Source: Flavobacteriia bacterium (GTDB lineage: Bacteria; Bacteroidota; Bacteroidia; Flavobacteriales_D; Crocinitomicaceae). From it: 61,559 bases of DNA. Position 1 is the first letter of the stretch, and the number at the start of each line of letters is the position of its first letter. Location: NCBI GenBank assembly GCA_009924735.1, contig RFQZ01000012.1, positions 1 through 61,559 of the forward strand, in the 5' to 3' direction. Below are positions 1 to 61,559 of this stretch, one piece after another. The notes under the pieces were generated by a model. That model saw only the letters and a program-made list of their open reading frames with translations. It did not search any database and was not told the origin of the DNA. The position numbers were made by a program, and so were the translations under genes.

Positions 1-19
1 GGAACTTGAACTGGTTAAT

Positions 20-190
20 TCACTGAGGATTTTCCCCAACCAATTCAATCAATTTTGCAGTTTTTATTTTTCGCATATATACTAAAAAATTCAGTATAAA
101 TACCATCGCTTCGGTTGAATCAATAACCGGCCAACATTCACCTATCCTTTGTATAGTAAGCCTTTTAGAAATTTCTAGGATTGTTTTCAT
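20..190 (-). CDS. small hypothetical protein (56 aa)
   Basis: A short open frame from an ATG at 190 to a TGA at 20-22. The peptide is mixed in composition, with a hydrophobic middle (residues 29-38, roughly MVFILNFLVY) followed by basic residues (RKIKTAK). I do not recognise it. No clear -7 box or ribosome binding site decides the start. It could be a real small protein or the degraded end of a gene. The rest of the stretch from 191 to 390 shows nothing I can name; it is AT-rich intergenic DNA. Confidence 0.3.
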   Translation of the reverse strand: MKTILEISKRLTIQRIGECWPVIDSTEAMVFILNFLVYMRKIKTAKLIELVGENPQ

Positions 191-390
191 TCGAATTGAA
201 CGTCTCCTATAAATTTATCAGGTTTGCGTTCGATGTAATTTTGTTTTGCAAATGAAGCTTTTCTCTAAAACAACCATGGAAATAAGAAAAAGAATATCGA
301 TGTAGAAAAGTTAAAGTATTGTAAGTTTCAAAAGCAGAGGCAAAATGCTTGGTTAGTTGCCAAAAAAGTAAATGTTTAAAACAAAGTATT

Positions 391-1371
391 ATGAAAAAGT
401 TAGCTTATAGCGGTCTATTCCTAGCGATTTTAGGGTTCGGGTTTGTTGGGTGTAAGAAAGAAGATAAAACGCCTAATCAAACGAATGATCAGAAAAGCAG
501 TTCTTCAAGTTCAACCGAAAAGAACGTAAGATTTTATGATAACGGAAAATACTTGATTTTTCCAACAACCGCGGATTATGATTATCAATCTGAAGCTCGA
601 AATTTTGGAGAAGGCGAGTTTCAAGCTTTTTTAAATAACGTCAAAAATTTGAATTATAAATCCTATCTGGAGCGAATTTCAAGTTTAAATGAAACATCAT
701 TGTTTGGAGATGATTTCTTAGAGAACATTTTAAATGATGATATGATCGTGCAAATTGGAGCTTACCTCTATCGAGTCGATGCATCAGAAAACAAAGTTTA
801 TGTGCTTCCTTCTGCAAAGGCTAGTAGCTATGCAGATTTAGTTAATGAAAGTAAAACCAATAACAATGTTCGTAAGTTTTCATTTGATGAAGAAGTAATT
901 ACTTTGGCTGAATCAGGGGCTGCTGGTGAAGCGAAATGTTCGGATCCAGTTGCTGACGCTACTTCAAGTAATTCAGTAAACGTTACATTTGATATTCCTT
1001 TTAGTAAAACTATGAATATTAGAAATGAATATAAGCCGTCGGGTATATTATTTGTGTTAAGAACAGATATGATTCACACAACGGCTTTTGCTCCAAATTA
1101 TACATTTTATTTTCAATTGGACAACGTAAGCTGGTCGCAAAGATGTGGAGGAGAAACACAGAATGGCTTCTCTCATCCTTGGAAATCGGCTGATAGTAAG
1201 GCAACTGTCAACTCTACAACTCAAAGAGAAACATATAGACATTATGCAAGAAGTAAACGTTTGAAATCTTTCAAATATAAAGTGAGAGGTAGAAATGAAA
1301 ACTTTACAATTCCTTCTTCCCCTAACCCGTATACCATTTATTTCACTGAGTATACAACTATCACACGGTAA
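391..1371 (+). CDS. hypothetical lipoprotein
   Basis: A 326-residue protein starting at ATG 391. An upstream in-frame TTG at 349 would put charged residues before the signal peptide, so it is rejected. MKK is followed by a hydrophobic stretch and the lipobox GFVGC with Cys21, so it should be a lipid-anchored envelope protein. A charged, serine-rich linker (a run of six Ser) follows, typical of Bacteroidota surface lipoproteins. The rest is soluble-looking and unrecognised, with a Cys near residue 185 and another near 255. The stop codon overlaps the start of the next gene by one base, so the two are probably translated together and may form a lipoprotein/outer-membrane pair. Function unknown. 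Confidence 0.8.
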   Translation: MKKLAYSGLFLAILGFGFVGCKKEDKTPNQTNDQKSSSSSSTEKNVRFYDNGKYLIFPTTADYDYQSEARNFGEGEFQAFLNNVKNLNYKSYLERISSLNETSLFGDDFLENILNDDMIVQIGAYLYRVDASENKVYVLPSAKASSYADLVNESKTNNNVRKFSFDEEVITLAESGAAGEAKCSDPVADATSSNSVNVTFDIPFSKTMNIRNEYKPSGILFVLRTDMIHTTAFAPNYTFYFQLDNVSWSQRCGGETQNGFSHPWKSADSKATVNSTTQRETYRHYARSKRLKSFKYKVRGRNENFTIPSSPNPYTIYFTEYTTITR

Positions 1372-2165
1372 TGAAAAAACTAACAATTATGTTTTTTTTA
1401 TTGACGTTTGGGAAAATCTTTTCCCAAACGTCAATTTGGTTAGATTTAGGCTCTTCTTTCAAAGGTAGTATTGCAAGAGACGATTTTAAAAATTGGGAAT
1501 CGGGTTATGATAATATATCCAATGAATTCGATCTGAAGTTCACAAAATTGGATTTCTTCGTTCCTTTAAAATTTGGAATTGCGGGGGGGCTTCAATTTGA
1601 TAGAAACGAGATTGGAATAAATTACGCAGCTGATGGATCATCTTTGAGTGAATATATCTCATTTCCATCTTATCAAAGCGCAGCTAACTATACAATTCCA
1701 GGGACTGTAAGTTTCAGAACATCTACTTCTACAACAAGTTTCAATTTATATTTTGGCAGATACTTGGGGAAATCAAAAAATTTTAAAGTATTTTTAGGAG
1801 GCACCCTTTTTAGAAGAGCGGGTAAAAAAGGTGAAGTCATTAAGACAGGAGAGTTTTCTAATTCGGCAAATTTAAGCTCTACATCAATTATAGACATCAC
1901 TTACAATCATTATACTTTTGATTTAAAAAGATCACTAGGATTTAATGGTGGTTTTGATTATAAAGTAAAGTATAAAAACAAATACCTTTTTACAGCAGGT
2001 TTTACTTTGAAATTCGATAGAAGTTATCTTTTTTACAATATTATTCGAATTACGACAGACAAAGGAGGCCCAAATGAGCGCATGTATACGCTCAATCATT
2101 ATCCAACAAATTCTAGTATAAACTTCACTTTGTGCAGGAGATTTAACTACAACCTTAAAGATTGA
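1371..2165 (+). CDS. predicted outer-membrane beta-barrel protein
   Basis: A 264-residue protein with an N-terminal signal peptide (MKKLTIMFFLLTFGKIFSQ, cleavage after FSQ). It continues with alternating aromatic and polar strands such as FNLYFGRYLG, YLFTAGFTLKF and a final SINFTLCRRFNYN, the usual look of a small outer-membrane barrel. Its ATG overlaps the TAA of the preceding lipoprotein gene (TAATG), indicating translational coupling. No family could be named. A run of seven G residues at 1583-1589 lies inside the gene, a possible slippage site. Ends 250 bases before a convergent gene. Confidence 0.75.
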   Translation: MKKLTIMFFLLTFGKIFSQTSIWLDLGSSFKGSIARDDFKNWESGYDNISNEFDLKFTKLDFFVPLKFGIAGGLQFDRNEIGINYAADGSSLSEYISFPSYQSAANYTIPGTVSFRTSTSTTSFNLYFGRYLGKSKNFKVFLGGTLFRRAGKKGEVIKTGEFSNSANLSSTSIIDITYNHYTFDLKRSLGFNGGFDYKVKYKNKYLFTAGFTLKFDRSYLFYNIIRITTDKGGPNERMYTLNHYPTNSSINFTLCRRFNYNLKD

Positions 2166-2183
2166 AAGGTTGAGGATTGGATT

Positions 2184-2348
2184 ATGACTACACATAGAGC
2201 AAATCAAACTACAACATTCAATTGTAAAGCTGTTGCTCACGTCTTTGACGTAACCCCAGCGCGCTTAGTAACTGGATTAATTACCAAACGTGGCATTTGC
2301 GCACCCAATGAAGCGGCGATATTGGCCATGTTTGGGGATTTGGTTTAA
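2184..2348 (+). CDS. possible small ORF or gene remnant (54 aa)
   Basis: An ATG-to-TAA frame of 54 codons in the gap between two convergent genes. The second half (AVAHVFDVTPARLVTGLITK, then RGICAPNEAAILAMFG) reads like genuine protein, with balanced composition and GC content higher than the AT-rich flanks. It faintly recalls the C-terminal end of saccharopine-dehydrogenase-like proteins, but this is only an impression. It may be the leftover 3' end of a lost gene. Confidence 0.2.
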   Translation: MTTHRANQTTTFNCKAVAHVFDVTPARLVTGLITKRGICAPNEAAILAMFGDLV

Positions 2349-2386
2349 GAAAGTCTCATTTATCAAATACATACAAGGTCCTCGCC

Positions 2387-2403
2387 TGCAAAGACCCTTT
2401 GCA
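2387..2403. terminator. hairpin between convergent genes
   Basis: TGCAAAG-ACC-CTTTGCA forms a perfect 7-bp stem with a 3-base loop. It is enclosed by a second pairing, CAAGG (2374-2378) with CCTTG (2409-2413). It lies between two convergent genes, so a bidirectional terminator is possible, but neither side has a clear T-tract. Confidence 0.3.
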
Positions 2404-2414
2404 AAACGCCTTGC

Positions 2415-3680
2415 TTAATCTTCGCTCTTTAAATCATTGTCCTTAAAGGCTGAAGGCAATAAGTCTGGAATCAGTTTTAGGATCAAAGGAAGCCAAAGAG
2501 AACCTCCTGGTAGCAGATAGATGCCAATGCTAGGAACCGTTTTCATAAGGTCTTTAAATTGCGCTTTCACCTTTTCTTTTTCTTCAGGCGTAAGTTCGCG
2601 CGTGGTGCTCTGGTGCACTAGGGAAATCAACTCCTTACTTTCCTTAAGTTCCCTCACAAGCTTGTCCTTGTTTCGACCCAATACCCTGTGGTATTTTCTG
2701 GTAAGATGCGTAAACAAAATGCGTGTCTCTGAATCGGATAACAAATCATAATACTCCGGAGAAAACTCACTCATGGATTTCCTGCAATCCCAAAAGACGT
2801 CTTCTATCTCAGGTTTTTGAAGTCCCAATAGGTGACCAAAATCATGCAAAGGATGCTGGTCGGTGAAGGAGGCAACCGGCATTTTGTTGTATAGCAGCAC
2901 AAACACATGAAAGGTGAAATGTGCCAACATTGGGTTTGCTTTCACTGTATGAATCGATGATTCAAAGGAGGGGTTTTCGACCGTCAACGATTTGCAAACC
3001 ATGATTTGTTCGTCGTCCATGTCAGAGGAATGGACCAAATTTCGTAAAATCCGCTGGTCCCAAAGGGGATCTGTTTCTGTGGAATTAAGTATCCCGTACA
3101 TTACGCCTAAAATCAAATGCGCATAGGATGCAAAGTTGTCCTTGTGTTTCGTGGAAGAATCGATGCAATAAGAATGAAAAAGAATGAGGTCGATGTAAAC
3201 CAAATTGTTCGAGAGGTGGTTAAACCAAAAATTTCGTTCGCCATACGAGCTTTTGATTTTTACCCTTTTGGAAAAAAGTTTTTCCAGCTGGTGGCTGGTA
3301 TCGCGTTTGTGTAAGAAATGATACCATTTGTTGCCATATTCTTTCGGGGCCATCTGGTAAAAATCAACGAGGGAATCCATAAAGGCCTTGGCATCGAATT
3401 TTCCAGGATGGTGCAATCGGTGAATAAAGATGAGCGATTCAAACAAAAGCAATTGCAGTCGTTCGTCTTTTGTGGCTTTGGATACCAAGTGATTGCAAAA
3501 AATAAGTTTGTTCGGGGAGCCGTAGATGAGTCCTGTGTTTTCCGACAATTCCTGTATTTGAACGGCTGGGTCGTTGTCCGTTTCTCCTACCAAATGCTGG
3601 GTATCATTGATGTCAATGCGATTCAAATCCGCAAGGGCGAAGAACTTCTTAATCCAATTTTTTGAGCCAGGTGAGAACAT
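2415..3680 (-). CDS. LETM1-related protein (Bacteroidota biofilm-associated type)
   Basis: A 421-residue protein without a signal peptide. Its C-terminal part, residues about 365-410, contains KDLMKTVPSIGIYLLPGGSL followed by WLPLILKLIPDLLPSAF. This matches the core of the LETM1 family, whose members carry a proline-rich PxxLLPSxF segment after a membrane helix. In Bacteroidota this type has been named 'LETM1-related biofilm-associated protein'; I assign it by that motif alone. The large N-terminal part is helical and has no recognised domain. The ATG at 3680 directly abuts the stop codon (3681-3683) of the upstream gene, so the two are co-transcribed and probably translationally coupled. Role unproven; a membrane-associated function is inferred. 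Confidence 0.65.
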   Translation of the reverse strand: MFSPGSKNWIKKFFALADLNRIDINDTQHLVGETDNDPAVQIQELSENTGLIYGSPNKLIFCNHLVSKATKDERLQLLLFESLIFIHRLHHPGKFDAKAFMDSLVDFYQMAPKEYGNKWYHFLHKRDTSHQLEKLFSKRVKIKSSYGERNFWFNHLSNNLVYIDLILFHSYCIDSSTKHKDNFASYAHLILGVMYGILNSTETDPLWDQRILRNLVHSSDMDDEQIMVCKSLTVENPSFESSIHTVKANPMLAHFTFHVFVLLYNKMPVASFTDQHPLHDFGHLLGLQKPEIEDVFWDCRKSMSEFSPEYYDLLSDSETRILFTHLTRKYHRVLGRNKDKLVRELKESKELISLVHQSTTRELTPEEKEKVKAQFKDLMKTVPSIGIYLLPGGSLWLPLILKLIPDLLPSAFKDNDLKSED

Positions 3681-6272
3681 CTATATTTTTCCGGCCAACG
3701 TAACCGCTTTTCGTTTGGCAAAGAGCAACCCACCATCCAAGGTGAAGGCTTCAAACAATACCACATAAACACCTATGGAAGCTTTGGTTTGATCGTCTTT
3801 CACGCCATCCCACGTAAGGGTTCCTTCTGTACCCAACAATTGGTTTTTAAACAAGGACCGAATGATCCTTCCGCGTTCGTCAAAAATGGTTACCGTACCC
3901 AGACAATTCGCTTGTGCCATTTGGTAACTGGCTTGCATAACATCCACATTTCCATCCATGTCGGGTGAAAACACCTCATTTTGCAATTCAAAAGCGCCGT
4001 TCACTGTCACGGGAGAATACTGAGAGTTTTTGAGGCCTGGGGTACCAAACTTTACCGCTTCGGCTGCACTGTGCCAATTTTTCCCGTCACTTGATGGGCC
4101 CAGGGGATCCAATCTTTCCAAAGAAACACCGTCGACATCGTCCAACAAAGGAAATTGCCATTCATTGTTGTATTTTACCAAATCCAATAAAAGCTGACTG
4201 TTGTTAAACAAATACACACTCCCTGAATCGTTGTTGTAGGCAGGCAAGTCCGTATAGACAAATGTCCCATCTGCATGGGTTGGATAGGCTTGCTTGGCAA
4301 ACAAAGAATCGTCGCCTAGGACAGCATATCCGCCGGGTTTCAATAAATAATGTTGTGGAATCACTTTGAAATTGGCAATCGTATCGTTGTCAAAATTTGC
4401 GAAAATCAAGTCCTTTAAATCAAACATCTTGTTGGAAGTGTTGTAAAGCTCAATCCAATCTGACCCATTGTTGTAAGGATTTTGAAGGATTTCATTGATG
4501 ACGATCTCTCCAGCCAGCGGTATTTCTGTCAAGGCAAAATTGGCGGTGATGGACTGGGAATTGATCCAACAATCCGCGGCGTTTGTAATCGTCACCGAAT
4601 AAATTTGAGAAGGAATTAAATTCTCTACAAACTGAAGAATCACGGTATTGCTGTATTGACTTTGTGCGTAAATCAAAGAAGGGGTAAGGTTGGGGGAAAA
4701 TTGGTAGCTGGCATTGACCAAACTTGAGGAATCCATTCCTTCGCTGAACCAGATTTGCAAGAAGTTAGGAGCCAAGGCTTGGAGCATGTTAATACCGGGC
4801 GCCAGGGTGTCTGGACTGAGGTCGTTCACAGAATTTACAAACCCAGGCGTTCCGCCCAAAAGGTCATTCGATGCGGTCCAATTGTTTACATCGGAACAAG
4901 GGTCATTCGGGTTGATTAATTCCAAGGTATAACCACCGTCCATCTTCACTGCATCGTTGTACCAATCATCCGTGTACACCACCAAATCAAGCAAATGATT
5001 GGCATTGTCCATTAATTTCACACTGTCGCCCGCATTGTTCAAAGAGGGGAAGCTTGTAACCCCAATGGCTGAGGTATTTAAAAACAAGGGAATGCTTGCC
5101 GTCGCCGTTAAAACTTTGTATTCGCCAGGTAAAATCCATCCGGAAGAAATCACACCTGAAGAAGAACCGTCTGTAATTTTAAAACCCGAGAGATTGAATA
5201 TTTTGTTACTCACATTGTGAACTTCAACGAATTCTACAGCGGGCAATCCAATCACAGGACTTGGGTCTGGGAAAAACTCGTTTATGATGAGGTCACCTAC
5301 CACCGCGCTGTCAGAAACCAGGTATTGAAAATTTCCTGTAAGCGGTCCGGAAATGTTGTTGTTCAAATCTGAAACATTGGTTGTATTCAAAACATAGCTG
5401 GTTCCGTTGGTGAGGTTGGTGGCAAGCACAGCATGCACCAAGGCGGTATTGATGGGATCCAAGGTTAGTGAAGAGATGTTTACCGTTGGGGTAATGCCGT
5501 AGGAAGCCAAATTTTGAGCGGAAGCCATGGTGACGGATTCGTTATAGAGAATGTCCAATTGGTTCGCAGAGATTACGCTGACCGCACTTAACGCCGGTGG
5601 GACGAGGTCCAAAATCTCATTGCCAATGTACACTTCGTCGTAATAAAATTTTGTAGCGTTGCTCACGGTGTAGGTGCATGACACTCCGAAATGGGTTCCT
5701 ATCAAGGTACTTACATCGTTTCCGGTTCCTTGTAAAATGAAATTGCTTCCCCCGGCGAGGTCTGCGAACAAAGACCAAAGTCCAGCATTGGTACGGATTA
5801 CTTTGACATTTGCATTGAAACTTGCAGCGATTTGCCCATTCACTCCGGCACAAATTTGCGTGGATACCCCACTGGCCAATTTAAACAAACGAATGGCGTC
5901 GGTAGACCCCGTTTCTCCAAATTGAAGGTAATAACCGTTTTGAACCAAAGTCAAGTCACTGTTGTCAGCAGTTAAGTAAACCCGTCCATAATTGCTTGAA
6001 GAAGGCGCAAAAGTTTGCCTAACATGGATTCTCCACTCTTTGTTGCCAGTAAAATTCGCAAGCAAGTGCGGGGTTGAGAGGATGGAGGTGTCTGCTGCCA
6101 AACTGTTCAATTGCAATTCCTTCGCTGCATTGACGATGAAATTCCCCGTGGCGCCATTCCAAGTTGGACTTTGGGTGAAATCACCATCCGTAAAATTGTC
6201 TGTAACCTGACCAAATGCTACGTTTGAGGTAAAAAAGAAAAAAAGCATTGAGAAATAGGTAATCTGTCTCAT
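3681..6272 (-). CDS. secreted lamin-tail-domain protein
   Basis: An 863-residue exported protein. A signal peptide (MRQITYFSMLFFFFTSNVAFGQ) is followed by a lectin/laminin-like region (about 25-220), an Ig-like SbsA-type segment (about 225-320, ending NISGPLTGNFQYLVSD), and two lamin-tail-like (LTD) regions. The LTDs lie near residues 330-460 (GDLIINEFFPDPSP, FVEVHNVSNKIFNLSGFKI) and 590-720 (GEIVINEILQNPYNNGSDWI, ELYNTSNKMFDLKD). The C-terminus is FlgD-like (FDERGRIIRSLF, GTLTWDGVKDD, GVYVVLFEAF), which in this phylum often precedes or replaces a T9SS signal. It is probably a surface or extracellular protein. It is directly followed by the LETM1-related gene with no gap. Biological role unknown. 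Confidence 0.8.
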   Translation of the reverse strand: MRQITYFSMLFFFFTSNVAFGQVTDNFTDGDFTQSPTWNGATGNFIVNAAKELQLNSLAADTSILSTPHLLANFTGNKEWRIHVRQTFAPSSSNYGRVYLTADNSDLTLVQNGYYLQFGETGSTDAIRLFKLASGVSTQICAGVNGQIAASFNANVKVIRTNAGLWSLFADLAGGSNFILQGTGNDVSTLIGTHFGVSCTYTVSNATKFYYDEVYIGNEILDLVPPALSAVSVISANQLDILYNESVTMASAQNLASYGITPTVNISSLTLDPINTALVHAVLATNLTNGTSYVLNTTNVSDLNNNISGPLTGNFQYLVSDSAVVGDLIINEFFPDPSPVIGLPAVEFVEVHNVSNKIFNLSGFKITDGSSSGVISSGWILPGEYKVLTATASIPLFLNTSAIGVTSFPSLNNAGDSVKLMDNANHLLDLVVYTDDWYNDAVKMDGGYTLELINPNDPCSDVNNWTASNDLLGGTPGFVNSVNDLSPDTLAPGINMLQALAPNFLQIWFSEGMDSSSLVNASYQFSPNLTPSLIYAQSQYSNTVILQFVENLIPSQIYSVTITNAADCWINSQSITANFALTEIPLAGEIVINEILQNPYNNGSDWIELYNTSNKMFDLKDLIFANFDNDTIANFKVIPQHYLLKPGGYAVLGDDSLFAKQAYPTHADGTFVYTDLPAYNNDSGSVYLFNNSQLLLDLVKYNNEWQFPLLDDVDGVSLERLDPLGPSSDGKNWHSAAEAVKFGTPGLKNSQYSPVTVNGAFELQNEVFSPDMDGNVDVMQASYQMAQANCLGTVTIFDERGRIIRSLFKNQLLGTEGTLTWDGVKDDQTKASIGVYVVLFEAFTLDGGLLFAKRKAVTLAGKI

Positions 6273-6289
6273 CGGCGAAGTTTTAGGCT

Positions 6290-6297
6290 CAAATGTA
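6290..6297 (-). promoter_or_regulatory. -7 promoter element TACATTTG
   Basis: On the minus strand TACATTTG matches the Bacteroidota -7 consensus TAnnTTTG, 17 bases before the ATG of the lamin-tail gene. No convincing -33 TTTG was found at the expected spacing. Confidence 0.45.
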
Positions 6298-6318
6298 TAA
6301 CTTTACGAAGAATTTAGA

Positions 6319-6332
6319 GGGGTATATACCCC
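6319..6332. promoter_or_regulatory. perfect 14-bp palindrome, operator candidate
   Basis: GGGGTATATACCCC is a perfect inverted repeat in the divergent intergenic region, 20 bases before asd. Just upstream is TAACTTTA (6297-6304), one base off the -7 consensus, so the palindrome would lie near the transcription start of asd and could bind a dimeric regulator. It could also be chance. Confidence 0.35.
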
Positions 6333-6351
6333 ACTTGGTAACATAAAAATA

Positions 6352-7329
6352 ATGAAACTTGCGGTTGTAGGAGCCACTGGAATGGTTGGCAATGTTATGT
6401 TAAAGGTGCTGGAGGCACATCAATTCCCCGTGACAACCCTTTATGCGGTAGCATCGGAAAAATCTGTGGGTAAAAAAATCACTTTTAAGGACGAGGAATT
6501 TGAGGTGATAGGATTGGAAACAGCTTTGGATTTGGTTCCAGACATTGCCATTTTTTCAGCAGGTGGAGAAACTTCTTTGGCTTGGGCACCAAGGTTCGCA
6601 GCGGTAGGAACCGTTGTCATTGACAATTCATCCGCATGGCGCATGGATCAGACGAAGAAATTAATTGTTCCTGAAATCAATGGTTCATTGCTCACCAAAG
6701 ACGACAAAATCATAGCAAATCCGAATTGCAGTACCATTCAATTGGTCATGGTGTTAGCCCCCTTGCACCGTCGTTTTGGCATTAAACGCGTGGTAGTTTC
6801 CACCTATCAATCCATTACCGGAACGGGAGTAAAGGCCATGGAGCAAATGGAAAATGAACGGGCTGGCATTGTGGGTGATATGGCATACAAATATCCCATT
6901 GACAAAAATTGCATTCCTCAGTGCGATGTTTTCGAGGACAACGGCTACACCAAGGAGGAAATGAAACTTACGAATGAAACCAAAAAAATCTTAGACCCAT
7001 CCATTTTCGTAACGGCAACTGCGGTGCGCGTCCCTGTGGTCGGTGGGCATTCGGAGGCAGTCAACATCGAATTTGAAAACGAATTCACTTTGGATGAGGT
7101 TCGTGCATTGTTAAAGGAAACCAGTGGAATCACCCTTCAAGACAACCTTGAAACGTATACTTATCCAATGCCTAAATATGCAGAAGGGCTAGACGATGTG
7201 TTTGTTGGCAGAATTCGCCGCGATGAAAGCCAACCAAACACTTTGAATCTATGGATTGTTGCCGATAATTTGCGCAAAGGAGCGGCGACCAATGCGGTTC
7301 AAATCGCAAAATTGGTTTGTGCCCTTTAA
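6352..7329 (+). CDS. asd: aspartate-semialdehyde dehydrogenase
   Basis: A 325-residue cytoplasmic enzyme that reduces aspartyl phosphate to aspartate semialdehyde in lysine, methionine and threonine synthesis (and diaminopimelate for the wall). Seen: the NADP-binding start MKLAVVGATGMVGNVMLKVL, the active-site NPNCSTIQ with the nucleophile Cys126, and the dimerisation-domain motif RVPVVGGHSEAV with the substrate-binding Arg and the catalytic His. The length is standard for the family. It stands alone, divergent from the lamin-tail gene, with a palindrome at 6319-6332 in its leader. About 20 bases after its stop lies the TPP-riboswitch transcription unit. Confidence 0.97.
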   Translation: MKLAVVGATGMVGNVMLKVLEAHQFPVTTLYAVASEKSVGKKITFKDEEFEVIGLETALDLVPDIAIFSAGGETSLAWAPRFAAVGTVVIDNSSAWRMDQTKKLIVPEINGSLLTKDDKIIANPNCSTIQLVMVLAPLHRRFGIKRVVVSTYQSITGTGVKAMEQMENERAGIVGDMAYKYPIDKNCIPQCDVFEDNGYTKEEMKLTNETKKILDPSIFVTATAVRVPVVGGHSEAVNIEFENEFTLDEVRALLKETSGITLQDNLETYTYPMPKYAEGLDDVFVGRIRRDESQPNTLNLWIVADNLRKGAATNAVQIAKLVCAL

Positions 7330-7343
7330 TTTTTTTATATTTG
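7312..7343 (+). promoter_or_regulatory. promoter of the TPP-riboswitch transcript
   Basis: TTG (7312-7314), 21 bases, then TATATTTG (7336-7343), a full match to the Bacteroidota -33/-7 pattern. The predicted start, about 5-7 bases downstream, falls right at the 5' edge of the riboswitch. The -33 part lies within the end of asd. Confidence 0.65.
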
Positions 7344-7351
7344 TCGCGTCT

Positions 7352-7418
7352 CTAAGGGGTGCCGAAAGGCTGAGATTATACCCATTGAACCTGTAGGATA
7401 ATGCCTGCGCAGGGAAGA
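7352..7418 (+). promoter_or_regulatory. TPP (thi-box) riboswitch
   Basis: The conserved TPP aptamer elements occur in order: GGGGTGCC (7356-7363), CTGAGA (7370-7375), ACCC (7380-7383), TTGAACCTG (7385-7393), then GGATAATGCC and GCGCAGGGA (7396-7415). These are the core residues that bind thiamine pyrophosphate. It precedes a TonB-dependent receptor gene by about 60 bases. Downstream, CAGGTT (7442-7447) and CCCCTT (7451-7456) are complementary to AACCTG (7388-7393) and AAGGGG (7354-7359) of the aptamer, so they could form a nested competing structure serving as the expression platform. Confidence 0.95.
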
Positions 7419-7478
7419 TGACATTGCTGAAATATAAACCACAGGTTTTGCCCCTTGAATTTGTTTATTTTTTTAAAC

Positions 7479-9926
7479 ATGAAAAGGATTTTTCTATGCA
7501 TTTTTTTGGCGTGCGCTTCGCAAATTTTTTCTCAAATCAACGTCAACGGAAATGTGAAGGACGCGAACAATAAACCCCTCGGGGGCGTTCGCATTGTCAG
7601 TGAAGACCGTAGGGTGATGTATTCGGATGCAAGGGGTGGCTTTATTTTCCCAAATGTGCTTTTGAATTCCGTTTTGACTTTCGAGATCCCCGGATTTAGC
7701 AAACAGGATGTCGCTGTGGACGAAGCATATTCCCAAAACAACATGCAAGTGACCTTAGGAATCTCAAGTCGCCAATTGGAAGAGGTCGCTTGTGTCTCCA
7801 TTTCCGCTGCATCGGAAACAACGCATTCCAAAAAAATCGACAAGCAGACGTTAGAAGTAAACAACTATGGTCAAGACATCCCATTTCTCTTGGACCAACA
7901 GCCTTCGGTCGTGGCTACTTCCGACGCGGGAAATGGCATAGGGTACACCGGAATAAGAGTAAGGGGCATGGATGCTTCAAGGATCAACGTAACCATCAAT
8001 GGCATCCCCGTAAATGACCCTGAATCGCATGATGTCTATTGGGTAAACATGCCAGACTTGGTGTCATCAATACAATCGATTGATTTTCAAAGGGGGGTAA
8101 GCACATCCACCAACGGTGCTGCCGCTTTCGGAGCCTCTTTGAACATAAAGACCAACGATTTCACCCCGGCGGCGACGGCAAAAGTAGATGTGAGTGTGGG
8201 CTCCTTCCAAACCCTTAAAACGTCCATTAAAGCCACAACAGGATTGATCAAAGGAAAGTACTTTATGGAAGCAAGGCTCTCCAAAATTGGATCTGCGGGC
8301 TACATCGACCGGGCGAGCGCTAACCTTCAGTCGTGGTATTTAGGAGCAACCTACGTAGGTAAAAAATCCCTGGTCAAGGCACTGGCCTTCAGTGGAAAGG
8401 AAACAACCTACCAATCATGGTACGGAACCCCTCAATGTGTACTTTTTGGTACTGAACCGGATAAAAATGATTTTGCCGACCGAAATGGACTCAGCGCAGC
8501 TGCACGTGAAAACTTGTTGAATTCGGGCAGGACCTATAATTTTTATACCTATGCCAACCAAGTCGATAACTACCAACAAGACAATTACCAATTGCATTTC
8601 AATCATCAGTTTAACAACCGTTGGCTGATGAACATCGCAGGGCATTTTACCCGAGGGATTGGGTATTTTGAAGAATACCGCGAAGCAGACCTTTTGGGAA
8701 CCTATCAAATTGCGCCGGTTGTGTTTCAAAATGACACTGTGTTAAATTCAGATTTGGTAAGACGGCGTTGGCTTGACAATGGTTTTGTAGGCGCCATTTA
8801 CACCCTACATTACCGAGGCGGACGAAAGTTTAATATGGTTTTTGGAGGGTCAGCGAATTCCTATGTAGGGAAACATTTTGGCGAAGTGATTTGGGCAAGG
8901 TTCGCCTCCGACAGCGATTTGGGTGATCGCTATTACAATGAATCAGGTCGTAAGAACGAGTGGAGCAATTACCTAAAAGCCGAATACAATTGGAATCGTT
9001 TCAAATGCATTGGCGACCTTCAATATCGCTATGTGAATTATTCTTTTTTAGGGATTGATTTCGTTTCTGGCGAACTAAAAGATGTACAGCAAACCGTTGA
9101 TTTTCATTTTTTCAATCCTAAAGTATCGGGTTTTTACAATGTGTCGTCGGCGCATAAATTGGCTGCATCCTTTGGCATCAGCAACCGCGAACCCGTCCGA
9201 AGGGACTTCCGAGAATCAACCCCTCAGAGCCGACCAAAAGCAGAATCTTTGAGGGACTTTGAGTTTGGCTACACCTATCAAAAACGAAAGATTATCGCAA
9301 ATATAAATTTATATTATATGGATTACGATAACCAGTTGGCGCTTACGGGTCAAGTGAACGACGTAGGGGCTTATACCCGAATCAACCTGAAAGACAGCCA
9401 TCGGAAGGGCATCGAAATCGATGTCACTTACCGTCCCATTGCGCAACTCGAATTGAGGGGAAATGCGACTTTCAGCCAAAACATTGCGAAAAACTATGTG
9501 GATTATACAGATGTGTATTTGGATTCATTGCCCTATTTCACACAAGAAACCCAAACCTACAGTCGAACCAAATTGGCCTTGTCTCCAGATTTTATTGGAT
9601 CTTTTGGGGCGACGTATACCCTCAAAAATACAGGACTGAAATTCGATTGGACGACAAAATACGTGGGAAGGCAATATTTAGACAACATCCAAACCAGTGA
9701 ATTGGCAGCCTTCACGTATTCAAATCTAGGCATCCGGTTTACCCTGAAAACCAAAGACAAAGCCATTATAGAATGCTCCGCCATTGCTCAAAATCTTTTT
9801 AATGCTTTGTATGCATCCAATGGCTATGCGTTTTCCTACATCAGTGGGGGTGTGAAAACAACGGAAAGGTTTTATTATCCGCAAGCCGGGAGAAATTTTA
9901 TGTTGCGAATGACCCTTTCGATTTAA
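7479..9926 (+). CDS. TonB-dependent receptor, probably for thiamin compounds
   Basis: An 815-residue outer-membrane transporter. The start is ATG 7479 (MKRIFLCIFLACASQIFSQ signal peptide); an in-frame TTG at 7455 would lie inside the riboswitch expression platform. A carboxypeptidase-regulatory-like domain follows (INVNGNVKDANNKPLGGVRI, about residues 18-95). Then come the plug domain (VNNYGQDIPFLLDQQPSVVA, RVRGMDASRINVTINGIPVN, SVDFQRGVSTSTNGAAAFGA-like segments, about 115-230) and a 22-strand-type barrel ending in an aromatic-rich strand. The upstream TPP riboswitch makes thiamin, its phosphates or a precursor the likely substrate; that is inference from regulation. The downstream gene, 28 bases away, encodes a TonB-C-domain fusion. 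Confidence 0.92.
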   Translation: MKRIFLCIFLACASQIFSQINVNGNVKDANNKPLGGVRIVSEDRRVMYSDARGGFIFPNVLLNSVLTFEIPGFSKQDVAVDEAYSQNNMQVTLGISSRQLEEVACVSISAASETTHSKKIDKQTLEVNNYGQDIPFLLDQQPSVVATSDAGNGIGYTGIRVRGMDASRINVTINGIPVNDPESHDVYWVNMPDLVSSIQSIDFQRGVSTSTNGAAAFGASLNIKTNDFTPAATAKVDVSVGSFQTLKTSIKATTGLIKGKYFMEARLSKIGSAGYIDRASANLQSWYLGATYVGKKSLVKALAFSGKETTYQSWYGTPQCVLFGTEPDKNDFADRNGLSAAARENLLNSGRTYNFYTYANQVDNYQQDNYQLHFNHQFNNRWLMNIAGHFTRGIGYFEEYREADLLGTYQIAPVVFQNDTVLNSDLVRRRWLDNGFVGAIYTLHYRGGRKFNMVFGGSANSYVGKHFGEVIWARFASDSDLGDRYYNESGRKNEWSNYLKAEYNWNRFKCIGDLQYRYVNYSFLGIDFVSGELKDVQQTVDFHFFNPKVSGFYNVSSAHKLAASFGISNREPVRRDFRESTPQSRPKAESLRDFEFGYTYQKRKIIANINLYYMDYDNQLALTGQVNDVGAYTRINLKDSHRKGIEIDVTYRPIAQLELRGNATFSQNIAKNYVDYTDVYLDSLPYFTQETQTYSRTKLALSPDFIGSFGATYTLKNTGLKFDWTTKYVGRQYLDNIQTSELAAFTYSNLGIRFTLKTKDKAIIECSAIAQNLFNALYASNGYAFSYISGGVKTTERFYYPQAGRNFMLRMTLSI

Positions 9927-9954
9927 TCCTTACATTTATAAGAAATTACATATT

Positions 9955-11046
9955 ATGAATAAATTACTTTTGGGCATACTAATGAATTTGTTGGTCGGGA
10001 TAAACTTCGCCCAAGCTGCAGAATTAGAACCCGTTATGGTTTCATCTGAAGAGTGCGTAGAATTTCCAACAGGCTATGTTGGTTTGATAAAGTTTATGCA
10101 GAAGGAAGTAAACTATCCCAAAGATTGTCAGGAACAGGGCGTTTCTGGGAAGGTGGTTGTGCGTTTCAAAGTGGATAGAAAAGGCAATGTTTCAAAAGCA
10201 GTCGTTGTCAAATCTGTGCATCCTGCATTGGACCAAGAGGCTTTGAGGGTGGTGAATTTAACGCATTGGAATTGGAATTCTTCTTGCCAAGATTCTGCCA
10301 CCTATGTGGCTTTACCCATTAATTTCGCATTAAACGATGAGACGCCTACGGAAATTAAGGAGAAACCAGACACAACTACCGAATTCTCAGCGAGTAATTT
10401 TGAGGCAACCGAAGCTGAAGATGAGCCAAAACCAAATGCGCATTGGAACAGCATGGACTTGGGTTTTGGGCTGGTTAAAATGTCTGACAAGTCGCTTTAC
10501 CCTTATTGGAATGCAAGAGAAATGAATGTTTCAACCTTTTCTTGGAATTTCATGGAATACAAAATTCCGATCCTAAAACAATACCTTGGGTTAACCACCG
10601 GTTTAGGCTTTGGAATCACCACGCTGAATCTTAAAAACTACAATTTGGTTCATCCCCAAGATTCGATTTATGGTGTGTTGGATACTACGCAAACATACAG
10701 ACGAAATGGACTTTCATTTTTCTCACTGTCGGCACCTTTGTTATTTGAAATTTGCTCGAAGCAAGAAACCAAAAACAGCTTTTACCTTGATCTTGGTGTC
10801 GTAGGATACTGGAATTTAGCGGGATCATGGGCAACTTCTGGTAAACTTCCCAATGGAGATCGTTTTAACCACACAGTCAATTCGCGCTTCGAAATGTCCA
10901 CTTTTGGTGCATATGCTACGGTAAGGACGGGTTTTGACCATTATGGATTGTTTGCAAATTACAACCTAAGTCCATTGTTTAAGAAAAACGCTACGGCTGC
11001 TGTGTATCCAATCACTTTTGGACTTCAATACAACTTTGATTACTAA
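9955..11046 (+). CDS. TonB C-terminal domain fused to outer-membrane barrel
   Basis: A 363-residue protein with signal peptide MNKLLLGILMNLLVGINFAQ. Residues about 40-125 form a TonB C-terminal-like domain (VNYPKDCQEQGVSGKVVVRF, KVDRKGNVSKAVVVKSVHPA, LDQEALRVV). A Glu-rich linker follows (about 130-160), then a beta-barrel-like region (165-363) with QYLGLTTGLGFGI and a final FGLQYNFDY. The barrel resembles the protein encoded at 29424-30422 (EYIGLTTGIGFQW, NDSIFG versus QDSIYG). Classic TonB has an inner-membrane anchor; here the order is signal peptide, TonB-C, barrel, so it should reside in the outer membrane. Its last 35 bases overlap convergent coaE. It may help the adjacent receptor, but this is inference. 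Confidence 0.8.
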   Translation: MNKLLLGILMNLLVGINFAQAAELEPVMVSSEECVEFPTGYVGLIKFMQKEVNYPKDCQEQGVSGKVVVRFKVDRKGNVSKAVVVKSVHPALDQEALRVVNLTHWNWNSSCQDSATYVALPINFALNDETPTEIKEKPDTTTEFSASNFEATEAEDEPKPNAHWNSMDLGFGLVKMSDKSLYPYWNAREMNVSTFSWNFMEYKIPILKQYLGLTTGLGFGITTLNLKNYNLVHPQDSIYGVLDTTQTYRRNGLSFFSLSAPLLFEICSKQETKNSFYLDLGVVGYWNLAGSWATSGKLPNGDRFNHTVNSRFEMSTFGAYATVRTGFDHYGLFANYNLSPLFKKNATAAVYPITFGLQYNFDY

Positions 11047-11611
11047 AAAGATCCAGCATTTGCTCGATTTGAATTAACAAAGGTTGTCCATCGTTCTGGA
11101 TGACAAAATCTGCCAAGGGAATTTTTTCTTGGTCGTCCCACTGGCTGTCCATACGCTTCTCAATTGCTTCTTGGCTCAAGCCGTTTCTTTCCATGATGCG
11201 TTGTATTTTGTTTGTCGTAGGCGCAGTGACCAATGCCATGAGATCAAAATTTTTATAAGCACCCGTTTCAAAAAGTATGGCGGATTCATTAAAAACGAAG
11301 GGCGAATCATTTTGAGCGCAAAATTCCTTGAATTGACTTTGAACGCGGGGATGTACAACCCCATTGACGAATTTCCTGGCCATTGGGTCGTTGAATAGTA
11401 TTTCGGCCAACCAACCACGGTTTAACTTTCCGTCGAGGTAGCAATTTTCCCCAAAGTAGCTGTGCAAATGTTCGCGGATGTCTTTGTCCTCGTTCATCAA
11501 GGTTTGGGCAACCTGGTCTGAATTAAAAACAGGAAAACCCAATTTTTCGAGGATCGATGAAACAAATGTTTTTCCGGACCCAATGCCTCCTGTTAATCCA
11601 ATGGTTTTCAT
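11012..11611 (-). CDS. coaE: dephospho-CoA kinase
   Basis: A 199-residue cytoplasmic kinase for the last step of coenzyme A synthesis (phosphorylation of the 3'-hydroxyl of dephospho-CoA). The P-loop GLTGGIGSGKT is at residues 5-15, followed by the expected VFNSDQVAQTLM region (the Asp that positions substrate) and a helical lid with RIMERNGLSQEAIEKRMDSQ. Length is normal. The 3' end overlaps the convergent gene by 35 bases. On its strand TATCTTCG, one base off the -7 consensus, sits exactly four bases before the ATG, so the mRNA may be leaderless. Confidence 0.96.
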   Translation of the reverse strand: MKTIGLTGGIGSGKTFVSSILEKLGFPVFNSDQVAQTLMNEDKDIREHLHSYFGENCYLDGKLNRGWLAEILFNDPMARKFVNGVVHPRVQSQFKEFCAQNDSPFVFNESAILFETGAYKNFDLMALVTAPTTNKIQRIMERNGLSQEAIEKRMDSQWDDQEKIPLADFVIQNDGQPLLIQIEQMLDLFSNQSCIEVQK

Positions 11612-11714
11612 AAAACGAAGATACAGAAGAATTGATAGGTACAGTGTCCTGACAGTAAATTGCTAAATCACATGAAGCCAAGAACATCCCCTTGGTTTGT
11701 TGTGGGTCATTAAA

Positions 11715-11732
11715 TTGCTTTTCCTAACTTTG
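11715..11732 (+). promoter_or_regulatory. -7 box TAACTTTG placed for a leaderless mRNA
   Basis: TAACTTTG at 11725-11732 matches TAnnTTTG and is followed by four bases (CTCC) and then the ATG at 11737. A TTG at 11700-11702 lies 22 bases upstream of the box and could be the -33 element. Confidence 0.6.
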
Positions 11733-11736
11733 CTCC

Positions 11737-12468
11737 ATGTCTGAAAAAGATTGGTTTGCTTCTTGGTTCGATACATCGTACTACCACATTCTCTATGACC
11801 ATAGAAATGAGGATGAAGCCATTTTGTTTATACAAAAACTCATTCAACACCTAAAACTTCAATCGGGATCCCATGTACTTGACCTTGCCTGTGGCAAAGG
11901 GAGGCATGCACGCACCCTTCATACTTTTGGTTTGAATGTATTGGGTACGGATTTGTCCCCACAAAGCATTGAATTTGCAGAACAATTCGCTACAGATGGC
12001 TTGCAATTTCAGGTACAGGATATGCGTGAAACCTTGCCGAACGTTTGCTTTGACGCAATTTTTAATCTGTTTACGAGCTTTGGGTATTTTGACGTCATTG
12101 AAGACAATAGAAAAGTAATCGCTTCGGTACATGAGATGTTAGCCAAACAAGGGGTTTTTGTCATTGATTTTTTGAATCCTACCCTTGTAAAAAACACCTT
12201 GGTTCCTGAAGAGGTGATTGAAAAACAAGGAATAACGTTTCACATCCACAGGAAAATAGAGGCGGGCTTCGTGGTCAAACACATTGATTTTGTTGACCAA
12301 GGGAAAACGTTTCACTTTGAAGAAAAGGTGCAATTGTTTGGTTTGAAAGACTTTCAGCAAATGTTGGAAGGTTTGTTTACCATTCAAGCCGTTTTTGGGG
12401 ATTACCATTTGAATCCCTACCATGAAAATGAATCTAAACGATTGTTGTTAATAGCGGAGAAAATATGA
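11737..12468 (+). CDS. class I SAM-dependent methyltransferase
   Basis: A 243-residue cytoplasmic methyltransferase. Motif I (HVLDLACGKGRHARTL, about residues 46-61) binds S-adenosylmethionine. LGTDLSPQSIEFAEQ follows as the acidic-loop motif, and FDAIFNLFTSFGYF matches the post-I/motif IV region of the Methyltransf_25-type family. The substrate cannot be read from the sequence. The stop overlaps the start of the ZIP transporter gene by four bases (ATGA), so the two are co-translated; no known pathway links them. A -7 box exactly four bases before the ATG predicts a leaderless start. Confidence 0.88.
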   Translation: MSEKDWFASWFDTSYYHILYDHRNEDEAILFIQKLIQHLKLQSGSHVLDLACGKGRHARTLHTFGLNVLGTDLSPQSIEFAEQFATDGLQFQVQDMRETLPNVCFDAIFNLFTSFGYFDVIEDNRKVIASVHEMLAKQGVFVIDFLNPTLVKNTLVPEEVIEKQGITFHIHRKIEAGFVVKHIDFVDQGKTFHFEEKVQLFGLKDFQQMLEGLFTIQAVFGDYHLNPYHENESKRLLLIAEKI

Positions 12469-13193
12469 ATGCTTGGTTGATGATTCTGGTGCTTTTGGGC
12501 GCCGTTGTATTGGGGGGGTGGATTGTGTATGCCTTGCAAACGAACAACAAAAACCAATTCATTAAATTGGCTCTCGCCTTTAGTGGTGGATTTCTTTTGG
12601 CCATTGTGTTTGAGCATTTGCTTCCGGAATTGTATGCCAGCAATAAAGCCAGCATAGGAATCTACATCCTGATTGGTTTCCTGATTCAGTTGATTTTGGA
12701 ATATTTTTCAGGAGGGATTGAACACGGTCACGTCCACGTGCACAAAGGACAATCCATGCCATGGGTGTTGTTTTTGTCGCTGTCCCTGCATTCTGTGATC
12801 GAAGGCATTCCACTGGGAAATCAATTTGACATCGTCCATCACCTGCATCACCACGACCACAAACTATCGCTGTTTTGGGGCATTGTATTTCACCAAGTCC
12901 CTGTGTCCATTGCCCTCATGACGCTTTTGCTCAGCTCGAACATGTCTAAGGGAAAGGCCTGGCTTGTGCTGCTTTTGTTTGGAATCATGACCCCACTGGG
13001 TATAATATTGGGATTGAAAATACCGCTTTCGGACATTGGGTTAAGTGTAAGTGTGGTGATGGGAATCGTTATAGGAATGTTCTTGCACATTTCCACCACC
13101 ATTATTTTTGAAACGTCGGAAAACCACAAATTCAATCTCTTGAAATTATCCAGCATCATTGCTGGGGTAAGTAGTGCACTTTTGTTGTATTAA
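12465..13193 (+). CDS. ZIP-family divalent metal transporter
   Basis: A 242-residue inner-membrane protein with about eight hydrophobic helices. It carries the ZIP signatures LHSVIEGIPLG (HSxxEG, helix 4) and HQVPVSIAL (HxxPxxxA, helix 5), which line the metal site for Zn2+/Fe2+/Mn2+ import. Two histidine-rich cytosolic or periplasmic segments, HGHVHVHKG (about residue 86) and HHLHHHDHK (about 126), would bind metal. It overlaps the methyltransferase gene by four bases upstream and the convergent bshB1 gene by four bases downstream. A run of seven G (12512-12518) lies near its start. Confidence 0.93.
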   Translation: MNAWLMILVLLGAVVLGGWIVYALQTNNKNQFIKLALAFSGGFLLAIVFEHLLPELYASNKASIGIYILIGFLIQLILEYFSGGIEHGHVHVHKGQSMPWVLFLSLSLHSVIEGIPLGNQFDIVHHLHHHDHKLSLFWGIVFHQVPVSIALMTLLLSSNMSKGKAWLVLLLFGIMTPLGIILGLKIPLSDIGLSVSVVMGIVIGMFLHISTTIIFETSENHKFNLLKLSSIIAGVSSALLLY

Positions 13194-13906
13194 AACAAAG
13201 TAAAAAGGTCATTCACCCCGAAAATACGACCAACCGTAAATCCTTCTGCATACGTAACACCGCTAGGCCTGCCAAACTCCATCATTCTTCCCCGTATGAA
13301 ATTAAAAAAATGCGCATTCGAGATGGGCGTTTCAGGTTCGTTTGAATTTGGATCGTAGAATTGAGAGGCATACGATTGAATTAAATCAATTTTGTCCTCT
13401 ACGAAAGGCGTTATGTCTACAACAAAATCTGGTTTGATGTGGTAATCTTGGATATAATGCAAGGTGATTTTTGGACGATAAGCCGTTTGAATCACTCCGT
13501 TTCGATGGCTTTCGATTTTGGGCAATCCAGCCAAAAAACATGCCCGTTCAACGATTTTTGCAGCACGTGCATGATCGGGGTGACGGTCCATGATGGAATT
13601 TGCCATTACGATTTTAGGCTGGAAATACCTTATTTCTTCAATGATGCGCTGTAAAGTCGCCTCTGTTTCTTCAAAATAACAATCTGGAAAACCAAGGTTT
13701 ACACGCGCATGAAGCTTTAGTTTTAGGGCTGCAGCATTGCTCTCCTCAATTCTCATCGCTCCGTTGCCTCGTGTCCCTCTTTCTCCTTGGGTGAAGTCAA
13801 CGATTGCAATTTTCTTTCCTTCTGAAGCATAACGCAGTAAGGTACCTCCCGCTGAAATCTCAACATCATCTGGATGCGCTGCAAATGCGAGAATGTCTAT
13901 GTTCAT
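13190..13906 (-). CDS. bshB1: bacillithiol biosynthesis deacetylase BshB1
   Basis: A 238-residue zinc-dependent GlcNAc-malate deacetylase (LmbE/PIG-L family), the second step of bacillithiol synthesis. Seen: the zinc motif AHPDDVE (residues 10-16), IVDFTQGERGTRGNGAMRIE typical of BshB1, the DRHPDHARAA motif with the third zinc ligand, and the C-terminal GVTYAEGF. Its ATG overlaps the gcvP stop (ATGA, four bases), so it is expressed with gcvP. The other bacillithiol genes (bshA, bshC) are not in the window. Cytoplasmic. Confidence 0.94.
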   Translation of the reverse strand: MNIDILAFAAHPDDVEISAGGTLLRYASEGKKIAIVDFTQGERGTRGNGAMRIEESNAAALKLKLHARVNLGFPDCYFEETEATLQRIIEEIRYFQPKIVMANSIMDRHPDHARAAKIVERACFLAGLPKIESHRNGVIQTAYRPKITLHYIQDYHIKPDFVVDITPFVEDKIDLIQSYASQFYDPNSNEPETPISNAHFFNFIRGRMMEFGRPSGVTYAEGFTVGRIFGVNDLFTLF

Positions 13907-16746
13907 TCGGTTGTAATGTAGCTTTCAATGCTTGGACATGAACACACCAAGTTTCGGTCGCCATAGGCATTGTCAACACGTCTAACGGGTACCCAGTATT
14001 TATTGTTTACCAAGTAAGGAAGTGGATACACCGCTTCTTTTGGCGTGTAAGGATATTCCCATTCGCTGTTGATAATGCAAGCTGCGGTATGTGGCGCATT
14101 TTTCAAAAGGTTATTTGATTTGTCAGCCTCACCGCGCTCGATGCAAGCAATTTCTTCGCGAATTTTTACCATTGCAGCGATAAAACGATCCAATTCATCT
14201 TTATCTTCAGATTCCGTAGGTTCAATCATCAAAGTTCCTGCAACTGGAAAAGAAACCGTGGGTGCATGAAAACCAAAATCAATCAATCTTTTTGCAATGT
14301 CAGCAACCTCAACCCCTGCCGTTTGCTTGAAAGCCCTGCAGTCTAAAATCAATTCGTGGGCTACGGTACCGTTTTTTCCTTTGTAAAGGATGGGGTAGTG
14401 CGCCTCTAAACAAGCGGCGATGTAATTTGCATTCAAGATGGCCAACGAGGTCGATTCGCGAAGTCCTTCAGCACCAAGCATTTTGATGTATCCGTAGGAA
14501 ATCAACAAAATCAAGGCACTTCCGAAAGGCGTAGCAGAAATTGCGTGAATGGCTTGTGCTCCTCCTGTTGGGTGTACGGGGTTTCCTGGAAGAAAAGGCA
14601 CCAAGTGTGCACCTACCCCAATCGGTCCCATTCCCGGGCCGCCCCCACCGTGAGGAATGGCAAAGGTTTTATGAAGGTTTAGGTGACAAACGTCCGCCCC
14701 AATGTTTCCTGGATTGGTCAGTCCTACCTGCGCATTCATATTGGCTCCGTCCATATATACCTGTCCGCCTAACGCATGAATAATGGAAGTGATTTTACGA
14801 ATCCCCTCTTCAAAAACACCGTGTGTAGAAGGATAGGTAACCATGATTCCAGCAAGTTCATTTCCAATGGCAGTTGCCGCAGTTTCTAACTCATCAATGT
14901 TGATGTTTCCATTTTCATCGCAACCTGTTACAACCACCTCAAACCCTGCCATTACTGCAGAAGCTGGATTTGTACCGTGTGCAGACGATGGAATGATCAT
15001 CTTTTTGCGTTGAAAATCTCCATTTGACTCGTGGAACGCTTTGATGACCATAAGTCCTGCATATTCTCCTTGAGCCCCTGAGTTGGGTTGAAGAGAAACA
15101 CCTGCAAAACCCGTACATTCACAAAGGTCTTTTGCCAAGACATCCATGAACATAGCATATCCTTTCGTTTGTGAAAGTGGCGCAAAGGGATGAATGTTCG
15201 CGAAATTTGGATTCGAAATTGGAATCAATTCGCTGGCAGCATTGAGTTTCATGGTACATGAACCCAAGGGGATCATGCTGTGAACCAACGACAAATCTTT
15301 ATTTTCCAAGCGCTTGATGTAGCGCATCATTTTGGATTCAGAATGGTAAGAATTGAAAATGGGATGGGTGAGAATGGCTTCCTTACGCATTAAGGCCTCT
15401 GAAATTCCTACAGGAATGGTTTGATTTCCTTCGGAAACCGTATCAAAAAGCGAAAGAATGGTTTCAACATCCTGCATCGTGTGGTTTTCAGCAAAACTCA
15501 AGCTCAAGGTTTGATCATCAATCATGAAAAAATTCATTCTTGCGCTTTGTGCCTTTTCCATGATGGCTTTTGCATCTAGATTCGAAACAGCAATGGTATC
15601 GAAAAAGGAGGTGTGGAGCAACTGATGTCCTTTTTTCAACAATCCTTCAGCGGTTTTCTTCGCTAAATCTTGAACGTGATGAGCGACGCGTTGAAGTCCC
15701 GCAGGACCATGGTAAACTGCGTACATGCTTGCCATTACGGCTAAAAGTGCCTGCGCGGTACAAATGTTAGAAGTAGCTTTGTCTCGTTTGATGTGCTGCT
15801 CACGCGTCTGTAAGGCCATGCGAAGCGCCATGTTGTCATCAACATCTTTGGAGACACCAATGATTCTTCCGGGTAAGTTTCGTTTGTATTTATCAACCGT
15901 TGCGAAAAAGGCAGCGTGAGGCCCTCCATAACCCATGGGTACACCAAAGCGTTGTGAGTTTCCAAACACTACATCAGCGCCCATTGAACCCGGAGAAGTT
16001 AACAATACCAAGGAAAGAATATCAGCGCCAACGGCGACTTGAATGCCTTGTTCATGAAAGGTTTCGATGACTTCAGTGAGGTCTTTCACCTGTCCTGTTG
16101 CGGTTGGGTACTGAAGAATTGCCCCAAAATAGGATCCATCGGAAACAAAATGGTCAACATCCGCGATTGTTATTTCGATGCCTAAATTCTTAGCACGACC
16201 TTCAACGACGTCAATGGTTTGAGGAAAACAGTGTTTAGATACCAAGAATTTATTTTTTCCTGCAGTGACATCTGCTCTGCTTCGGGCATTAAAAAACATA
16301 AGCATGGCCTCTGCGCCTGCAGTCGCTTCATCCAACAAAGAGGCATTGGCAACTTCCATTCCTGTCAAATCCAAAACCATCGTTTGAAAATTCAACAAAG
16401 CTTCCAACCTTCCCTGCGAAATCTCTGCTTGATAAGGCGTGTATGCAGTGTACCATCCTGGATTTTCAAGTACATTTCTTAAAATAACAGAAGGGGTAAT
16501 GGTCTCGTGGTAACCCAATCCGATGAAAGATTTAAAAACCTCATTGAGCTTGCCAACTTCACTAATGTGCTGCAGGTATTCCGCTTCGGTAATGCCAGGC
16601 GCAATGTTCAACTCCTGCTGAAGTCTAATGTCTGAAGGAATGGTTTTGTCAATTAATTCAGAAAGGGAGGAACACCCAATTCTACCTAACATTTCGTTGG
16701 TTTCTTGTTGATTGGGTCCTAAATGGCGTGCTATGAAATCAGTCAT
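13903..16746 (-). CDS. gcvP: glycine dehydrogenase (decarboxylating), P-protein
   Basis: A 947-residue PLP enzyme of the glycine cleavage system that decarboxylates glycine and passes the aminomethyl group to the lipoyl H-protein. I chose the ATG at 16746 (MTDFIARHLGPNQQETNEML), which matches the usual N-terminus and follows a perfect promoter; an upstream frame extension of 17 codons would overlap that promoter. PLP-binding Lys693 is in NLHKTFAIPHGGGGPGMGPI. The N-terminal catalytic-like half (YTPYQAEISQGRLEALLNFQ) is also standard. It is a single-chain type, not split. It overlaps bshB1 by four bases, forming a two-gene operon. Confidence 0.97.
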   Translation of the reverse strand: MTDFIARHLGPNQQETNEMLGRIGCSSLSELIDKTIPSDIRLQQELNIAPGITEAEYLQHISEVGKLNEVFKSFIGLGYHETITPSVILRNVLENPGWYTAYTPYQAEISQGRLEALLNFQTMVLDLTGMEVANASLLDEATAGAEAMLMFFNARSRADVTAGKNKFLVSKHCFPQTIDVVEGRAKNLGIEITIADVDHFVSDGSYFGAILQYPTATGQVKDLTEVIETFHEQGIQVAVGADILSLVLLTSPGSMGADVVFGNSQRFGVPMGYGGPHAAFFATVDKYKRNLPGRIIGVSKDVDDNMALRMALQTREQHIKRDKATSNICTAQALLAVMASMYAVYHGPAGLQRVAHHVQDLAKKTAEGLLKKGHQLLHTSFFDTIAVSNLDAKAIMEKAQSARMNFFMIDDQTLSLSFAENHTMQDVETILSLFDTVSEGNQTIPVGISEALMRKEAILTHPIFNSYHSESKMMRYIKRLENKDLSLVHSMIPLGSCTMKLNAASELIPISNPNFANIHPFAPLSQTKGYAMFMDVLAKDLCECTGFAGVSLQPNSGAQGEYAGLMVIKAFHESNGDFQRKKMIIPSSAHGTNPASAVMAGFEVVVTGCDENGNINIDELETAATAIGNELAGIMVTYPSTHGVFEEGIRKITSIIHALGGQVYMDGANMNAQVGLTNPGNIGADVCHLNLHKTFAIPHGGGGPGMGPIGVGAHLVPFLPGNPVHPTGGAQAIHAISATPFGSALILLISYGYIKMLGAEGLRESTSLAILNANYIAACLEAHYPILYKGKNGTVAHELILDCRAFKQTAGVEVADIAKRLIDFGFHAPTVSFPVAGTLMIEPTESEDKDELDRFIAAMVKIREEIACIERGEADKSNNLLKNAPHTAACIINSEWEYPYTPKEAVYPLPYLVNNKYWVPVRRVDNAYGDRNLVCSCPSIESYITTE

Positions 16747-16765
16747 ACAATTGAATATATTTTTG

Positions 16766-16798
16766 CAAATATACGATTGAATTGACAATCTGATCAAA
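16766..16798 (-). promoter_or_regulatory. promoter of gcvP-bshB1
   Basis: On the minus strand: TTTG (16798-16795), a 21-base spacer, then TATATTTG (16773-16766), an exact match to the Bacteroidota pattern. The ATG of gcvP lies 19 bases beyond the box. Confidence 0.7.
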
Positions 16799-16817
16799 GA
16801 AAAGCAGTCGAAGTATC

Positions 16818-18236
16818 CTAATCTACGTAACTTAATTTAAGCATATTGGAACCTCCCATATCTTCCAATGGAATGGAAGCAACGTTGATGACCAAGTCGC
16901 CGGGGATTAAATACCCTTGTTCTTTCATTAAGTCCTTGATGTCAGCAATGGTATGGTCAGTACTGATATGAGAATCGTAGAAAAAAGCTTTCACTCCCCA
17001 TAGAATATTCAATTGAGATAAAATGGACTTATTGCTGGTGAAAACATAAATTGCGGTATTCGGCCTTTGGGAAGAAATTTTGTAGGCTGTATAGCCAGAA
17101 AAGGACATGGTAATGATTGCTTTCGCATCCACTCTTTGTGAGAGCCTGCAAGCGTTGAAACAAATTGAATCGGTAATGAAACGCTCGTTGTTCGCATTGG
17201 GAAGTTCCTCTTTGTTGTAAATCCCATCGGTTTTTTCCATTTCCTCGATGATGTTTGACATCGTTTTGATAACCTCGATTGGATAATTTCCCACAGAAGT
17301 TTCTCCGGACAGCATCACGGCATCGGTACCATCCAAAACGGCATTGGCGACATCGTTTACTTCTGCCCTCGTAGGCGACATGTTGGTCATCATTGACTCC
17401 ATCATTTGGGTAGCAACGATTACTGGCTTGGCACTTTTAATGCATTTTTCAATGAGCATTTTCTGAATGATCGGAACCCTTTGGTAAGGAACTTCTACGC
17501 CTAAATCTCCTCGGGCGACCATGATTCCGTCGCTGACATGGATGATTTCGTCAATGCACTCCAGTGCTTCGGGTTTTTCAATTTTCGCGATGACCTTGGC
17601 CTTTCCGGCTTTCGCCAATATCTTTTCTTTCAATTCAATGATGTCCTCGGCATTTCTCACAAAGGAAAGTCCTACCCAATCAACGTCTTGTTCAAGGGCA
17701 AACGCCAGGTCAACGAGGTCCTTTTCAGTTAAGCAGGGCATCGATATTTTCGTGTTTGGAAAATTCACTCCCTTTTTTGAAGAAAGTATACCGCCTTGAA
17801 TCACTTTGCAAAGTATTTCATCGGTATGATTTGTTTCGATTACCTCTAAGCACAATTTACCGTCGTCCAATAGGATTCTTTCTCCGGTAGAAACATCCTT
17901 CGGCAAATCCTTGTAGTTGATGTTAAATAAATTCGCTGTACCTAAAATCGGTTCGGTCACAATGGTACAGTGGCTACCCACTTCCAACAGAACCCCATTG
18001 TTTTCCATTTCTCCCGTACGGATTTTTGGTCCTTGTAAATCTGCAAGAATCGCAACATTTGCATTGAGCGAGACATTTAATTCGCGGACGGTTTTAATCA
18101 CTTGTTGGTGAACTTCATGGCTGCCATGAGAGAAATTAATCCTGCAAACATTGAGTCCTGCAATCATCATTTCTTCTAATACTTTTTTATCCGTAGAGCT
18201 TGGGCCAATGGTGGCGACAATTTTAGTTTTATTCAT
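16818..18236 (-). CDS. pyk: pyruvate kinase
   Basis: A 472-residue glycolytic enzyme converting phosphoenolpyruvate and ADP to pyruvate and ATP. Seen: MNKTKIVATIGPSS at the start, the substrate/metal region KGVNFPNTKISMP, the active-site Lys motif VIAKIEKPEALECIDEI, the metal-binding MVARGDLGVEVP, and the B-to-A domain segment VIVATQMMESM with the conserved TRAEVNDVANAVLDGTDAVM. The C-terminal domain is complete (VINVASIP near the end). It follows the IPExxxVDY gene with a five-base gap, so they are one operon; gcvP downstream has its own promoter. Confidence 0.97.
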   Translation of the reverse strand: MNKTKIVATIGPSSTDKKVLEEMMIAGLNVCRINFSHGSHEVHQQVIKTVRELNVSLNANVAILADLQGPKIRTGEMENNGVLLEVGSHCTIVTEPILGTANLFNINYKDLPKDVSTGERILLDDGKLCLEVIETNHTDEILCKVIQGGILSSKKGVNFPNTKISMPCLTEKDLVDLAFALEQDVDWVGLSFVRNAEDIIELKEKILAKAGKAKVIAKIEKPEALECIDEIIHVSDGIMVARGDLGVEVPYQRVPIIQKMLIEKCIKSAKPVIVATQMMESMMTNMSPTRAEVNDVANAVLDGTDAVMLSGETSVGNYPIEVIKTMSNIIEEMEKTDGIYNKEELPNANNERFITDSICFNACRLSQRVDAKAIITMSFSGYTAYKISSQRPNTAIYVFTSNKSILSQLNILWGVKAFFYDSHISTDHTIADIKDLMKEQGYLIPGDLVINVASIPLEDMGGSNMLKLSYVD

Positions 18237-18241
18237 TTTTG

Positions 18242-18691
18242 TTATTGAAATTGTAAATATTCTGAAACTGAAAAATCGGCATCACTGTATTTGTAAGCGG
18301 CTATGATTTGACTCATGCTCCTTAAATCATTTACGATGGTATCTATTTCAGCCATTTGATTTTCCTTGAAAACGATGAGGTAATCCAATTGCGGATATTC
18401 CGAACACAAGACCTTGCCGTTTTGCTTGTTTTTTAATACGTAAAGGAGGGCACCCATGTCTTCGTCGGAAAAGGAATAATAATCGAAAACCTCAGTGTTG
18501 GCTCCTTTTTTAGTAGGAATGACCAACGGACTTGTGCAATGCTCGAGTTTCCAAGAAAACTTTTGATTTAACAACCAAGCGACGCGGTAATCATTTAAAC
18601 CAGAACACAAACCAATCACATCGAAATGCTCAGATTCATCTATAGTTAAAATGTATCTCCCATTTTTTTTCACGTAAACAAATGTATTCAA
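18242..18691 (-). CDS. IPExxxVDY-family protein
   Basis: A protein of about 149 residues. Matches to this Bacteroidota-specific family as I remember it: a start region FDVIGLCSGLNDYRVAWLLNQ, the signature-like EYPQLDYLIVF (the IPExxxVDY position) and an ending IIAAYKYSD. In Flavobacteriia it typically sits next to pyruvate kinase, as here (five bases upstream of pyk). Function unknown. The first codon given is TTG (18691); no ATG exists in frame upstream. A GTG at 18673 lies five bases after a perfect -7 box (TACATTTG) and would give the N-terminus VKKNGRYILTIDE, so it is a good alternative start. Confidence 0.75.
   Translation of the reverse strand: MNTFVYVKKNGRYILTIDESEHFDVIGLCSGLNDYRVAWLLNQKFSWKLEHCTSPLVIPTKKGANTEVFDYYSFSDEDMGALLYVLKNKQNGKVLCSEYPQLDYLIVFKENQMAEIDTIVNDLRSMSQIIAAYKYSDADFSVSEYLQFQ
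18679..18686 (-). promoter_or_regulatory. -7 box TACATTTG near the IPExxxVDY start
   Basis: TACATTTG on the minus strand, five bases before an in-frame GTG (18673). If used, the TTG at 18691 would not be transcribed and the protein would start at the GTG. Confidence 0.4.
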
Positions 18692-18803
18692 TTTCGATGG
18701 ATTGGTCGTAACCTTTCAAAGCGAGGATGTTATTCAATCGTTAAAAAACCATGATTTGAAAATAAATTCAGAAAATTAACAAGCGTGGAACTACATTAAT
18801 TTC

Positions 18804-18811
18804 TACCTTTG
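18804..18811 (+). promoter_or_regulatory. -7 box TACCTTTG
   Basis: A perfect TAnnTTTG match 18 bases before the ATG at 18830. No good -33 TTG is visible. Confidence 0.45.
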
Positions 18812-18829
18812 AACTTCATATTTTTACGA

Positions 18830-19534
18830 ATGAAACACCTTCTTTTTTTAGTTCTATTTACCCCTTTTATCGCTTTTTGTCAACCTGCAAAAATGGCTAA
18901 CAATGCGAATACGTATAAATGTATGTTTGGACTGGGTTGGTCGGCCATTGACGATGACGGAGACCCAAAGGCTCTTTTCAATGTGAAAGATTGGCAATAT
19001 GAGTTATTCCCAACACGGTTGATGTTTGATTATTATTTCTATAAAGGTTGGTCAGGTGAGGCAAGTGTAGGATTTACACGCTACAAAAGCGATCGATTGG
19101 TGAATGGGCAATTGGGCATGAAAGGTTTTTTCCTTTCCACAGATGTGAATTTAAAATACTCTTTTTATCGAATGTTGAATGAAGGGGTCATTGATCCATA
19201 CGTAATCATGGGCGCAGGGGTAAGCATGCGGAATTGTGACGACACCCTGGTTGGGAAAGTAACACCAACCATCAATGTCGGCGCTGGGGTTAATTTTTGG
19301 ATCAACAATGCCATTGGAATTCAAGTGCAATCATGCGGTAAAATTGGCCTGACTTCAGATTTGTTTGGGAATGCAGATTACTTTCAACACAGCATTGGAT
19401 TGGTGGTTCGTCTCGAATCGATTGGAGGTGACAGCGAAGGAACTTTTCAAAAGAAAAACCTTCACCTCGACATGAAGAAAAAGAAAATTAAAACACCCAA
19501 AAACAAACATCCCAAAGGGAAAGGAGACGCTTAG
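18830..19534 (+). CDS. outer-membrane beta-barrel protein (OmpA-type barrel)
   Basis: A 234-residue exported protein. ATG 18830 gives a good signal peptide (MKHLLFLVLFTPFIAFCQ). The mature part has eight-stranded-barrel features: YKCMFGLGWSAIDDDG, FDYYFYKGWSGEASVGFTRY, DVNLKYSFYRML, PTINVGAGVNFWINNAIGIQ and a final HSIGLVVRLES. After the barrel a very basic tail (residues about 210-234, rich in Lys: KKKKIKTPKNKHPKGKG) replaces the peptidoglycan-binding domain of OmpA. That tail could contact the wall or lipopolysaccharide. Its last four bases overlap the convergent gene. Specific function unknown. Confidence 0.75.
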   Translation: MKHLLFLVLFTPFIAFCQPAKMANNANTYKCMFGLGWSAIDDDGDPKALFNVKDWQYELFPTRLMFDYYFYKGWSGEASVGFTRYKSDRLVNGQLGMKGFFLSTDVNLKYSFYRMLNEGVIDPYVIMGAGVSMRNCDDTLVGKVTPTINVGAGVNFWINNAIGIQVQSCGKIGLTSDLFGNADYFQHSIGLVVRLESIGGDSEGTFQKKNLHLDMKKKKIKTPKNKHPKGKGDA

Positions 19535-19917
19535 TTCTCAATAACAATCCGCTTTGTGATTTCTTGGTTTTCTGTTCGCAGAATATAAAAGTATTTTCCG
19601 TTCGCTACCGAAACTGTATCAAACCTAAAAATGTGCCCCCCAGGTTCATACGCTTGGTTGCACAATTCAATTTCTACATCGTCTTCCCCTCGTAAAAACA
19701 AGGAAATGTTTCGCTTTTGTTCCGTGGTAAAATAAAAAGGAATTTCTCCAGAAGATACAGGGTTTTCAACTTCATAAAGCTCGCAAAACTTTTTGCTGTC
19801 AATGTTTTTTCGATTCAAAAAGCGCAGCAACCATCGGTAAAGAATGATGATAAGTAAAATCGCCAAGGTGATTTTTAAAAAATCAAGCCAAAATGCACTT
19901 CCCAATAATCTGTTCAT
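19531..19917 (-). CDS. small membrane protein of unknown function
   Basis: A 128-residue protein with one N-terminal membrane helix (about residues 13-33, FLKITLAILLIIILYRWLLR) and a soluble beta-rich domain (about 60-128: IPFYFTTEQKRNISLFLRGE, HIFRFDTVSVANGKYFYILR). The helix lacks a signal cleavage site, so it is probably an inner-membrane anchor. It follows the DUF493 gene by ten bases and is in its operon. I do not recognise the domain. It overlaps the convergent barrel gene by four bases. Confidence 0.7.
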   Translation of the reverse strand: MNRLLGSAFWLDFLKITLAILLIIILYRWLLRFLNRKNIDSKKFCELYEVENPVSSGEIPFYFTTEQKRNISLFLRGEDDVEIELCNQAYEPGGHIFRFDTVSVANGKYFYILRTENQEITKRIVIEN

Positions 19918-19927
19918 GTGTCCCTGT

Positions 19928-20191
19928 TTATAATGAAATTACCCCTTCAATCTTTGCCGCTAACTCGTAAATGGTGATGATCGCATCTACGTCCATCATG
20001 ACAACTTTTACACTCAAACTGGTGTAGTTTCCGTTTTTCGAAGGGTGCATGGTAAGCGCTGCATCCTCGTCAAATAAACCCGTGACCAAGGCTATCTTTG
20101 CAGAATCGCTGGGCATGATAAACTTAAATAAATAGACATTTGGCCATTCTTGTAGCAGCAATTGTTCCTTAAGTCGATCAAAGGTTTCCAT
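19928..20191 (-). CDS. DUF493 (YbeD-like) family protein
   Basis: An 87-residue cytoplasmic protein. I chose ATG 20191 (METFDRLKEQLLLQEWPNVY), the usual DUF493 start. The longer frame from 20242 would add 17 hydrophobic residues and run through the promoter. The fold signature of the YbeD family is visible: FKFIMPSDS, KNGNYTSLSVKVVMMDVDAI and an alpha/beta ferredoxin-like pattern. The biochemical role of the family is unsettled. A perfect -7 box (TACCTTTG) lies exactly four bases before the ATG. Confidence 0.82.
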   Translation of the reverse strand: METFDRLKEQLLLQEWPNVYLFKFIMPSDSAKIALVTGLFDEDAALTMHPSKNGNYTSLSVKVVMMDVDAIITIYELAAKIEGVISL

Positions 20192-20195
20192 GGTA

Positions 20196-20203
20196 CAAAG
20201 GTA
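20196..20203 (-). promoter_or_regulatory. -7 box TACCTTTG, leaderless spacing
   Basis: Minus strand TACCTTTG, then TACC, then the ATG of the DUF493 gene (20191). With a start point about five bases after the box the mRNA would begin at the start codon. Confidence 0.6.
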
Positions 20204-20283
20204 AAGTTTAAAAAGAAAAAGTATGCGAATAAATATTTTCAAAGTTTCCAGATCTGATCAATCCCCGATTCAGGTATCTGATG

Positions 20284-20291
20284 TATTTTTG
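20284..20291 (+). promoter_or_regulatory. -7 box TATTTTTG, leaderless spacing
   Basis: TATTTTTG followed by CGTC and then GTG (20296). The box lies inside the longer reading frame that begins at ATG 20281, which argues against that ATG as the start. Confidence 0.6.
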
Positions 20292-20295
20292 CGTC

Positions 20296-22737
20296 GTGAA
20301 ATTCATTGTTTTTATTACCATTGTATTTTTTGGCATCCAAGTCCATTCGCAATGGGAGTTGCCCGCGCATTTTGCCAAAGATAAAATCCAGTTAGATGGT
20401 AAATTGGATGAGAAGGACTGGGCGCTTGCGAAACCAAGCGATGTCGAATTCACCACCATTCGTCCAATTCCTGCATTGAAAAGCAAACGCAAAACCGAAG
20501 TAAAATTCCTTTTTAATAACGAAGCCATCTACATTGCAGCCGTATGCTATGACCAAAAGGATTCCATTTCTAAGGTATTCACAGTTCGTGACGATTACAG
20601 TCCCAATGCAGACTTATTTTCCATTTACCTCGACACCTACAACGACCATCAAAATGGTTTTTATTTTGGCGTAACCAGCCAAGGGGTGCAATTGGATGCG
20701 AAAATATTTAACGGAGATTTTAGCGATCAACTGAACCTGGTTTGGAACAGTAAGGTTGTAAAAACGGACGAAGCTTGGGTGGTGGAAATCTGTATTCCCT
20801 ATTCCGCAATTCGATTTCCTAAAAAGGACGTGCAGCAATGGAATGTCAATTTTTCACGCCAAATTGCACGTTACCGCGAGGAATCTACTTGGTTTCCCGT
20901 TAATCCTGATTTTGAGAATTACTTGGTCCACAGTGGAAAAGTTGTTGGCGTAAAAGAAATATATCCCCCCTTGAGGCTGGGATTGATACCCTATGTTTCA
21001 ACTTATTTGAACAAAAACAAAAACATGCCAATGTCGAAGTCGCTGTTCGGAGGAATGGACATTAAGTACGGAATCAATGAATCATTTACCCTTGACGTGA
21101 CTTTGGTTCCGGATTTTGGACAAGTCATTTATGACAATCAAGTTTTGAATACCTCACCCTTCGAAATTCAGTTTAATGAGAACAGGCAGTTTTTTACCGA
21201 GGGAATGGAACTCTTTAACAAGTCAGGAATTTTTTATTCAAGAAGGATAGGGATTCAAGCCCCCTGGGAAGTACTTCAAACCAATTTGAAGGAGAATGAA
21301 ATCATCGCAAGCATACCCGGAACGGCTCAATTGTATAACGCAACAAAATTTTCGGGCCGCACGAAAAAAGGATTGGGCATTGGGGTTTTCAATGCTTTGT
21401 CAGCGCCAAATGTGGCTACGGCATACAACACAACCAACGACAGCAGCCGAACCTTCACTGCCTCGCCATTGACCAATTTTAATGCAGTGGTTTTTGACCA
21501 AAACCTTCGGAACAATAGTTCTGTGACCCTTACCAATACAAATGTGATCAGACAAGGTGCCTTTTATGACGCGAACGTTACCTCCTTTAATTCCAACCTG
21601 AATTCAAAGGGAAACAAGTTCTTCCTCAATACCAAAGCTACTTTGTCGCAGAAACTTTATCCCCAGCTGAATGAAATGGGTTTTAACTATGGCATCGGTG
21701 CAGGGAAACAACGAGGCAATTTCGTTTTTAATGGAAATGTTTTTGTAGAAAATGATACGTACGATCCAAATGACCTTGGCTTCAACCCAATGAACAACAG
21801 AAAAGTAGCAACGGCTTATGTGGCCTATCGCTATTACAAGCCCTTTTGGAAAATAACCAAATGCAATACCAATGTGTCACTCTCCTACAATCGATTGTAC
21901 AATCCAGATGTGTACACCAGTGCTTCCGTTGAATGGTCCGCGTTCGCAATGACAAAAAAATTCCACGCTTTTGGACTCAATGCCTATTCTGCATTTACCA
22001 AGAGTTACGATTATTTCGAGCCAAGAACTTGGGGCTACTTTTACTTAGTCCCTCGTTGGTCGGGCTTTGGCGGTTGGATTTCAACCAACTACCAGAAGAA
22101 ACTGGCTTTAGACATTAATGCCTCCTTCACCACCTATGAAAATTATTCCGATTGGAACGTTTACAATCTTGCGCTGAGCCCCAGAATTCGAGTTTCTAAG
22201 AAGTGCCTTTTGATTTATAATTGGAACATAGAAAGCACCCGAAACGACATCGGATATGCCTATCAATTTGGTACACCCGTAGATACCATCCAAGGGATTT
22301 TGTTTGGAAAAAGAAACCGAGACAACCTTACCCAATTGATCGAATTGAATTATACCCTTACCAATCGCATGAACATTTCCTTAAGAACACGCCATTATTG
22401 GTCTGTGTTAAAGTACGAGGATTTTTACACCCTAAATCAAAACGGAACCTTGGAAGCCAATCCCACCTTAGGACTGGATGGGCAGGGCATTTCTGCATTC
22501 AATTTAAATTACAATGCCATTACGGTTGATCTTGCGTATCGATGGGTGTTTCTGCCTGGAAGTGAATTGAGTTTGGTATGGAAAAGTGCGGTGTTTTCCT
22601 CCGTAAAAGAGGTCACTTCGAACTATTTTCAAAACCTTGACAACACCCTAAACCTGGGCATGAACAATGGGCTTTCAATAAAAGTTTTGTATTGGTTAGA
22701 CGCACAAAGCGTAAAGAAAATCAGAAGAAAATCCTAA
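20296..22737 (+). CDS. DUF5916 protein with CBM9-like N-terminal domain
   Basis: About 813 residues. I prefer the GTG at 20296: it gives a textbook signal peptide (M/VKFIVFITIVFFGIQVHSQ, with Lys at position 2) and sits four bases after a -7 box. The ATG at 20281 would precede it with MYFCV. Residues about 30-210 form a carbohydrate-binding family 9-like domain (IQLDGKLDEKDWALA, VKFLFNNEAIYIAAVCYD, VVEICIPYSAIRFP). The remainder (215-813) is the DUF5916 barrel-like region (FNENRQFFTEGMELFNKSGI, FYSRRIG). Members are large exported, probably outer-membrane proteins of Bacteroidota; the substrate is unknown. Divergent from the DUF493 gene. Confidence 0.85.
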   Translation: MKFIVFITIVFFGIQVHSQWELPAHFAKDKIQLDGKLDEKDWALAKPSDVEFTTIRPIPALKSKRKTEVKFLFNNEAIYIAAVCYDQKDSISKVFTVRDDYSPNADLFSIYLDTYNDHQNGFYFGVTSQGVQLDAKIFNGDFSDQLNLVWNSKVVKTDEAWVVEICIPYSAIRFPKKDVQQWNVNFSRQIARYREESTWFPVNPDFENYLVHSGKVVGVKEIYPPLRLGLIPYVSTYLNKNKNMPMSKSLFGGMDIKYGINESFTLDVTLVPDFGQVIYDNQVLNTSPFEIQFNENRQFFTEGMELFNKSGIFYSRRIGIQAPWEVLQTNLKENEIIASIPGTAQLYNATKFSGRTKKGLGIGVFNALSAPNVATAYNTTNDSSRTFTASPLTNFNAVVFDQNLRNNSSVTLTNTNVIRQGAFYDANVTSFNSNLNSKGNKFFLNTKATLSQKLYPQLNEMGFNYGIGAGKQRGNFVFNGNVFVENDTYDPNDLGFNPMNNRKVATAYVAYRYYKPFWKITKCNTNVSLSYNRLYNPDVYTSASVEWSAFAMTKKFHAFGLNAYSAFTKSYDYFEPRTWGYFYLVPRWSGFGGWISTNYQKKLALDINASFTTYENYSDWNVYNLALSPRIRVSKKCLLIYNWNIESTRNDIGYAYQFGTPVDTIQGILFGKRNRDNLTQLIELNYTLTNRMNISLRTRHYWSVLKYEDFYTLNQNGTLEANPTLGLDGQGISAFNLNYNAITVDLAYRWVFLPGSELSLVWKSAVFSSVKEVTSNYFQNLDNTLNLGMNNGLSIKVLYWLDAQSVKKIRRKS

Positions 22738-22746
22738 GATTGATCC

Positions 22747-23436
22747 TTAGTTGTTAAGTTCCTTTGTAAACTGAAACAGCCATTCGTACATCTCATCGGT
22801 CCTAAAGATTCTTTCCAAATCTCCGTGGTCTGCGCCTTTTAAAGGTGTGTAAATCAGGTTTTCTCCCCCATTGCAATTTTTGATGGCACGAACGATTTTT
22901 TCGGATTCTGAAATGGGAACCGCCGTATCCAATGTACCATGTTGAATCCACAAAGGAACCGTTGCCAAATTACAACCGTCTTTAACATTTCCGCCCCCAC
23001 ACAAGGCTACCGCTGCCGTAACCAATTCTGGATAAGCACCCGCAAAATTAAGCGTACCATACCCCCCCATGCTCATTCCCGCAACATACACGCGGTTCGT
23101 ATCCGTGTTGAAGTTCCGTTGTACAAACTGAAGTACGCTTAAGATCTTCTCAGGACTCCAACCATTATTCGTTTGGGGTGCGACCACGATGGCAGGAATT
23201 TTTCGCCCTTTCTCGATTTCGGAAATGATTCCATAGCGTTTTACACGGTTTAAATCCGTTCCAGATAAACTCTTTCCGTGAAGAAAAATCAATACAGGAG
23301 GTTTGGTTTTTAAAATGCTATCAGAAGGCAAGTGCAACCAAAAAGCATAATCTGCTTGGCTATAAATGGGTTTCAGTTGAGCGTACGTACTAAGGTTTGA
23401 AAGGAACAAAAGGACTAAAATCAAGATTTTTTTCAT
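22747..23436 (-). CDS. secreted alpha/beta-hydrolase (esterase/phospholipase type)
   Basis: A 229-residue protein with signal peptide MKKILILVLLFLSNLSTYAQ. The alpha/beta-hydrolase features are complete: oxyanion region PPVLIFLHGKSLSG, nucleophile elbow GMSMGGYG, the acid loop WIQHGTLDTAVP, and the catalytic His in GADHGDLERIF. It resembles the carboxylesterase/prolyl-oligopeptidase-like group, often attached to feruloyl-esterase-type enzymes, so it should act on ester substrates in the periplasm or outside. It stands alone between the convergent DUF5916 gene and the dciA-like gene. It has a perfect promoter with leaderless spacing. Confidence 0.85.
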   Translation of the reverse strand: MKKILILVLLFLSNLSTYAQLKPIYSQADYAFWLHLPSDSILKTKPPVLIFLHGKSLSGTDLNRVKRYGIISEIEKGRKIPAIVVAPQTNNGWSPEKILSVLQFVQRNFNTDTNRVYVAGMSMGGYGTLNFAGAYPELVTAAVALCGGGNVKDGCNLATVPLWIQHGTLDTAVPISESEKIVRAIKNCNGGENLIYTPLKGADHGDLERIFRTDEMYEWLFQFTKELNN

Positions 23437-23440
23437 GCGG

Positions 23441-23472
23441 CAAAACTAAGGAATGATATCTGCTGTGGCAAA
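23441..23472 (-). promoter_or_regulatory. promoter of the secreted hydrolase, leaderless spacing
   Basis: Minus strand TTTG (23472-23469), a 20-base spacer, TAGTTTTG (23448-23441), then CCGC and the ATG (23436). It has both promoter parts at consensus spacing and is the best example of the four-base pattern. Confidence 0.7.
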
Positions 23473-23496
23473 TGCAAAAGGGTTGTTAACACTTTT

Positions 23497-23811
23497 TTAG
23501 GAAAACCAAATGTCTGTAATCAGTTCCTTTCCAGCATGTTGATTGATGCGTTCAAGGATGATTTGCTTACCATTGTAAAGTTCTTCTCGCATCACCGAAG
23601 AGTCCATTTCAAGGTGTAAAGTGTTTCCTTTTATGTATATATTTTTGGTTCTTCGTGCTACCGCAATGCCCATCAGTTCTGGCCATGCGTTGATCACATC
23701 CATCTCCTTCATTTTCCCTTCTAAATTATAAACTTTGAATAACCGGTCTATGATTTCTGCCAATGGCTGGCTGTCAGAGGTTCGCTTAAATTCTTCTATT
23801 TTCTTATTCAT
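23497..23811 (-). CDS. DUF721 / DciA-like protein
   Basis: A 104-residue protein from ATG 23811 (MNKKIEEFKRTSDSQPLAEI). The DUF721 core is recognisable: VINAWPELMGIAVARRTKNI, then YIKGNTLHLEMDSSVMREEL and the final INQHAGKELITDIWF. DUF721 includes DciA, the ancestral loader of the replicative helicase DnaB, so a role at DNA replication is likely; in Bacteroidota the members are short versions. It overlaps the end of recF by eight bases, a common arrangement that keeps both in one replication/repair operon. Confidence 0.85.
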   Translation of the reverse strand: MNKKIEEFKRTSDSQPLAEIIDRLFKVYNLEGKMKEMDVINAWPELMGIAVARRTKNIYIKGNTLHLEMDSSVMREELYNGKQIILERINQHAGKELITDIWFS

Positions 23812-24907
23812 GAGGGATTGGAAGGGAGTGAATATCAAAAATACGAAATTCTGCGTTCCGTTCCTTAAAAATAAGTTCGAGTCTTTCACTTTCAGTGTCC
23901 GTAATGATTACTTGCCCAAAAAAATCACTGGAGACCAAATCTATCAATTTCAAAATGCGCGTGGAATCCAATTTGTCAAAGATGTCGTCCAACAACAAAA
24001 CCGGTTTTTGGTTGCAAATTTCAGCGATGTATTCATATTGTGCCAAACGCAAAGCAATTACATAGGATTTTTGCTGCCCCTGTGATCCATATTTCTTTAC
24101 TGGATTTCCATTCAAGGAAAATAATAAATCGTCCTTATGAATTCCTACGGTACTGTACTGATAAGCCAAATCTTTTCTTAGGTTGGATTGAAGCAACGAA
24201 GTAAAAGCCCCTTTGCCAAAGTCTGAACGATAGACCATTTGCACCGTCTCGGTTTCAGCGCCAATGGTTTGATAGTATTTTTCGAAAATGGGAATGAAGG
24301 AATCAACGAAAACAAGCCTTCTTTCATAGATTTTTTCTCCAAGCTGCTCCATCGGGGCATCCCAAATTTCAAGTTCAGAGGTGTTTTGATTCCCAAGGTG
24401 AATTTGTTTTAACAAAGCGTTTCTCTGCTCCACCACTCGGTTGTAATTCATTAAATTTTCAAGATATTTCTTGTCAATCTGTGAGATAATCCCATCCATC
24501 CACTTTCTACGCATTTCGCTCCCTTCCGCTATCAAATCGCCGTCATAAGGAGAAATGAATACCACGGGATACAAGCCTATGTGATCCGCCAATTTTTCAT
24601 ATTCTACTTTGTTTCGCTTGAATACTTTTTTAGCGCCAGCTTTCACAGAACACAATACGGTTGATGAATCTTTTTCGTGTTTAAATTTTCCCTGAATGCT
24701 GAAAAATCCGCTGTCAAATCGGATGTTGTGCTTATCCACCCCATTGATATAGGATTTACACATGCTTAAATAATACACGGCATCCAAGACATTTGTCTTT
24801 CCAACGCCGTTTTTACCAACCAACGCATTTATTTTGGGACAAAATTCCAACTCCAAATTTTCGTGGTTCTTGAAATTTAAAAGATTGAGTTTGGAAAGGT
24901 ATTGCAT
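23804..24907 (-). CDS. recF: DNA replication and repair protein RecF
   Basis: A 367-residue SMC-like ATPase that loads RecA at gaps. Seen: LNLLNFKNHENLELEFCPKI at the start, Walker A VGKNGVGKTN (about residues 30-39), the signature region YGSQGQQKSYVIALRLAQYE (about 285-304), and Walker B PVLLLDDIFDKLD (about 317-329). Length is normal. A -7 box (TAATTTTG, 24922-24915) lies seven bases before the ATG. The dciA-like gene follows with an eight-base overlap. Cytoplasmic, nucleoid-associated. Confidence 0.97.
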   Translation of the reverse strand: MQYLSKLNLLNFKNHENLELEFCPKINALVGKNGVGKTNVLDAVYYLSMCKSYINGVDKHNIRFDSGFFSIQGKFKHEKDSSTVLCSVKAGAKKVFKRNKVEYEKLADHIGLYPVVFISPYDGDLIAEGSEMRRKWMDGIISQIDKKYLENLMNYNRVVEQRNALLKQIHLGNQNTSELEIWDAPMEQLGEKIYERRLVFVDSFIPIFEKYYQTIGAETETVQMVYRSDFGKGAFTSLLQSNLRKDLAYQYSTVGIHKDDLLFSLNGNPVKKYGSQGQQKSYVIALRLAQYEYIAEICNQKPVLLLDDIFDKLDSTRILKLIDLVSSDFFGQVIITDTESERLELIFKERNAEFRIFDIHSLPIPHE

Positions 24908-24914
24908 CGTCCTA

Positions 24915-24922
24915 CAAAATTA
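24915..24922 (-). promoter_or_regulatory. -7 box TAATTTTG of recF
   Basis: A perfect TAnnTTTG match seven bases before the recF ATG; no clear -33 element. It predicts a very short leader. Confidence 0.5.
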
Positions 24923-24998
24923 ATTTTTATTGCGCTTGTTTTGTCTTTTTGATGGCTTTTCCCAATCACAAGGATAACTTAGGTTGTTGCTTTTATTT

Positions 24999-25006
24999 TA
25001 ACTTTG
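24999..25006 (+). promoter_or_regulatory. -7 box TAACTTTG of pruA
   Basis: A perfect TAnnTTTG match 15 bases before the ATG at 25022. It overlaps the in-frame TTG at 25004, which therefore is not the start. Confidence 0.5.
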
Positions 25007-25021
25007 TCCAAACTTAAGCCC

Positions 25022-26653
25022 ATGTCAAACGCTTTTTATCAATTGCCGAAAGCCATTAACGAACCCGTTAAGCCCTTCGGTAAGGATTCTTTAGAACGAA
25101 AAAATCTGCTTGCGCAGTATGAGAAAATGTACAACCAAGCGCCCATCGACATTCCCATGTACATCGGGAGCGAAGAGGTTAGGACACAAGATAAACGCAG
25201 AATGTCTCCCCCACATGAGCATGGAAAAACCTTGGGTCATTTCAATTATGGGGATGCAAGCCATGTGCAACGTGCGATAGAATCTGCCCTTCAAGCCAAA
25301 GCAAAATGGGCAAAACTCCCTTGGGAAGAACGCGCAGCCATATTTTTAAAAGCAGCAGATTTGTTGGCAGGACCTTTCCGCGATAAAATGAATGCCGCGA
25401 CCATGCTTGCACAATCAAAAAATGTCTTTCAAGCAGAAATTGATGCCTCTTGTGAGTTGATCGACTTCTTTCGTTTTAATGTGCAATACATGACACAGAT
25501 TTATAAGGAACAACCTGAATCTTTGCCAGGAATGTGGAATCGCTTGCAATATCGACCTTTGGAAGGGTTTGTTTTTGCCATCACCCCCTTTAACTTTACT
25601 TCCATTGCAGCCAACCTTTGTGCTGCGCCCGCAATGATGGGAAATGTTGTCGTTTGGAAACCTTCCGATACCCAAGTGTATTCCGCACAAGTGATCATGG
25701 AGCTTTTCAAAGCAGCGGGGCTGCCGGATGGTGTGATTAACATGATTACCGTAGAGGGTCCTGTGGCCGGAGACATAGTTTTCAAGCACAAAGATTTTGC
25801 AGGTTTACATTTTACAGGATCTACAGGGGTATTCAAACATCTTTGGAAAGAAATTGGAGCGAACCTGGATTCCTACCGCACCTATCCTCGAATTGTTGGA
25901 GAAACCGGAGGTAAAGATTTTATCATTGCCCACAAATCTGCTGTGCCTGCCGAAGTAGCCACCGCAATGGCGCGAGGTGCCTTTGAGTTTCAAGGACAAA
26001 AATGCTCTGCTGCCTCTCGTGCATATGTTCCTTCTAACCTTTGGGAAGAAGTTAAGAAGCACTATGTCGACCAAGTGAATTCCTTTAAAATGGGAACGCC
26101 CGCCAAAACAAGTAATTTCGTAAATGCAGTCATTGATGAAAAAGCTTTTGATAAAATTGCAGCATACATTGATTTCTGTAAATCCCAACCCGATGCAGAA
26201 ATCATCACAGGCGGGAAGTATGACAAAACGCAAGGTTATTTTATCGAACCAACAACCGTTGTGACCACCAATCCCACATTTCGGACCATGTGCGAAGAAA
26301 TTTTTGGTCCAGTATTAACCATTTACGTTTACGACGCTGAAAAATTCGAAGAAACCTTGGACATTCTGGACGCTACCTCGGATTACGCCTTAACCGGTTC
26401 CATTCTTTCACAAGATCGATATGCAATCCAATTGGCAACCGAAAAATTGGAGCACGCCGCTGGAAATTTCTACATCAACGACAAGCCTACGGGCGCTGTC
26501 GTGGGACAACAGCCTTTTGGTGGGGCAAGAGGTTCGGGAACGAACGACAAAGCAGGTGCAATGATGAACCTTTTGCGCTGGACTTCTGCACGCACCATCA
26601 AAGAAACTTTTGTCCCTCCAACAGATTATAATTATCCCTTCTTGGAAGAATAA
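25022..26653 (+). CDS. pruA: L-glutamate gamma-semialdehyde dehydrogenase
   Basis: A 543-residue NAD-dependent aldehyde dehydrogenase that oxidises 1-pyrroline-5-carboxylate/glutamate semialdehyde to glutamate, the second step of proline breakdown. The length and the start MSNAFYQLPKAINEPVKPFG fit the monofunctional eukaryote-like P5CDH type used by Bacteroidota. Seen: GFVFAITPFNFTSIAANLCA, the general-base Glu in GETGGKDF, the nucleophile Cys in FQGQKCSAASRAYVP, and EEIFGPVLTIYVYD. The proline dehydrogenase partner (prodh) is not in the window. A -7 box predicts a nine-base leader. Confidence 0.96.
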   Translation: MSNAFYQLPKAINEPVKPFGKDSLERKNLLAQYEKMYNQAPIDIPMYIGSEEVRTQDKRRMSPPHEHGKTLGHFNYGDASHVQRAIESALQAKAKWAKLPWEERAAIFLKAADLLAGPFRDKMNAATMLAQSKNVFQAEIDASCELIDFFRFNVQYMTQIYKEQPESLPGMWNRLQYRPLEGFVFAITPFNFTSIAANLCAAPAMMGNVVVWKPSDTQVYSAQVIMELFKAAGLPDGVINMITVEGPVAGDIVFKHKDFAGLHFTGSTGVFKHLWKEIGANLDSYRTYPRIVGETGGKDFIIAHKSAVPAEVATAMARGAFEFQGQKCSAASRAYVPSNLWEEVKKHYVDQVNSFKMGTPAKTSNFVNAVIDEKAFDKIAAYIDFCKSQPDAEIITGGKYDKTQGYFIEPTTVVTTNPTFRTMCEEIFGPVLTIYVYDAEKFEETLDILDATSDYALTGSILSQDRYAIQLATEKLEHAAGNFYINDKPTGAVVGQQPFGGARGSGTNDKAGAMMNLLRWTSARTIKETFVPPTDYNYPFLEE

Positions 26654-26755
26654 TTGTAACAATTTTCCTTTGAATTCTTTTACCATTGTCAGACCTTTGC
26701 TTGGGATTTCCCATTTTTCATAAGGGTCTTTCAAGAACCCTAAAATTCATTGAAA

Positions 26756-27397
26756 ATGTTAAAATTTGGCTTGGTATCCTTCCTGTTTATTATCACCATT
26801 GTACAATCCATGTTTCCCTCATCCTACACTGGAGCAGGTGAGAATGTATTCTATCATGTGAGACATACTTCGGCGATTCAAAAGAATGAAGCATACAAAA
26901 GCCATTCCTTGTCGTCCCTCCCGAATAAATTGTTGAAGTATGTACCCGATGCAGGTACCGTTATTCTCATTGATTTTCGATTGCCATCTAATAAAAAGCG
27001 ATTGTGGGTGATACAAGACCATAAAATACTTGTGAATTGCAGGGTGGCGCACGGAAAAAAATCTGGATGGGTGAAGACCACCCAATTTAGCAATCGACAT
27101 GAATCAAACATGAGCTGCATTGGCACCTTTCTAACAGGTGACGAATACCAAAGCGAACAAATCGGAAGAGCAATGTATCTTCATGGAATGGACAAAGGCG
27201 TCAATGACAATGCCTTTCAAAGAGGAATTCGTTTTCACGCATCAACATACCTTTCCGATGCTTTCTTGAGAAAAAATGGAAGGATTGGAAGAAGCCTAGG
27301 ATGTTTCACCACAGAAAAAAAATACAATGACATCATCATAGATGTTTGTAAATCCGGTACCCTAGTTCATGTAATCGCCAATACGCAAGGAAAATAA
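26756..27397 (+). CDS. murein L,D-transpeptidase catalytic-domain protein (YkuD_2)
   Basis: A 213-residue exported protein from ATG 26756 (MLKFGLVSFLFIITIVQSMF signal or anchor). The YkuD_2 pattern is clear: VILIDFRLPSNKKRLWVIQD, YLHGMDKGVNDNAFQRGIRF, HAS and GRSLGCFTTEKK, with the SxGC catalytic cysteine and the His in the preceding block. Enzymes of this group cross-link or modify peptidoglycan stem peptides, and they lie in the periplasm. It follows pruA after 100 bases with no obvious functional link and precedes the FkbM gene by 45 bases. Confidence 0.88.
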   Translation: MLKFGLVSFLFIITIVQSMFPSSYTGAGENVFYHVRHTSAIQKNEAYKSHSLSSLPNKLLKYVPDAGTVILIDFRLPSNKKRLWVIQDHKILVNCRVAHGKKSGWVKTTQFSNRHESNMSCIGTFLTGDEYQSEQIGRAMYLHGMDKGVNDNAFQRGIRFHASTYLSDAFLRKNGRIGRSLGCFTTEKKYNDIIIDVCKSGTLVHVIANTQGK

Positions 27398-27441
27398 AAG
27401 GGCATTGTATCATCTGCTTGTTTTTTTTCTATTTTTAAGCG

Positions 27442-28236
27442 ATGATTACAACACTTACAGACGGAACCAAGGTTCATTGTTTGAAAAAGCCAGAAGCGAA
27501 AATGCTCGATCACCACGTTGAGGGATATCTGCAACATGGCATCGTTATTAAAGAAAATGATGTAGTTTTTGACGTCGGTGCCAATGTGGGTGTTTTTGGC
27601 GTAAGGGTACTTCAAAAAGCGCCAAATGTACAAGTGTTTTGCTTTGAACCCATCCCCCAGATTGCGAACGTATTGTCTAAAAACGCAGAGATGCATGGGC
27701 AAGGAAAAATGACCGTCATTCAAAAAGGTGTTTCGGATAAACCCCAACAAGCTGTTTTTACCTATTTTCCTAATACCCCAGCGCTTTCCACACTTCACCC
27801 AGAACAATGGGATAACAATCCAGGGTCTTTTAAAAATGCCGTGAAAAGCACCATGAAAAATCCACCGGTTAACATGAAATGGATGAAATGGATTCCTACT
27901 TCCTTTTCTGGCATCATTGCAGCTTACCTCGTTCGCGGCAGACAAGTCATCCATTGTGAGCTCACCACCCTCTCTGATGTAATAAAAGAAAAAGGCTTAG
28001 ATAAAATCGACTTGCTCAAAATAGATTGTGAAGGGGCTGAATGGGCTGTGTTAATGGGGATTCAAGCAGAAGATTGGCATAAAATAAAAGCCTTGGTAAT
28101 TGAGGTTCACGACGTTGATGACCGCTTGAAAAATACCCAACATTTATTAGAAAAACATGGCTTCGCAAAACAAGTCATCGAGCAAGAAAGCGGATTGGAA
28201 AATTCTAAAATGTATAATTTATTCGCTACCAGATAA
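27442..28236 (+). CDS. FkbM-family methyltransferase
   Basis: A 264-residue SAM-dependent methyltransferase. Motif I is VVFDVGANVGVFGVRVL (about residues 35-51); the FkbM pattern continues with VFCFEPIPQIANVL and, near the end, KIDLLKIDCEGAEWAVLMGI. There is an insertion of about 60 residues around 110-165 before the last block. FkbM enzymes methylate sugar or lipid-linked hydroxyls; the substrate here is unknown. It shares an operon with the sterol-desaturase gene (one-base overlap, TAATG). TATTTTTA, one base off the -7 consensus, lies four bases before the ATG. Confidence 0.88.
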   Translation: MITTLTDGTKVHCLKKPEAKMLDHHVEGYLQHGIVIKENDVVFDVGANVGVFGVRVLQKAPNVQVFCFEPIPQIANVLSKNAEMHGQGKMTVIQKGVSDKPQQAVFTYFPNTPALSTLHPEQWDNNPGSFKNAVKSTMKNPPVNMKWMKWIPTSFSGIIAAYLVRGRQVIHCELTTLSDVIKEKGLDKIDLLKIDCEGAEWAVLMGIQAEDWHKIKALVIEVHDVDDRLKNTQHLLEKHGFAKQVIEQESGLENSKMYNLFATR

Positions 28237-28928
28237 TGAATGCACTAACGTTCGCCGTATATACTGTAATTCTATTGATTTCAACCAATTTAATTGGGTT
28301 AGTGTATTCCATGGTAGTGCTTTATACCCCCCTATTTAAAAAGTATCGAATTCAACAAAAACCCTATCAAAAAGGCATTTTTAAGAAAAGATTTCCCTTG
28401 TATTTTTTAAATCTCATGCTTTTGCTCCTGATCTCTGGCGTGGGAGCGTATTTTCTTTTTCCATTCATCGAAACCACATGGACCAACGGTTGGATCATTG
28501 CGCTGCAAGTCCTGATTGCTTTTGTTGTGGATGATGTTTTCTTCTACTTCTTTCACCGCTGGATTCACCAGAATAAATTTATGCTCGGAAAAATACACTC
28601 CATTCACCACCGTGCAAGCCCGCCTTTTCCATTGGAGTATTTATACAATCATCCCCTTGAATGGATGCTAGGAATGATAGGCGCTGCCTTAGGGTTTGCC
28701 GTAATCATGATTTTTATGCCCATAAACATGTTCGCATTTTTCTTATTTGGTGCCATCCGAAACCTTCACGAAATTCACATCCATTCAGACCTAAACCTGC
28801 CTTTCATCAGTCAAATTCCACTCATCTCAAAATCAAAGCACCACGACGACCATCACGCGATGCTCGAAGGAAACTATGCATCAACTTTTGCCTGGTGGGA
28901 TAAAATATTTAAGACCGAAATAAAATAA
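28236..28928 (+). CDS. sterol desaturase / fatty-acid hydroxylase superfamily protein
   Basis: A 230-residue integral membrane di-iron oxygenase. There are four or more membrane helices and the histidine clusters HRWIH (HX3H), HSIHH (HX2HH), HEIHIH and SKHHDDHH that bind the two irons. Such enzymes hydroxylate or desaturate lipids, carotenoids or sterols. Here it is flanked by an FkbM methyltransferase (one-base overlap) and a DUF2141 protein (two-base gap), suggesting a three-gene lipid-modifying unit whose product is not known. Confidence 0.92.
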   Translation: MNALTFAVYTVILLISTNLIGLVYSMVVLYTPLFKKYRIQQKPYQKGIFKKRFPLYFLNLMLLLLISGVGAYFLFPFIETTWTNGWIIALQVLIAFVVDDVFFYFFHRWIHQNKFMLGKIHSIHHRASPPFPLEYLYNHPLEWMLGMIGAALGFAVIMIFMPINMFAFFLFGAIRNLHEIHIHSDLNLPFISQIPLISKSKHHDDHHAMLEGNYASTFAWWDKIFKTEIK

Positions 28929-28930
28929 CC

Positions 28931-29356
28931 GTGAAATTGTTATTCTGTTTTTTGTTAATCCTTGGTTTTTCATCCTTTGAAAAGGAGCACAACGCGTATG
29001 ATTTAACCGTAAAAGCAACCGGGATTAAAAGTAAAAACGGGCAAATAGAATTCGCGCTATACAAAGACAACAATGTATTCGCAAAAGAAGGGAAAACCTA
29101 CAAACTCATCCGTAAATCAATCGCTGATGATGAAGTGAGCTGCACCTTCAAAGACCTGCCCGAGGGAAAATATGCAGTGTGTATTTACCACGATGCCAAC
29201 AATAACCACCTTTGTGACAAGAACTTTTTCGGCATCCCAACCGAAGCCTATGGTTTCTCCAATAACCGAAAACCCATCCTATCAATCCCTACCTTTGACG
29301 ATTGCTCAGTGCAGTTGAACGCAAACAAATCCATCTCTATCAAATTGATTTATTGA
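28931..29356 (+). CDS. DUF2141 domain protein, secreted
   Basis: A 141-residue protein starting with GTG at 28931, two bases after the preceding stop. The N-terminal stretch VKLLFCFLLILGFSSFEKEH looks like a signal peptide. DUF2141 features: LTVKATGIKSKNGQIEFALY, then FKDLPEGKYAVCIYHDANNN and LCDKNFFGIPTEAYGFSNN. These small exported beta-sandwich proteins often sit beside lipid, carotenoid or TonB genes, but their function is unknown. It ends the FkbM-desaturase operon; a 67-base gap follows. Confidence 0.88.
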   Translation: MKLLFCFLLILGFSSFEKEHNAYDLTVKATGIKSKNGQIEFALYKDNNVFAKEGKTYKLIRKSIADDEVSCTFKDLPEGKYAVCIYHDANNNHLCDKNFFGIPTEAYGFSNNRKPILSIPTFDDCSVQLNANKSISIKLIY

Positions 29357-29423
29357 GTTTTATTAACAGGTTTCTTGCGGTTGCTAATTGTTTTTTTAAC
29401 AAATTTGACCAAATTTTAATAAG

Positions 29424-30422
29424 ATGAACAACATTATAAAATCCATCACCTTTCTTTTTTGCATGGCGATCTCTGCTAACATGTTTTCGCAAAAACAAAT
29501 TGAAATCCGTAAAACCATCATCATCCAAGGCAATGACACCACCATTACAGAATCCAAAACCGAATGGGTGGACTCTGCGCTTGGAAATTCGTTCCAGTTG
29601 AGAGGATTCGAAACAGAAGGAATTCCTTCTGAAGGTAAAAAAATAGAATTAAAAGTAATGGTAGGGGATGAGAAAGACCTAACAGAGCCTAGGGATTCAA
29701 AACGTATTGTAACGATAATCCCTGATTTATTTAAAGGACAAAAATCGCCCTCCAAAAAGAACGGAGAAAAAGATGATTTCCTGAAATTTGCATCCAGTGA
29801 TTACGCCCACTACGCCGGTTTTGGCATCGGTGTAAATGGTTTTATGAATGCCAATGATAGAATTGCACTAAAAGAAGACGCACCTTTTCTGGAACTTGAT
29901 TTCGCTAAAAGTTTGAATTTCCAATTTAATGTTTTGGAAAAAAGATTCGCCATTTACCATGAATACATCGGATTAACCACAGGCATTGGCTTTCAGTGGA
30001 ACCGATATGCGTTGAAAAACAACGTCGACTTAGCCAAAAACAACGATTCAATTTTTGGAATGCCTAACACAAATCTCAATTATACTAAAAATGTAATGCG
30101 CTCCACGTATTTGCAAGTGCCATTGCTTTTAGAATTTAACTCGAACAAAGATGCCGATAAAGCTTGGCACCTCAGCGCAGGTGTTGTGGGTGGTATTCGA
30201 ATAGCCTCATCCTGGAAGACGAAATGGGAAAACAATGGAAATACACAAAAAGCAAAAACAAAGGATGACTATCATTTGAACCCATTCAGCGCAAACCTAC
30301 TGTTGCAATTGGGTTTTTCACATACAAACTTGTTTATTCAATACGGGCTGACAGAAGTTTTTGAAAAAAACAAAGGGCCTCAATTCTCGCCCGTTACAGC
30401 TGGGGTTTTTCTTAGTTTCTAA
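29424..30422 (+). CDS. outer-membrane beta-barrel protein, paralogue of the 9955-11046 barrel
   Basis: A 332-residue exported protein. A signal peptide MNNIIKSITFLFCMAISANM (cleavage near FSQ) is followed by a charged N-terminal domain (about 25-130: IEIRKTIIIQGNDTTITESK, KIELKVMVGDEKDLTEPRD) and a barrel of about 200 residues (130-332). The barrel part resembles residues 165-363 of the protein encoded at 9955-11046: EYIGLTTGIGFQWNRYALKN versus QYLGLTTGLGFGITTLNLKN, then NDSIFG versus QDSIYG. It has no TonB-like domain. PorT-like barrels are the nearest general class; function unknown. Confidence 0.78.
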   Translation: MNNIIKSITFLFCMAISANMFSQKQIEIRKTIIIQGNDTTITESKTEWVDSALGNSFQLRGFETEGIPSEGKKIELKVMVGDEKDLTEPRDSKRIVTIIPDLFKGQKSPSKKNGEKDDFLKFASSDYAHYAGFGIGVNGFMNANDRIALKEDAPFLELDFAKSLNFQFNVLEKRFAIYHEYIGLTTGIGFQWNRYALKNNVDLAKNNDSIFGMPNTNLNYTKNVMRSTYLQVPLLLEFNSNKDADKAWHLSAGVVGGIRIASSWKTKWENNGNTQKAKTKDDYHLNPFSANLLLQLGFSHTNLFIQYGLTEVFEKNKGPQFSPVTAGVFLSF

Positions 30423-30535
30423 TCCTAAGTATGAATCTTTGTCCGACTTGGGGCTGGGGACAACTTTAGCCAAAGCATCGTTTCTTTTTTATGAAGATTA
30501 TGAATGTCAGAAAAGAGATTTTGATTTCATTCCCT

Positions 30536-30543
30536 TATTTTTG
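30536..30543 (+). promoter_or_regulatory. -7 box TATTTTTG, leaderless spacing
   Basis: TATTTTTG followed by AATC and the ATG at 30548. No -33 TTTG at standard distance. Confidence 0.5.
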
Positions 30544-30547
30544 AATC

Positions 30548-31585
30548 ATGGAAGACCATGGAAGAAGAAATTTTATAAAATTAAGCGGTCTCCTCGCTGC
30601 TTCGACCGTCACTTTTCCAAGTAAAATCCTATCTACAACTGCTGATCACGTCCCGATAAAAACAATAAAACCCACAAAATTAGCCAAAGGCGATACCATT
30701 GCAATTGCCGGATTGGCTGGAGCCGTTTGGGACCAAAATTATGTTAGCCTGTTTACAAACACCCTAACGCAACTCGGTTTTAAAATCAAAGTAGGAGAAA
30801 ATGTACGCAAGAAATTTGGTTACCTCTCCGGTACAGACGAAGACCGTGCGAATGAATTAAATACCTTCTTTGAGGATTCCACCGTTAAAGGAATTTTTTG
30901 CATCAAAGGAGGGTGGGGGAGTGCCAGAATCATTGACCTCATTGATTATGAGCTGATCAAAAAAAATCCCAAGGTTTTCATGGGGTTTAGTGACATTACA
31001 TCCCTGCTAAATTCTATTTATGCCAAAACAGGATTGGTTACTTTCCATGGCCCAGTCGGATATTCTACCTGGAACGCATTCTCCATCGATGCACTGAAAA
31101 ACGTACTTTTTACCGATGTGCCAACGTCTTTTCCCACGGCGCCACTGCAGAACCAAGCCTTTCAAACCCTTAAGTCAGGTAATGCGAAAGGAGAAATGGT
31201 CGGAGGAAACCTTTCCGTAATCTGCTCAATCATCGGGTCTGGGTATTTGCCAAATTGGGAAAATAAAATTCTGTTCCTAGAAGAAACAAAGGAGGAGCCC
31301 TACAGAATAGATAGAATGCTCACCACGCTTCGACTCACCGGTGCATTTGATAAAATCAATGGAATTGTCCTAGGACAATTCACGCATTGTGAACCCGAAA
31401 ACCCGCTTACTTCCTTTTCATTGATTGAAGTGCTCAAACAACACGTAAATTGCATTGATGTCCCTGTATTTATGGGAGCGCCCATAGGACATGTAAGCTT
31501 TAAATGGACCATTCCCGTTGGACTGCCGTGCGAGATGAATGCAGATGTCGGAACCCTTAAAATGCTAGAAAGTGCCGTTTCATAA
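30548..31585 (+). CDS. S66-family LD-carboxypeptidase with Tat-like signal
   Basis: A 345-residue protein. The N-terminus reads GRRNFIKLSGLLAASTVTFP, a twin-arginine signal (RRxFIK) with a hydrophobic core, so it should be exported folded. The S66 family (LdcA/MccF) motifs are present: LAKGDTIAIAGLAG, GGWGSARIIDLIDY, nucleophile region FMGFSDITSLLN (Ser in GFSD), a downstream Glu in FLEETKEEPYRIDRML, and His in GAPIGHVSFKWTIPVG. Likely function: removal of the terminal D-alanine from murein tetrapeptides in recycling, or hydrolysis of related peptides. It stands alone. Start ATG 30548; a -7 box lies four bases upstream. Confidence 0.9.
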   Translation: MEDHGRRNFIKLSGLLAASTVTFPSKILSTTADHVPIKTIKPTKLAKGDTIAIAGLAGAVWDQNYVSLFTNTLTQLGFKIKVGENVRKKFGYLSGTDEDRANELNTFFEDSTVKGIFCIKGGWGSARIIDLIDYELIKKNPKVFMGFSDITSLLNSIYAKTGLVTFHGPVGYSTWNAFSIDALKNVLFTDVPTSFPTAPLQNQAFQTLKSGNAKGEMVGGNLSVICSIIGSGYLPNWENKILFLEETKEEPYRIDRMLTTLRLTGAFDKINGIVLGQFTHCEPENPLTSFSLIEVLKQHVNCIDVPVFMGAPIGHVSFKWTIPVGLPCEMNADVGTLKMLESAVS

Positions 31586-31604
31586 TTCCAAAAGGTCACT
31601 TTTG

Positions 31605-31612
31605 TATATTTG
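31605..31612 (+). promoter_or_regulatory. -7 box TATATTTG of the E1 gene
   Basis: A perfect TAnnTTTG match 20 bases before the ATG at 31633. Confidence 0.5.
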
Positions 31613-31632
31613 TACCCTAATTAGTTGATGCC

Positions 31633-33702
31633 ATGAATTCAGAATCTTTACAGCCAAACAAAAACACCATCCTTCAAGCCTTTGAATTGATGTGCGATGC
31701 CAAACATTTGACTGAAATTTATGAATTGAACAAAGAAATCACTTCGAAATACGTACACGCTACCTCGCGTGGTCACGAAGCCATTCAGATTGCATTGGGA
31801 CTTCAGCTCACTGAAAACGATTGGGTTTCCCCATATTACCGAGATGACAGCATTCTCTTAAGCATTGGAATGTCACCTTATGAATTAATGCTTCAAGTTT
31901 TTGCTAAAAAAGAAGATCCTTTCTCAGGCGGGAGAACTTACTATTCACACCCCTCATTGAACCTTCCCGATAAACCAAAAATCATCCACCAATCTTCTGC
32001 TACAGGCATGCAAGCCATTCCCACCACGGGAATTGCTATGGGTTTACAATACAAAGAAAAAATGGGAATGGTTGGGCCAGATGCCGTTCCGGGGGTGGTC
32101 GTTTGCTCTCTAGGGGATGCCGCTTGTACTGAAGGAGAAGTTTCTGAAGCCCTGCAAATGGCTGCCTTGAAAAAATTACCGATCCTTTACCTCGTGCAAG
32201 ACAATGGTTGGGACATCTCCGCTAATGCGGCAGAAACACGTGCCCAAGACATCACCCAATATGCAAAAGGTTTTAATGGCATTGAGGTACGGACCATTGA
32301 TGGAACCGATTTCTCCTTGTGCTATGAAACCGTGAACGAAGTTTTGCAAACCATCCGATCCGAAAGACGTCCCTTCATTATCCATGCACATGTTCCTTTA
32401 CTTGGCCATCATACCTCAGGCGTTAGGAAAGAATGGTACCGAAATGACTTAAAAGAAGCGGCTGAAAAGGACCCCTTCCCGAAACTTAAAAAGACATGTC
32501 AGAATCATGGCGTTGCCTTGGCGGATCTCATCTTGGCTGAGTCAAATTCTAAAAAACGGGTAGATTCCGATTACTTGAAAGCGTTGAATGCCGAAGATCC
32601 AGACCCAAAAAGCATACGAGATTTTATTTTTGCACCTACAGAACTTATCGAAGAACAAGGTACACGCGAACCTGCAGGGAGAAAAAAAACAGTAATGGTC
32701 GATGCTGCACTTTTTGCCGTAAGGGAATTAATGCAAAAACATCCCGAGGCAATTTTATACGGTCAAGATGTGGGAGGAAGACTCGGAGGGGTTTTTAGAG
32801 AAGCAGCAACACTTGCACAAAGCTTTGGGGATCATAGGGTTTTCAACACCCCCATTCAAGAGGCTTTCATCATCGGCTCCACCGTGGGGATGTCTGCCGT
32901 AGGACTAAAACCCATTGTTGAAGTCCAGTTTGCAGATTACATCTGGCCAGGGCTTAACCAGCTTTTTACAGAAGTATCCAGAAGTTTTTACCTGTCCAAT
33001 GGAAAATGGCCTGTAAGCTGTGTGATTCGTGTACCCATTGGTGCATATGGATCGGGTGGACCATACCACTCTTCCAGCGTTGAATCGGTTTTGGTGAATA
33101 TTCGAGGGATTAAAGTCGTCTACCCATCAACAGGAGCAGATCTCAAAGGACTCATGAAGGCCGCCTATTACGACCCAAACCCCGTTGTCATTCTTGAACA
33201 TAAAGGTTTGTATTGGTCAAAAATTCCTGGTACAGAAGGTGCAATGTCAATTGAGCCTGATGAAAATTATAGCATCCCCATTGGAAAAGCAAGGACCGTT
33301 CAATCAGCATCTGATGAAAAAGTAAGCAACGGAGAAAGCGTAGGCGTAATAACCTATGGCAGAGGAGTTTATTGGACCCTTGAAGCAGCTAAAAATTTTC
33401 CTGAAACAATTGAAATATTGGATTTACGGACCCTCAATCCTTTGGATGAAACTGCCATCTTTGAATTGGCAAGAAAACATGGCAAGGTGTTGGTCGTTAC
33501 CGAAGAATCCCAAGAATGCTCCTTTGGACTCAGCCTCATCGGACGCATTCAAAAAGCATGCTTTAGTGAATTGGATGCACCGGTTGGCTTGGTGGGTTCC
33601 GTTGATACACCTGCAATTCCACTCAACTCAGCACTCGAGGCCGAAATTTTACCAAATGCCGAAAAAGTCGCCAAAGCGTTGGATTCTTTAATGAAGTACT
33701 GA
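31633..33702 (+). CDS. 2-oxoacid (branched-chain type) dehydrogenase E1, alpha-beta fusion
   Basis: A 689-residue thiamine-diphosphate enzyme. Residues 1 to about 330 are the alpha part (YRDDSILLSIGMSPYELMLQ, and the ThDP motif GDAACTEGEVSEALQMAALK...YLVQDN). Residues about 350-689 are the beta part (AVRELMQKHPEAILYGQDVG, VFNTPIQEAFIIGSTVGMSA, and the C-terminal VEESQECSFG region). The fused form, with alpha and beta in one chain, is common in Bacteroidota. It is annotated as the E1 of branched-chain or related 2-oxoacid dehydrogenases; pyruvate as substrate cannot be excluded. The E2 and E3 partners are not in the window. Its last base overlaps the start of the next gene (TGATG). Confidence 0.93.
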   Translation: MNSESLQPNKNTILQAFELMCDAKHLTEIYELNKEITSKYVHATSRGHEAIQIALGLQLTENDWVSPYYRDDSILLSIGMSPYELMLQVFAKKEDPFSGGRTYYSHPSLNLPDKPKIIHQSSATGMQAIPTTGIAMGLQYKEKMGMVGPDAVPGVVVCSLGDAACTEGEVSEALQMAALKKLPILYLVQDNGWDISANAAETRAQDITQYAKGFNGIEVRTIDGTDFSLCYETVNEVLQTIRSERRPFIIHAHVPLLGHHTSGVRKEWYRNDLKEAAEKDPFPKLKKTCQNHGVALADLILAESNSKKRVDSDYLKALNAEDPDPKSIRDFIFAPTELIEEQGTREPAGRKKTVMVDAALFAVRELMQKHPEAILYGQDVGGRLGGVFREAATLAQSFGDHRVFNTPIQEAFIIGSTVGMSAVGLKPIVEVQFADYIWPGLNQLFTEVSRSFYLSNGKWPVSCVIRVPIGAYGSGGPYHSSSVESVLVNIRGIKVVYPSTGADLKGLMKAAYYDPNPVVILEHKGLYWSKIPGTEGAMSIEPDENYSIPIGKARTVQSASDEKVSNGESVGVITYGRGVYWTLEAAKNFPETIEILDLRTLNPLDETAIFELARKHGKVLVVTEESQECSFGLSLIGRIQKACFSELDAPVGLVGSVDTPAIPLNSALEAEILPNAEKVAKALDSLMKY

Positions 33703-35255
33703 TGTGGAAAGTTTTTGTTCTGTTTTTTGTATCTCACATTGCTTGGTCACAATCCATATGCAACCCCAATGGAAATCTCATCATATACTCTAATTATGAC
33801 GGGGGTATTCTCATTATTAACGTAGATCAAAACATTCCCAACCTAATTCTTGGCATCTGTACCTATGAGCCCATACAGGTAACCCTAAGCGGCCCCTTTG
33901 TTTCAAACGTTACTCAAGTAATCTATGCTGGATTTAATTCAGCCCAAAACAATAATAATTGTTTGTTAGGAAACTACCCAACCAGCATAACGGGAGTCAA
34001 TCCTTCAATTGTGGTCATTAATCCGCCTCAAAATCCGCCCTCTGTTGGTTACACGCCCCAACATAACAATGGCGCTGGGCCGTGGGGAGGCCTCATGGTT
34101 GGGGTAGCAGGTTTATGTGACACCAATGTAAACGCCGGAGGAGGAAATACACCTGATGAAATTGTTTACTACTTTCAAAATACCACAGGCGCAACATTGC
34201 GCAGTCATTTTACCCAATATGCCTGCTGGCTATACGATACCTTGTCGATTTCGCAAGGAGGAAATTGTTGTATTTTACCCCCATCCCTTTGCCCCAATCC
34301 GATTGATTTAACAACCAACGTTACCCAAACCACTTGCGGACTGGCCAATGCCTCCATAGAAGTGCTGGTAAATGGCTTAAACCAAGGAAGTTTTTCATGG
34401 TCACCCAATGTTTCCAATGAGAATGTTGCTGATTCCTTAACTCCCAATACCTATCAAGTTTTTGTCAATTTAAATGGTTGTTATGCCGACACCTCCATTT
34501 CCATTTTACCCTCATCAGCTATACTGTCTGTACAAAATTTAATTACCGCAGCAGCATGCAATGACAACAATGGTGAACTTGTCGTTAATTCAGTGCAAGG
34601 GGGGCAAGCGCCTTACAATTACATCCTTTCTGGCATTGCGCCGCAAGTAACGTCGACTTTCGCCAACCTTGCCGGTGGTGCCTACTCCCTAACCGTAGAG
34701 GATGTCAATGGTTGTCAATTGAATACACAAGTGACCATCCCAATCCTTGGCGCTCCTAACTTCATTCAATATGAAAAGCTAGATCCCATTTGCACCAATG
34801 ACAAAGGATTCATAAAAATATTAGGCGCAATTGGAGGAAATCTACCTTATGTTTTTACCGTGGATGGTGTAACCGTAGATTCTGTCAGTTTGGGATTAAA
34901 CCCAGGGATTCATATGCTAACAGTTACAGATGCAAATCAGTGTTCATTTGCACAAAATGTTATGATTTTTGAGGGTTCCATCGCTTCAAATTTATTTTTC
35001 CCCAATGTCTTTACACCGAATGCCGATTTTGAAAATGATTTGTGGTGCCTTCAAAATCCATGTGGACTAACCATTCAAGGGGCCATTCAAGATCGTTGGG
35101 GAAACTTGGTTTGCGAACTTTCCACTGACCAAATCTGCTGGGATGGTTTATGTAAAAACGAAAGGTGTGCCGAAGGAATTTACTTTTATTCAGTAATCGC
35201 CACTTTCGAAAATCAAAGTGACATTTATCATGGATTTATACATTTAATTAAATAA
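33702..35255 (+). CDS. secreted protein with T9SS type-B sorting domain
   Basis: A 517-residue exported protein with signal peptide MWKVFVLFFVSHIAWSQ. The middle contains two or three SprB/Ig-like repeats (for example ASIEVLVNGLNQGSFSWSP, then NNGELVVNSVQGGQAPYNYI and KGFIKILGAIGGNLPYVFTV, where the glycine-rich GGxxPY motif recurs). The last about 90 residues form a CHU-type C-terminal domain: FFPNVFTPNADFENDLWCLQ, IQDRWGNLVCELSTDQICW, GIYFYSVIATF. This is the T9SS type-B signal, so it should be secreted by the system encoded downstream. It overlaps the E1 gene by one base and is followed by the MazG-like gene. Confidence 0.85.
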   Translation: MWKVFVLFFVSHIAWSQSICNPNGNLIIYSNYDGGILIINVDQNIPNLILGICTYEPIQVTLSGPFVSNVTQVIYAGFNSAQNNNNCLLGNYPTSITGVNPSIVVINPPQNPPSVGYTPQHNNGAGPWGGLMVGVAGLCDTNVNAGGGNTPDEIVYYFQNTTGATLRSHFTQYACWLYDTLSISQGGNCCILPPSLCPNPIDLTTNVTQTTCGLANASIEVLVNGLNQGSFSWSPNVSNENVADSLTPNTYQVFVNLNGCYADTSISILPSSAILSVQNLITAAACNDNNGELVVNSVQGGQAPYNYILSGIAPQVTSTFANLAGGAYSLTVEDVNGCQLNTQVTIPILGAPNFIQYEKLDPICTNDKGFIKILGAIGGNLPYVFTVDGVTVDSVSLGLNPGIHMLTVTDANQCSFAQNVMIFEGSIASNLFFPNVFTPNADFENDLWCLQNPCGLTIQGAIQDRWGNLVCELSTDQICWDGLCKNERCAEGIYFYSVIATFENQSDIYHGFIHLIK

Positions 35256-35256
35256 G

Positions 35257-35640
35257 ATGAAATTTAAAGAAATCATTGAGCAAGTCGAGGTTTTTCACAA
35301 TGCCTTTGGTATAGAAAACAACAACCAACCTACCCTTTTAGATGAACCCTCTGTGAAATTAAGATTCAATTTGATGAAGGAAGAAAATGAGGAGTACCTA
35401 GAAGCCGCTGAAAAAGGAGACCTCGTAGAAATTGCGGATGCATTGGGGGACCAGCTCTACATTCTATGCGGAACGCTTTTGCGTCATGGTATGCAACACA
35501 AAATTGAAGAGGTGTTTATGGAAATTCAACGCTCGAACATGAGTAAACTCGATGAAAATGGAAAACCTATTTATCGGGAAGATGGAAAAGTACTAAAATC
35601 AAACCTGTACTTCAAACCCAACATAGCGCAGTTCTTTTAG
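35257..35640 (+). CDS. MazG/PRA-PH-like nucleoside triphosphate pyrophosphohydrolase
   Basis: A 127-residue cytoplasmic all-alpha NTP pyrophosphatase. The metal-binding EENEEY (about residues 45-50) and EIADALGDQLYILCG (about 64-78) form the ExxE...ExxD core of the superfamily. KLDENGKPIYREDGKVLKS near the end is typical of the phosphoribosyl-ATP pyrophosphohydrolase-like group. It probably cleans up non-canonical nucleotides or acts on a related substrate. It starts one base after the T9SS cargo gene's stop. Confidence 0.87.
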   Translation: MKFKEIIEQVEVFHNAFGIENNNQPTLLDEPSVKLRFNLMKEENEEYLEAAEKGDLVEIADALGDQLYILCGTLLRHGMQHKIEEVFMEIQRSNMSKLDENGKPIYREDGKVLKSNLYFKPNIAQFF

Positions 35641-35736
35641 TCCAAAAGTTATTCACTTAGGCCGTTTGATTAAAACATATAGCAGGCTCGCGTTGAGCAC
35701 CTAGGTTTTATACTTTTAGGTCCTGAATCTTACCCT

Positions 35737-36876
35737 ATGTTTGACCCATCGCTATTTTTTACGTCCCCCTCACAAGTTGAGTATACCCCTGAACAACTGG
35801 GTAACACAGTTTTTTTTGCCCCTGAAAATTCTGAGGAAATTGAGGAGGGATCCATTTGCCTATTCTATGTTCCAGAATACCGTGGAGACAAAAACATCCA
35901 TCATACCAATCCATTGGATTTCAGATCAGCCCTCTATACCTTGTATCCCACAAATGGTTGGAACAGGAAAATATATGACCTAGGTAACCTCAACCCTGGC
36001 GAAACGCTCAATGATACGTATTTTGCCATTCAAACCGTCATTTCAAGTCTTCTGAAATTAAACTGTATTCCCATCGTAATTGGAGGCAGTATGGACCTTG
36101 CCTTTCCAATCTCAGTTGGTTTTGAATCAAATGAACAACTCTTTAACATTTGCTGCATTGATGAAAAAGTTCACCTAGGTGAGCCCACATCTGATGTGAA
36201 AAGTGCAGGTTATTTGAGCGCGCTGCTGTTGAGAAGGCCTTGTTTTCTTTTTAACCATGCAACCATCGGTGTGCAACCCAATCGGAACAACCCAGCCTCC
36301 CTCGACCTTTATGAGAAATTATTTTTCGATGAAAGTAGGCTAGGGGCATTTAATGCTGACTTCAAAACAGCAGAACCACTGTTGAGAAATGCGGACATTG
36401 TTTGCGTAAACCTAGATGCAATTAAAGCGTCAGAGCGACAACAAAAAGTTGGGAATCCTAACGGATTTAACGTCGAACAAATTTGTCAAATCGCAAAGTA
36501 TGCCGGAATAAGTGACAAAACCTCTTGCTTCGGGATTTTTAATCCCTCGGAATCAACCTCTATGGATGCTGCCATCATTGCCCATAGCATTTGGTACTTC
36601 CTGGAAGGCGTTGAAAGTAGAAAAGGAGATTTTCCCATTGGCAGCAAGAAAGACTACCTGAGGTTCACCGTCGTGCTCGACGATACAAACCAAGAATTGG
36701 TGTTTTACAAAAGCAACAAATCAGACCGATGGTGGCTTGAAGTTCCCTACCCACCCAATGAATTTTCAAAGTTTGAAAGACACCACCTTGTGCCTTGCAA
36801 TCAATTCGATTACGACAATGCTATGAACAACGAACTTCCGAACATTTGGTGGAAAACCTATCAAAAACTAGGTTGA
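35737..36876 (+). CDS. arginase/formimidoylglutamase-like protein with degenerate metal sites
   Basis: A 379-residue ureohydrolase-fold protein. The fold-defining blocks are there, but the manganese ligands are not. The GG(D/G)H(S/D) block reads VIGGSMDLAFPIS, with Met instead of His; the DAHxD block reads CCIDEKVHLGEP; and the SxDxDxxDP block reads VCVNLDAIKASE. An active binuclear metal centre is therefore unlikely. In flavobacteria such a protein (annotated formimidoylglutamase) is, from memory, a common neighbour of gldK, as here (115 bases before the T9SS genes). It may be a structural or regulatory pseudoenzyme. Confidence 0.75.
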   Translation: MFDPSLFFTSPSQVEYTPEQLGNTVFFAPENSEEIEEGSICLFYVPEYRGDKNIHHTNPLDFRSALYTLYPTNGWNRKIYDLGNLNPGETLNDTYFAIQTVISSLLKLNCIPIVIGGSMDLAFPISVGFESNEQLFNICCIDEKVHLGEPTSDVKSAGYLSALLLRRPCFLFNHATIGVQPNRNNPASLDLYEKLFFDESRLGAFNADFKTAEPLLRNADIVCVNLDAIKASERQQKVGNPNGFNVEQICQIAKYAGISDKTSCFGIFNPSESTSMDAAIIAHSIWYFLEGVESRKGDFPIGSKKDYLRFTVVLDDTNQELVFYKSNKSDRWWLEVPYPPNEFSKFERHHLVPCNQFDYDNAMNNELPNIWWKTYQKLG

Positions 36877-36992
36877 CTTCACTCTTAAATTTTCACAATT
36901 TTTTTGATTTGCATTTTTTTATTTAATTTAGCGTGCATTTAATCCCCAACGGTGGAGAGAAGAATGTTTTAATTGCAAGTTAAATATTTTGT

Positions 36993-37949
36993 ATGGTATT
37001 GAAAATGAGATCCTTATTCATAATTTTCTTCTTGTGTACAAGCGCAATGTTTGCTCAACAAGATAAGTTGATTACCAATTTTATGTATGATAAAATGAGT
37101 ATAAATCCGGGTGAAACGGGTTTAGACGATGGGATTTGTGCCACTTCCATTTATAGAAATCAATGGGATAAAGTAAATGGGGCTCCCAATTCTGCTGTGT
37201 TAAACGTTGCAGCAAACATGAATCGTTTCTTTCCTGGTGGACTTGGTATTTCTTTCTACCATGATGCAATCGGTTTTTCAAGACAGAATAACATTTTGTT
37301 AAATTATTCTTACCCAATTTCTTTAGGTAACGTTGGTACTTTGGGTGCAGGCATTGGAGTAGGTATGATGACATATGCAATGAATCCTTCATGGATACCC
37401 CCTCAAACCTTAGTTGACCCTACATTGCCAGCCGCAAATTTTACTTCAGCCAACCTTGACCTTAATTTTGGACTTTATTTAAAAGGGAAAAATTTTTACG
37501 CAGGATTATCCTCAACCCATTTAAGCGAATCGGAATTGTTGGGGTCCGCTACCGGAATTGGTACAACGGGATATTCAACTGCAAGACACTACTACGCAAT
37601 GGGAGGATATAAACTTTCAAACGTAGGTCCTGGATCATTGGATTTTAATTTATTGATGAGAACAGACATGGTGAAATATTCAGTAGACATCAATACAAGG
37701 TATTTCTTCAAAAAAGATGGAGACGACATCGCCTACGCTGGTTTAACATACCGTACGTCAGATGCACTTGCAATTATGCTAGGATACAACGCTTTCAAAA
37801 ACTTTACAGTGGGTTATTCATATGACTTAACCATTAATAAATTATCGAGCATCTCAAGAGGTTCGCATGAGTTTTTTGTAAAATATTGCTATTATTTACC
37901 AATGCCTCCGAAGACGTATTCAACACATCCAAGATGGCTGGGTAATTAA
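36993..37949 (+). CDS. PorP/SprF-family T9SS outer-membrane protein
   Basis: A 318-residue outer-membrane protein of the PorP/SprF family. Signal peptide: MRSLFIIFFLCTSAMFAQ (with ATG 37005), or five residues longer from ATG 36993. Family features: KLITNFMYDKMSINPGETGL, SIYRNQWDKVNGAPNSAVLN, GGLGISFYHDAIGFSRQNNI and the C-terminal GSHEFFVKYCYYLP. These proteins bind PG1058-like or cargo proteins and are needed for secretion or attachment of particular T9SS substrates. It is the first gene of the T9SS cluster, 109 bases before gldK. A weak promoter-like TTTG (36903) and TAATTTAG (36924) precede it. Confidence 0.93.
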   Translation: MVLKMRSLFIIFFLCTSAMFAQQDKLITNFMYDKMSINPGETGLDDGICATSIYRNQWDKVNGAPNSAVLNVAANMNRFFPGGLGISFYHDAIGFSRQNNILLNYSYPISLGNVGTLGAGIGVGMMTYAMNPSWIPPQTLVDPTLPAANFTSANLDLNFGLYLKGKNFYAGLSSTHLSESELLGSATGIGTTGYSTARHYYAMGGYKLSNVGPGSLDFNLLMRTDMVKYSVDINTRYFFKKDGDDIAYAGLTYRTSDALAIMLGYNAFKNFTVGYSYDLTINKLSSISRGSHEFFVKYCYYLPMPPKTYSTHPRWLGN

Positions 37950-38058
37950 TTGTATGTATTGATGTTGTAACCATTTTTATTGTTCTGCCGTTATACCCGA
38001 GCTTCAAAAACCTGTAGCAAGTATAGTTTGGATAATGTAAGAACCAAAAAAGGAAAAA

Positions 38059-40065
38059 ATGAAAAGAATTTTTGCTTTCGCAATTGTAGTTTTACTACTA
38101 ACATCCTGTGACCCTGTAGATGGAAATCTTGTTGGGGTTAAGGGCCGTGATACTTTCTATCCAGATATTTTGGGTCCAGGGAAAGTTCCTTACGGAATGG
38201 TGTACATTCCATCCGGTGCCTTCCAAACAGGTGAGGATGATAAAGACATTATGGGTTTACATACCACCCGTAGCAGAACCATTTCGTTGCAAGCTTATTA
38301 TATGGATGCTTCGGAAATATCCAACAATGAATACCGTCAATTTGTAAATTGGGTCAGAGATTCAATCGCCAGAGAAAAATTGTATCGCAGACAATCAGGG
38401 GATGATGCCGAACAATGGGTGAATGTGCCTGATGATTTCTTCAAAGAGCCTTACCGTTCTGTTATTGCCTCAGGTTCTGATGTACAGGGTGCAAATGATC
38501 CTTTTCAACCTTTCATTACAGAAGACGAAGCCCAAGACCTAGATCGTGCCTATTTAATGTTAATGGGTTACAACAACGGTTTGAAATCCAATAATTCAAT
38601 TTGGGAAAAATTCAAAGCTAAAGAATCCGATGTCAAAAAAATCACAAGAGATAAATTAGACATCACCCTTAATCCAGAGGAAGTTTCTGCCATTCTTAGT
38701 ACCTATTCAAATGAAGTGGGTAAAACTGGAAAACCCGACGAAAAAGGTTTGAAACAAGAAACTGAATACAAAGCTGTAACTAAAGCGCAAGGGGGTAGAA
38801 TAGAAAACAGAAAATACTTTATTTTAAACTGGGAGGTTCCAATCAGTTATGAAGATCCAGAAATTGCCATGTTGTTATCAGATATGTATGTTTCTAATGA
38901 AGAGCAATTTTACAAAAACAAGCAAATTGATACACGTTTGTTGTTCTACGATTATTACTGGATAGACTATAAAGAGGCAGCCAAAAGAGGAAAGGTGAAA
39001 ACCGCTGATAATTCCTTCTCAGGTACGTTAAACAATTTAGACCCTAAAGCCCGAAGAAATCCGCTTTCAAAAGATGACAAATCAAACGGAATGCACAGAT
39101 CTACCCTTACCAATGATGGATCAATGGTTTGGTATGATGGAACGGTTTCACCATTAGACACATCCTACAAAACAATTCCGCAAGATGACAAAGGAAATCT
39201 TTTGGTTGAAACAGATTATCTTAACAATCCTGGTCAAGACTTGGATTTAGGTTACTCCAACAGCAAAGGTCAACACAATGCCATTCGGGGACATTCTGAC
39301 CGAAGCAGGTTCATTATTAAGGAACGAATTAACATTTACCCAGATACATTAAGTTGGGTACGTGATTACACCTACTCTTTTCACGATCCAATGACAGAAA
39401 ACTATTTTTGGCACACAGCTTACGATAATTACCCTGTAGTAGGTGTTACTTGGACGCAAGCCAAAGCCTTCTCTGTTTGGAGAACACAACTTTACCATAG
39501 CTGGTTACTAGCGAATGGAGATCTTTATGTAAATGATTTCAGATTGCCAAGTGAAATGGAGTGGGAAAGAGCTGCACGTGGTGACCTCGAATTGTCCCAA
39601 TACCCTTGGGGTGGACCATACATTCGAAATGCAAACGGTTGTTTCCTTGCGAATTTTAAACCGATGAGAGGTAGGTATTTTGAGGATGGTGGTTTCCATA
39701 CCGTAAAAGTGTATTCTTACAACCCAAATGCGTTTGGTCTGTATTGTATGGCAGGGAATGTTGCTGAATGGTGTAACACCGCTTATGATGAGTCAGCTTA
39801 TGAATTTACGCATGACATGAACTCTGAATATGTTTACGATGCAAAAGACGATGACCATCCAGTTAAGAAACGAAAAGTAATCAGAGGAGGTTCTTGGAAA
39901 GACATAGGGTATTACCTAATGAATTCTACACGAACTTATGAATACCAAGATACCGCTAAATGTTACATCGGATTCAGAAATGTAATGACACACTTAGGTC
40001 GTGGTGGTAGAGATTTGGATTCAGAAAATGGAGAAGAAATCCAAATGGATATTCAGTTAAAGTAG
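38059..40065 (+). CDS. gldK: gliding motility/T9SS lipoprotein GldK
   Basis: A 668-residue lipoprotein. The signal MKRIFAFAIVVLLLTSC has Cys17 as the lipid site. The FGE-sulfatase fold frames the protein: YGMVYIPSGAFQTGEDD near the N-terminus; YPVVGVTWTQAKAFSVWRTQ, RLPSEMEWERAARG and GNVAEWCNTAY near the C-terminus. With GldN it forms the periplasmic ring of the T9SS at the outer membrane. From memory, flavobacterial GldK is about 460-490 residues; this one has roughly 200 extra, mainly around residues 150-400, including ITRDKLDITLNPEEV and a stretch with several charged repeats. gldL follows after 52 bases. Confidence 0.94.
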   Translation: MKRIFAFAIVVLLLTSCDPVDGNLVGVKGRDTFYPDILGPGKVPYGMVYIPSGAFQTGEDDKDIMGLHTTRSRTISLQAYYMDASEISNNEYRQFVNWVRDSIAREKLYRRQSGDDAEQWVNVPDDFFKEPYRSVIASGSDVQGANDPFQPFITEDEAQDLDRAYLMLMGYNNGLKSNNSIWEKFKAKESDVKKITRDKLDITLNPEEVSAILSTYSNEVGKTGKPDEKGLKQETEYKAVTKAQGGRIENRKYFILNWEVPISYEDPEIAMLLSDMYVSNEEQFYKNKQIDTRLLFYDYYWIDYKEAAKRGKVKTADNSFSGTLNNLDPKARRNPLSKDDKSNGMHRSTLTNDGSMVWYDGTVSPLDTSYKTIPQDDKGNLLVETDYLNNPGQDLDLGYSNSKGQHNAIRGHSDRSRFIIKERINIYPDTLSWVRDYTYSFHDPMTENYFWHTAYDNYPVVGVTWTQAKAFSVWRTQLYHSWLLANGDLYVNDFRLPSEMEWERAARGDLELSQYPWGGPYIRNANGCFLANFKPMRGRYFEDGGFHTVKVYSYNPNAFGLYCMAGNVAEWCNTAYDESAYEFTHDMNSEYVYDAKDDDHPVKKRKVIRGGSWKDIGYYLMNSTRTYEYQDTAKCYIGFRNVMTHLGRGGRDLDSENGEEIQMDIQLK

Positions 40066-40117
40066 TAAGCAAAAACAAATAAATAAATCTAAAGTTTAAC
40101 AATTAAATTAACAAGTT

Positions 40118-40987
40118 ATGAGTGCAAAAGGAAACAAAGTAGGAATTTGGATGGCGAAGCCGAAAGGAAGAACGGTAATGGGTTTCGCTTTTGGTTTAGG
40201 AGCTGCCATTGTAATTATTGGTGCATTGTTTAAAATCATGCACTGGCCATTTTGTAATGAAATGTTGATCGTTGGTCTTGGAACAGAGGCTGTTCTTTTT
40301 ACCCTAAGTTCATTTCAATTAACGCATGCCGAACCGGATTGGTCTATTTATTATCCATACCTGGTTAACATCGAAGACCGTGCAACGGTTGCTCAAGAAG
40401 ACGATGGTACCATGAGAAACCTATTAACAAGTCCAGTGGCAGTTAATTCTGGAGGATCAGGAGGTGGTTCTGAAGCAACTGAAAAAGTGGCTGAATTAAT
40501 GGAAAAAGCTAAAATTGATCAAGCCCTATTGGATCGTCTTGGAAATGCGATGCGTGACCTTAGTCACAATGCAGAGCAATTGAAGAGTGTTTCCTCAGCA
40601 GCATCAGCAACCGATTCTTATGTTGCATCTTTGGAAGAGGCTTCTAAGAAAATGTCAACGCTTTCTGACGCTTACCAACGTGCATCAACCTCTATCGCCG
40701 GTTTAACTTCGAACACAGAAGCAGGTGAGTCATTTGGTGAACAAATGCAAAAAGTTTCCAAAAATCTTGCTGCTCTAAACAATGTGTATGAATTGCAATT
40801 GCAAGGTTCTTCAGCGCATCTTGAAGCGACTAAAGGATTCCAGCAGCAAGTTGTAGACATGATGTCTAATTTATCTGCATCTGCAGAGGATACGAAATTG
40901 TACCGCGAAAATATGGCCATGTTGGCTCAAAATCTTACGGATTTGAACAACGTTTATGGTAACATGTTGAAAGCAATGCGTTCATAA
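40118..40987 (+). CDS. gldL: T9SS inner-membrane motor protein GldL
   Basis: A 289-residue inner-membrane protein, half of the proton-driven motor of the T9SS. Two membrane helices: VMGFAFGLGAAIVIIGALF (about residues 21-39) and NEMLIVGLGTEAVLFTLSSF (about 48-67), separated by KIMHWPF, where the conserved Glu (NEMLIV) sits. The cytoplasmic remainder (80-289) is helical and coiled-coil-like. Length is somewhat greater than F. johnsoniae GldL (about 215, from memory). gldM follows after 44 bases, in which there is a -7-like box. Confidence 0.95.
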   Translation: MSAKGNKVGIWMAKPKGRTVMGFAFGLGAAIVIIGALFKIMHWPFCNEMLIVGLGTEAVLFTLSSFQLTHAEPDWSIYYPYLVNIEDRATVAQEDDGTMRNLLTSPVAVNSGGSGGGSEATEKVAELMEKAKIDQALLDRLGNAMRDLSHNAEQLKSVSSAASATDSYVASLEEASKKMSTLSDAYQRASTSIAGLTSNTEAGESFGEQMQKVSKNLAALNNVYELQLQGSSAHLEATKGFQQQVVDMMSNLSASAEDTKLYRENMAMLAQNLTDLNNVYGNMLKAMRS

Positions 40988-40993
40988 GTAGTA

Positions 40994-41001
40994 TATTTTT
41001 G
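40994..41001 (+). promoter_or_regulatory. possible internal promoter (-7 TATTTTTG) before gldM
   Basis: TATTTTTG between gldL and gldM, 30 bases before the gldM ATG. A TTG (40967-40969) lies 24 bases upstream, slightly long. It could give extra gldM-gldN expression. Confidence 0.3.
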
Positions 41002-41031
41002 TAGAGTTTAAAACTTAAAATTTAAGAAATT

Positions 41032-42777
41032 ATGGGAGGAGGTAAGGAAACACCAAGACAAAAGATGATTTCGATGATGTACATCGTACTCACCGCGCTC
41101 TTGGCCTTGAACGTATCAAAACAAATCTTGGATGCCTTTGTAGCGATTGAAGCGAATATCCAGAAAGGTGCATTAACACAGTTAGAACGAGGCGATGAGT
41201 TAAAATCAGATCTTTCTTCCGAATTAGCTTCTTCAAAAGGAGAGGATGAGGCTGCGAAAAGAATTAAAATTGAAACTGCGCTAAAGTCAATTGCTGAAAT
41301 CGATAAAGAAACCCAATTGGTAATCAAAAACATCGATGATGCTAAGTTGTTGTTGTTGGAAAAACTAGGTGAGCTTAACAAGACGCCAAAACCTGAAGAC
41401 AAAGATGCTATATTATGGAAGAAATACAGCTTAGACGATCCTTTAAGACCTTCAAAACTAAATCTTACGGCGTTGCAATCCAAAGATGAATTTGACACTC
41501 CAATGCGTGAGCTAGGTGTTAAAGAATTAGAGAGCATTGACAAGGCTGGGGTGGGAATGAAAAAGGTTTGGGAACCCTACAAGAACTACAGACAACGCAT
41601 TGTAGAAATTTGTGGAACCAAAAGTGTTGAAGGTAAGAAATACGTAGTAAAATTGAATGGATCAGTGGATGCTTTTGTAGACAATAAAGGTCTTCAGGAT
41701 GCTGTTTCAAAATTGATTTCAAAAGGAAATAAAGTGGATCCAGCGGATTTGCCCGACCTAACCACCTTATATTCTGAATTAACCAAGAATGAATTAGACG
41801 AGTATGGTCATGATGGAGACATTCAAAAAAACGTTCATTGGCTAGGTCGTACATTTTACCATTCACCGATGATTGCCGCATTAGCCTCTCTTTCTACGCT
41901 TCAATATGAAGTATTATCAGCTCGTTCAAAAGCTGTGGGTATGATTAAAAGTAGAATCTCTACAGGACAATATTCATTTAATAAGATTTTGGCTATGGCC
42001 TATCCTTCAGTTGCGGTCGTAGAATCAGGTGATAAATTTGAGGTCGCGGTTTGGATGGCGGCTTTTGATTCTGATAAACAGCCACAAGTTAAATCATCGC
42101 AAGGCACCGTTAAAGGTATTAAGGATGGAGTAGCCACGCTTGAAATGAGCGCTTCAGGTTCAAATGAAATGCAAATTACAGGTTCCGTTGGTATTGCAGA
42201 TAAGATGGGCAATGTTAAATGGAAGGATTATGCTACAAAAGTTTTTATTGCCCAGAAAGGTGGTGGATCGATTGGTTTGCCTTTGCAAACGGCGCTTTAT
42301 GCTGATTGGGATAATAAAATTACAGCTGCTTCCGGAGGAGCGAATATTAAGTCTATGTCTGTATCTTGTAATGGTAAAGCCTGTTCGAAACAAGGTACTT
42401 ACTATGTCGCAAGGGTTGCAGCCTCTAAGGGAGGAGCTAAAATAACCGTAACAGCAAAGGATAAAAACGATAAATCTGTGACTTTCACGCAACAGTTTCC
42501 AATCAAACCTTTCCCAGAACCAACCGTTCTAACTTCATCACTTAGCAGTAAAGGTGGTCCTGTGTTTGTTGGGTTACCCAATGGGTCTGTTCTTAGTGGG
42601 GTTAATTTCATGATTACTTCAATGAAAGTTGGTTCCACAAATGTTAATGGAAATGTAATACCTGCTACTGCTTTGAGGGCATATTCCCCAGGTTCTGTAG
42701 TTGGGGTTAGTGGCATGTGCAAAAGATCGGATACAGGAAAACCATCCCCTTTCAAAGGAGCAATCACCATTCAATAA
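41032..42777 (+). CDS. gldM: T9SS inner-membrane/periplasmic protein GldM
   Basis: A 581-residue protein. MGGGKETPRQKMISMMYIVL is the standard GldM start; the single membrane helix is at residues about 13-33 (ISMMYIVLTALLALNVSKQI), the partner of the GldL helices in the motor. The large periplasmic part includes the GldM_N four-helix region and the GldM beta domains ending FPEPTVLTSSLSSKGGPVFV. It transmits motor rotation to the GldKN ring. Slightly longer than typical (about 515). The gldN ATG follows seven bases after the stop. Confidence 0.96.
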   Translation: MGGGKETPRQKMISMMYIVLTALLALNVSKQILDAFVAIEANIQKGALTQLERGDELKSDLSSELASSKGEDEAAKRIKIETALKSIAEIDKETQLVIKNIDDAKLLLLEKLGELNKTPKPEDKDAILWKKYSLDDPLRPSKLNLTALQSKDEFDTPMRELGVKELESIDKAGVGMKKVWEPYKNYRQRIVEICGTKSVEGKKYVVKLNGSVDAFVDNKGLQDAVSKLISKGNKVDPADLPDLTTLYSELTKNELDEYGHDGDIQKNVHWLGRTFYHSPMIAALASLSTLQYEVLSARSKAVGMIKSRISTGQYSFNKILAMAYPSVAVVESGDKFEVAVWMAAFDSDKQPQVKSSQGTVKGIKDGVATLEMSASGSNEMQITGSVGIADKMGNVKWKDYATKVFIAQKGGGSIGLPLQTALYADWDNKITAASGGANIKSMSVSCNGKACSKQGTYYVARVAASKGGAKITVTAKDKNDKSVTFTQQFPIKPFPEPTVLTSSLSSKGGPVFVGLPNGSVLSGVNFMITSMKVGSTNVNGNVIPATALRAYSPGSVVGVSGMCKRSDTGKPSPFKGAITIQ

Positions 42778-42784
42778 TAGAATT

Positions 42785-44116
42785 ATGAACAAAATTTGTG
42801 TTTTAGTATTTTTAGGTATAAGTCTTTCCTTCTTTTCTCAAAATCCATTGGATGTTCAAAGGGGGCCTTTAAATCTTCTTTCCGATGGGGTCGTTGATGG
42901 CGTCGTTGTAAAGGACGAGGTACCGGTTCGAAGTAAAGTAGAATATGAATATGTTCGCTTAGCTGATTATGTATGGTCAAAGAGAATTTTTTCGAGAATC
43001 GATGCGCGTGAAAAGGTTAACCATCCTTTATTCTATCCTTATGATAAATTCACTAAAGACTTTACACAGGAACCACCGAAAAATGCATCTGAAATGATGG
43101 CTCATCGAGGTTGGATTAGGAATCAAGAGAGGCTAAGTCTTTGGTCTGTCGTTCTTCAGCATATGATGAATGGAGATCTGTCAATGTTTTTTTGCTCAGA
43201 TTCTTCAGATTTTAATTATGTAAAGGAAGATGGCTACATGTTGAAATATAGACTTATGCGATATAATTCTAATGGTGATAAAGGTTCTTTTTACGCTCAA
43301 AATAACTATTACAAGCAACGAGTGGTTGAGCGATCTGGTGGTTTTTTCCAGGGAGATATGATTGATGGTATGTTTCAAGGACAGACAAAAATTTATCAAA
43401 CGGATTATCAAAATTTCAAGACGTTTAAGGAATGGGCAGATAACATCATCAGTTCCGATTATGATGCCGCAGGCATAGGTGCCCAATGGCAACCAGATGT
43501 TAAGTTTAAAATGTCCGATCCTTCATTCGAGAAATCTTGGAATGTAGCCATGTCAAAAGCAATGAAGTTAGGAGCCGACCAACCTTTATTATCAGAAGAT
43601 TTAACGTTTTATCTCACTTCAGATTTAATTACTGCATACAATGTTAAAGAGGATTGGTTTTTTGACAAGGAACGCTCTATTTTAGACAAACGAATCATTG
43701 CGATTGCTCCAGTGGCTAAGTTTACGATAGATAAAAACAAGGCTTCGGGAAGAGGGAGTTTATTGGTTTGGGATCCATTTGCTCAAACACCAACCATGGT
43801 CGCAAGTGTTGGTGGTGCAAAAGCTACAATTAGTCAAAGCGTAGAGACAGGGGAATATGAACTTTTTTGGCTTTATTTTCCAGAATTGCGCAATGTTATG
43901 GTAAACTACTATGTGTATAATAACCAAAGCGATGCACAATGGATGACTTATGACGATTTCTTTTGGAAGCGTATGTTCTCATCCAACATCTACCGTGCTA
44001 CTGATCAATTTGATCGCGAGATCGAAGATTACCGTTACGGTGTAGATGCGCTTTATGAGGCTGAAAAGATAAAAGAAAGCATGCGAACTTGGGAGAACGA
44101 TGTTTGGAACTATTAA
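42785..44116 (+). CDS. gldN: T9SS ring component GldN
   Basis: A 443-residue exported protein from ATG 42785 (signal peptide MNKICVLVFLGISLSFFSQ). GldN features: VKDEVPVRSKVEYEYVRLAD, YVWSKRIFSRIDAREKVNHP and the downstream FWKRMFSSNIYRATDQFDR. It associates with GldK to form the periplasmic ring. A longer frame reaching back to 42701 lies inside gldM and lacks a signal peptide, so it is rejected. The length (443) exceeds the flavobacterial norm (about 330-360). It ends the operon at a strong terminator. Confidence 0.95.
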   Translation: MNKICVLVFLGISLSFFSQNPLDVQRGPLNLLSDGVVDGVVVKDEVPVRSKVEYEYVRLADYVWSKRIFSRIDAREKVNHPLFYPYDKFTKDFTQEPPKNASEMMAHRGWIRNQERLSLWSVVLQHMMNGDLSMFFCSDSSDFNYVKEDGYMLKYRLMRYNSNGDKGSFYAQNNYYKQRVVERSGGFFQGDMIDGMFQGQTKIYQTDYQNFKTFKEWADNIISSDYDAAGIGAQWQPDVKFKMSDPSFEKSWNVAMSKAMKLGADQPLLSEDLTFYLTSDLITAYNVKEDWFFDKERSILDKRIIAIAPVAKFTIDKNKASGRGSLLVWDPFAQTPTMVASVGGAKATISQSVETGEYELFWLYFPELRNVMVNYYVYNNQSDAQWMTYDDFFWKRMFSSNIYRATDQFDREIEDYRYGVDALYEAEKIKESMRTWENDVWNY

Positions 44117-44134
44117 TCCCTAATCGAAATATTG

Positions 44135-44163
44135 AAAACCCCGGCCTAGGTCGGGGTTTTTTT
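44135..44163 (+). terminator. rho-independent terminator after gldN
   Basis: AAAACCCCG (44135-44143) pairs perfectly with CGGGGTTTT (44152-44160) around the loop GCCTAGGT, followed by a T-run to 44163. It ends the porP-gldKLMN transcription unit. Confidence 0.88.
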
Positions 44164-44210
44164 ATTGCGTACAATTTGAGATTTCTATATCTTTATGAAA
44201 ATCTTTAACC

Positions 44211-47200
44211 ATGAAAAACATCTACTTTTTTCTTTTATTTTTTGCGTGTGTCTTTGCCAATAGTGTCAGTGCCCAATCGCAATTTCATAAAGGCGTCATT
44301 TTATTTCAAATCAAAGGTGAGGTCCTTCCAAATAAAATGGACGTTAAACAAACGGATCCGAATGTTTATGCACTTACTGAGAATTTTAGACAGTACCCTT
44401 TTTTAAAAGAGATTTTCGCCTATTCAGAGGTAAAGAAATTGGAACGCCCTTCGTATTTTACACACATAACTTCCTTAATGAACATTTATCGAATCTATTT
44501 CGATGACGTTGAAAATACTGAGAAATATCTTAAAGCGCTTTCCAATGTTGCACAGGTTATGTATGCGGAACAAGAACCAATCTATTCAATAGATTTTATA
44601 CCTAATGATCCAAGTCATACAGGAACGGATAAATGGTATCACACGCTTGTGGGTTCCGAAAATGCTTGGAACATTACAAAAGGGAGAACCCAAGTTAAGG
44701 TAGCGATTATCGACAACGCCGTATATTCAACCCATTCAGATTTAACTGCCTTTTTACAGCGTGATGTTGCTGATAATGACAACAATGCGGCGCCTCCTTT
44801 AACCTACACACAAGACAATGGATGGTCCCATGGTACCCATTGTGCGGGTTTGGCAACTGCTGACATTAACAATGGCATTGGCATCGCTGGATTAGGGGGT
44901 AACGTTGAGCTGATTGGCGTTAAATGCACCCCAAACAGTGCAACCACATCAGGTTCTGTATGGTACACGTATGAAGGCGTGCAGTGGGCATGTCAAAATG
45001 GGGCACACGTTGTGAGCATGTCTTTCGGTGGAACAAGTCCTTCGCAAGCATTTCAAAATTTGATCAATGCGTATCCTGATGTTGTGTTTTTGGCCGCAGC
45101 GGGCAATAGCAATGTAACTACATTAATGTACCCAGGGGCTTATAACAATGTAATTTGTGTCGGTTCAGTAGATGCCAATGACCAACGTTCTAGCTTTTCA
45201 AATTACAATGGCGCAACTCCTTATGTTGACATCGCTTCGCCAGGTGGTTATTCCAATGGTGGTCTTTTAAGTACTGTTTACTCTGCAAATGGAAACGGAT
45301 ATGCAAAAATGGGTGGAACCTCAATGGCAACGCCATTTGCTGCAGGATTGGTAGGTTTGATGTTAAGTGCAAATCCAGATTTAACTCCTGCTCAAATCCT
45401 GAATTGTTTAATCAGTTCAGGTGTTAACATTAACCAAAACATGGGGCCAAGAATCAATGCATTGGCTGCTTTGCAATGTGCTACCCAAGGAATGGTTGCA
45501 GGAGCACCCACCGCAAATTTTTTCGCAATTCCCACTACTTTGTTCGAAGGAGATTCTGTAAAGTTTTATCAGAATTGTGCCGATGGAGGAAATGCAATCA
45601 CCAACTATTCTTGGAGTTTCCCCGGAGGTACGCCAAGTACGTATGTGGGTGTCAATCCTCCTTATATAACCTACAATACGGCTGGAACCTATACAGTCAC
45701 TTTAACGGTTACCAATTCAGTAACGTCTGATGTAAAAACCAAATCTTCTTACATAACGGTGAATGTCCCTCCTTACGGGAATTGGATAGTACAAAACTCG
45801 GCATTTTCCCAAGCCAATCGAGGAATCAACCACATTTCCATTGTAGACCAAAACGTAGTTTGGGCAACGGCATATGATGGAAGTGGTGCTGCAGCAAATA
45901 TTCAACAGTTCACCAAAACCACAGATGGTGGCGTGACATGGGTTCCAGGAAACATTAGCATTGGAAACGCCGGATTGGGGATTTCTATGATTAAAGCAAT
46001 TTCTTCGACTACAGCTTGGTTGGCTGCATTTCCAAATGCCGCTGGACAACTTGGAGGAATTTGGAAAACGACCAATGGTGGAACCACATGGGTTAAACAG
46101 ACAACCGCTACTTTTAGCAATGCAAGCAGCTTTACCAATGTTGTTCATTTTTGGAATGCCAACGAAGGGTTTTGCATGGGAGATCCAATCAACGGTGAAT
46201 TCGAAATTTACAGGACTTCAAACGGAGGTACAACTTGGACCTTGGTTGCTGGTGCGAACATTCCAAATCCTTTGGCGGGAGAATTTGGTTATACCAGGCA
46301 AATTGATGTCGTAGGAAATAGCGTTTGGTTTGCAACCAACAAAGGTCGTATTTTTCATTCGATAGACAAAGGGGCAACATGGGCGGTATACGTCTCTCCC
46401 TTGATTGATTTTGGTGGTGCCAACATGAGTGGAAATTTTTCCTTTAGCTCGTTAACAAATGGGCTCATTGTAGACGTAAATGGTACTGTTTACAGAACCA
46501 CAAATGCGGGTTCTACTTGGACCCAATTGGTTACATCGGGCCCTGTATTTACGAACGGATTATGTGCCATTGAAAATACGAATGTCGTTTTCACCACAGG
46601 TGCGGCTGCAGCGGGTTCGGGATCATCTTACAGTTTGGACAATGGGACAACCTGGAGTCAAATTGACAATGTTCAACATTTGTATTGTGAGTTTTTAACC
46701 CCATCCATCGGTTGGTCAGGGTGGTTTAATACGAATGCTACACAGAATGGAATGTGGAAGTGGAACAACCTTACCAGTCCTTTAGCAGTACAATTTAACG
46801 GCAATCCAGCTACCGTTTGTGTGAATACGCCGGTACAATTTACCGACCAAACAACGGGGGGAACCATTACCTCTTGGAGTTGGAGTTTCCCTGGTGGCAC
46901 CCCAAGCACATCGATTTTACCAAATCCGACTGTGAGTTATTCCCAAGCCGGTATTTATCCAGTATCCTTAACCGTAAGTGATGGCGTTTATTTAAGTAGC
47001 TACCAAGATACGGCATATGTTCAGGTTGAGGTTTTGCCATCAACGCCAAGTGCAATTATAGGTAACCTGAATCCTTGTCCAAGTGCATTTGAAACATATT
47101 CGGTTACCAATGACCCAAATGCATATTACAATTGGGTTTTACAACCTACGTGGTTGGGTATGAGTACAACCAATACCCTAGGTGTAACCTTCGACAATAC

Positions 47201-47750
47201 TTCGGGTGCACTTTCGGTTACCGCTGACAATTCATGTGGATCAAGTGGGGTTTCAACCATTAACATCAATGTAGGTGCGCAACCTACAGCAAACTTTACC
47301 TATAATTTGAATGGAGGCGTGTTAACGGTTGTGAACACATGTACCAATGCAAGCATCTATGATTGGAATTTTGGAAATGGATCTACCTCAAATGCGACTT
47401 CACCAACAACGACTTATGCCACACCAGGGTCATTTACAATCACGCTGATTGCAAGCAATGCATGTGGCGATTCTGATACGACCACACAAATCGTTCAAGT
47501 GCTTGGTATTGAGGAGTCCACAAACAACAGCCTTTCATTGTATCCTAACCCAACCAATGGATCGACTACCCTAACGGGATTAGCAAGTTTCATGGGTGAG
47601 AATCTTCAGGTTATTGATTTGCAGGGAAGATTGGTGAAAGAATATACTGTCAGCAGCCCGAGCATACAAATTGTTTTGGAAAATGCAATGCAGGGAATGT
47701 ACCTGATTCGAGTACGAAATGTATCCGTACCTTTGATGATAGAGAAATAG
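44211..47750 (+). CDS. secreted S8 (subtilisin-like) protease with PKD and T9SS domains
   Basis: A 1179-residue exported protease. Signal peptide MKNIYFFLLFFACVFANSVS; a propeptide-like region (about 25-130); the S8 domain with Asp168 (VAIIDNAVYSTHSD), His207 (GWSHGTHCAGLATA) and Ser371 (MGGTSMATPFAAGL). Then a PKD domain (about 440-515, SWSFPGGTPSTYVGVNPPYI), a BNR/Ycf48-like propeller region (about 525-855, repeated KTTDGGVTW/KTTNGGTTW motifs), a second PKD (about 860-940), further PKD-like modules, and a T9SS type-A signal (SLYPNPTNGS...GMYLIRVRN). It begins 48 bases after the T9SS terminator and is a likely cargo of that system. Confidence 0.92.
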   Translation: MKNIYFFLLFFACVFANSVSAQSQFHKGVILFQIKGEVLPNKMDVKQTDPNVYALTENFRQYPFLKEIFAYSEVKKLERPSYFTHITSLMNIYRIYFDDVENTEKYLKALSNVAQVMYAEQEPIYSIDFIPNDPSHTGTDKWYHTLVGSENAWNITKGRTQVKVAIIDNAVYSTHSDLTAFLQRDVADNDNNAAPPLTYTQDNGWSHGTHCAGLATADINNGIGIAGLGGNVELIGVKCTPNSATTSGSVWYTYEGVQWACQNGAHVVSMSFGGTSPSQAFQNLINAYPDVVFLAAAGNSNVTTLMYPGAYNNVICVGSVDANDQRSSFSNYNGATPYVDIASPGGYSNGGLLSTVYSANGNGYAKMGGTSMATPFAAGLVGLMLSANPDLTPAQILNCLISSGVNINQNMGPRINALAALQCATQGMVAGAPTANFFAIPTTLFEGDSVKFYQNCADGGNAITNYSWSFPGGTPSTYVGVNPPYITYNTAGTYTVTLTVTNSVTSDVKTKSSYITVNVPPYGNWIVQNSAFSQANRGINHISIVDQNVVWATAYDGSGAAANIQQFTKTTDGGVTWVPGNISIGNAGLGISMIKAISSTTAWLAAFPNAAGQLGGIWKTTNGGTTWVKQTTATFSNASSFTNVVHFWNANEGFCMGDPINGEFEIYRTSNGGTTWTLVAGANIPNPLAGEFGYTRQIDVVGNSVWFATNKGRIFHSIDKGATWAVYVSPLIDFGGANMSGNFSFSSLTNGLIVDVNGTVYRTTNAGSTWTQLVTSGPVFTNGLCAIENTNVVFTTGAAAAGSGSSYSLDNGTTWSQIDNVQHLYCEFLTPSIGWSGWFNTNATQNGMWKWNNLTSPLAVQFNGNPATVCVNTPVQFTDQTTGGTITSWSWSFPGGTPSTSILPNPTVSYSQAGIYPVSLTVSDGVYLSSYQDTAYVQVEVLPSTPSAIIGNLNPCPSAFETYSVTNDPNAYYNWVLQPTWLGMSTTNTLGVTFDNTSGALSVTADNSCGSSGVSTININVGAQPTANFTYNLNGGVLTVVNTCTNASIYDWNFGNGSTSNATSPTTTYATPGSFTITLIASNACGDSDTTTQIVQVLGIEESTNNSLSLYPNPTNGSTTLTGLASFMGENLQVIDLQGRLVKEYTVSSPSIQIVLENAMQGMYLIRVRNVSVPLMIEK

Positions 47751-47753
47751 AAA

Positions 47754-48311
47754 ATGAATTGGATCGGAGAAAGGATAAGTGTTGTAGACCATTCCACTAA
47801 AACTACCATTGTAATTTTACCCCATAAAAGTGCTTGGGCTATTTCCCTTATGGGTGCTTGGTTGGCGATGTGGTTAACCATTGGCTTTACAACGCTGTGG
47901 TACCTTTTTAACTTTGCGCTAACCCAAAAAGAAAGTGTTATTGTGACCGTTTTTATGATCTTCTGGTTCTATTATGCCTTTAGGGTAAGCAAAAGCTTTC
48001 TTTGGTTATTGAAGGGTAAAGAGAAAATAAAAGTAGATGAAATCGGTGTGCATATAAAAAAGGCCATTTTCAATTACGGAAAAAGCAGGGTGTATTATTT
48101 TGAAAACATAAAGGGTTTAGAATTTAACCTGCCCAAAGAAAAATCCTTTCAAACGGTTTGGGAAGCTTCGCCATGGATCAATGGGGCAGAACGATTTCAA
48201 TTCGAGTACTTTGGAAAAATGGCAAGGTTTGGAAATAAATTAAACGAAAAGGAGGCGAAACTTTTGTCTCAAGTATTGGAAAAAAGAATGCGAAAATTCT
48301 CAAAAAAATAA
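47754..48311 (+). CDS. membrane protein with two helices and PH-like domain
   Basis: A 185-residue inner-membrane protein. Two helices ([20 protein letters not shown], about 28-48; [19 protein letters not shown], about 61-80) are followed by a soluble beta-rich domain ([35 protein letters not shown]) that looks like the bacterial membrane PH type. Function unknown. It begins three bases after the protease stop, and kbl starts four bases after its end, so the three form one unit. Confidence 0.72.
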
Positions 48312-48315
48312 AAAA

Positions 48316-49506
48316 ATGTACGGAAAAATTCACGCCTTCCTTAGTGAAGAGCTAGCACAAATTGAGTCAAACGGCTTGCTAAAAAAAGAAAGAATCATCA
48401 CCACCCCACAAGGACCTACCGTTCAGGTTAATACAGGTGAAGAGGTAATCGTTATGTGTGCAAACAACTATTTAGGGTTGTCCTCGCACCCAGAGGTTGT
48501 TAATGCCGCCAAGGAAGCTTTAGACACGCATGGTTTTGGCATGTCATCCGTTCGTTTTATCTGTGGAACTCAAGACATACACAAAGAATTAGAGCGTAAA
48601 ATCGCTGCGTTTTATGGCACTGAAGACACCATTTTATATGCGGCTGCTTTTGATGCGAATGGCGGTGTTTTTGAACCTTTGTTTTCAGAAGAGGACGCGA
48701 TTATTTCCGATGAATTAAACCATGCCTCAATTATTGATGGGGTTAGGTTATGCAAGGCACAACGCTATCGTTACAAACATTCTGACATGAGTGATTTGGA
48801 AGCACAGTTGGTGAAATCTCAAGCACAAAGACACCGAATCATCGTAACGGATGGGGTATTTTCCATGGATGGTGACATAGCTAAAATGGATCAGATTTGT
48901 ATGCTTGCAGATAAATACGATGCATTGGTAATGACCGATGAGTGCCATTCTGCCGGATTTATTGGCAAGACAGGTCGTGGTGTACCGGAATTACACAATG
49001 TACAAGATAAAGTGGACATCATTACCGGAACTTTGGGCAAGGCCTTAGGCGGCGCTATGGGCGGATATACCACAGGGAAAAAGGAAATCATAGAAATGTT
49101 ACGCCAAAGATCTCGACCTTATTTGTTTTCGAATTCATTGGCTCCAGCGATAGTGGGCGCATCCATTAAGGTTTTTGATATTCTAAGTAATTCTACCGAA
49201 CTACGTGATAAATTAGCCGCTAACACCGCATATTTCAAAGAGAAAATTGTTGCGGCAGGGTTTGACATAAAACCTGGAGATTCACCCATTGTACCCATCA
49301 TGTTGTACGATGCGGCTTTGTCCCAAAAATTTGCGGATGCGCTTTTGCAAGAAGGGGTTTATGCCATTGGTTTTTTCTACCCTGTGGTTGCCAAAGGCGC
49401 CGCAAGGATACGGACGCAAATATCTGCCGCGCATACCATTGCTGATTTAGACCGAGCCATCGCAGCGTTTATTAAAGTTGGAAAAGACTTAAAGGTTATT
49501 TCATAA
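48316..49506 (+). CDS. kbl: glycine C-acetyltransferase (2-amino-3-ketobutyrate CoA ligase)
   Basis: A 396-residue PLP enzyme of the alpha-oxoamine synthase family that converts glycine and acetyl-CoA to 2-amino-3-oxobutyrate (threonine breakdown). Seen: [40 protein letters not shown], the [15 protein letters not shown] motif, and the PLP Lys242 in [15 protein letters not shown]. The length and the start [20 protein letters not shown] fit Kbl rather than serine palmitoyltransferase, which is the main alternative. The threonine dehydrogenase partner (tdh) is not present. Confidence 0.93.
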
Positions 49507-49586
49507 TATCTTATCTCTAGGGCGATGAAAATCACCTCTGTTGCCATTTATTTTGTTTTAATTAGACTTGTAATGCCTCTTTTTTA

Positions 49587-49967
49587 GATGCTTACTCAGC
49601 CATTCGTAAACTGAAAAATGAGATATTGGAATTAAATTCCTTAACGGATGCTGATGATTCTCAAGCAGAGGATGGAGTGAGGAAAAGGAATTCGAAGATT
49701 TAATTGTTCACTTTGACAATCAAAATTACATTCAATTAATTGAATCTTCCTTGCAATGAAACACCTTTACTATTACAGGTAATTTCATCAATAAATACAA
49801 TCCCCAAGGGAATGAATATCCCCAGAAATCTAAAGTTGATGTATTCACCTTTTATATTTATTTCTCATGGTTGGGTTTATGATGTGGCAGATGGATTAAT
49901 CCAAGATTTAGAGGTTACGATAAAAAACGATTCTTCCCTTTCTGATGTCTACAAATTAGACCTTTAA
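49587..49967 (+). pseudogene. decayed coding region, last part resembling beta-carbonic anhydrase
   Basis: Several protein-like frames are broken by shifts and stops. One frame, 49587-49702, reads DAYSAIRKLKNEILELNS and ends in TAA. A second frame reads EEKEFEDLIVHFDNQNYI, ends with a TGA at 49757-49759, and resumes as NTFTITGNFINKYNPQGNEY. The last part, in a third frame to 49967, reads ISHGWVYDVADGLIQDLEV, which resembles the C-terminal HGWxYxxxDGLIxDL motif of beta-class carbonic anhydrases. No single intact gene of normal length is possible. The remainder of 49507-49586 shows nothing recognisable. It may be two remnants joined; the carbonic anhydrase call rests on one motif. Confidence 0.4.
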
Positions 49968-51367
49968 TGTTGGATTTCTCCGATTTCTGAAGGGTTGTGT
50001 TTATGCTTGAACAAGATTGCAAACAGAAGGGTGATGACTAAAGCGTAGCAAGCGAAGGAAAGCCAAATGGGTTCCCATTCTTGTATTTTTATGGGGTTTG
50101 TAAGCATTCCATTGCTTTTTATTGGATTGGATGCAAGAAGTTTCTTCATCAAGGGATGGTTCGCATTTGTATCGTAATACTGATAAAGTTGGTCGGCAGT
50201 GGAAAGAGACTTCGTGAAAAACCGATCAATCATCTTACCGCTGACAGAACTTCCTAGAATGGCACCAAAACCATTGGTCATCATCATAAACAGTCCTTGT
50301 GCTGAAGAACGCGTTTGCGGTGCAACATTAGAATTCACAAAGAGGGACCCAGAAATGTTGAAAAAATCGAAGGCCATTCCGTAGACTACGCAAGACAATA
50401 GGATCATCCACAAGAGGTCACCGGGATTCCCATAGGCAAAGAGTGCGAATCTCAAAACCCAAGCGAACATGCTCATCAACATTACTTTTTTGATGCCAAA
50501 TTTCCTTAAGAAGAGGGGAATGGCTAATATGAACAAGGTTTCAGAGATTTGCGAAATCGACATGATGACCGTGGAATGTTTGACAGCGAAGGCATTTTCA
50601 TATTTTGGAAAGGCGGCAAAGGTACTGAGGTAGGTATCACCATACATGTTCGTTAATTGCAAAGCAGCGCCAAGCATCAGGGAGAACAAGAAGAAAATCA
50701 ACATTTTGTAATTGAACATCAATTTAAAAGCATCGAGTCCTAGGGTCTGCACAAAGCTCCTCTTTTCCTGGACATCCTTTTTCGGAGGGCATTTGGGTAG
50801 GCTAAAGGAATAGATAGCGAGCACCAACGATGCTATGGCGGAAATGTAGAATTGATTCGCTGAGGAGCTATTTCCCGTAATGTCTGTTACCCACATGGCC
50901 ATGATAAATCCAATGGTTCCGAATACGCGAATGGGCGGAAAATCTTTAACGGGATTCATGTTGAATTGGCCAATTACGTGGTAGGAAACCGAATTGGAAA
51001 TGGCAATGGTTGGCATGTAAAAAAGCATGGCCGCCAACGTAATCCAAAAAAACAGCGTGGGATCATGTACAAAAGGGAGGCTGACAATTGCCAATCCGCT
51101 AAGCAAGTGAAGTGCACCCAAGAGTTTTTCCGCGTTGATCCATTTGTCTGCCACAATTCCCATTAAGCTGGGCATAAACACAGAGGAAATCCCCATGGTC
51201 GTGAATATGGCCCCAAATTCGGTGAAGGACCAGTGCAAGGTGTTGGTGCAGTATTTTCCAACGGTAATGAGCCAAGCACCCCAAATGAAGTACTGTAAAA
51301 AGCTCATAAAAGTTAATTGAAATTTAACTTTATTTATCGGGGAGGTTAAGCCATTCATTTCAAACAT
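49964..51367 (-). CDS. MFS transporter, nucleoside:H+ symporter type
   Basis: A 467-residue inner-membrane protein with about 12 helices. The sequence LTFMSFLQYFIWGAWLITVG, followed by GISSVFMPSLMGIVADKWIN (loop 2-3), fits the NHS (NupG/XapB) group of the major facilitator superfamily. The C-terminal half has the same pattern (VYGMAFDFFNISGSLFVNSN, SAQGLFMMMTNGFGAILGSS). The probable substrate is nucleosides, by family resemblance only. A second ATG at 51358 is possible. Near-consensus TATCTTCA stands four bases before the first ATG. It ends against the decayed region. Confidence 0.87.
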   Translation of the reverse strand: MFEMNGLTSPINKVKFQLTFMSFLQYFIWGAWLITVGKYCTNTLHWSFTEFGAIFTTMGISSVFMPSLMGIVADKWINAEKLLGALHLLSGLAIVSLPFVHDPTLFFWITLAAMLFYMPTIAISNSVSYHVIGQFNMNPVKDFPPIRVFGTIGFIMAMWVTDITGNSSSANQFYISAIASLVLAIYSFSLPKCPPKKDVQEKRSFVQTLGLDAFKLMFNYKMLIFFLFSLMLGAALQLTNMYGDTYLSTFAAFPKYENAFAVKHSTVIMSISQISETLFILAIPLFLRKFGIKKVMLMSMFAWVLRFALFAYGNPGDLLWMILLSCVVYGMAFDFFNISGSLFVNSNVAPQTRSSAQGLFMMMTNGFGAILGSSVSGKMIDRFFTKSLSTADQLYQYYDTNANHPLMKKLLASNPIKSNGMLTNPIKIQEWEPIWLSFACYALVITLLFAILFKHKHNPSEIGEIQH

Positions 51368-51384
51368 GGTTTGAAGATAGCAGT

Positions 51385-51978
51385 TTATTTTTTTCTTTGA
51401 CTGATTTCGTCGCGAATTTTAGACGCAAGTTCATAATCTTCGTTCTCCAACGCTTCATTTAATTGAATTTGAAGTTCTTCCAACGATGATTCGCTTAGGG
51501 GGTCATTTCCATGCATGTCGAAAGACTCTATTTCACCTTCCTCGTCTAGGTCATCAAATTTCATTTCATTTTCTGCCACGTTGCTAACCTCGTCCATCAC
51601 TTTGTTGAGGGTATAAATGGGACAGTTAAAACGGACACCAATGGCAATGGCATCAGAGGTACGGGAATCTATTTCTACCAGCTTTTCTTCAGATTTGCAA
51701 ACAATTTTTGAAAAGAAAACACCTTCGTGAAATTTATAGATGACTACTTCCATTACGTCCACTTCGAAGGAGGTGCAAAAGGTCTTGAATAAATCGTGGG
51801 TGAGGGGACGGTTGGGAACCATTTTTTCCAATTCAACGGCAATGGCTTGGGCCTCAAATCCACCGATTACGATGTTCAACCGACGTTTTCCTCCAATTTC
51901 AAGCATTTTTAAAACATAGGAACCTGTTTGGGTTTGGCTGTATTCAATTCCTATGATTTCTAATTTAATTTTATCCAT
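51385..51978 (-). CDS. bifunctional nuclease (BFN) domain plus UVR-motif protein
   Basis: A 197-residue cytoplasmic protein. Residues about 1-135 form the BFN domain (LEIIGIEYSQTQTGSYVLKM, LNIVIGGFEAQAIAVELE, VEIDSRTSDAIAIGVRFNCP). The C-terminal about 40 residues form a UVR motif (LEELQIQLNEALENEDYELA, SKIRDEI), known from UvrB/UvrC, where it mediates protein contact. In plants related proteins have nuclease activity; the bacterial role is unclear. The gene is 11 bases after etfA and in the same operon. Confidence 0.9.
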   Translation of the reverse strand: MDKIKLEIIGIEYSQTQTGSYVLKMLEIGGKRRLNIVIGGFEAQAIAVELEKMVPNRPLTHDLFKTFCTSFEVDVMEVVIYKFHEGVFFSKIVCKSEEKLVEIDSRTSDAIAIGVRFNCPIYTLNKVMDEVSNVAENEMKFDDLDEEGEIESFDMHGNDPLSESSLEELQIQLNEALENEDYELASKIRDEISQRKK

Positions 51979-51989
51979 GCCCGGAAAAA

Positions 51990-52922
51990 TTATTGGTTTA
52001 ACTTGAACCTTTTCACAGCTTCGGTTAGCCTGGGAATGACTTCAAAAGCATCTCCCAGAACGCCATAGTCTGCCGCTTTGAAAAAAGGAGCTTCTTTGTC
52101 TGTGTTTACCACAACAATTACTTTAGATCCGTTCACACCGGCTAAATGTTGTATCGCACCTGAAATGCCTATGGCAATGTACAAGTTGGGACGTATGGCG
52201 ATGCCTGTTTGTCCAACATGTTCGTGGTGAGGTCTCCAACCGATGTCAGAAACGGGACGTGAACAAGCGGTTGCGGCACCAAGGGCACTTGCCAAATCGT
52301 CAATGATTCCCCAGTTTTCAGGGCCTTTTAAGCCACGTCCGGCAGAAACAACCAACTCTGCTTCTGGCAAAGGAATGTTTCCTTCGGGTTTTTTCGTAGA
52401 TAGGATTTTAATTCCAGAGGATTCTATGGTTTCATTTACTTCTTCCACGGGACAAACTTCAGCGATTTTTTCAGGTGCAATGCTGTTTGCCAAAAGTGAA
52501 ATGATTCGTTTTTGAGAATTTACTTTAACGAATCCAAATGCTTTTCCGGAAAAGACATTTACCTTGATGGTTTGATCCATCTCGGGAAGGGCAACAGCGC
52601 CTGCTACCAATCCAGCTTTGAGTCTTACGGATACACGGGGAGCGATGGCTTTTCCAGCAACATCATGCAAAAACAAAATGTTTTCTGCGTTAGCGGCGTG
52701 GTTACATACCCAAGTGGAAACTTGTTGTTCATCGCTTCCATCAATGGCGCGGTTAACGATAACTTTTTGGGCGCCAAAGCTTCCTAATGTTGCCAAGGTG
52801 TTCGCGTCAGCATTTCCGGCGGTCAAGACGATGACTTCGTTTCCTAATTTTTTTGCGTAAGTAACTGCTTCAAAAGCAGATTTGCTCATTCCATTGGAAG
52901 TGTGTAAATATACCAGTGTCAT
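51990..52922 (-). CDS. etfA: electron transfer flavoprotein subunit alpha
   Basis: A 310-residue FAD-binding subunit. The FAD motif is present (VSAGRGLKGPENWGIIDDLA, SRPVSDIGWRPHHEHVGQTG, LYIAIGISGAIQHLAGV). It accepts electrons from acyl-CoA dehydrogenases and passes them to the quinone pool via ETF:quinone oxidoreductase. The start MTLVYLHTSNGMSKSAFEAV is standard for the short bacterial type. It follows etfB by 10 bases. Confidence 0.96.
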   Translation of the reverse strand: MTLVYLHTSNGMSKSAFEAVTYAKKLGNEVIVLTAGNADANTLATLGSFGAQKVIVNRAIDGSDEQQVSTWVCNHAANAENILFLHDVAGKAIAPRVSVRLKAGLVAGAVALPEMDQTIKVNVFSGKAFGFVKVNSQKRIISLLANSIAPEKIAEVCPVEEVNETIESSGIKILSTKKPEGNIPLPEAELVVSAGRGLKGPENWGIIDDLASALGAATACSRPVSDIGWRPHHEHVGQTGIAIRPNLYIAIGISGAIQHLAGVNGSKVIVVVNTDKEAPFFKAADYGVLGDAFEVIPRLTEAVKRFKLNQ

Positions 52923-52932
52923 ATTTTTGCTA

Positions 52933-53673
52933 TTAAATTACTTTGGCTTCGTTGTGTAAGAGGGCAACCAATTCATCCATGTTGTTTGGATCAATCATTT
53001 TTACTTCTGATTTTGCAAGTGGGCTTCCAAAAGTCGCGAAGGTGGTAAGGTCATCACAAGCTGCGGGAGGAATTACCTCCAACGGTTTTGTGCGTGCTGC
53101 CATGATGCCTCTCATGTTGGGGATTCTTTGTTCCGCCATTCCTTTTGCACAGGAAACGACAATCGGTGCGTTCACAGAAACGACTTCTACGCCATTTGCT
53201 GCTTCTCTTTCCAAAGTTAGGGTTGTGCCCTCAACGTCAAGTTTTGAAGCCAAGGAAATCAGTGGAAAACCCAAAGATTCTGCAATCATTCCAGCTACTT
53301 GGGAACCGTTGTAATTGATGGTTTCTTTTCCGGTTAACACCATGTCAAACCCAATGGTTTTGGCATACGTAGCGATTTGGGTGGCTACAAAATAGGCGTC
53401 CTTCGGATTTGCATCAATACGAACCGCCTTGTCAGCCCCGATGGCCAGTGCTTTTCGCATGATTGCGTCATCTTCGTTTGGACCTACGGTTACAATGGTA
53501 ACTTCTCCACCAACGGATTCTTTAATTTCTAAAGCACGAACCAAGGCATACCACTCGTCATAAGGATTTACAATGTACTGAACACCTGCTTCATCAAATG
53601 CAGTATTGTTGTTTGTGAAAGCGATTTTGGATGTGGTATCGGGTGCTTTACTAATGCATACTAGGGTTTTCAT
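52933..53673 (-). CDS. etfB: electron transfer flavoprotein subunit beta
   Basis: A 246-residue AMP-binding partner of EtfA. ATG 53673 gives the standard start MKTLVCISKAPDTTSKIAF; an in-frame TTG at 53697 lies inside the -7 box and is not used. Motifs: YDEWYALVRALEIKESVGGE, the adenine-binding VLTGKETINYNGSQVAGMIA, and APIVVSCAKGMAEQRIPNMR. First gene of the etfB-etfA-BFN unit. Confidence 0.96.
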   Translation of the reverse strand: MKTLVCISKAPDTTSKIAFTNNNTAFDEAGVQYIVNPYDEWYALVRALEIKESVGGEVTIVTVGPNEDDAIMRKALAIGADKAVRIDANPKDAYFVATQIATYAKTIGFDMVLTGKETINYNGSQVAGMIAESLGFPLISLASKLDVEGTTLTLEREAANGVEVVSVNAPIVVSCAKGMAEQRIPNMRGIMAARTKPLEVIPPAACDDLTTFATFGSPLAKSEVKMIDPNNMDELVALLHNEAKVI

Positions 53674-53694
53674 AGCGCTGTTAAATTTGCTCGA

Positions 53695-53702
53695 CAAATG
53701 TA
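53695..53702 (-). promoter_or_regulatory. -7 box TACATTTG of etfB-etfA
   Basis: Minus strand TACATTTG, 21 bases before the etfB ATG. No clear -33 element. Confidence 0.5.
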
Positions 53703-53741
53703 CATATTAATCTCCATTTGAAATGCGTTTGTAAGTAAAGT

Positions 53742-54659
53742 CTAAGAAGACAATAAAGTTGCGATGTAGAAGGAAAAAGCGGCTAGAAAGCAAGAAAGGG
53801 CTACTTTTTTTAATTCAGGGTCAAAATCCTTAGGAAATTGTATGCTTTGTACCTGTTTTAAGTGCTTTAAAAAAAACGGGAAAGGCAACAAGCCAAGAAG
53901 CATCCAGAAACTTCTGTTCTCGAAAAAAACCAACGCAATCAAGAAAAACCACGAAAGCGAAGAAAGTGCAATCAACCCAAAGTGGTATTGTTTGGCACGC
54001 AGAAATCCCATCTTAACAACCAAGGTTTTCTTGCCCGATTCACGGTCGTTTTCTTGGTCTCTCATGTTGTTTAGGTTTAATACACCAACGCTCCATCCAC
54101 CGATGGAAATCGCACCCAATAACTCGCATATATTGAAGGTGGTGGTGTAAAGATGTTTTGTTCCAACGACCGCAAGCATTCCAAAAAATAAAAAGACCAC
54201 CATGTCACCCAATCCGAGGTAACCATAGGCATTTTTTCCCACGGTATACATCACAGCGGCAGCAATGCTCAACACTGCGAGAAAGGCATAAAGGTAGCGT
54301 CCTTGAATTCCAATGACGAGTGACGCATGGTAAATGAGTAAACCGGCCGAAAGCAAGGAAAGCAACGCAGAAAGGACAACGGCAATTTTCATTGTTTTTT
54401 GGGAAATCTTACCGGATTGTACTGCCCGCATTGGACCAATTCTGTTGGCATTGTCCGTGCCTTTTTGGGCATCTCCAAGGTCGTTCGCAAGGTTTGAAAG
54501 AATTTGAAACAACAGGGTTGTTACCAAACAACCGAAGAGCACCCAGAGGTTCTCCCTTCCAGCGAAAGGACTTAGCCCCAATCCGACCAAAATGCCCGAA
54601 ATGGAAAGCGGAAGGGTACGCAAACGCAGTGCGTGAATCCAAATTTTTAGTTGATCCAT
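53742..54659 (-). CDS. menA: 1,4-dihydroxy-2-naphthoate polyprenyltransferase
   Basis: A 305-residue inner-membrane UbiA-family prenyltransferase that joins a polyprenyl chain to DHNA in menaquinone synthesis. The start is ATG 54659 (MDQLKIWIHALRLRTLPLSI). The two aspartate motifs that bind magnesium and the prenyl diphosphate are ANDLGDAQKGTDNANRIGPM (about residues 59-78) and NLNNMRDQENDRESGKKTLV (about 189-208). Eight to nine membrane helices. A TTG 15 bases upstream lies next to the -7 box and is rejected. Divergent from the SGNH gene. Confidence 0.94.
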   Translation of the reverse strand: MDQLKIWIHALRLRTLPLSISGILVGLGLSPFAGRENLWVLFGCLVTTLLFQILSNLANDLGDAQKGTDNANRIGPMRAVQSGKISQKTMKIAVVLSALLSLLSAGLLIYHASLVIGIQGRYLYAFLAVLSIAAAVMYTVGKNAYGYLGLGDMVVFLFFGMLAVVGTKHLYTTTFNICELLGAISIGGWSVGVLNLNNMRDQENDRESGKKTLVVKMGFLRAKQYHFGLIALSSLSWFFLIALVFFENRSFWMLLGLLPFPFFLKHLKQVQSIQFPKDFDPELKKVALSCFLAAFSFYIATLLSS

Positions 54660-54663
54660 GGCA

Positions 54664-54671
54664 CAAAAATA
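54664..54671 (-). promoter_or_regulatory. -7 box TATTTTTG, leaderless spacing (menA)
   Basis: Minus strand TATTTTTG, then TGCC, then the ATG of menA. No -33 TTTG at normal distance. Confidence 0.55.
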
Positions 54672-54797
54672 CAAAAGGAAAAATTAAGAAAGCGCATTCG
54701 ATTCGTGTGAAGGAGGAAGGGGATACCCCTCACCAAAAAGACCCAATCAAACCGAATTCGGATGCTGAAAAATGTTTAATTTCGAAGAAAAATCACC

Positions 54798-56036
54798 ATG
54801 AAAAAATCGCTACTGTTGCTTTTTGTCGGCTTATGCACAATCACATTTGGACAAGACAGCTTAAAAGTATTGTTTATTGGCAACAGTTATACGTACGCCA
54901 ATGACCTTCCCGGTACATTCATGCAAATTGCAAATGCCATGGGCGACTATTCATTCGTAGATTCCAAAACGAATGGGGGGTATACCTTTCAGATGCATTC
55001 CCAAGATCTGGTTACGTATCAAAAAATCAATGCACAAGATTGGGATTACGTAATCATTCAGGGACAAAGCCAAGAGCCTTCCTTTCCTTTTCAGCAAGTA
55101 AACACGCAATCCATTCCCTATGCCATGCAATTGGCTGATTCAGTGTATGCCAACCACGATTGCGCGCAAGTTAACTATTTTATGAGCTGGGGACGAGAAA
55201 TCGGAGACCCACAATGGGACAGCATCAATACGTTTCACAAGATGAATGCGCGTCTAAGAGATGCTTATTTGCGGATTGCAGATTCAAGCATGGCCTCTGT
55301 AAGCCCGGTAGGGTCAGCTTGGCGTTATGTCAGAGAAACCCAACCGAACATTCAATTGTATGTTGGAGATGGCTCACATCCATCTGTGGCCGGGACCTAT
55401 TTGGCGGCATCGGTGTTTTATGTATCCTTGTTTCAAAAGCCCATTTCCCCAAACCTTTCTTACACGGCAGGACTCGATGCGGTTACCGCACAATTCCTCA
55501 CGGATGCAGCGAATTTGGTCGTCCTTGACAGCATAGACACGTGGATGTTAACCCACCCAGATTCTTTAACGCAAACGGACCTAACGGCCCAGGCCGGTGG
55601 AATTCCCGGAGGCTATTTATTCGATGCCAACTGTTCGCATTGCGATCAAGTCACCTGGGATTTTGGGGACAATCAATTCGGTACGGGTTTACAAGTTGCC
55701 CACACCTTTGCAACGGGAACCTATTGGGTAAGCTGCATTGCATCAGGACCTTGTGGACAGGCAATGGATTCAGTACAAATTACGGTGGGTGTTAACGATG
55801 TTTCTGAAATGGGTGTGCCTATTTCGATTCATGCAATTGGAGAAAACCAATGGTCTTTAAAAGGCCTTAACCTACCCATAAACGAGTTAACAGCATTTGA
55901 TTATTCTGGAAAAGAAATAGCCATTCAACGACTCAATGCATCCGAAGGCAATATACTATTTGCTTTGAACACACCTTTGGCCATCATTCGACTGAATGGG
56001 GATTATTATCGATTACCGATTAGGGTTGGGGAATAA
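54798..56036 (+). CDS. secreted SGNH-type hydrolase with PKD domain
   Basis: A 412-residue exported protein. Signal peptide MKKSLLLLFVGLCTITFGQ. The SGNH catalytic blocks are LKVLFIGNSYTYANDLPGTF (Ser in GNS), WDYVIIQGQSQEPSF (oxyanion Gln/Asn block) and YVGDGSHPSVAGTYLAA (Asp and His of the dyad). It is similar to the DUF4886-like group. A PKD-like domain spans about residues 265-330 (QVTWDFGDNQFGTGLQVAHT), and the C-terminal 75 residues look like a degenerate T9SS type-A signal (LNGDYYRLPI). It probably de-esterifies an extracellular polysaccharide or lipid; the substrate is unknown. Confidence 0.82.
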   Translation: MKKSLLLLFVGLCTITFGQDSLKVLFIGNSYTYANDLPGTFMQIANAMGDYSFVDSKTNGGYTFQMHSQDLVTYQKINAQDWDYVIIQGQSQEPSFPFQQVNTQSIPYAMQLADSVYANHDCAQVNYFMSWGREIGDPQWDSINTFHKMNARLRDAYLRIADSSMASVSPVGSAWRYVRETQPNIQLYVGDGSHPSVAGTYLAASVFYVSLFQKPISPNLSYTAGLDAVTAQFLTDAANLVVLDSIDTWMLTHPDSLTQTDLTAQAGGIPGGYLFDANCSHCDQVTWDFGDNQFGTGLQVAHTFATGTYWVSCIASGPCGQAMDSVQITVGVNDVSEMGVPISIHAIGENQWSLKGLNLPINELTAFDYSGKEIAIQRLNASEGNILFALNTPLAIIRLNGDYYRLPIRVGE

Positions 56037-56621
56037 TTAATGCGTTTCCAACTCCACCGCGACTTCATTTCTACGACCAAAGACATCCCAAGGCGCATTG
56101 TAAGCCATAAAAAGAAAGGGTTTTTTATAGGCGATTTTTTCCTTGTCTAACTGCTGAATCAGTTCTTGTTGATGTTTTTCAATGCGTTTGTCATTCGCCC
56201 AACCTCCAAAACGAACAACGGCTAAGCGTTTAGCACTTACCTCGTCAATCTTGACCTTGGAAGAATTCGGGGTAGGTAAATCTGATTTAGCGTATTGTTT
56301 GGGCATAACAAAATACATGCTCGCTTCTTCACCTTGTTCCATGATAACGGGCGAGGTCATTGCAATTTTTTGTTGGCTTTGGTTGTTGCCAAAAATGTAG
56401 GACGCGATGCTTCTAAATCCCTGTGAACCATAGTTATCGAAAGAAGCCCCTTCTAAGTCCATTTTCGCTACGACCATGTTTGAGTACAATCGGATTTCAA
56501 CGTTGTTTTCGAGCGTTCGCTCTACCGTGTAGGCTGGTTTTTCAATTTTTGACATGTAAAATGAATTAAGTCCAATGAATAAGAGTGCTCCAACAAGGGG
56601 CCACTTGAAGTAACCTTTCAT
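56037..56621 (-). CDS. SOUL-family heme-binding-like protein
   Basis: A 194-residue protein from ATG 56621 (MKGYFKWPLVGALLFIGLNS, one N-terminal anchor). The longer frame from 56657 adds 12 residues lacking a charged start and is less likely. SOUL features: PAYTVERTLENNVEIRLYSN, the segment KIAMTSPVIMEQGEEASMYF, VMPKQY, and the C-terminal KKPFLFMAYNAPWD with the conserved NxPW ending. These proteins bind heme or related ligands in other organisms; the role in this phylum is unknown. Probably membrane-anchored with the domain outside. Convergent with the SGNH gene, no gap. Confidence 0.9.
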   Translation of the reverse strand: MKGYFKWPLVGALLFIGLNSFYMSKIEKPAYTVERTLENNVEIRLYSNMVVAKMDLEGASFDNYGSQGFRSIASYIFGNNQSQQKIAMTSPVIMEQGEEASMYFVMPKQYAKSDLPTPNSSKVKIDEVSAKRLAVVRFGGWANDKRIEKHQQELIQQLDKEKIAYKKPFLFMAYNAPWDVFGRRNEVAVELETH

Positions 56622-56708
56622 AGGTGTGTTTTCCACAAGAACACCCCACACGCACATTTGTTGAGAAATTATGGAAAAGAGTGGATTTCCATGTTTTTCA
56701 AATTTCTG

Positions 56709-56716
56709 TACATTTG
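56709..56716 (+). promoter_or_regulatory. promoter -7 box of tRNA-Pro
   Basis: TACATTTG six bases before the first tRNA base; a TTTC at 56686-56689 lies 19 bases upstream as a weak -33. The initiation point falls at the tRNA 5' end. Confidence 0.55.
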
Positions 56717-56722
56717 CCTAAG

Positions 56723-56799
56723 CGGGATGTAGCGCAGTCCGGTAGCGTACACGTCTGGGGGGCGTGTGGTCGCAGGTTCGAATCCTGTCATCCCGACCA
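56723..56799 (+). tRNA. tRNA-Pro (GGG)
   Basis: A full cloverleaf. The acceptor CGGGATG pairs with CATCCCG; the D-arm is GCGCAGTCCGGTAGCGT. The anticodon stem CACGT/GCGTG holds the loop CTGGGGG, giving anticodon GGG. The T-arm is GCAGG-TTCGAAT-CCTGT. CCA is encoded, as ACCA at the 3' end. It marks the border between housekeeping DNA and the accessory region. Confidence 0.95.
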
Positions 56800-56806
56800 A
56801 ACCCTC

Positions 56807-56840
56807 AAAAACCCATTGACTTGCAATGGGTTTTTGTTTT
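56807..56840 (+). terminator. terminator after tRNA-Pro
   Basis: AAAAACCCATTG (56807-56818) pairs perfectly with CAATGGGTTTTT (56824-56835) around ACTTG, followed by GTTTT. Confidence 0.88.
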
Positions 56841-56951
56841 TAGGAATTGGGTTCGAACCGTTTTTTGGGTGCTTAGATTCTTTTTCATTTTATGTAAAAA
56901 TTCTTACCCCTTCATCGATCATTTTTTCATATCCTGATGGGGTTTGAAAAC

Positions 56952-56981
56952 AAAAAAAACCGACCTTGTTAGTGTCGGTTT
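56952..56981 (-). terminator. minus-strand terminator
   Basis: AAACCGAC (56957-56964) pairs with GTCGGTTT (56974-56981). On the minus strand the hairpin is followed by a T-tract (the A-run at 56952-56959), so it would end transcripts from the minus-strand gene at 57130-57750, some 150 bases earlier. Confidence 0.7.
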
Positions 56982-57026
56982 CTCCTTGAGTAAAACAATG
57001 TGGTTCTTCTTAAAATTTTTTAGAAT

Positions 57027-57126
57027 TTAGTTCATTCCAGTAATACACTGAACATACATTTTTAACTTTTCGCTGGCTCCGTAACTTAAGTATTGATCGA
57101 AGATATACAATCTGTATTTGTCAATG
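57027..57126 (-). other. coding-like fragment downstream of the secreted protein gene
   Basis: Minus strand, a frame ending in TAA at 57027-57029, reads IDKYRLYIFDQYLSYGASEK followed by LKMYVQCITGMN. It looks like the true C-terminus of a protein but has no ATG at the right place; upstream it runs into the +1 frame of the 57130-57750 gene. It may be a remnant of a lost gene or an extension reached by frameshift. The rest of 56982-57129 shows nothing else. Confidence 0.25.
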
Positions 57127-57129
57127 CTT

Positions 57130-57750
57130 TTAGTCTTTAAATAAATCCTCGTTCTTAGGCTTATTCAAAAACGCCGTTATTTTTTCAGTCGAAATTATAC
57201 TCGTAAAGTCGTCAATTTCTTTGGAAGATGAAAATACTAATACAAAGCCGTCAACTTTCATAAATTCATTACTTGATGATTGTAATTCTCCTGTTTTTAC
57301 TAAAAGAAGATATTTAATCTCACCTTTACTTTCCAAAATTTTGAAGTCAAATTTCAAGTTTACCAAAAACTGAAAATTCCATTCATTTCCGTAAAGAAAA
57401 TATCCAACTACTTTACTTTTTGTAGTCATCGTTTTATAAAGTTCTTTTACATTATTTTCTTTTGCTGTTTTTATCCATTCTTCATATTTAAGTTTGGCTT
57501 CAGCCAATGCATTCAAAAACACCTGATTATTACTTTGGTCAATAGAAATTCCACCTTCATCGTGAATTGGGTCCAATGACATTGCGTTAATGTAAAGTTT
57601 GTATTTATCCTTCTCCATTGAAGAAATTTGAATCTCGTATGACTTCCCTGCATATGTGTTGTCATAACTTGAAAATTTAGTTTGTGCCTTACTTTGAAAA
57701 GCCACTGCAATAACTAAACTCACTGTAAAAAATGATCTTGAAATTTTCAT
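57130..57750 (-). CDS. secreted protein of unknown function
   Basis: A 206-residue exported protein with signal peptide MKISRSFFTVSLVIAVAFQS (cleavage near SKA). The mature part begins FSSYDNTYAGKSYEIQISS, has an alpha/beta mix with many Lys/Glu, and a middle helix (NALAEAKLKYEEWIKTAKEN). No known domain recognised. It is AT-rich compared with the housekeeping genes and lies beyond the tRNA, consistent with acquired DNA. It stands alone. The start ATG 57750 has no clear promoter box. Confidence 0.7.
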   Translation of the reverse strand: MKISRSFFTVSLVIAVAFQSKAQTKFSSYDNTYAGKSYEIQISSMEKDKYKLYINAMSLDPIHDEGGISIDQSNNQVFLNALAEAKLKYEEWIKTAKENNVKELYKTMTTKSKVVGYFLYGNEWNFQFLVNLKFDFKILESKGEIKYLLLVKTGELQSSSNEFMKVDGFVLVFSSSKEIDDFTSIISTEKITAFLNKPKNEDLFKD

Positions 57751-57921
57751 AATATTATATTTTTGTTTGTCCTACTCTTATGGATTTTCAGATTACTCCT
57801 TTTTTTTTATGTGGTTAAACTATCTCCACTTTTTATATTTTTCGATTCTATAATATTGGTTGTTTATACACTTCTGTTTTCAAACCATCTTAATATTTCC
57901 CACAAATTTCTAATCAATTAA

Positions 57922-57940
57922 TGACAATTCAAGTCAATAA
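57922..57940. repeat. operator-like repeat, copy 1
   Basis: TGACAATTCAAGTCAATAA, which contains the inverted repeat TGAC-N7-GTCA. It recurs exactly 40 bases later with 16 of 19 bases identical, ahead of a WYL-type regulator gene. The remaining gap 57751-57921 is AT-rich with nothing recognised. Confidence 0.5.
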
Positions 57941-57961
57941 AAAATCATCTTAAAATTCCCC

Positions 57962-57980
57962 TGACAACTCGGGTCAATAA
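57962..57980. repeat. operator-like repeat, copy 2
   Basis: TGACAACTCGGGTCAATAA, with the same TGAC-N7-GTCA inverted repeat as copy 1. It lies 38 bases before the -7 box of the WYL regulator gene, where a repressor could bind. Confidence 0.5.
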
Positions 57981-58017
57981 TTTGCAAAGCCCAAACAGAT
58001 TGGGGTTATTTGTTCCA

Positions 58018-58025
58018 TAAATTTG
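58018..58025 (+). promoter_or_regulatory. -7 box TAAATTTG of the WYL regulator
   Basis: TAAATTTG five bases before the ATG at 58031, a very short or absent leader. Confidence 0.5.
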
Positions 58026-58030
58026 GTTTC

Positions 58031-58843
58031 ATGCTTAATCAACATAAAATACTTCGGGTTTTACAACTCATTGCCTACCTTCAAGAATCCCAACATAAAA
58101 GCATCCAGCAACTCTCTTCTTTTCTTGAAACAACAGAAAGAACAGTCTACCGCTACCTCGACCTCCTACGTGAATGTGGCTTTAACCTTCACAAAGATGC
58201 GGGACAGCGTTATTTTATTGAGAAAGAAGATGCTGATGGGGTTCATTTCAGTCAAGAAGAAGCACAATTTCTCAAAGAATTGGTTTTGACTACGGGTAAC
58301 AAATCCAAACTCAAAGATTCAGTTTTGAGTAAAATCTACATGGGATCTGAACTGCCAATGGTTGCGGCGCACCTGCACAATGCCAAAAACGGTAAAACCG
58401 TGGAACGGCTCACCAAAGCCATGATGAACAAAGAACAGGTAGTCTTGAAGAAATACCAGTCGATTAACTCTGAAACCATTTCCGACAGGGTGGTAGAACC
58501 CTTTGGATTTACGGATAATTACCATACCGTTATGGCATTCGAACCCGCATCTAAAAAGAACAAAACGTTCAATATTGACAGAATTGGGTCGGTGGAATAC
58601 CTTACCTTGCCTTTTAAAAACGAAGCCAAACACGAGCAACAGATACCAGATGTATTCGGTTTCGCTTATTCAGGACAGAAACATCCTGTGAAGCTGGAAC
58701 TCAGCCTCAAGCAATTTTTATTATTGAAAGACCAGTACCCACTCGTGGCGCCCTTTGTGAAGTATAATTCCACACTGGACAAATATGTGTTGGTGGTGGA
58801 AGTGAATGATACGAGGGTGGTGGATGCAATCAGAATCTCTTAG
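58031..58843 (+). CDS. HTH/WYL-domain transcriptional regulator
   Basis: A 270-residue cytoplasmic DNA-binding protein from ATG 58031 (MLNQHKILRVLQLIAYLQES). A winged helix-turn-helix occupies about residues 1-65 (SIQQLSSFLETTERTVYRYL, DLLRECGF). The WYL sensor domain follows at about 135-215 (SDRVVEPFGFTDNYHTVMAF, NIDRIGSVEYL), and a C-terminal WCX-like part ends it. Regulators of this build (BrxR, CapW) repress defence islands and sense nucleic-acid-derived ligands. The gene lies directly before hsdM (49-base gap) and downstream of two operator-like repeats, so it probably controls itself and the locus. It could act on hsdM and abiF alike. Confidence 0.85.
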   Translation: MLNQHKILRVLQLIAYLQESQHKSIQQLSSFLETTERTVYRYLDLLRECGFNLHKDAGQRYFIEKEDADGVHFSQEEAQFLKELVLTTGNKSKLKDSVLSKIYMGSELPMVAAHLHNAKNGKTVERLTKAMMNKEQVVLKKYQSINSETISDRVVEPFGFTDNYHTVMAFEPASKKNKTFNIDRIGSVEYLTLPFKNEAKHEQQIPDVFGFAYSGQKHPVKLELSLKQFLLLKDQYPLVAPFVKYNSTLDKYVLVVEVNDTRVVDAIRIS

Positions 58844-58892
58844 AAATTGAATACAATTTGCTTTCTCTATCTTTACATAAGATATAATTAAA

Positions 58893-60620
58893 ATGAAAAA
58901 CGTTAAAGAATCAGCAAATTTTATTTGGTCAATTGCAGACCTACTTCGAGGTGACTATAAGCAAAGTGACTATGGGAAGATTATTTTACCGTTAACAGTA
59001 ATAAGACGATTGGATTGTGTGCTAGAAAGTACCAAAGCGGATGTACTTAAGAAGTATGACCAACTGAAAACAACCAACGTTGAGAACCTTGACCCGATTT
59101 TAAACAAAACGGCTGGTTTCAAGTTCCACAACAAAAGCCAATTCGACTTTGAGAAGCTAATAGCCGACCCAAATAACATAGCATCAAATCTAAGAAACTA
59201 CATCAACGGATTCTCAGAGGATGCAAGAGAAATCATTGAACAATTTGAGTTTGAAAACCAAATAAATAAGATGGATGATGCCAACTTGTTGTTTATGGTG
59301 GTGAAGCGTTTCCAAGAAATCGACTTGCACCCAGACCGTATTTCAAGTATGGAAATGGGTTATATGTTTGAAGAACTGATTAGAAAATTCGCTGAGATTT
59401 CGAACGAAACCGCTGGGGAACACTTTACACCTAGAGAGGTAATCAAGTTGATGGTGAACATACTATTCTTGAATGACCGAGATATTTTAACCAAAAAAGG
59501 TATTACCAAAACGATATACGATAGTTGTGCGGGAACAGGAGGCATGCTTTCTGTAGCCGAAGAATATCTGCACGAATTGAATCCAGATGCACGTTTGGAG
59601 GTATTTGGTCAAGAACTGAATCCAGAATCGTATGCTATCTGTAAATCAGATTTGTTGATTAAAGGTCAAAACGCATCCAACATCAAAAAAGGCAACAGTA
59701 TATCTGAAGACCAATTATCCAACGAGAAATTCGATTACTTGATTACCAATCCACCTTTCGGTGTGAAATGGGAAAAGTTTGGAAAGAAAGTTAAAGAGGA
59801 ACATGAACAGTTGGGGCATGGTGGGCGATTTGGAGCTGGATTACCATCGGTAAGTGATGGTTCGTTTCTGTTTTTGATGCACTTGATGAGCAAGATGAAA
59901 CCAGAAGGTTCTCGACTGGCTATTGTATTCAACGGTTCTCCACTTTTCTCTGGTTCTCCAAGCAAAACTAAAAACGAGAGTAGTATTCGTCAATGGATAA
60001 TCGAAAACGACTTCCTAGAGGCTGTAATTGCGTTGCCAAATCAGTTGTTTTATAACACAGGTATTTCAACGTATATCTGGGTAATATCCAATCACAAACC
60101 AGCAAACAGAAAAGGCAAAGTTCAGTTGATTAACGGAGTTGATTTCTTCAAGAAAATGAGCAAATCATTGGGTGACAAACGAAACGAATTATCTGATGAG
60201 CACATTGCTCAAATTACAAAAATATACGGTGAATTTAAAGAAGGTGATTACTCAAAAGTATTTGACAACAAAGCTTTTGGTTATTCAAAAGTAACGGTAG
60301 AACGACCAGAACGGGCTTCGACAGGCTCAGCCCAGGGAGAAATAGTAAGAGATAAAAAAGGCAACCCAAAACCAGATTCATCTTTGCGAGATACTGAAAA
60401 CATTCCGTTGCTAATGGATGTTCAAGAATACATGGAGAAAGAAGTGTTGCCACACGTGCCAGATGCGTGGATTGACCACAGCAAAACCAACGTAGGATAT
60501 GAAGTAAACTTTACCAAGTATTTCTATCAATACAAGCCTTTACGTTCATTGGACGAAATTAGAAAGGATATCATGGCTATTGAGCAAGAAACAGATGGAT
60601 TATTAAAAGAAATAATTTGA
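58893..60620 (+). CDS. hsdM: type I restriction-modification methyltransferase subunit HsdM
   Basis: A 575-residue adenine-N6 methyltransferase. HsdM_N helical domain (FIWSIADLLRGDYKQSDYGK, about residues 10-30); SAM motif I in IYDSCAGTGGMLSVAEEYL (about 208-226); catalytic NPPFGVKWEKF (about 287-297). The C-terminal region after residue 470 holds a stretch (RASTGSAQGE) encoded by a palindromic element at 60313-60333, whose insertion kept the frame. HsdM needs HsdS for target recognition and HsdR for cutting; neither is in the window, but they may follow the abi gene beyond its end. Confidence 0.95.
   Translation: MKNVKESANFIWSIADLLRGDYKQSDYGKIILPLTVIRRLDCVLESTKADVLKKYDQLKTTNVENLDPILNKTAGFKFHNKSQFDFEKLIADPNNIASNLRNYINGFSEDAREIIEQFEFENQINKMDDANLLFMVVKRFQEIDLHPDRISSMEMGYMFEELIRKFAEISNETAGEHFTPREVIKLMVNILFLNDRDILTKKGITKTIYDSCAGTGGMLSVAEEYLHELNPDARLEVFGQELNPESYAICKSDLLIKGQNASNIKKGNSISEDQLSNEKFDYLITNPPFGVKWEKFGKKVKEEHEQLGHGGRFGAGLPSVSDGSFLFLMHLMSKMKPEGSRLAIVFNGSPLFSGSPSKTKNESSIRQWIIENDFLEAVIALPNQLFYNTGISTYIWVISNHKPANRKGKVQLINGVDFFKKMSKSLGDKRNELSDEHIAQITKIYGEFKEGDYSKVFDNKAFGYSKVTVERPERASTGSAQGEIVRDKKGNPKPDSSLRDTENIPLLMDVQEYMEKEVLPHVPDAWIDHSKTNVGYEVNFTKYFYQYKPLRSLDEIRKDIMAIEQETDGLLKEII
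60313..60333. repeat. palindromic dispersed-repeat-like element inside hsdM
   Basis: GGGCT and AGCCC flank TTCGACAGGCT, giving a 5-bp-stem hairpin. The core TTCGACAGGCTCAG is a motif I remember as a widespread interspersed repeat in many bacterial genomes. Here it is read in frame as ASTGSAQ near codon 475 of hsdM, in a low-complexity hinge. Confidence 0.55.
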
Positions 60621-60644
60621 GTGGGATGAAATTAAAATTTATTT

Positions 60645-60652
60645 ATACCTTT
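60645..60652 (+). promoter_or_regulatory. -7 box TACCTTTG for the ncRNA
   Basis: A perfect TAnnTTTG match in the gap between hsdM and the abi gene. No TTTG at the usual distance (nearest is 26 bases upstream). Confidence 0.5.
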
Positions 60653-60656
60653 GCAA

Positions 60657-60775
60657 TCTCATTAGCGAAACAAATGTTTTATTTGCTTGTTAATGAATCA
60701 AGTAGCTTTTTTCTAAAATTTAAGATAATATACCTCCCAGGCTTGCATTCGTGCAGCACACTTGGGGGGTTTTCT
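60657..60775 (+). ncRNA. abiF-associated structured RNA (candidate)
   Basis: The 168-base gap before the abi gene contains an RNA-like unit. A 5' hairpin CAAAT-GTTTT-ATTTG lies at 60671-60685. Near the end ACCTCCCAGG (60732-60741) pairs with CTTGGGGGGT (60761-60770) over ten pairs including two G-U. It encloses TGCA-TTCG-TGCA (60744-60755), a stem with a UUCG tetraloop. A T-rich tail TTTTCTC follows the long stem, so it also resembles a terminator. A published 'abiF RNA motif' lies just upstream of abiF-type genes in this way. The 5' end is set by the -7 box; the exact ends are estimated. No protein is likely here (the 60-codon frame at 60617-60799 is spurious). Confidence 0.7.
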
Positions 60776-60788
60776 CATTTTAAAGGTT

Positions 60789-61559
60789 ATGGAGTTTAAG
60801 AAACCCCCTTTAACCCATCAAGAGCAGATTAGTCTTTGGAAAAGTAGAGGTCTAACCGTTGGCGACGAACAGCGTGCCATTCACTATTTGACAAATATAA
60901 GTTATTATCGATTGAGTGCTTATGCGCTCCCTTTTCAATTAGAAAAAGACGTTTTTGACAAAGGAACTGACTTTAACGATATTTTGAATTTATACCTTTT
61001 TGATAGGGAGTTAAGGTTATTAGTATTCAACGCAATTGAACGCCTTGAGGTCTCTATTAGAGCACGAATGATATACATTCTCTCTCATAAATATGGGGCA
61101 CATTGGCAGGATAATGCAAAGATTTACAAAGACCCTTATCGTGTAAAGAATAAGAAAACAGGAGAACATTTTACAATCGATGTGTACAATGAGGTGCAGG
61201 AAATAATTAGCCACTCCGCCAGAGACAAAAATCCAGAAACCTTTATCAAACACTATAAAAACAATTACCATAAACCAGTAAATCCTCCTTCTTGGATGTG
61301 CATCGAGGTTTTTACCTTAGGTCAATTATCTAAATTATTCAATGGTCTGAAAGAGAATACAGATAAACAATTAATAGCCACTGAATTTAGATTACACCAT
61401 ACGATTTTTAAATCCTGGTTGCATACGTTAACATATATACGAAATATATGTGGGCATCACGGTAGATTATGGAATAGGGAAATAGCTATTGAACCTATTT
61501 GGCTAAATAAAACTAATTTCCCATGGATAATTGACGACTTTAAGGAAGTAACAAATCGT
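60789..61559 (+). CDS. AbiF/AbiD-type (Abi_2) HEPN abortive-infection protein, partial
   Basis: Starts at ATG 60789 (MEFKKPPLTHQEQISLWKSR) and remains open for 257 codons to the end of the window, so the 3' end is missing (family length about 300). Abi_2 features: AIHYLTNISYYRLSAYALPF, then YLFDRELRLLVFNAIERLEV, and the HEPN active-site motif RNICGHHGRLWNR (RX4H). HEPN RNases of this group cleave RNA; AbiF has been reported, as I remember, to resemble ancestors of Cas13. A structured RNA lies 15-20 bases upstream, in the same orientation, and may guide or restrain the protein. The gene sits inside a type I restriction locus. Confidence 0.9.
   Translation, partial: MEFKKPPLTHQEQISLWKSRGLTVGDEQRAIHYLTNISYYRLSAYALPFQLEKDVFDKGTDFNDILNLYLFDRELRLLVFNAIERLEVSIRARMIYILSHKYGAHWQDNAKIYKDPYRVKNKKTGEHFTIDVYNEVQEIISHSARDKNPETFIKHYKNNYHKPVNPPSWMCIEVFTLGQLSKLFNGLKENTDKQLIATEFRLHHTIFKSWLHTLTYIRNICGHHGRLWNREIAIEPIWLNKTNFPWIIDDFKEVTNR

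Follow-up and report, generated by a model that had tools for sequence, protein, structure and literature searches.

An abiF gene and a structured RNA lie within a type I restriction-modification operon

The window, by which we mean the whole stretch of 61,559 nucleotides that was analyzed, ends where its contig ends (C4, 61,559 bases), and this end falls inside an abiF gene. The gene (60789..61559, plus strand; codons 1 to 257 of 317) encodes an Abi_2 HEPN RNase, as judged from the Pfam family PF07751, from the protein P0001 and from alignment with PDB entry 8vz6. Upstream on the same strand lie hsdM, encoding a type I methyltransferase (58893..60620; N6_Mtase, E = 7.8e-63; HsdM_N, E = 1.6e-27), and, 5' of hsdM, a gene for an HTH/WYL regulator that possibly belongs to the restriction-modification (RM) locus (58010..58843; HTH_11, E = 1.7e-07; WYL under the cut-off).

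An earlier, sequence-only reading of this DNA had placed a -7 box and a two-hairpin RNA in the gap between hsdM and abiF, and we found both. A motif scan located the Bacteroidota-type promoter box TAnnTTTG (TACCTTTG) at 60646..60653 on the plus strand, the lone copy within 60601-60700, and resembling boxes were seen by eye upstream of the motif in many relatives. The region 60655-60790 folds at -36.2 kcal/mol compared with -22.7 ± 3.7 kcal/mol for shuffled sequences (z = -3.69), and 2 of 200 shuffles fold as well. We predict here a small RNA of about 115 to 120 nt (60659..60780, plus strand) whose 5' end would lie 5 to 8 nt past the -7 box and whose 3' end would fall within a U-rich tract. Its parts, all on the plus strand, are a 5' accessory hairpin of 16 pairs in two helices (60659..60696), identified by pairing in the window and four relatives; an abiF-type motif (60731..60770), matched by a covariance model, R1, that was built without the window's clade; and the U-rich tract, read from the sequence immediately 3' of helix P1 of the motif (60770..60781).

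The C-terminal 46 residues of AbiF are encoded on a second contig, C35 (G000:C35:3-140), and P0001 is a complete 317-aa copy of the protein that is 100% identical across the part in the window. Because of this full-length copy and the synteny in genome G103, we infer that C4 joins C35 and that abiF runs from one onto the other. On C35, the first bases of hsdS (Methylase_S) overlap the stop codon of abiF, and a DUF1016/YhcG nuclease gene and hsdR follow.

Three minor features of the surroundings were recorded. The hsdR gene (L045, on G000:C35, 2728-5763) has one in-frame stop between its HSDR_N and domain-3 parts, which is either a true inactivation or a sequencing error; unlike L045, the hsdR region of G103 has a frame without a stop. 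A short stretch of hsdM (window about 60312-60338) reads ERASTGSAQGE and resembles what we take to be a dispersed repeat of Bacteroidota. On the minus strand at 57765-57834, an Rfam DUF805 RNA (55 bits, cut-off 51.1) sits right 5' of a minus-strand gene of 206 aa without a Pfam family.

The protein has the predicted fold and the catalytic motif of PbAbiF

The window protein matched Abi_2 (PF07751) at E = 4.5e-58 (197 bits, cut-off 25.6), in agreement with the first assignment of the gene; PADLOC assigned the protein to AbiD. Abi_2 was the sole Pfam domain of P0001, and the AlphaFold model of P0001 had a mean pLDDT of 92.1. When the PDB was searched with this model by using Foldseek, 115 fold matches were obtained at E ≤ 10 (50 of the 115 listed), and the one at E ≤ 0.001 was the PbAbiF dimer with its noncoding RNA (8vz6; E = 1.1e-20; TM 0.84/0.89). 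Comparison of the completed protein with Abi_2/AbiF HMMs had been proposed beforehand as a check; for the full 317 aa, Pfam returned Abi_2 and the fold search PbAbiF. A sequence search of the PDB gave 8vz6 as the lone match at E ≤ 0.001 (E = 1.3e-49).

The RNICGH sequence that had been pointed out as an R-X4-H motif is present at residues 218 to 223 (R218-N-I-C-G-H223, encoded at 61440-61457), and in the sequence alignment with 8vz6, R218 and H223 fall on R210 and H215 of PbAbiF. Residues R218, N219, and H223 were unchanged across 50 aligned homologs (drawn from the 120 listed among 4,523 hits). A PbAbiF variant with both R210A and H215A is inactive, according to the available text of a paper that cites the primary work (PMC12373285). 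Judging from the sequence and the structural model, the window gene is an abiF gene whose product has the predicted PbAbiF fold and the catalytic R-X4-H motif.

Cas13 has been proposed to descend from AbiF, and in this sense the kinship with the Cas13 lineage that had been suggested stands; there is no sign of RNA guidance here. We rejected Cas13 as an identity for the protein itself, which is of 317 aa with one Abi_2 domain and not a large two-HEPN effector, and whose lone PDB fold match at E ≤ 0.001 was PbAbiF (50 of 115 matches listed). No Rfam CRISPR repeat was found in the window at the gathering cut-off.

The window RNA is a variant abiF RNA

Does the RNA upstream of the gene belong to the abiF RNA family? 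The Rfam model of this family, RF03085, gave no match to the window at the gathering cut-off and none to 60400-61000 at E ≤ 5. The Rfam search suggested with the original description was therefore negative, apparently because the apical loop has been rewritten, and membership was shown through relatives instead. An abiF-like hairpin was seen by eye 5' of abiF in 32 of 36 loci, several of them near-identical (e.g., L013/L026 and L017 to L020) and one (L016) ending at a contig end; by eye, the motif was absent upstream in the other four (L023, L024, L029, and L030). The hairpins fall into three sequence types: type A, ACCUCCCAUGCCUCUC..GCACACUUGGGGGGU; type B, with the core GCAUACCGUAAGAUCUGC; and type C, CGCUUCCC..AGCGCACC. 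In a sub-threshold scan of 16 loci with RF03085 (cut-off 37 bits), the type A rows L036, L008, L034, and L006 scored 36.3, 35.3, 34.5, and 33.6 bits (E = 0.007 to 0.033), and L037, L009, L007, and L038 scored 25.6 to 29.9 bits (E = 0.26 to 3). At E ≤ 10, no match was listed for the window clade (L002, L003, and L005) or for type B loci.

We built R1 from six type A rows (L006, L008, L036, L034, L007, and L012), excluding the window clade. Five of these rows (L036, L008, L034, L006, and L007) scored 27.1 to 36.3 bits with RF03085, and L012 had no listed match. The rows came from a six-row alignment; a mixed MAFFT alignment of 15 motifs was misaligned and went unused. R1 matched the window at 60731-60770 with 23.2 bits (E = 5.6e-4 over 235,976 bases from 22 sources; R1 E-values are rough, given a short calibration) and scored L003, L002, and L005 at 18.6 to 21.0 bits. 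One other match, at L045 7737-7785 (E = 0.63), was taken as chance. Since R1, a model without the window clade, matches 60731-60770, the comparison indicates that the window RNA is a variant abiF RNA in which the stem and the 3' bulge are kept, the apex is UGCA-UUCG-UGCA, and a 5' hairpin has been added. Together with the motif's place 5' of abiF in 32 of 36 loci, the R1 match upholds the proposed pairing of the RNA with AbiF.

None of the type B and type C loci given to R1 (L013, L015, L018, L038, L009, L091, L094, and L068) was matched at E ≤ 5, and therefore the RNAs are not all one family by one model. Types B and C are tied to type A by position before abiF, by shape, by sub-threshold RF03085 scores (type C), and by L007, L012, and L036, where type A motifs stand in tandem with B or C copies. 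Two phage RNAs, L062 and L064 (scores of 38.3 and 34.4), have the type A stem and bulge and a window-like 13-nt apex (UUGCGUUUAUGCA in L062, UUGCAUUCGUGCA in the window), and they bridge type A and the window RNA.

Within the window motif (all on the plus strand), P1 has 7 pairs (60732-60738/60764-60770) and P2 has 2 (60741-60742/60756-60757); a clade-specific apical hairpin with a UUCG loop (60744-60747/60752-60755, UGCA/UGCA) and the 3' bulge (60758-60763) complete it. The apical helix of L003 reads UGUA/UACA, a compensated change. The window RNA is like RF03085 in having a P1 of 6 to 7 pairs, a bulged A, P2, a 3' single-stranded bulge, and a final GGU; it differs in its apex, which is 13 nt and paired in the window and CUCUCAACGAU in RF03085, and it goes unscored by that model at E ≤ 5. 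The ten-pair stem with a UUCG loop first described for this RNA is indeed the single-sequence optimum for 60731-60770 (-19.1 kcal/mol), and the UUCG loop is there, but the relatives have in common the P1, P2, and apical structure (-15.3 kcal/mol). Single-sequence folding thus favors another pairing over P2; on comparative grounds, we prefer the family structure. A pattern for the motif matched once in the window and in 0 of 100 shuffles; as the window itself contributed to this pattern, the independent test is R1.

For the 5' hairpin, 81.3% of cells were paired in five sequences (the window and four relatives) compared with 28.8 to 46.3% in slid versions; the structure tested was derived from the window, which favors it, and L003 and L006, with other 5' sequences, were left out. 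Its covariation score of 0.369 was matched by 4 of 500 shuffles, and its count of five pairs changed on both sides was matched by 65 of 500.

A Neorhizobium plasmid (L043, 4904-4958) carries an abiF-type RNA in which, by eye, a long hairpin replaces the apical loop. This apical hairpin apparently arose independently of the window clade.

The RNA-abiF pair occupies a slot between hsdM and hsdS

Six loci have an hsdM that shares 84% identity or more with that of the window (G000, L002, L003, G103, G055, and G175:C59). In five of them abiF lies between hsdM and hsdS, overlapping hsdS or within 10 nt of it, in keeping with the original view of a pair embedded in an RM locus and adjoining a type I methylase gene (58893..60620 in the window). 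In the sixth (L034; hsdM 91% identical over 460 residues), the RNA is kept and abiF is replaced by another ORF. All six loci were located through abiF or the RNA and are therefore silent on the frequency of similar hsdM genes without either. A protein scan of the genome contigs gave two loci only, and a protein search at E ≤ 1e-60 gave no new locus in the order draw and six in the class draw. The type I genes near abiF in G104, G216, and G488 are distant homologs.

A search with the RNA pattern ATAATANACCTN{10,30}GCACACTTNNGNGG hit 6 genomes in the order draw (399 genomes) and 3 in the class draw (395 genomes), seven different genomes in all; the reversed pattern had no match among the matches listed. 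Six of the seven matches lie directly 5' of abiF. The seventh is the locus on G175:C59 (L034 1499-2263), with the order hsdM, RNA, a 220-aa ORF, and hsdS, without abiF. This ORF has no Pfam family, and we take it to resemble a REP-associated transposase. In 28 genomes selected for carrying abiF, the type B core occurred at 15 places, each of them 5' of an abiF start; several of the places are near-identical, a type A motif lies between in G488, and G035:C89 shows the gene start only. In G103 (L046 9168-10962) and in L002 (2545-2823), part of the 3' end of hsdM recurs ahead of abiF, which suggests module exchange at the hsdM end; G103 has an additional DUF1016 and hsdS piece as well.

We consider it very probable that the locus joins an AbiF toxin and an RNA antitoxin within a type I RM operon (hsdM - RNA - abiF - hsdS - DUF1016 nuclease - hsdR). 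Could the cassette instead be passive cargo in a variable hsdM-hsdS slot, a stand-alone addiction module? The repeated hsdM pieces in G103 and L002 and the extra DUF1016 and hsdS piece in G103 would be expected of cargo, as would the other ORF that shares the slot with a kept RNA in G175:C59. This reading is a close contender to which we give slightly less than even weight; it is compatible with a defense role, and sequence hardly separates the two.

Stand-alone abiF-type RNAs are found in many phage contigs

If the RNA blocks a defense protein, phages would be expected to carry orphan copies of it. The AbiF protein itself found no match in the viral contigs searched. The type A/window-like pattern gave three viral stretches: L062 and L063, which are identical in sequence and lie near terminase, head-tail, and portal genes, and L064, which lies near a head maturation protease gene. 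None of these three whole records had Abi_2 at E ≤ 10. A tighter type A pattern gave four further stretches (two of them, L187 and L188, share a flank), all four above the RF03085 cut-off (38.1 to 40.9 bits). The 18-nt type B core occurred in at least 120 viral stretches and the reversed core in none. Another 6 stretches came from the type C pattern and 31 from the RF-type pattern, so that all five forms (window-like, types A, B, and C, and RF-type) recur in phages. In the 15 viral loci scanned, RF03085 gave no match to the type B core at E ≤ 5; Rfam thus misses some forms of abiF RNA.

Of 127 viral loci (120 of type B and 7 others) scanned with an Abi_2 profile that we built, one, L149, had a matching ORF, which lies beside the core; of the other 119 type B loci, 104 extend more than 900 nt downstream. 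PF07751 was found in 1 of 50 whole viral records (47 type B records, of 53 cluster representatives, plus L185, L187, and L188). Among the 37 type C and RF-type stretches, an Abi_2-like ORF was found in three (L205, L218, and L239) and, within the stretch available, in none of the remainder, of which L214, L226, L229, and L233 offered under 700 nt downstream to scan. Many viral records are fragments, so a phage may carry Abi_2 even where its record does not.

Clustering of the 116 type B copies that had 75 nt of sequence to either side gave 53 clusters. Their flanks formed a mean of 6.04 pairs with their own partners (range, 1 to 11) compared with 3.98 (SD, 0.20) when permuted (0 of 1000), a result that related clusters may inflate and in which the 18-nt core was fixed by the search. 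None of the 53 copies lay within an ATG ORF of at least 100 codons (background, 63%). TAnnTTTG occurred within 150 nt of 16 copies (background, 11.5%), a tRNA gene within 400 nt of 12 (background, 7.7%), and a T4 run within 30 nt of 34.

When three phage RNAs (type A and RF-type) served as blastn queries against named phages, 16, 52, and 74 records were listed at E ≤ 10, many of them weak. Matches of the L062 and L068 RNAs were weak and chance-like and were set aside, and the L066 form had no match. Ten regions were picked for variety, and eight scored above the RF03085 cut-off: Acj61 (58.0 bits), Thibault (54.9), S-CREM1 (52.2), T7-Ah (50.7), PZL-Ah8 (50.1), CGphi29 (50.1), vB_AhaP_PT2 (44.4), and Bromden (40.5). 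Mimi (33.0) and Pasto (30.3) scored below it. The RNA lies between connector and capsid assembly/scaffold genes in PZL-Ah8, PT2, and T7-Ah, and within 350 nt of an annotated tRNA in Bromden, Mimi, S-CREM1, and Thibault. The host genera of the picked phages were absent from the 84 records found by tblastn with P0001 at E ≤ 1e-5, a search that a divergent AbiF could escape. An abiF small RNA in S-CREM1 has been reported, along with three phage genomes in the Rfam family; the accessible part of that paper gives this RNA no anti-AbiF role (PMC9964418). In the accessible part of another, the role of the phage abiF small RNA is called unconfirmed (PMC12197685).

The abiF-type RNAs span unrelated phage groups, namely T7-like and T4-like phages, mycobacteriophages, cyanophages, and large Bacteroidota phages, often near tRNA genes. 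Their types match those beside bacterial abiF, and L062 has the apical extension of the window clade. From these sequences and by analogy, we lean toward the view that the stand-alone RNAs are a widespread counter-defense, solitary decoys that would occupy and silence host AbiF. Precedents for such mimicry, as described in the available parts of the sources, are the pseudo-ToxI of phage PhiTE against ToxIN (PMC3475682), RNA mimicry against CRISPR-Cas (PMC10651486), and an RNA inhibitor of Cas13 mentioned in PMC12948488. Like the Racr RNAs and rAcrVIA1 of the latter two papers, the abiF-type RNAs would be solitary RNAs with which phages mimic a host defense RNA; CRISPR-Cas is targeted there, whereas AbiF is the putative target here. 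The portions of the literature on AbiF, abiF RNA, and counter-defense that we searched held no proposal of phage abiF RNAs as anti-AbiF and no account of phage evasion of AbiF; an earlier mention in the primary AbiF-Cas13 paper or in the first description of the motif is possible. If the RNAs are decoys, AbiF is under real phage pressure, many phages being indicated, and RNA mimicry is a more general answer to RNA-controlled defense.

Alternatively, the phage copies may be terminators or processing hairpins of phage transcripts, with abiF having borrowed a phage element. The T4 runs (34 of 53) and nearby tRNA genes (12 of 53 within 400 nt; background, 7.7%) agree with this possibility, and some type B copies sit inside a longer conserved layout. 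We regard it as unlikely, given that type B stems vary yet pair with their own partners (6.04 versus 3.98 permuted, 0 of 1000), that each of the window-like, A, B, C, and RF-type forms turns up repeatedly in phages, and that abiF adjoins the type B core at all 15 of its bacterial places.

The longer layout was seen in L066, L077, L080, L083, and similar stretches, with CCCCTGTG..ATAGGCC upstream and TTATTGGGAAAG downstream of the type B copy. It matched no Rfam family in the loci scanned and is perhaps a larger phage RNA.

Proposed mode of action and relation to known systems

The unit is most likely a type III-like toxin-antitoxin or abortive-infection system and not Cas13. Our own analysis shows the gene family, the predicted fold, the catalytic motif, the kinship of the RNA, its conserved structure and position, and the orphan RNAs of phages; the toxicity of AbiF here, its neutralization, and its cleavage of RNA would be expected from published relatives, and the trigger, attenuation at the locus, and decoy action are our conjecture. 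The mode of action, at first called open, is less so in light of C. difficile, where, in the part of the report available, AbiF is toxic and the abiF RNA RCd22 neutralizes it in cis and in trans by direct binding (PMC12373285). One AbiFr RNA is bound per PbAbiF monomer, and C32 and U38 of its single-stranded bulge inhibit the RNase, according to the accessible text of PMC12737573; by analogy, this bulge would correspond to the 3' bulge kept in the window RNA.

We propose that the -7 promoter would drive an RNA of about 120 nt, with most transcripts ending at the abiF motif (the stem and then the U-tract) and occasional read-through giving abiF (and hsdS) mRNA. Through its abiF motif, the RNA would bind the AbiF dimer and block the R-X4-H RNase site. 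Infection that halts or depletes the short-lived RNA would free AbiF, which would then cut RNA and stop growth, and phages would answer with stand-alone abiF-type RNAs. The window motif probably doubles as a terminator or attenuator; by eye, a T-rich stretch lies 3' of the stem, just before the gene start, in many relatives. A terminator scan returned no report of the window motif, so the argument for attenuation draws on the sequence and on the relatives.

PrrC is an RNase guard within the type I RM operon EcoprrI, and PrrC-like anticodon nucleases are defined by an NTPase plus HEPN. The window resembles EcoprrI in having an RNase gene in a type I RM operon and differs in that its AbiF is without an NTPase domain (Pfam, P0001) and has an RNA partner. 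AbiF might nevertheless guard the RM complex as PrrC does, silenced by HsdM/S/R and released by anti-restriction proteins, with the RNA secondary. Its place exactly between hsdM and hsdS in five of six loci (hsdM at least 84% identical; all located through abiF or the RNA) would suit a guard, but farther abiF copies with the same RNA are unlinked to this hsdM, the sixth locus with a close hsdM has no abiF, the NTPase domain is lacking, and RNA control has been described in relatives without RM; we find such a role improbable. Least probable to us is that the RNA acts in cis only, as an attenuator or terminator that limits read-through into abiF (and hsdS) without binding AbiF, which the T-rich stretch after the stem in many relatives (by eye) and the lowering of abiF transcription in cis by RCd22 (PMC12373285, available text) would fit, but against which stand the loop and bulge letters conserved across the six type A rows beyond a terminator's needs, the phage orphan copies that have no abiF to attenuate, the trans activity and binding in one relative (PMC12373285), and the RNA-protein structure for another (PMC12737573).

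As a toxin with an RNA antitoxin, the window's pair is a genuine AbiF-RNA unit of a known kind, with a variant form of the RNA and in an RM operon. Like PbAbiF-AbiFr (Prevotellaceae, 8vz6) and, as far as the available descriptions go, AbiF-RCd22 (C. difficile phi027), it has an Abi_2 HEPN protein with the predicted PbAbiF fold and the R-X4-H motif and an abiF-motif RNA directly upstream. The window RNA has one abiF motif and a 5' hairpin, and its apical loop is replaced by a hairpin, whereas RCd22 carries the motif twice, has its terminator separate, and lacks a 5' hairpin of this kind; AbiF-RCd22 lies in a prophage lysis module and the window unit in an RM operon. With the type III systems (ToxIN, CptIN, and TenpIN), the window shares an RNA antitoxin 5' of an RNase gene; by contrast, its toxin belongs to another family (Abi_2 only, with no ToxN-family toxin found in P0001 by Pfam), and ToxIN-like tandem RNA repeats are absent, with one motif in the window and, by eye, two in L007, L012, L036, and L042. 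The variant RNA separates the parts that can change (the apical loop and the 5' extension) from those that are constant (P1 and the 3' bulge), and the window places this AbiF in a restriction operon. Of wider reach, and less expected, is how far abiF-type RNAs that stand alone have spread among phages; these RNAs may best be read as decoys.

In L042 (Picosynechococcus plasmid pAQ3), the two abiF-type motifs are at 3766-3807 and 3940-3978, before an Abi gene, and type I RM genes lie downstream.
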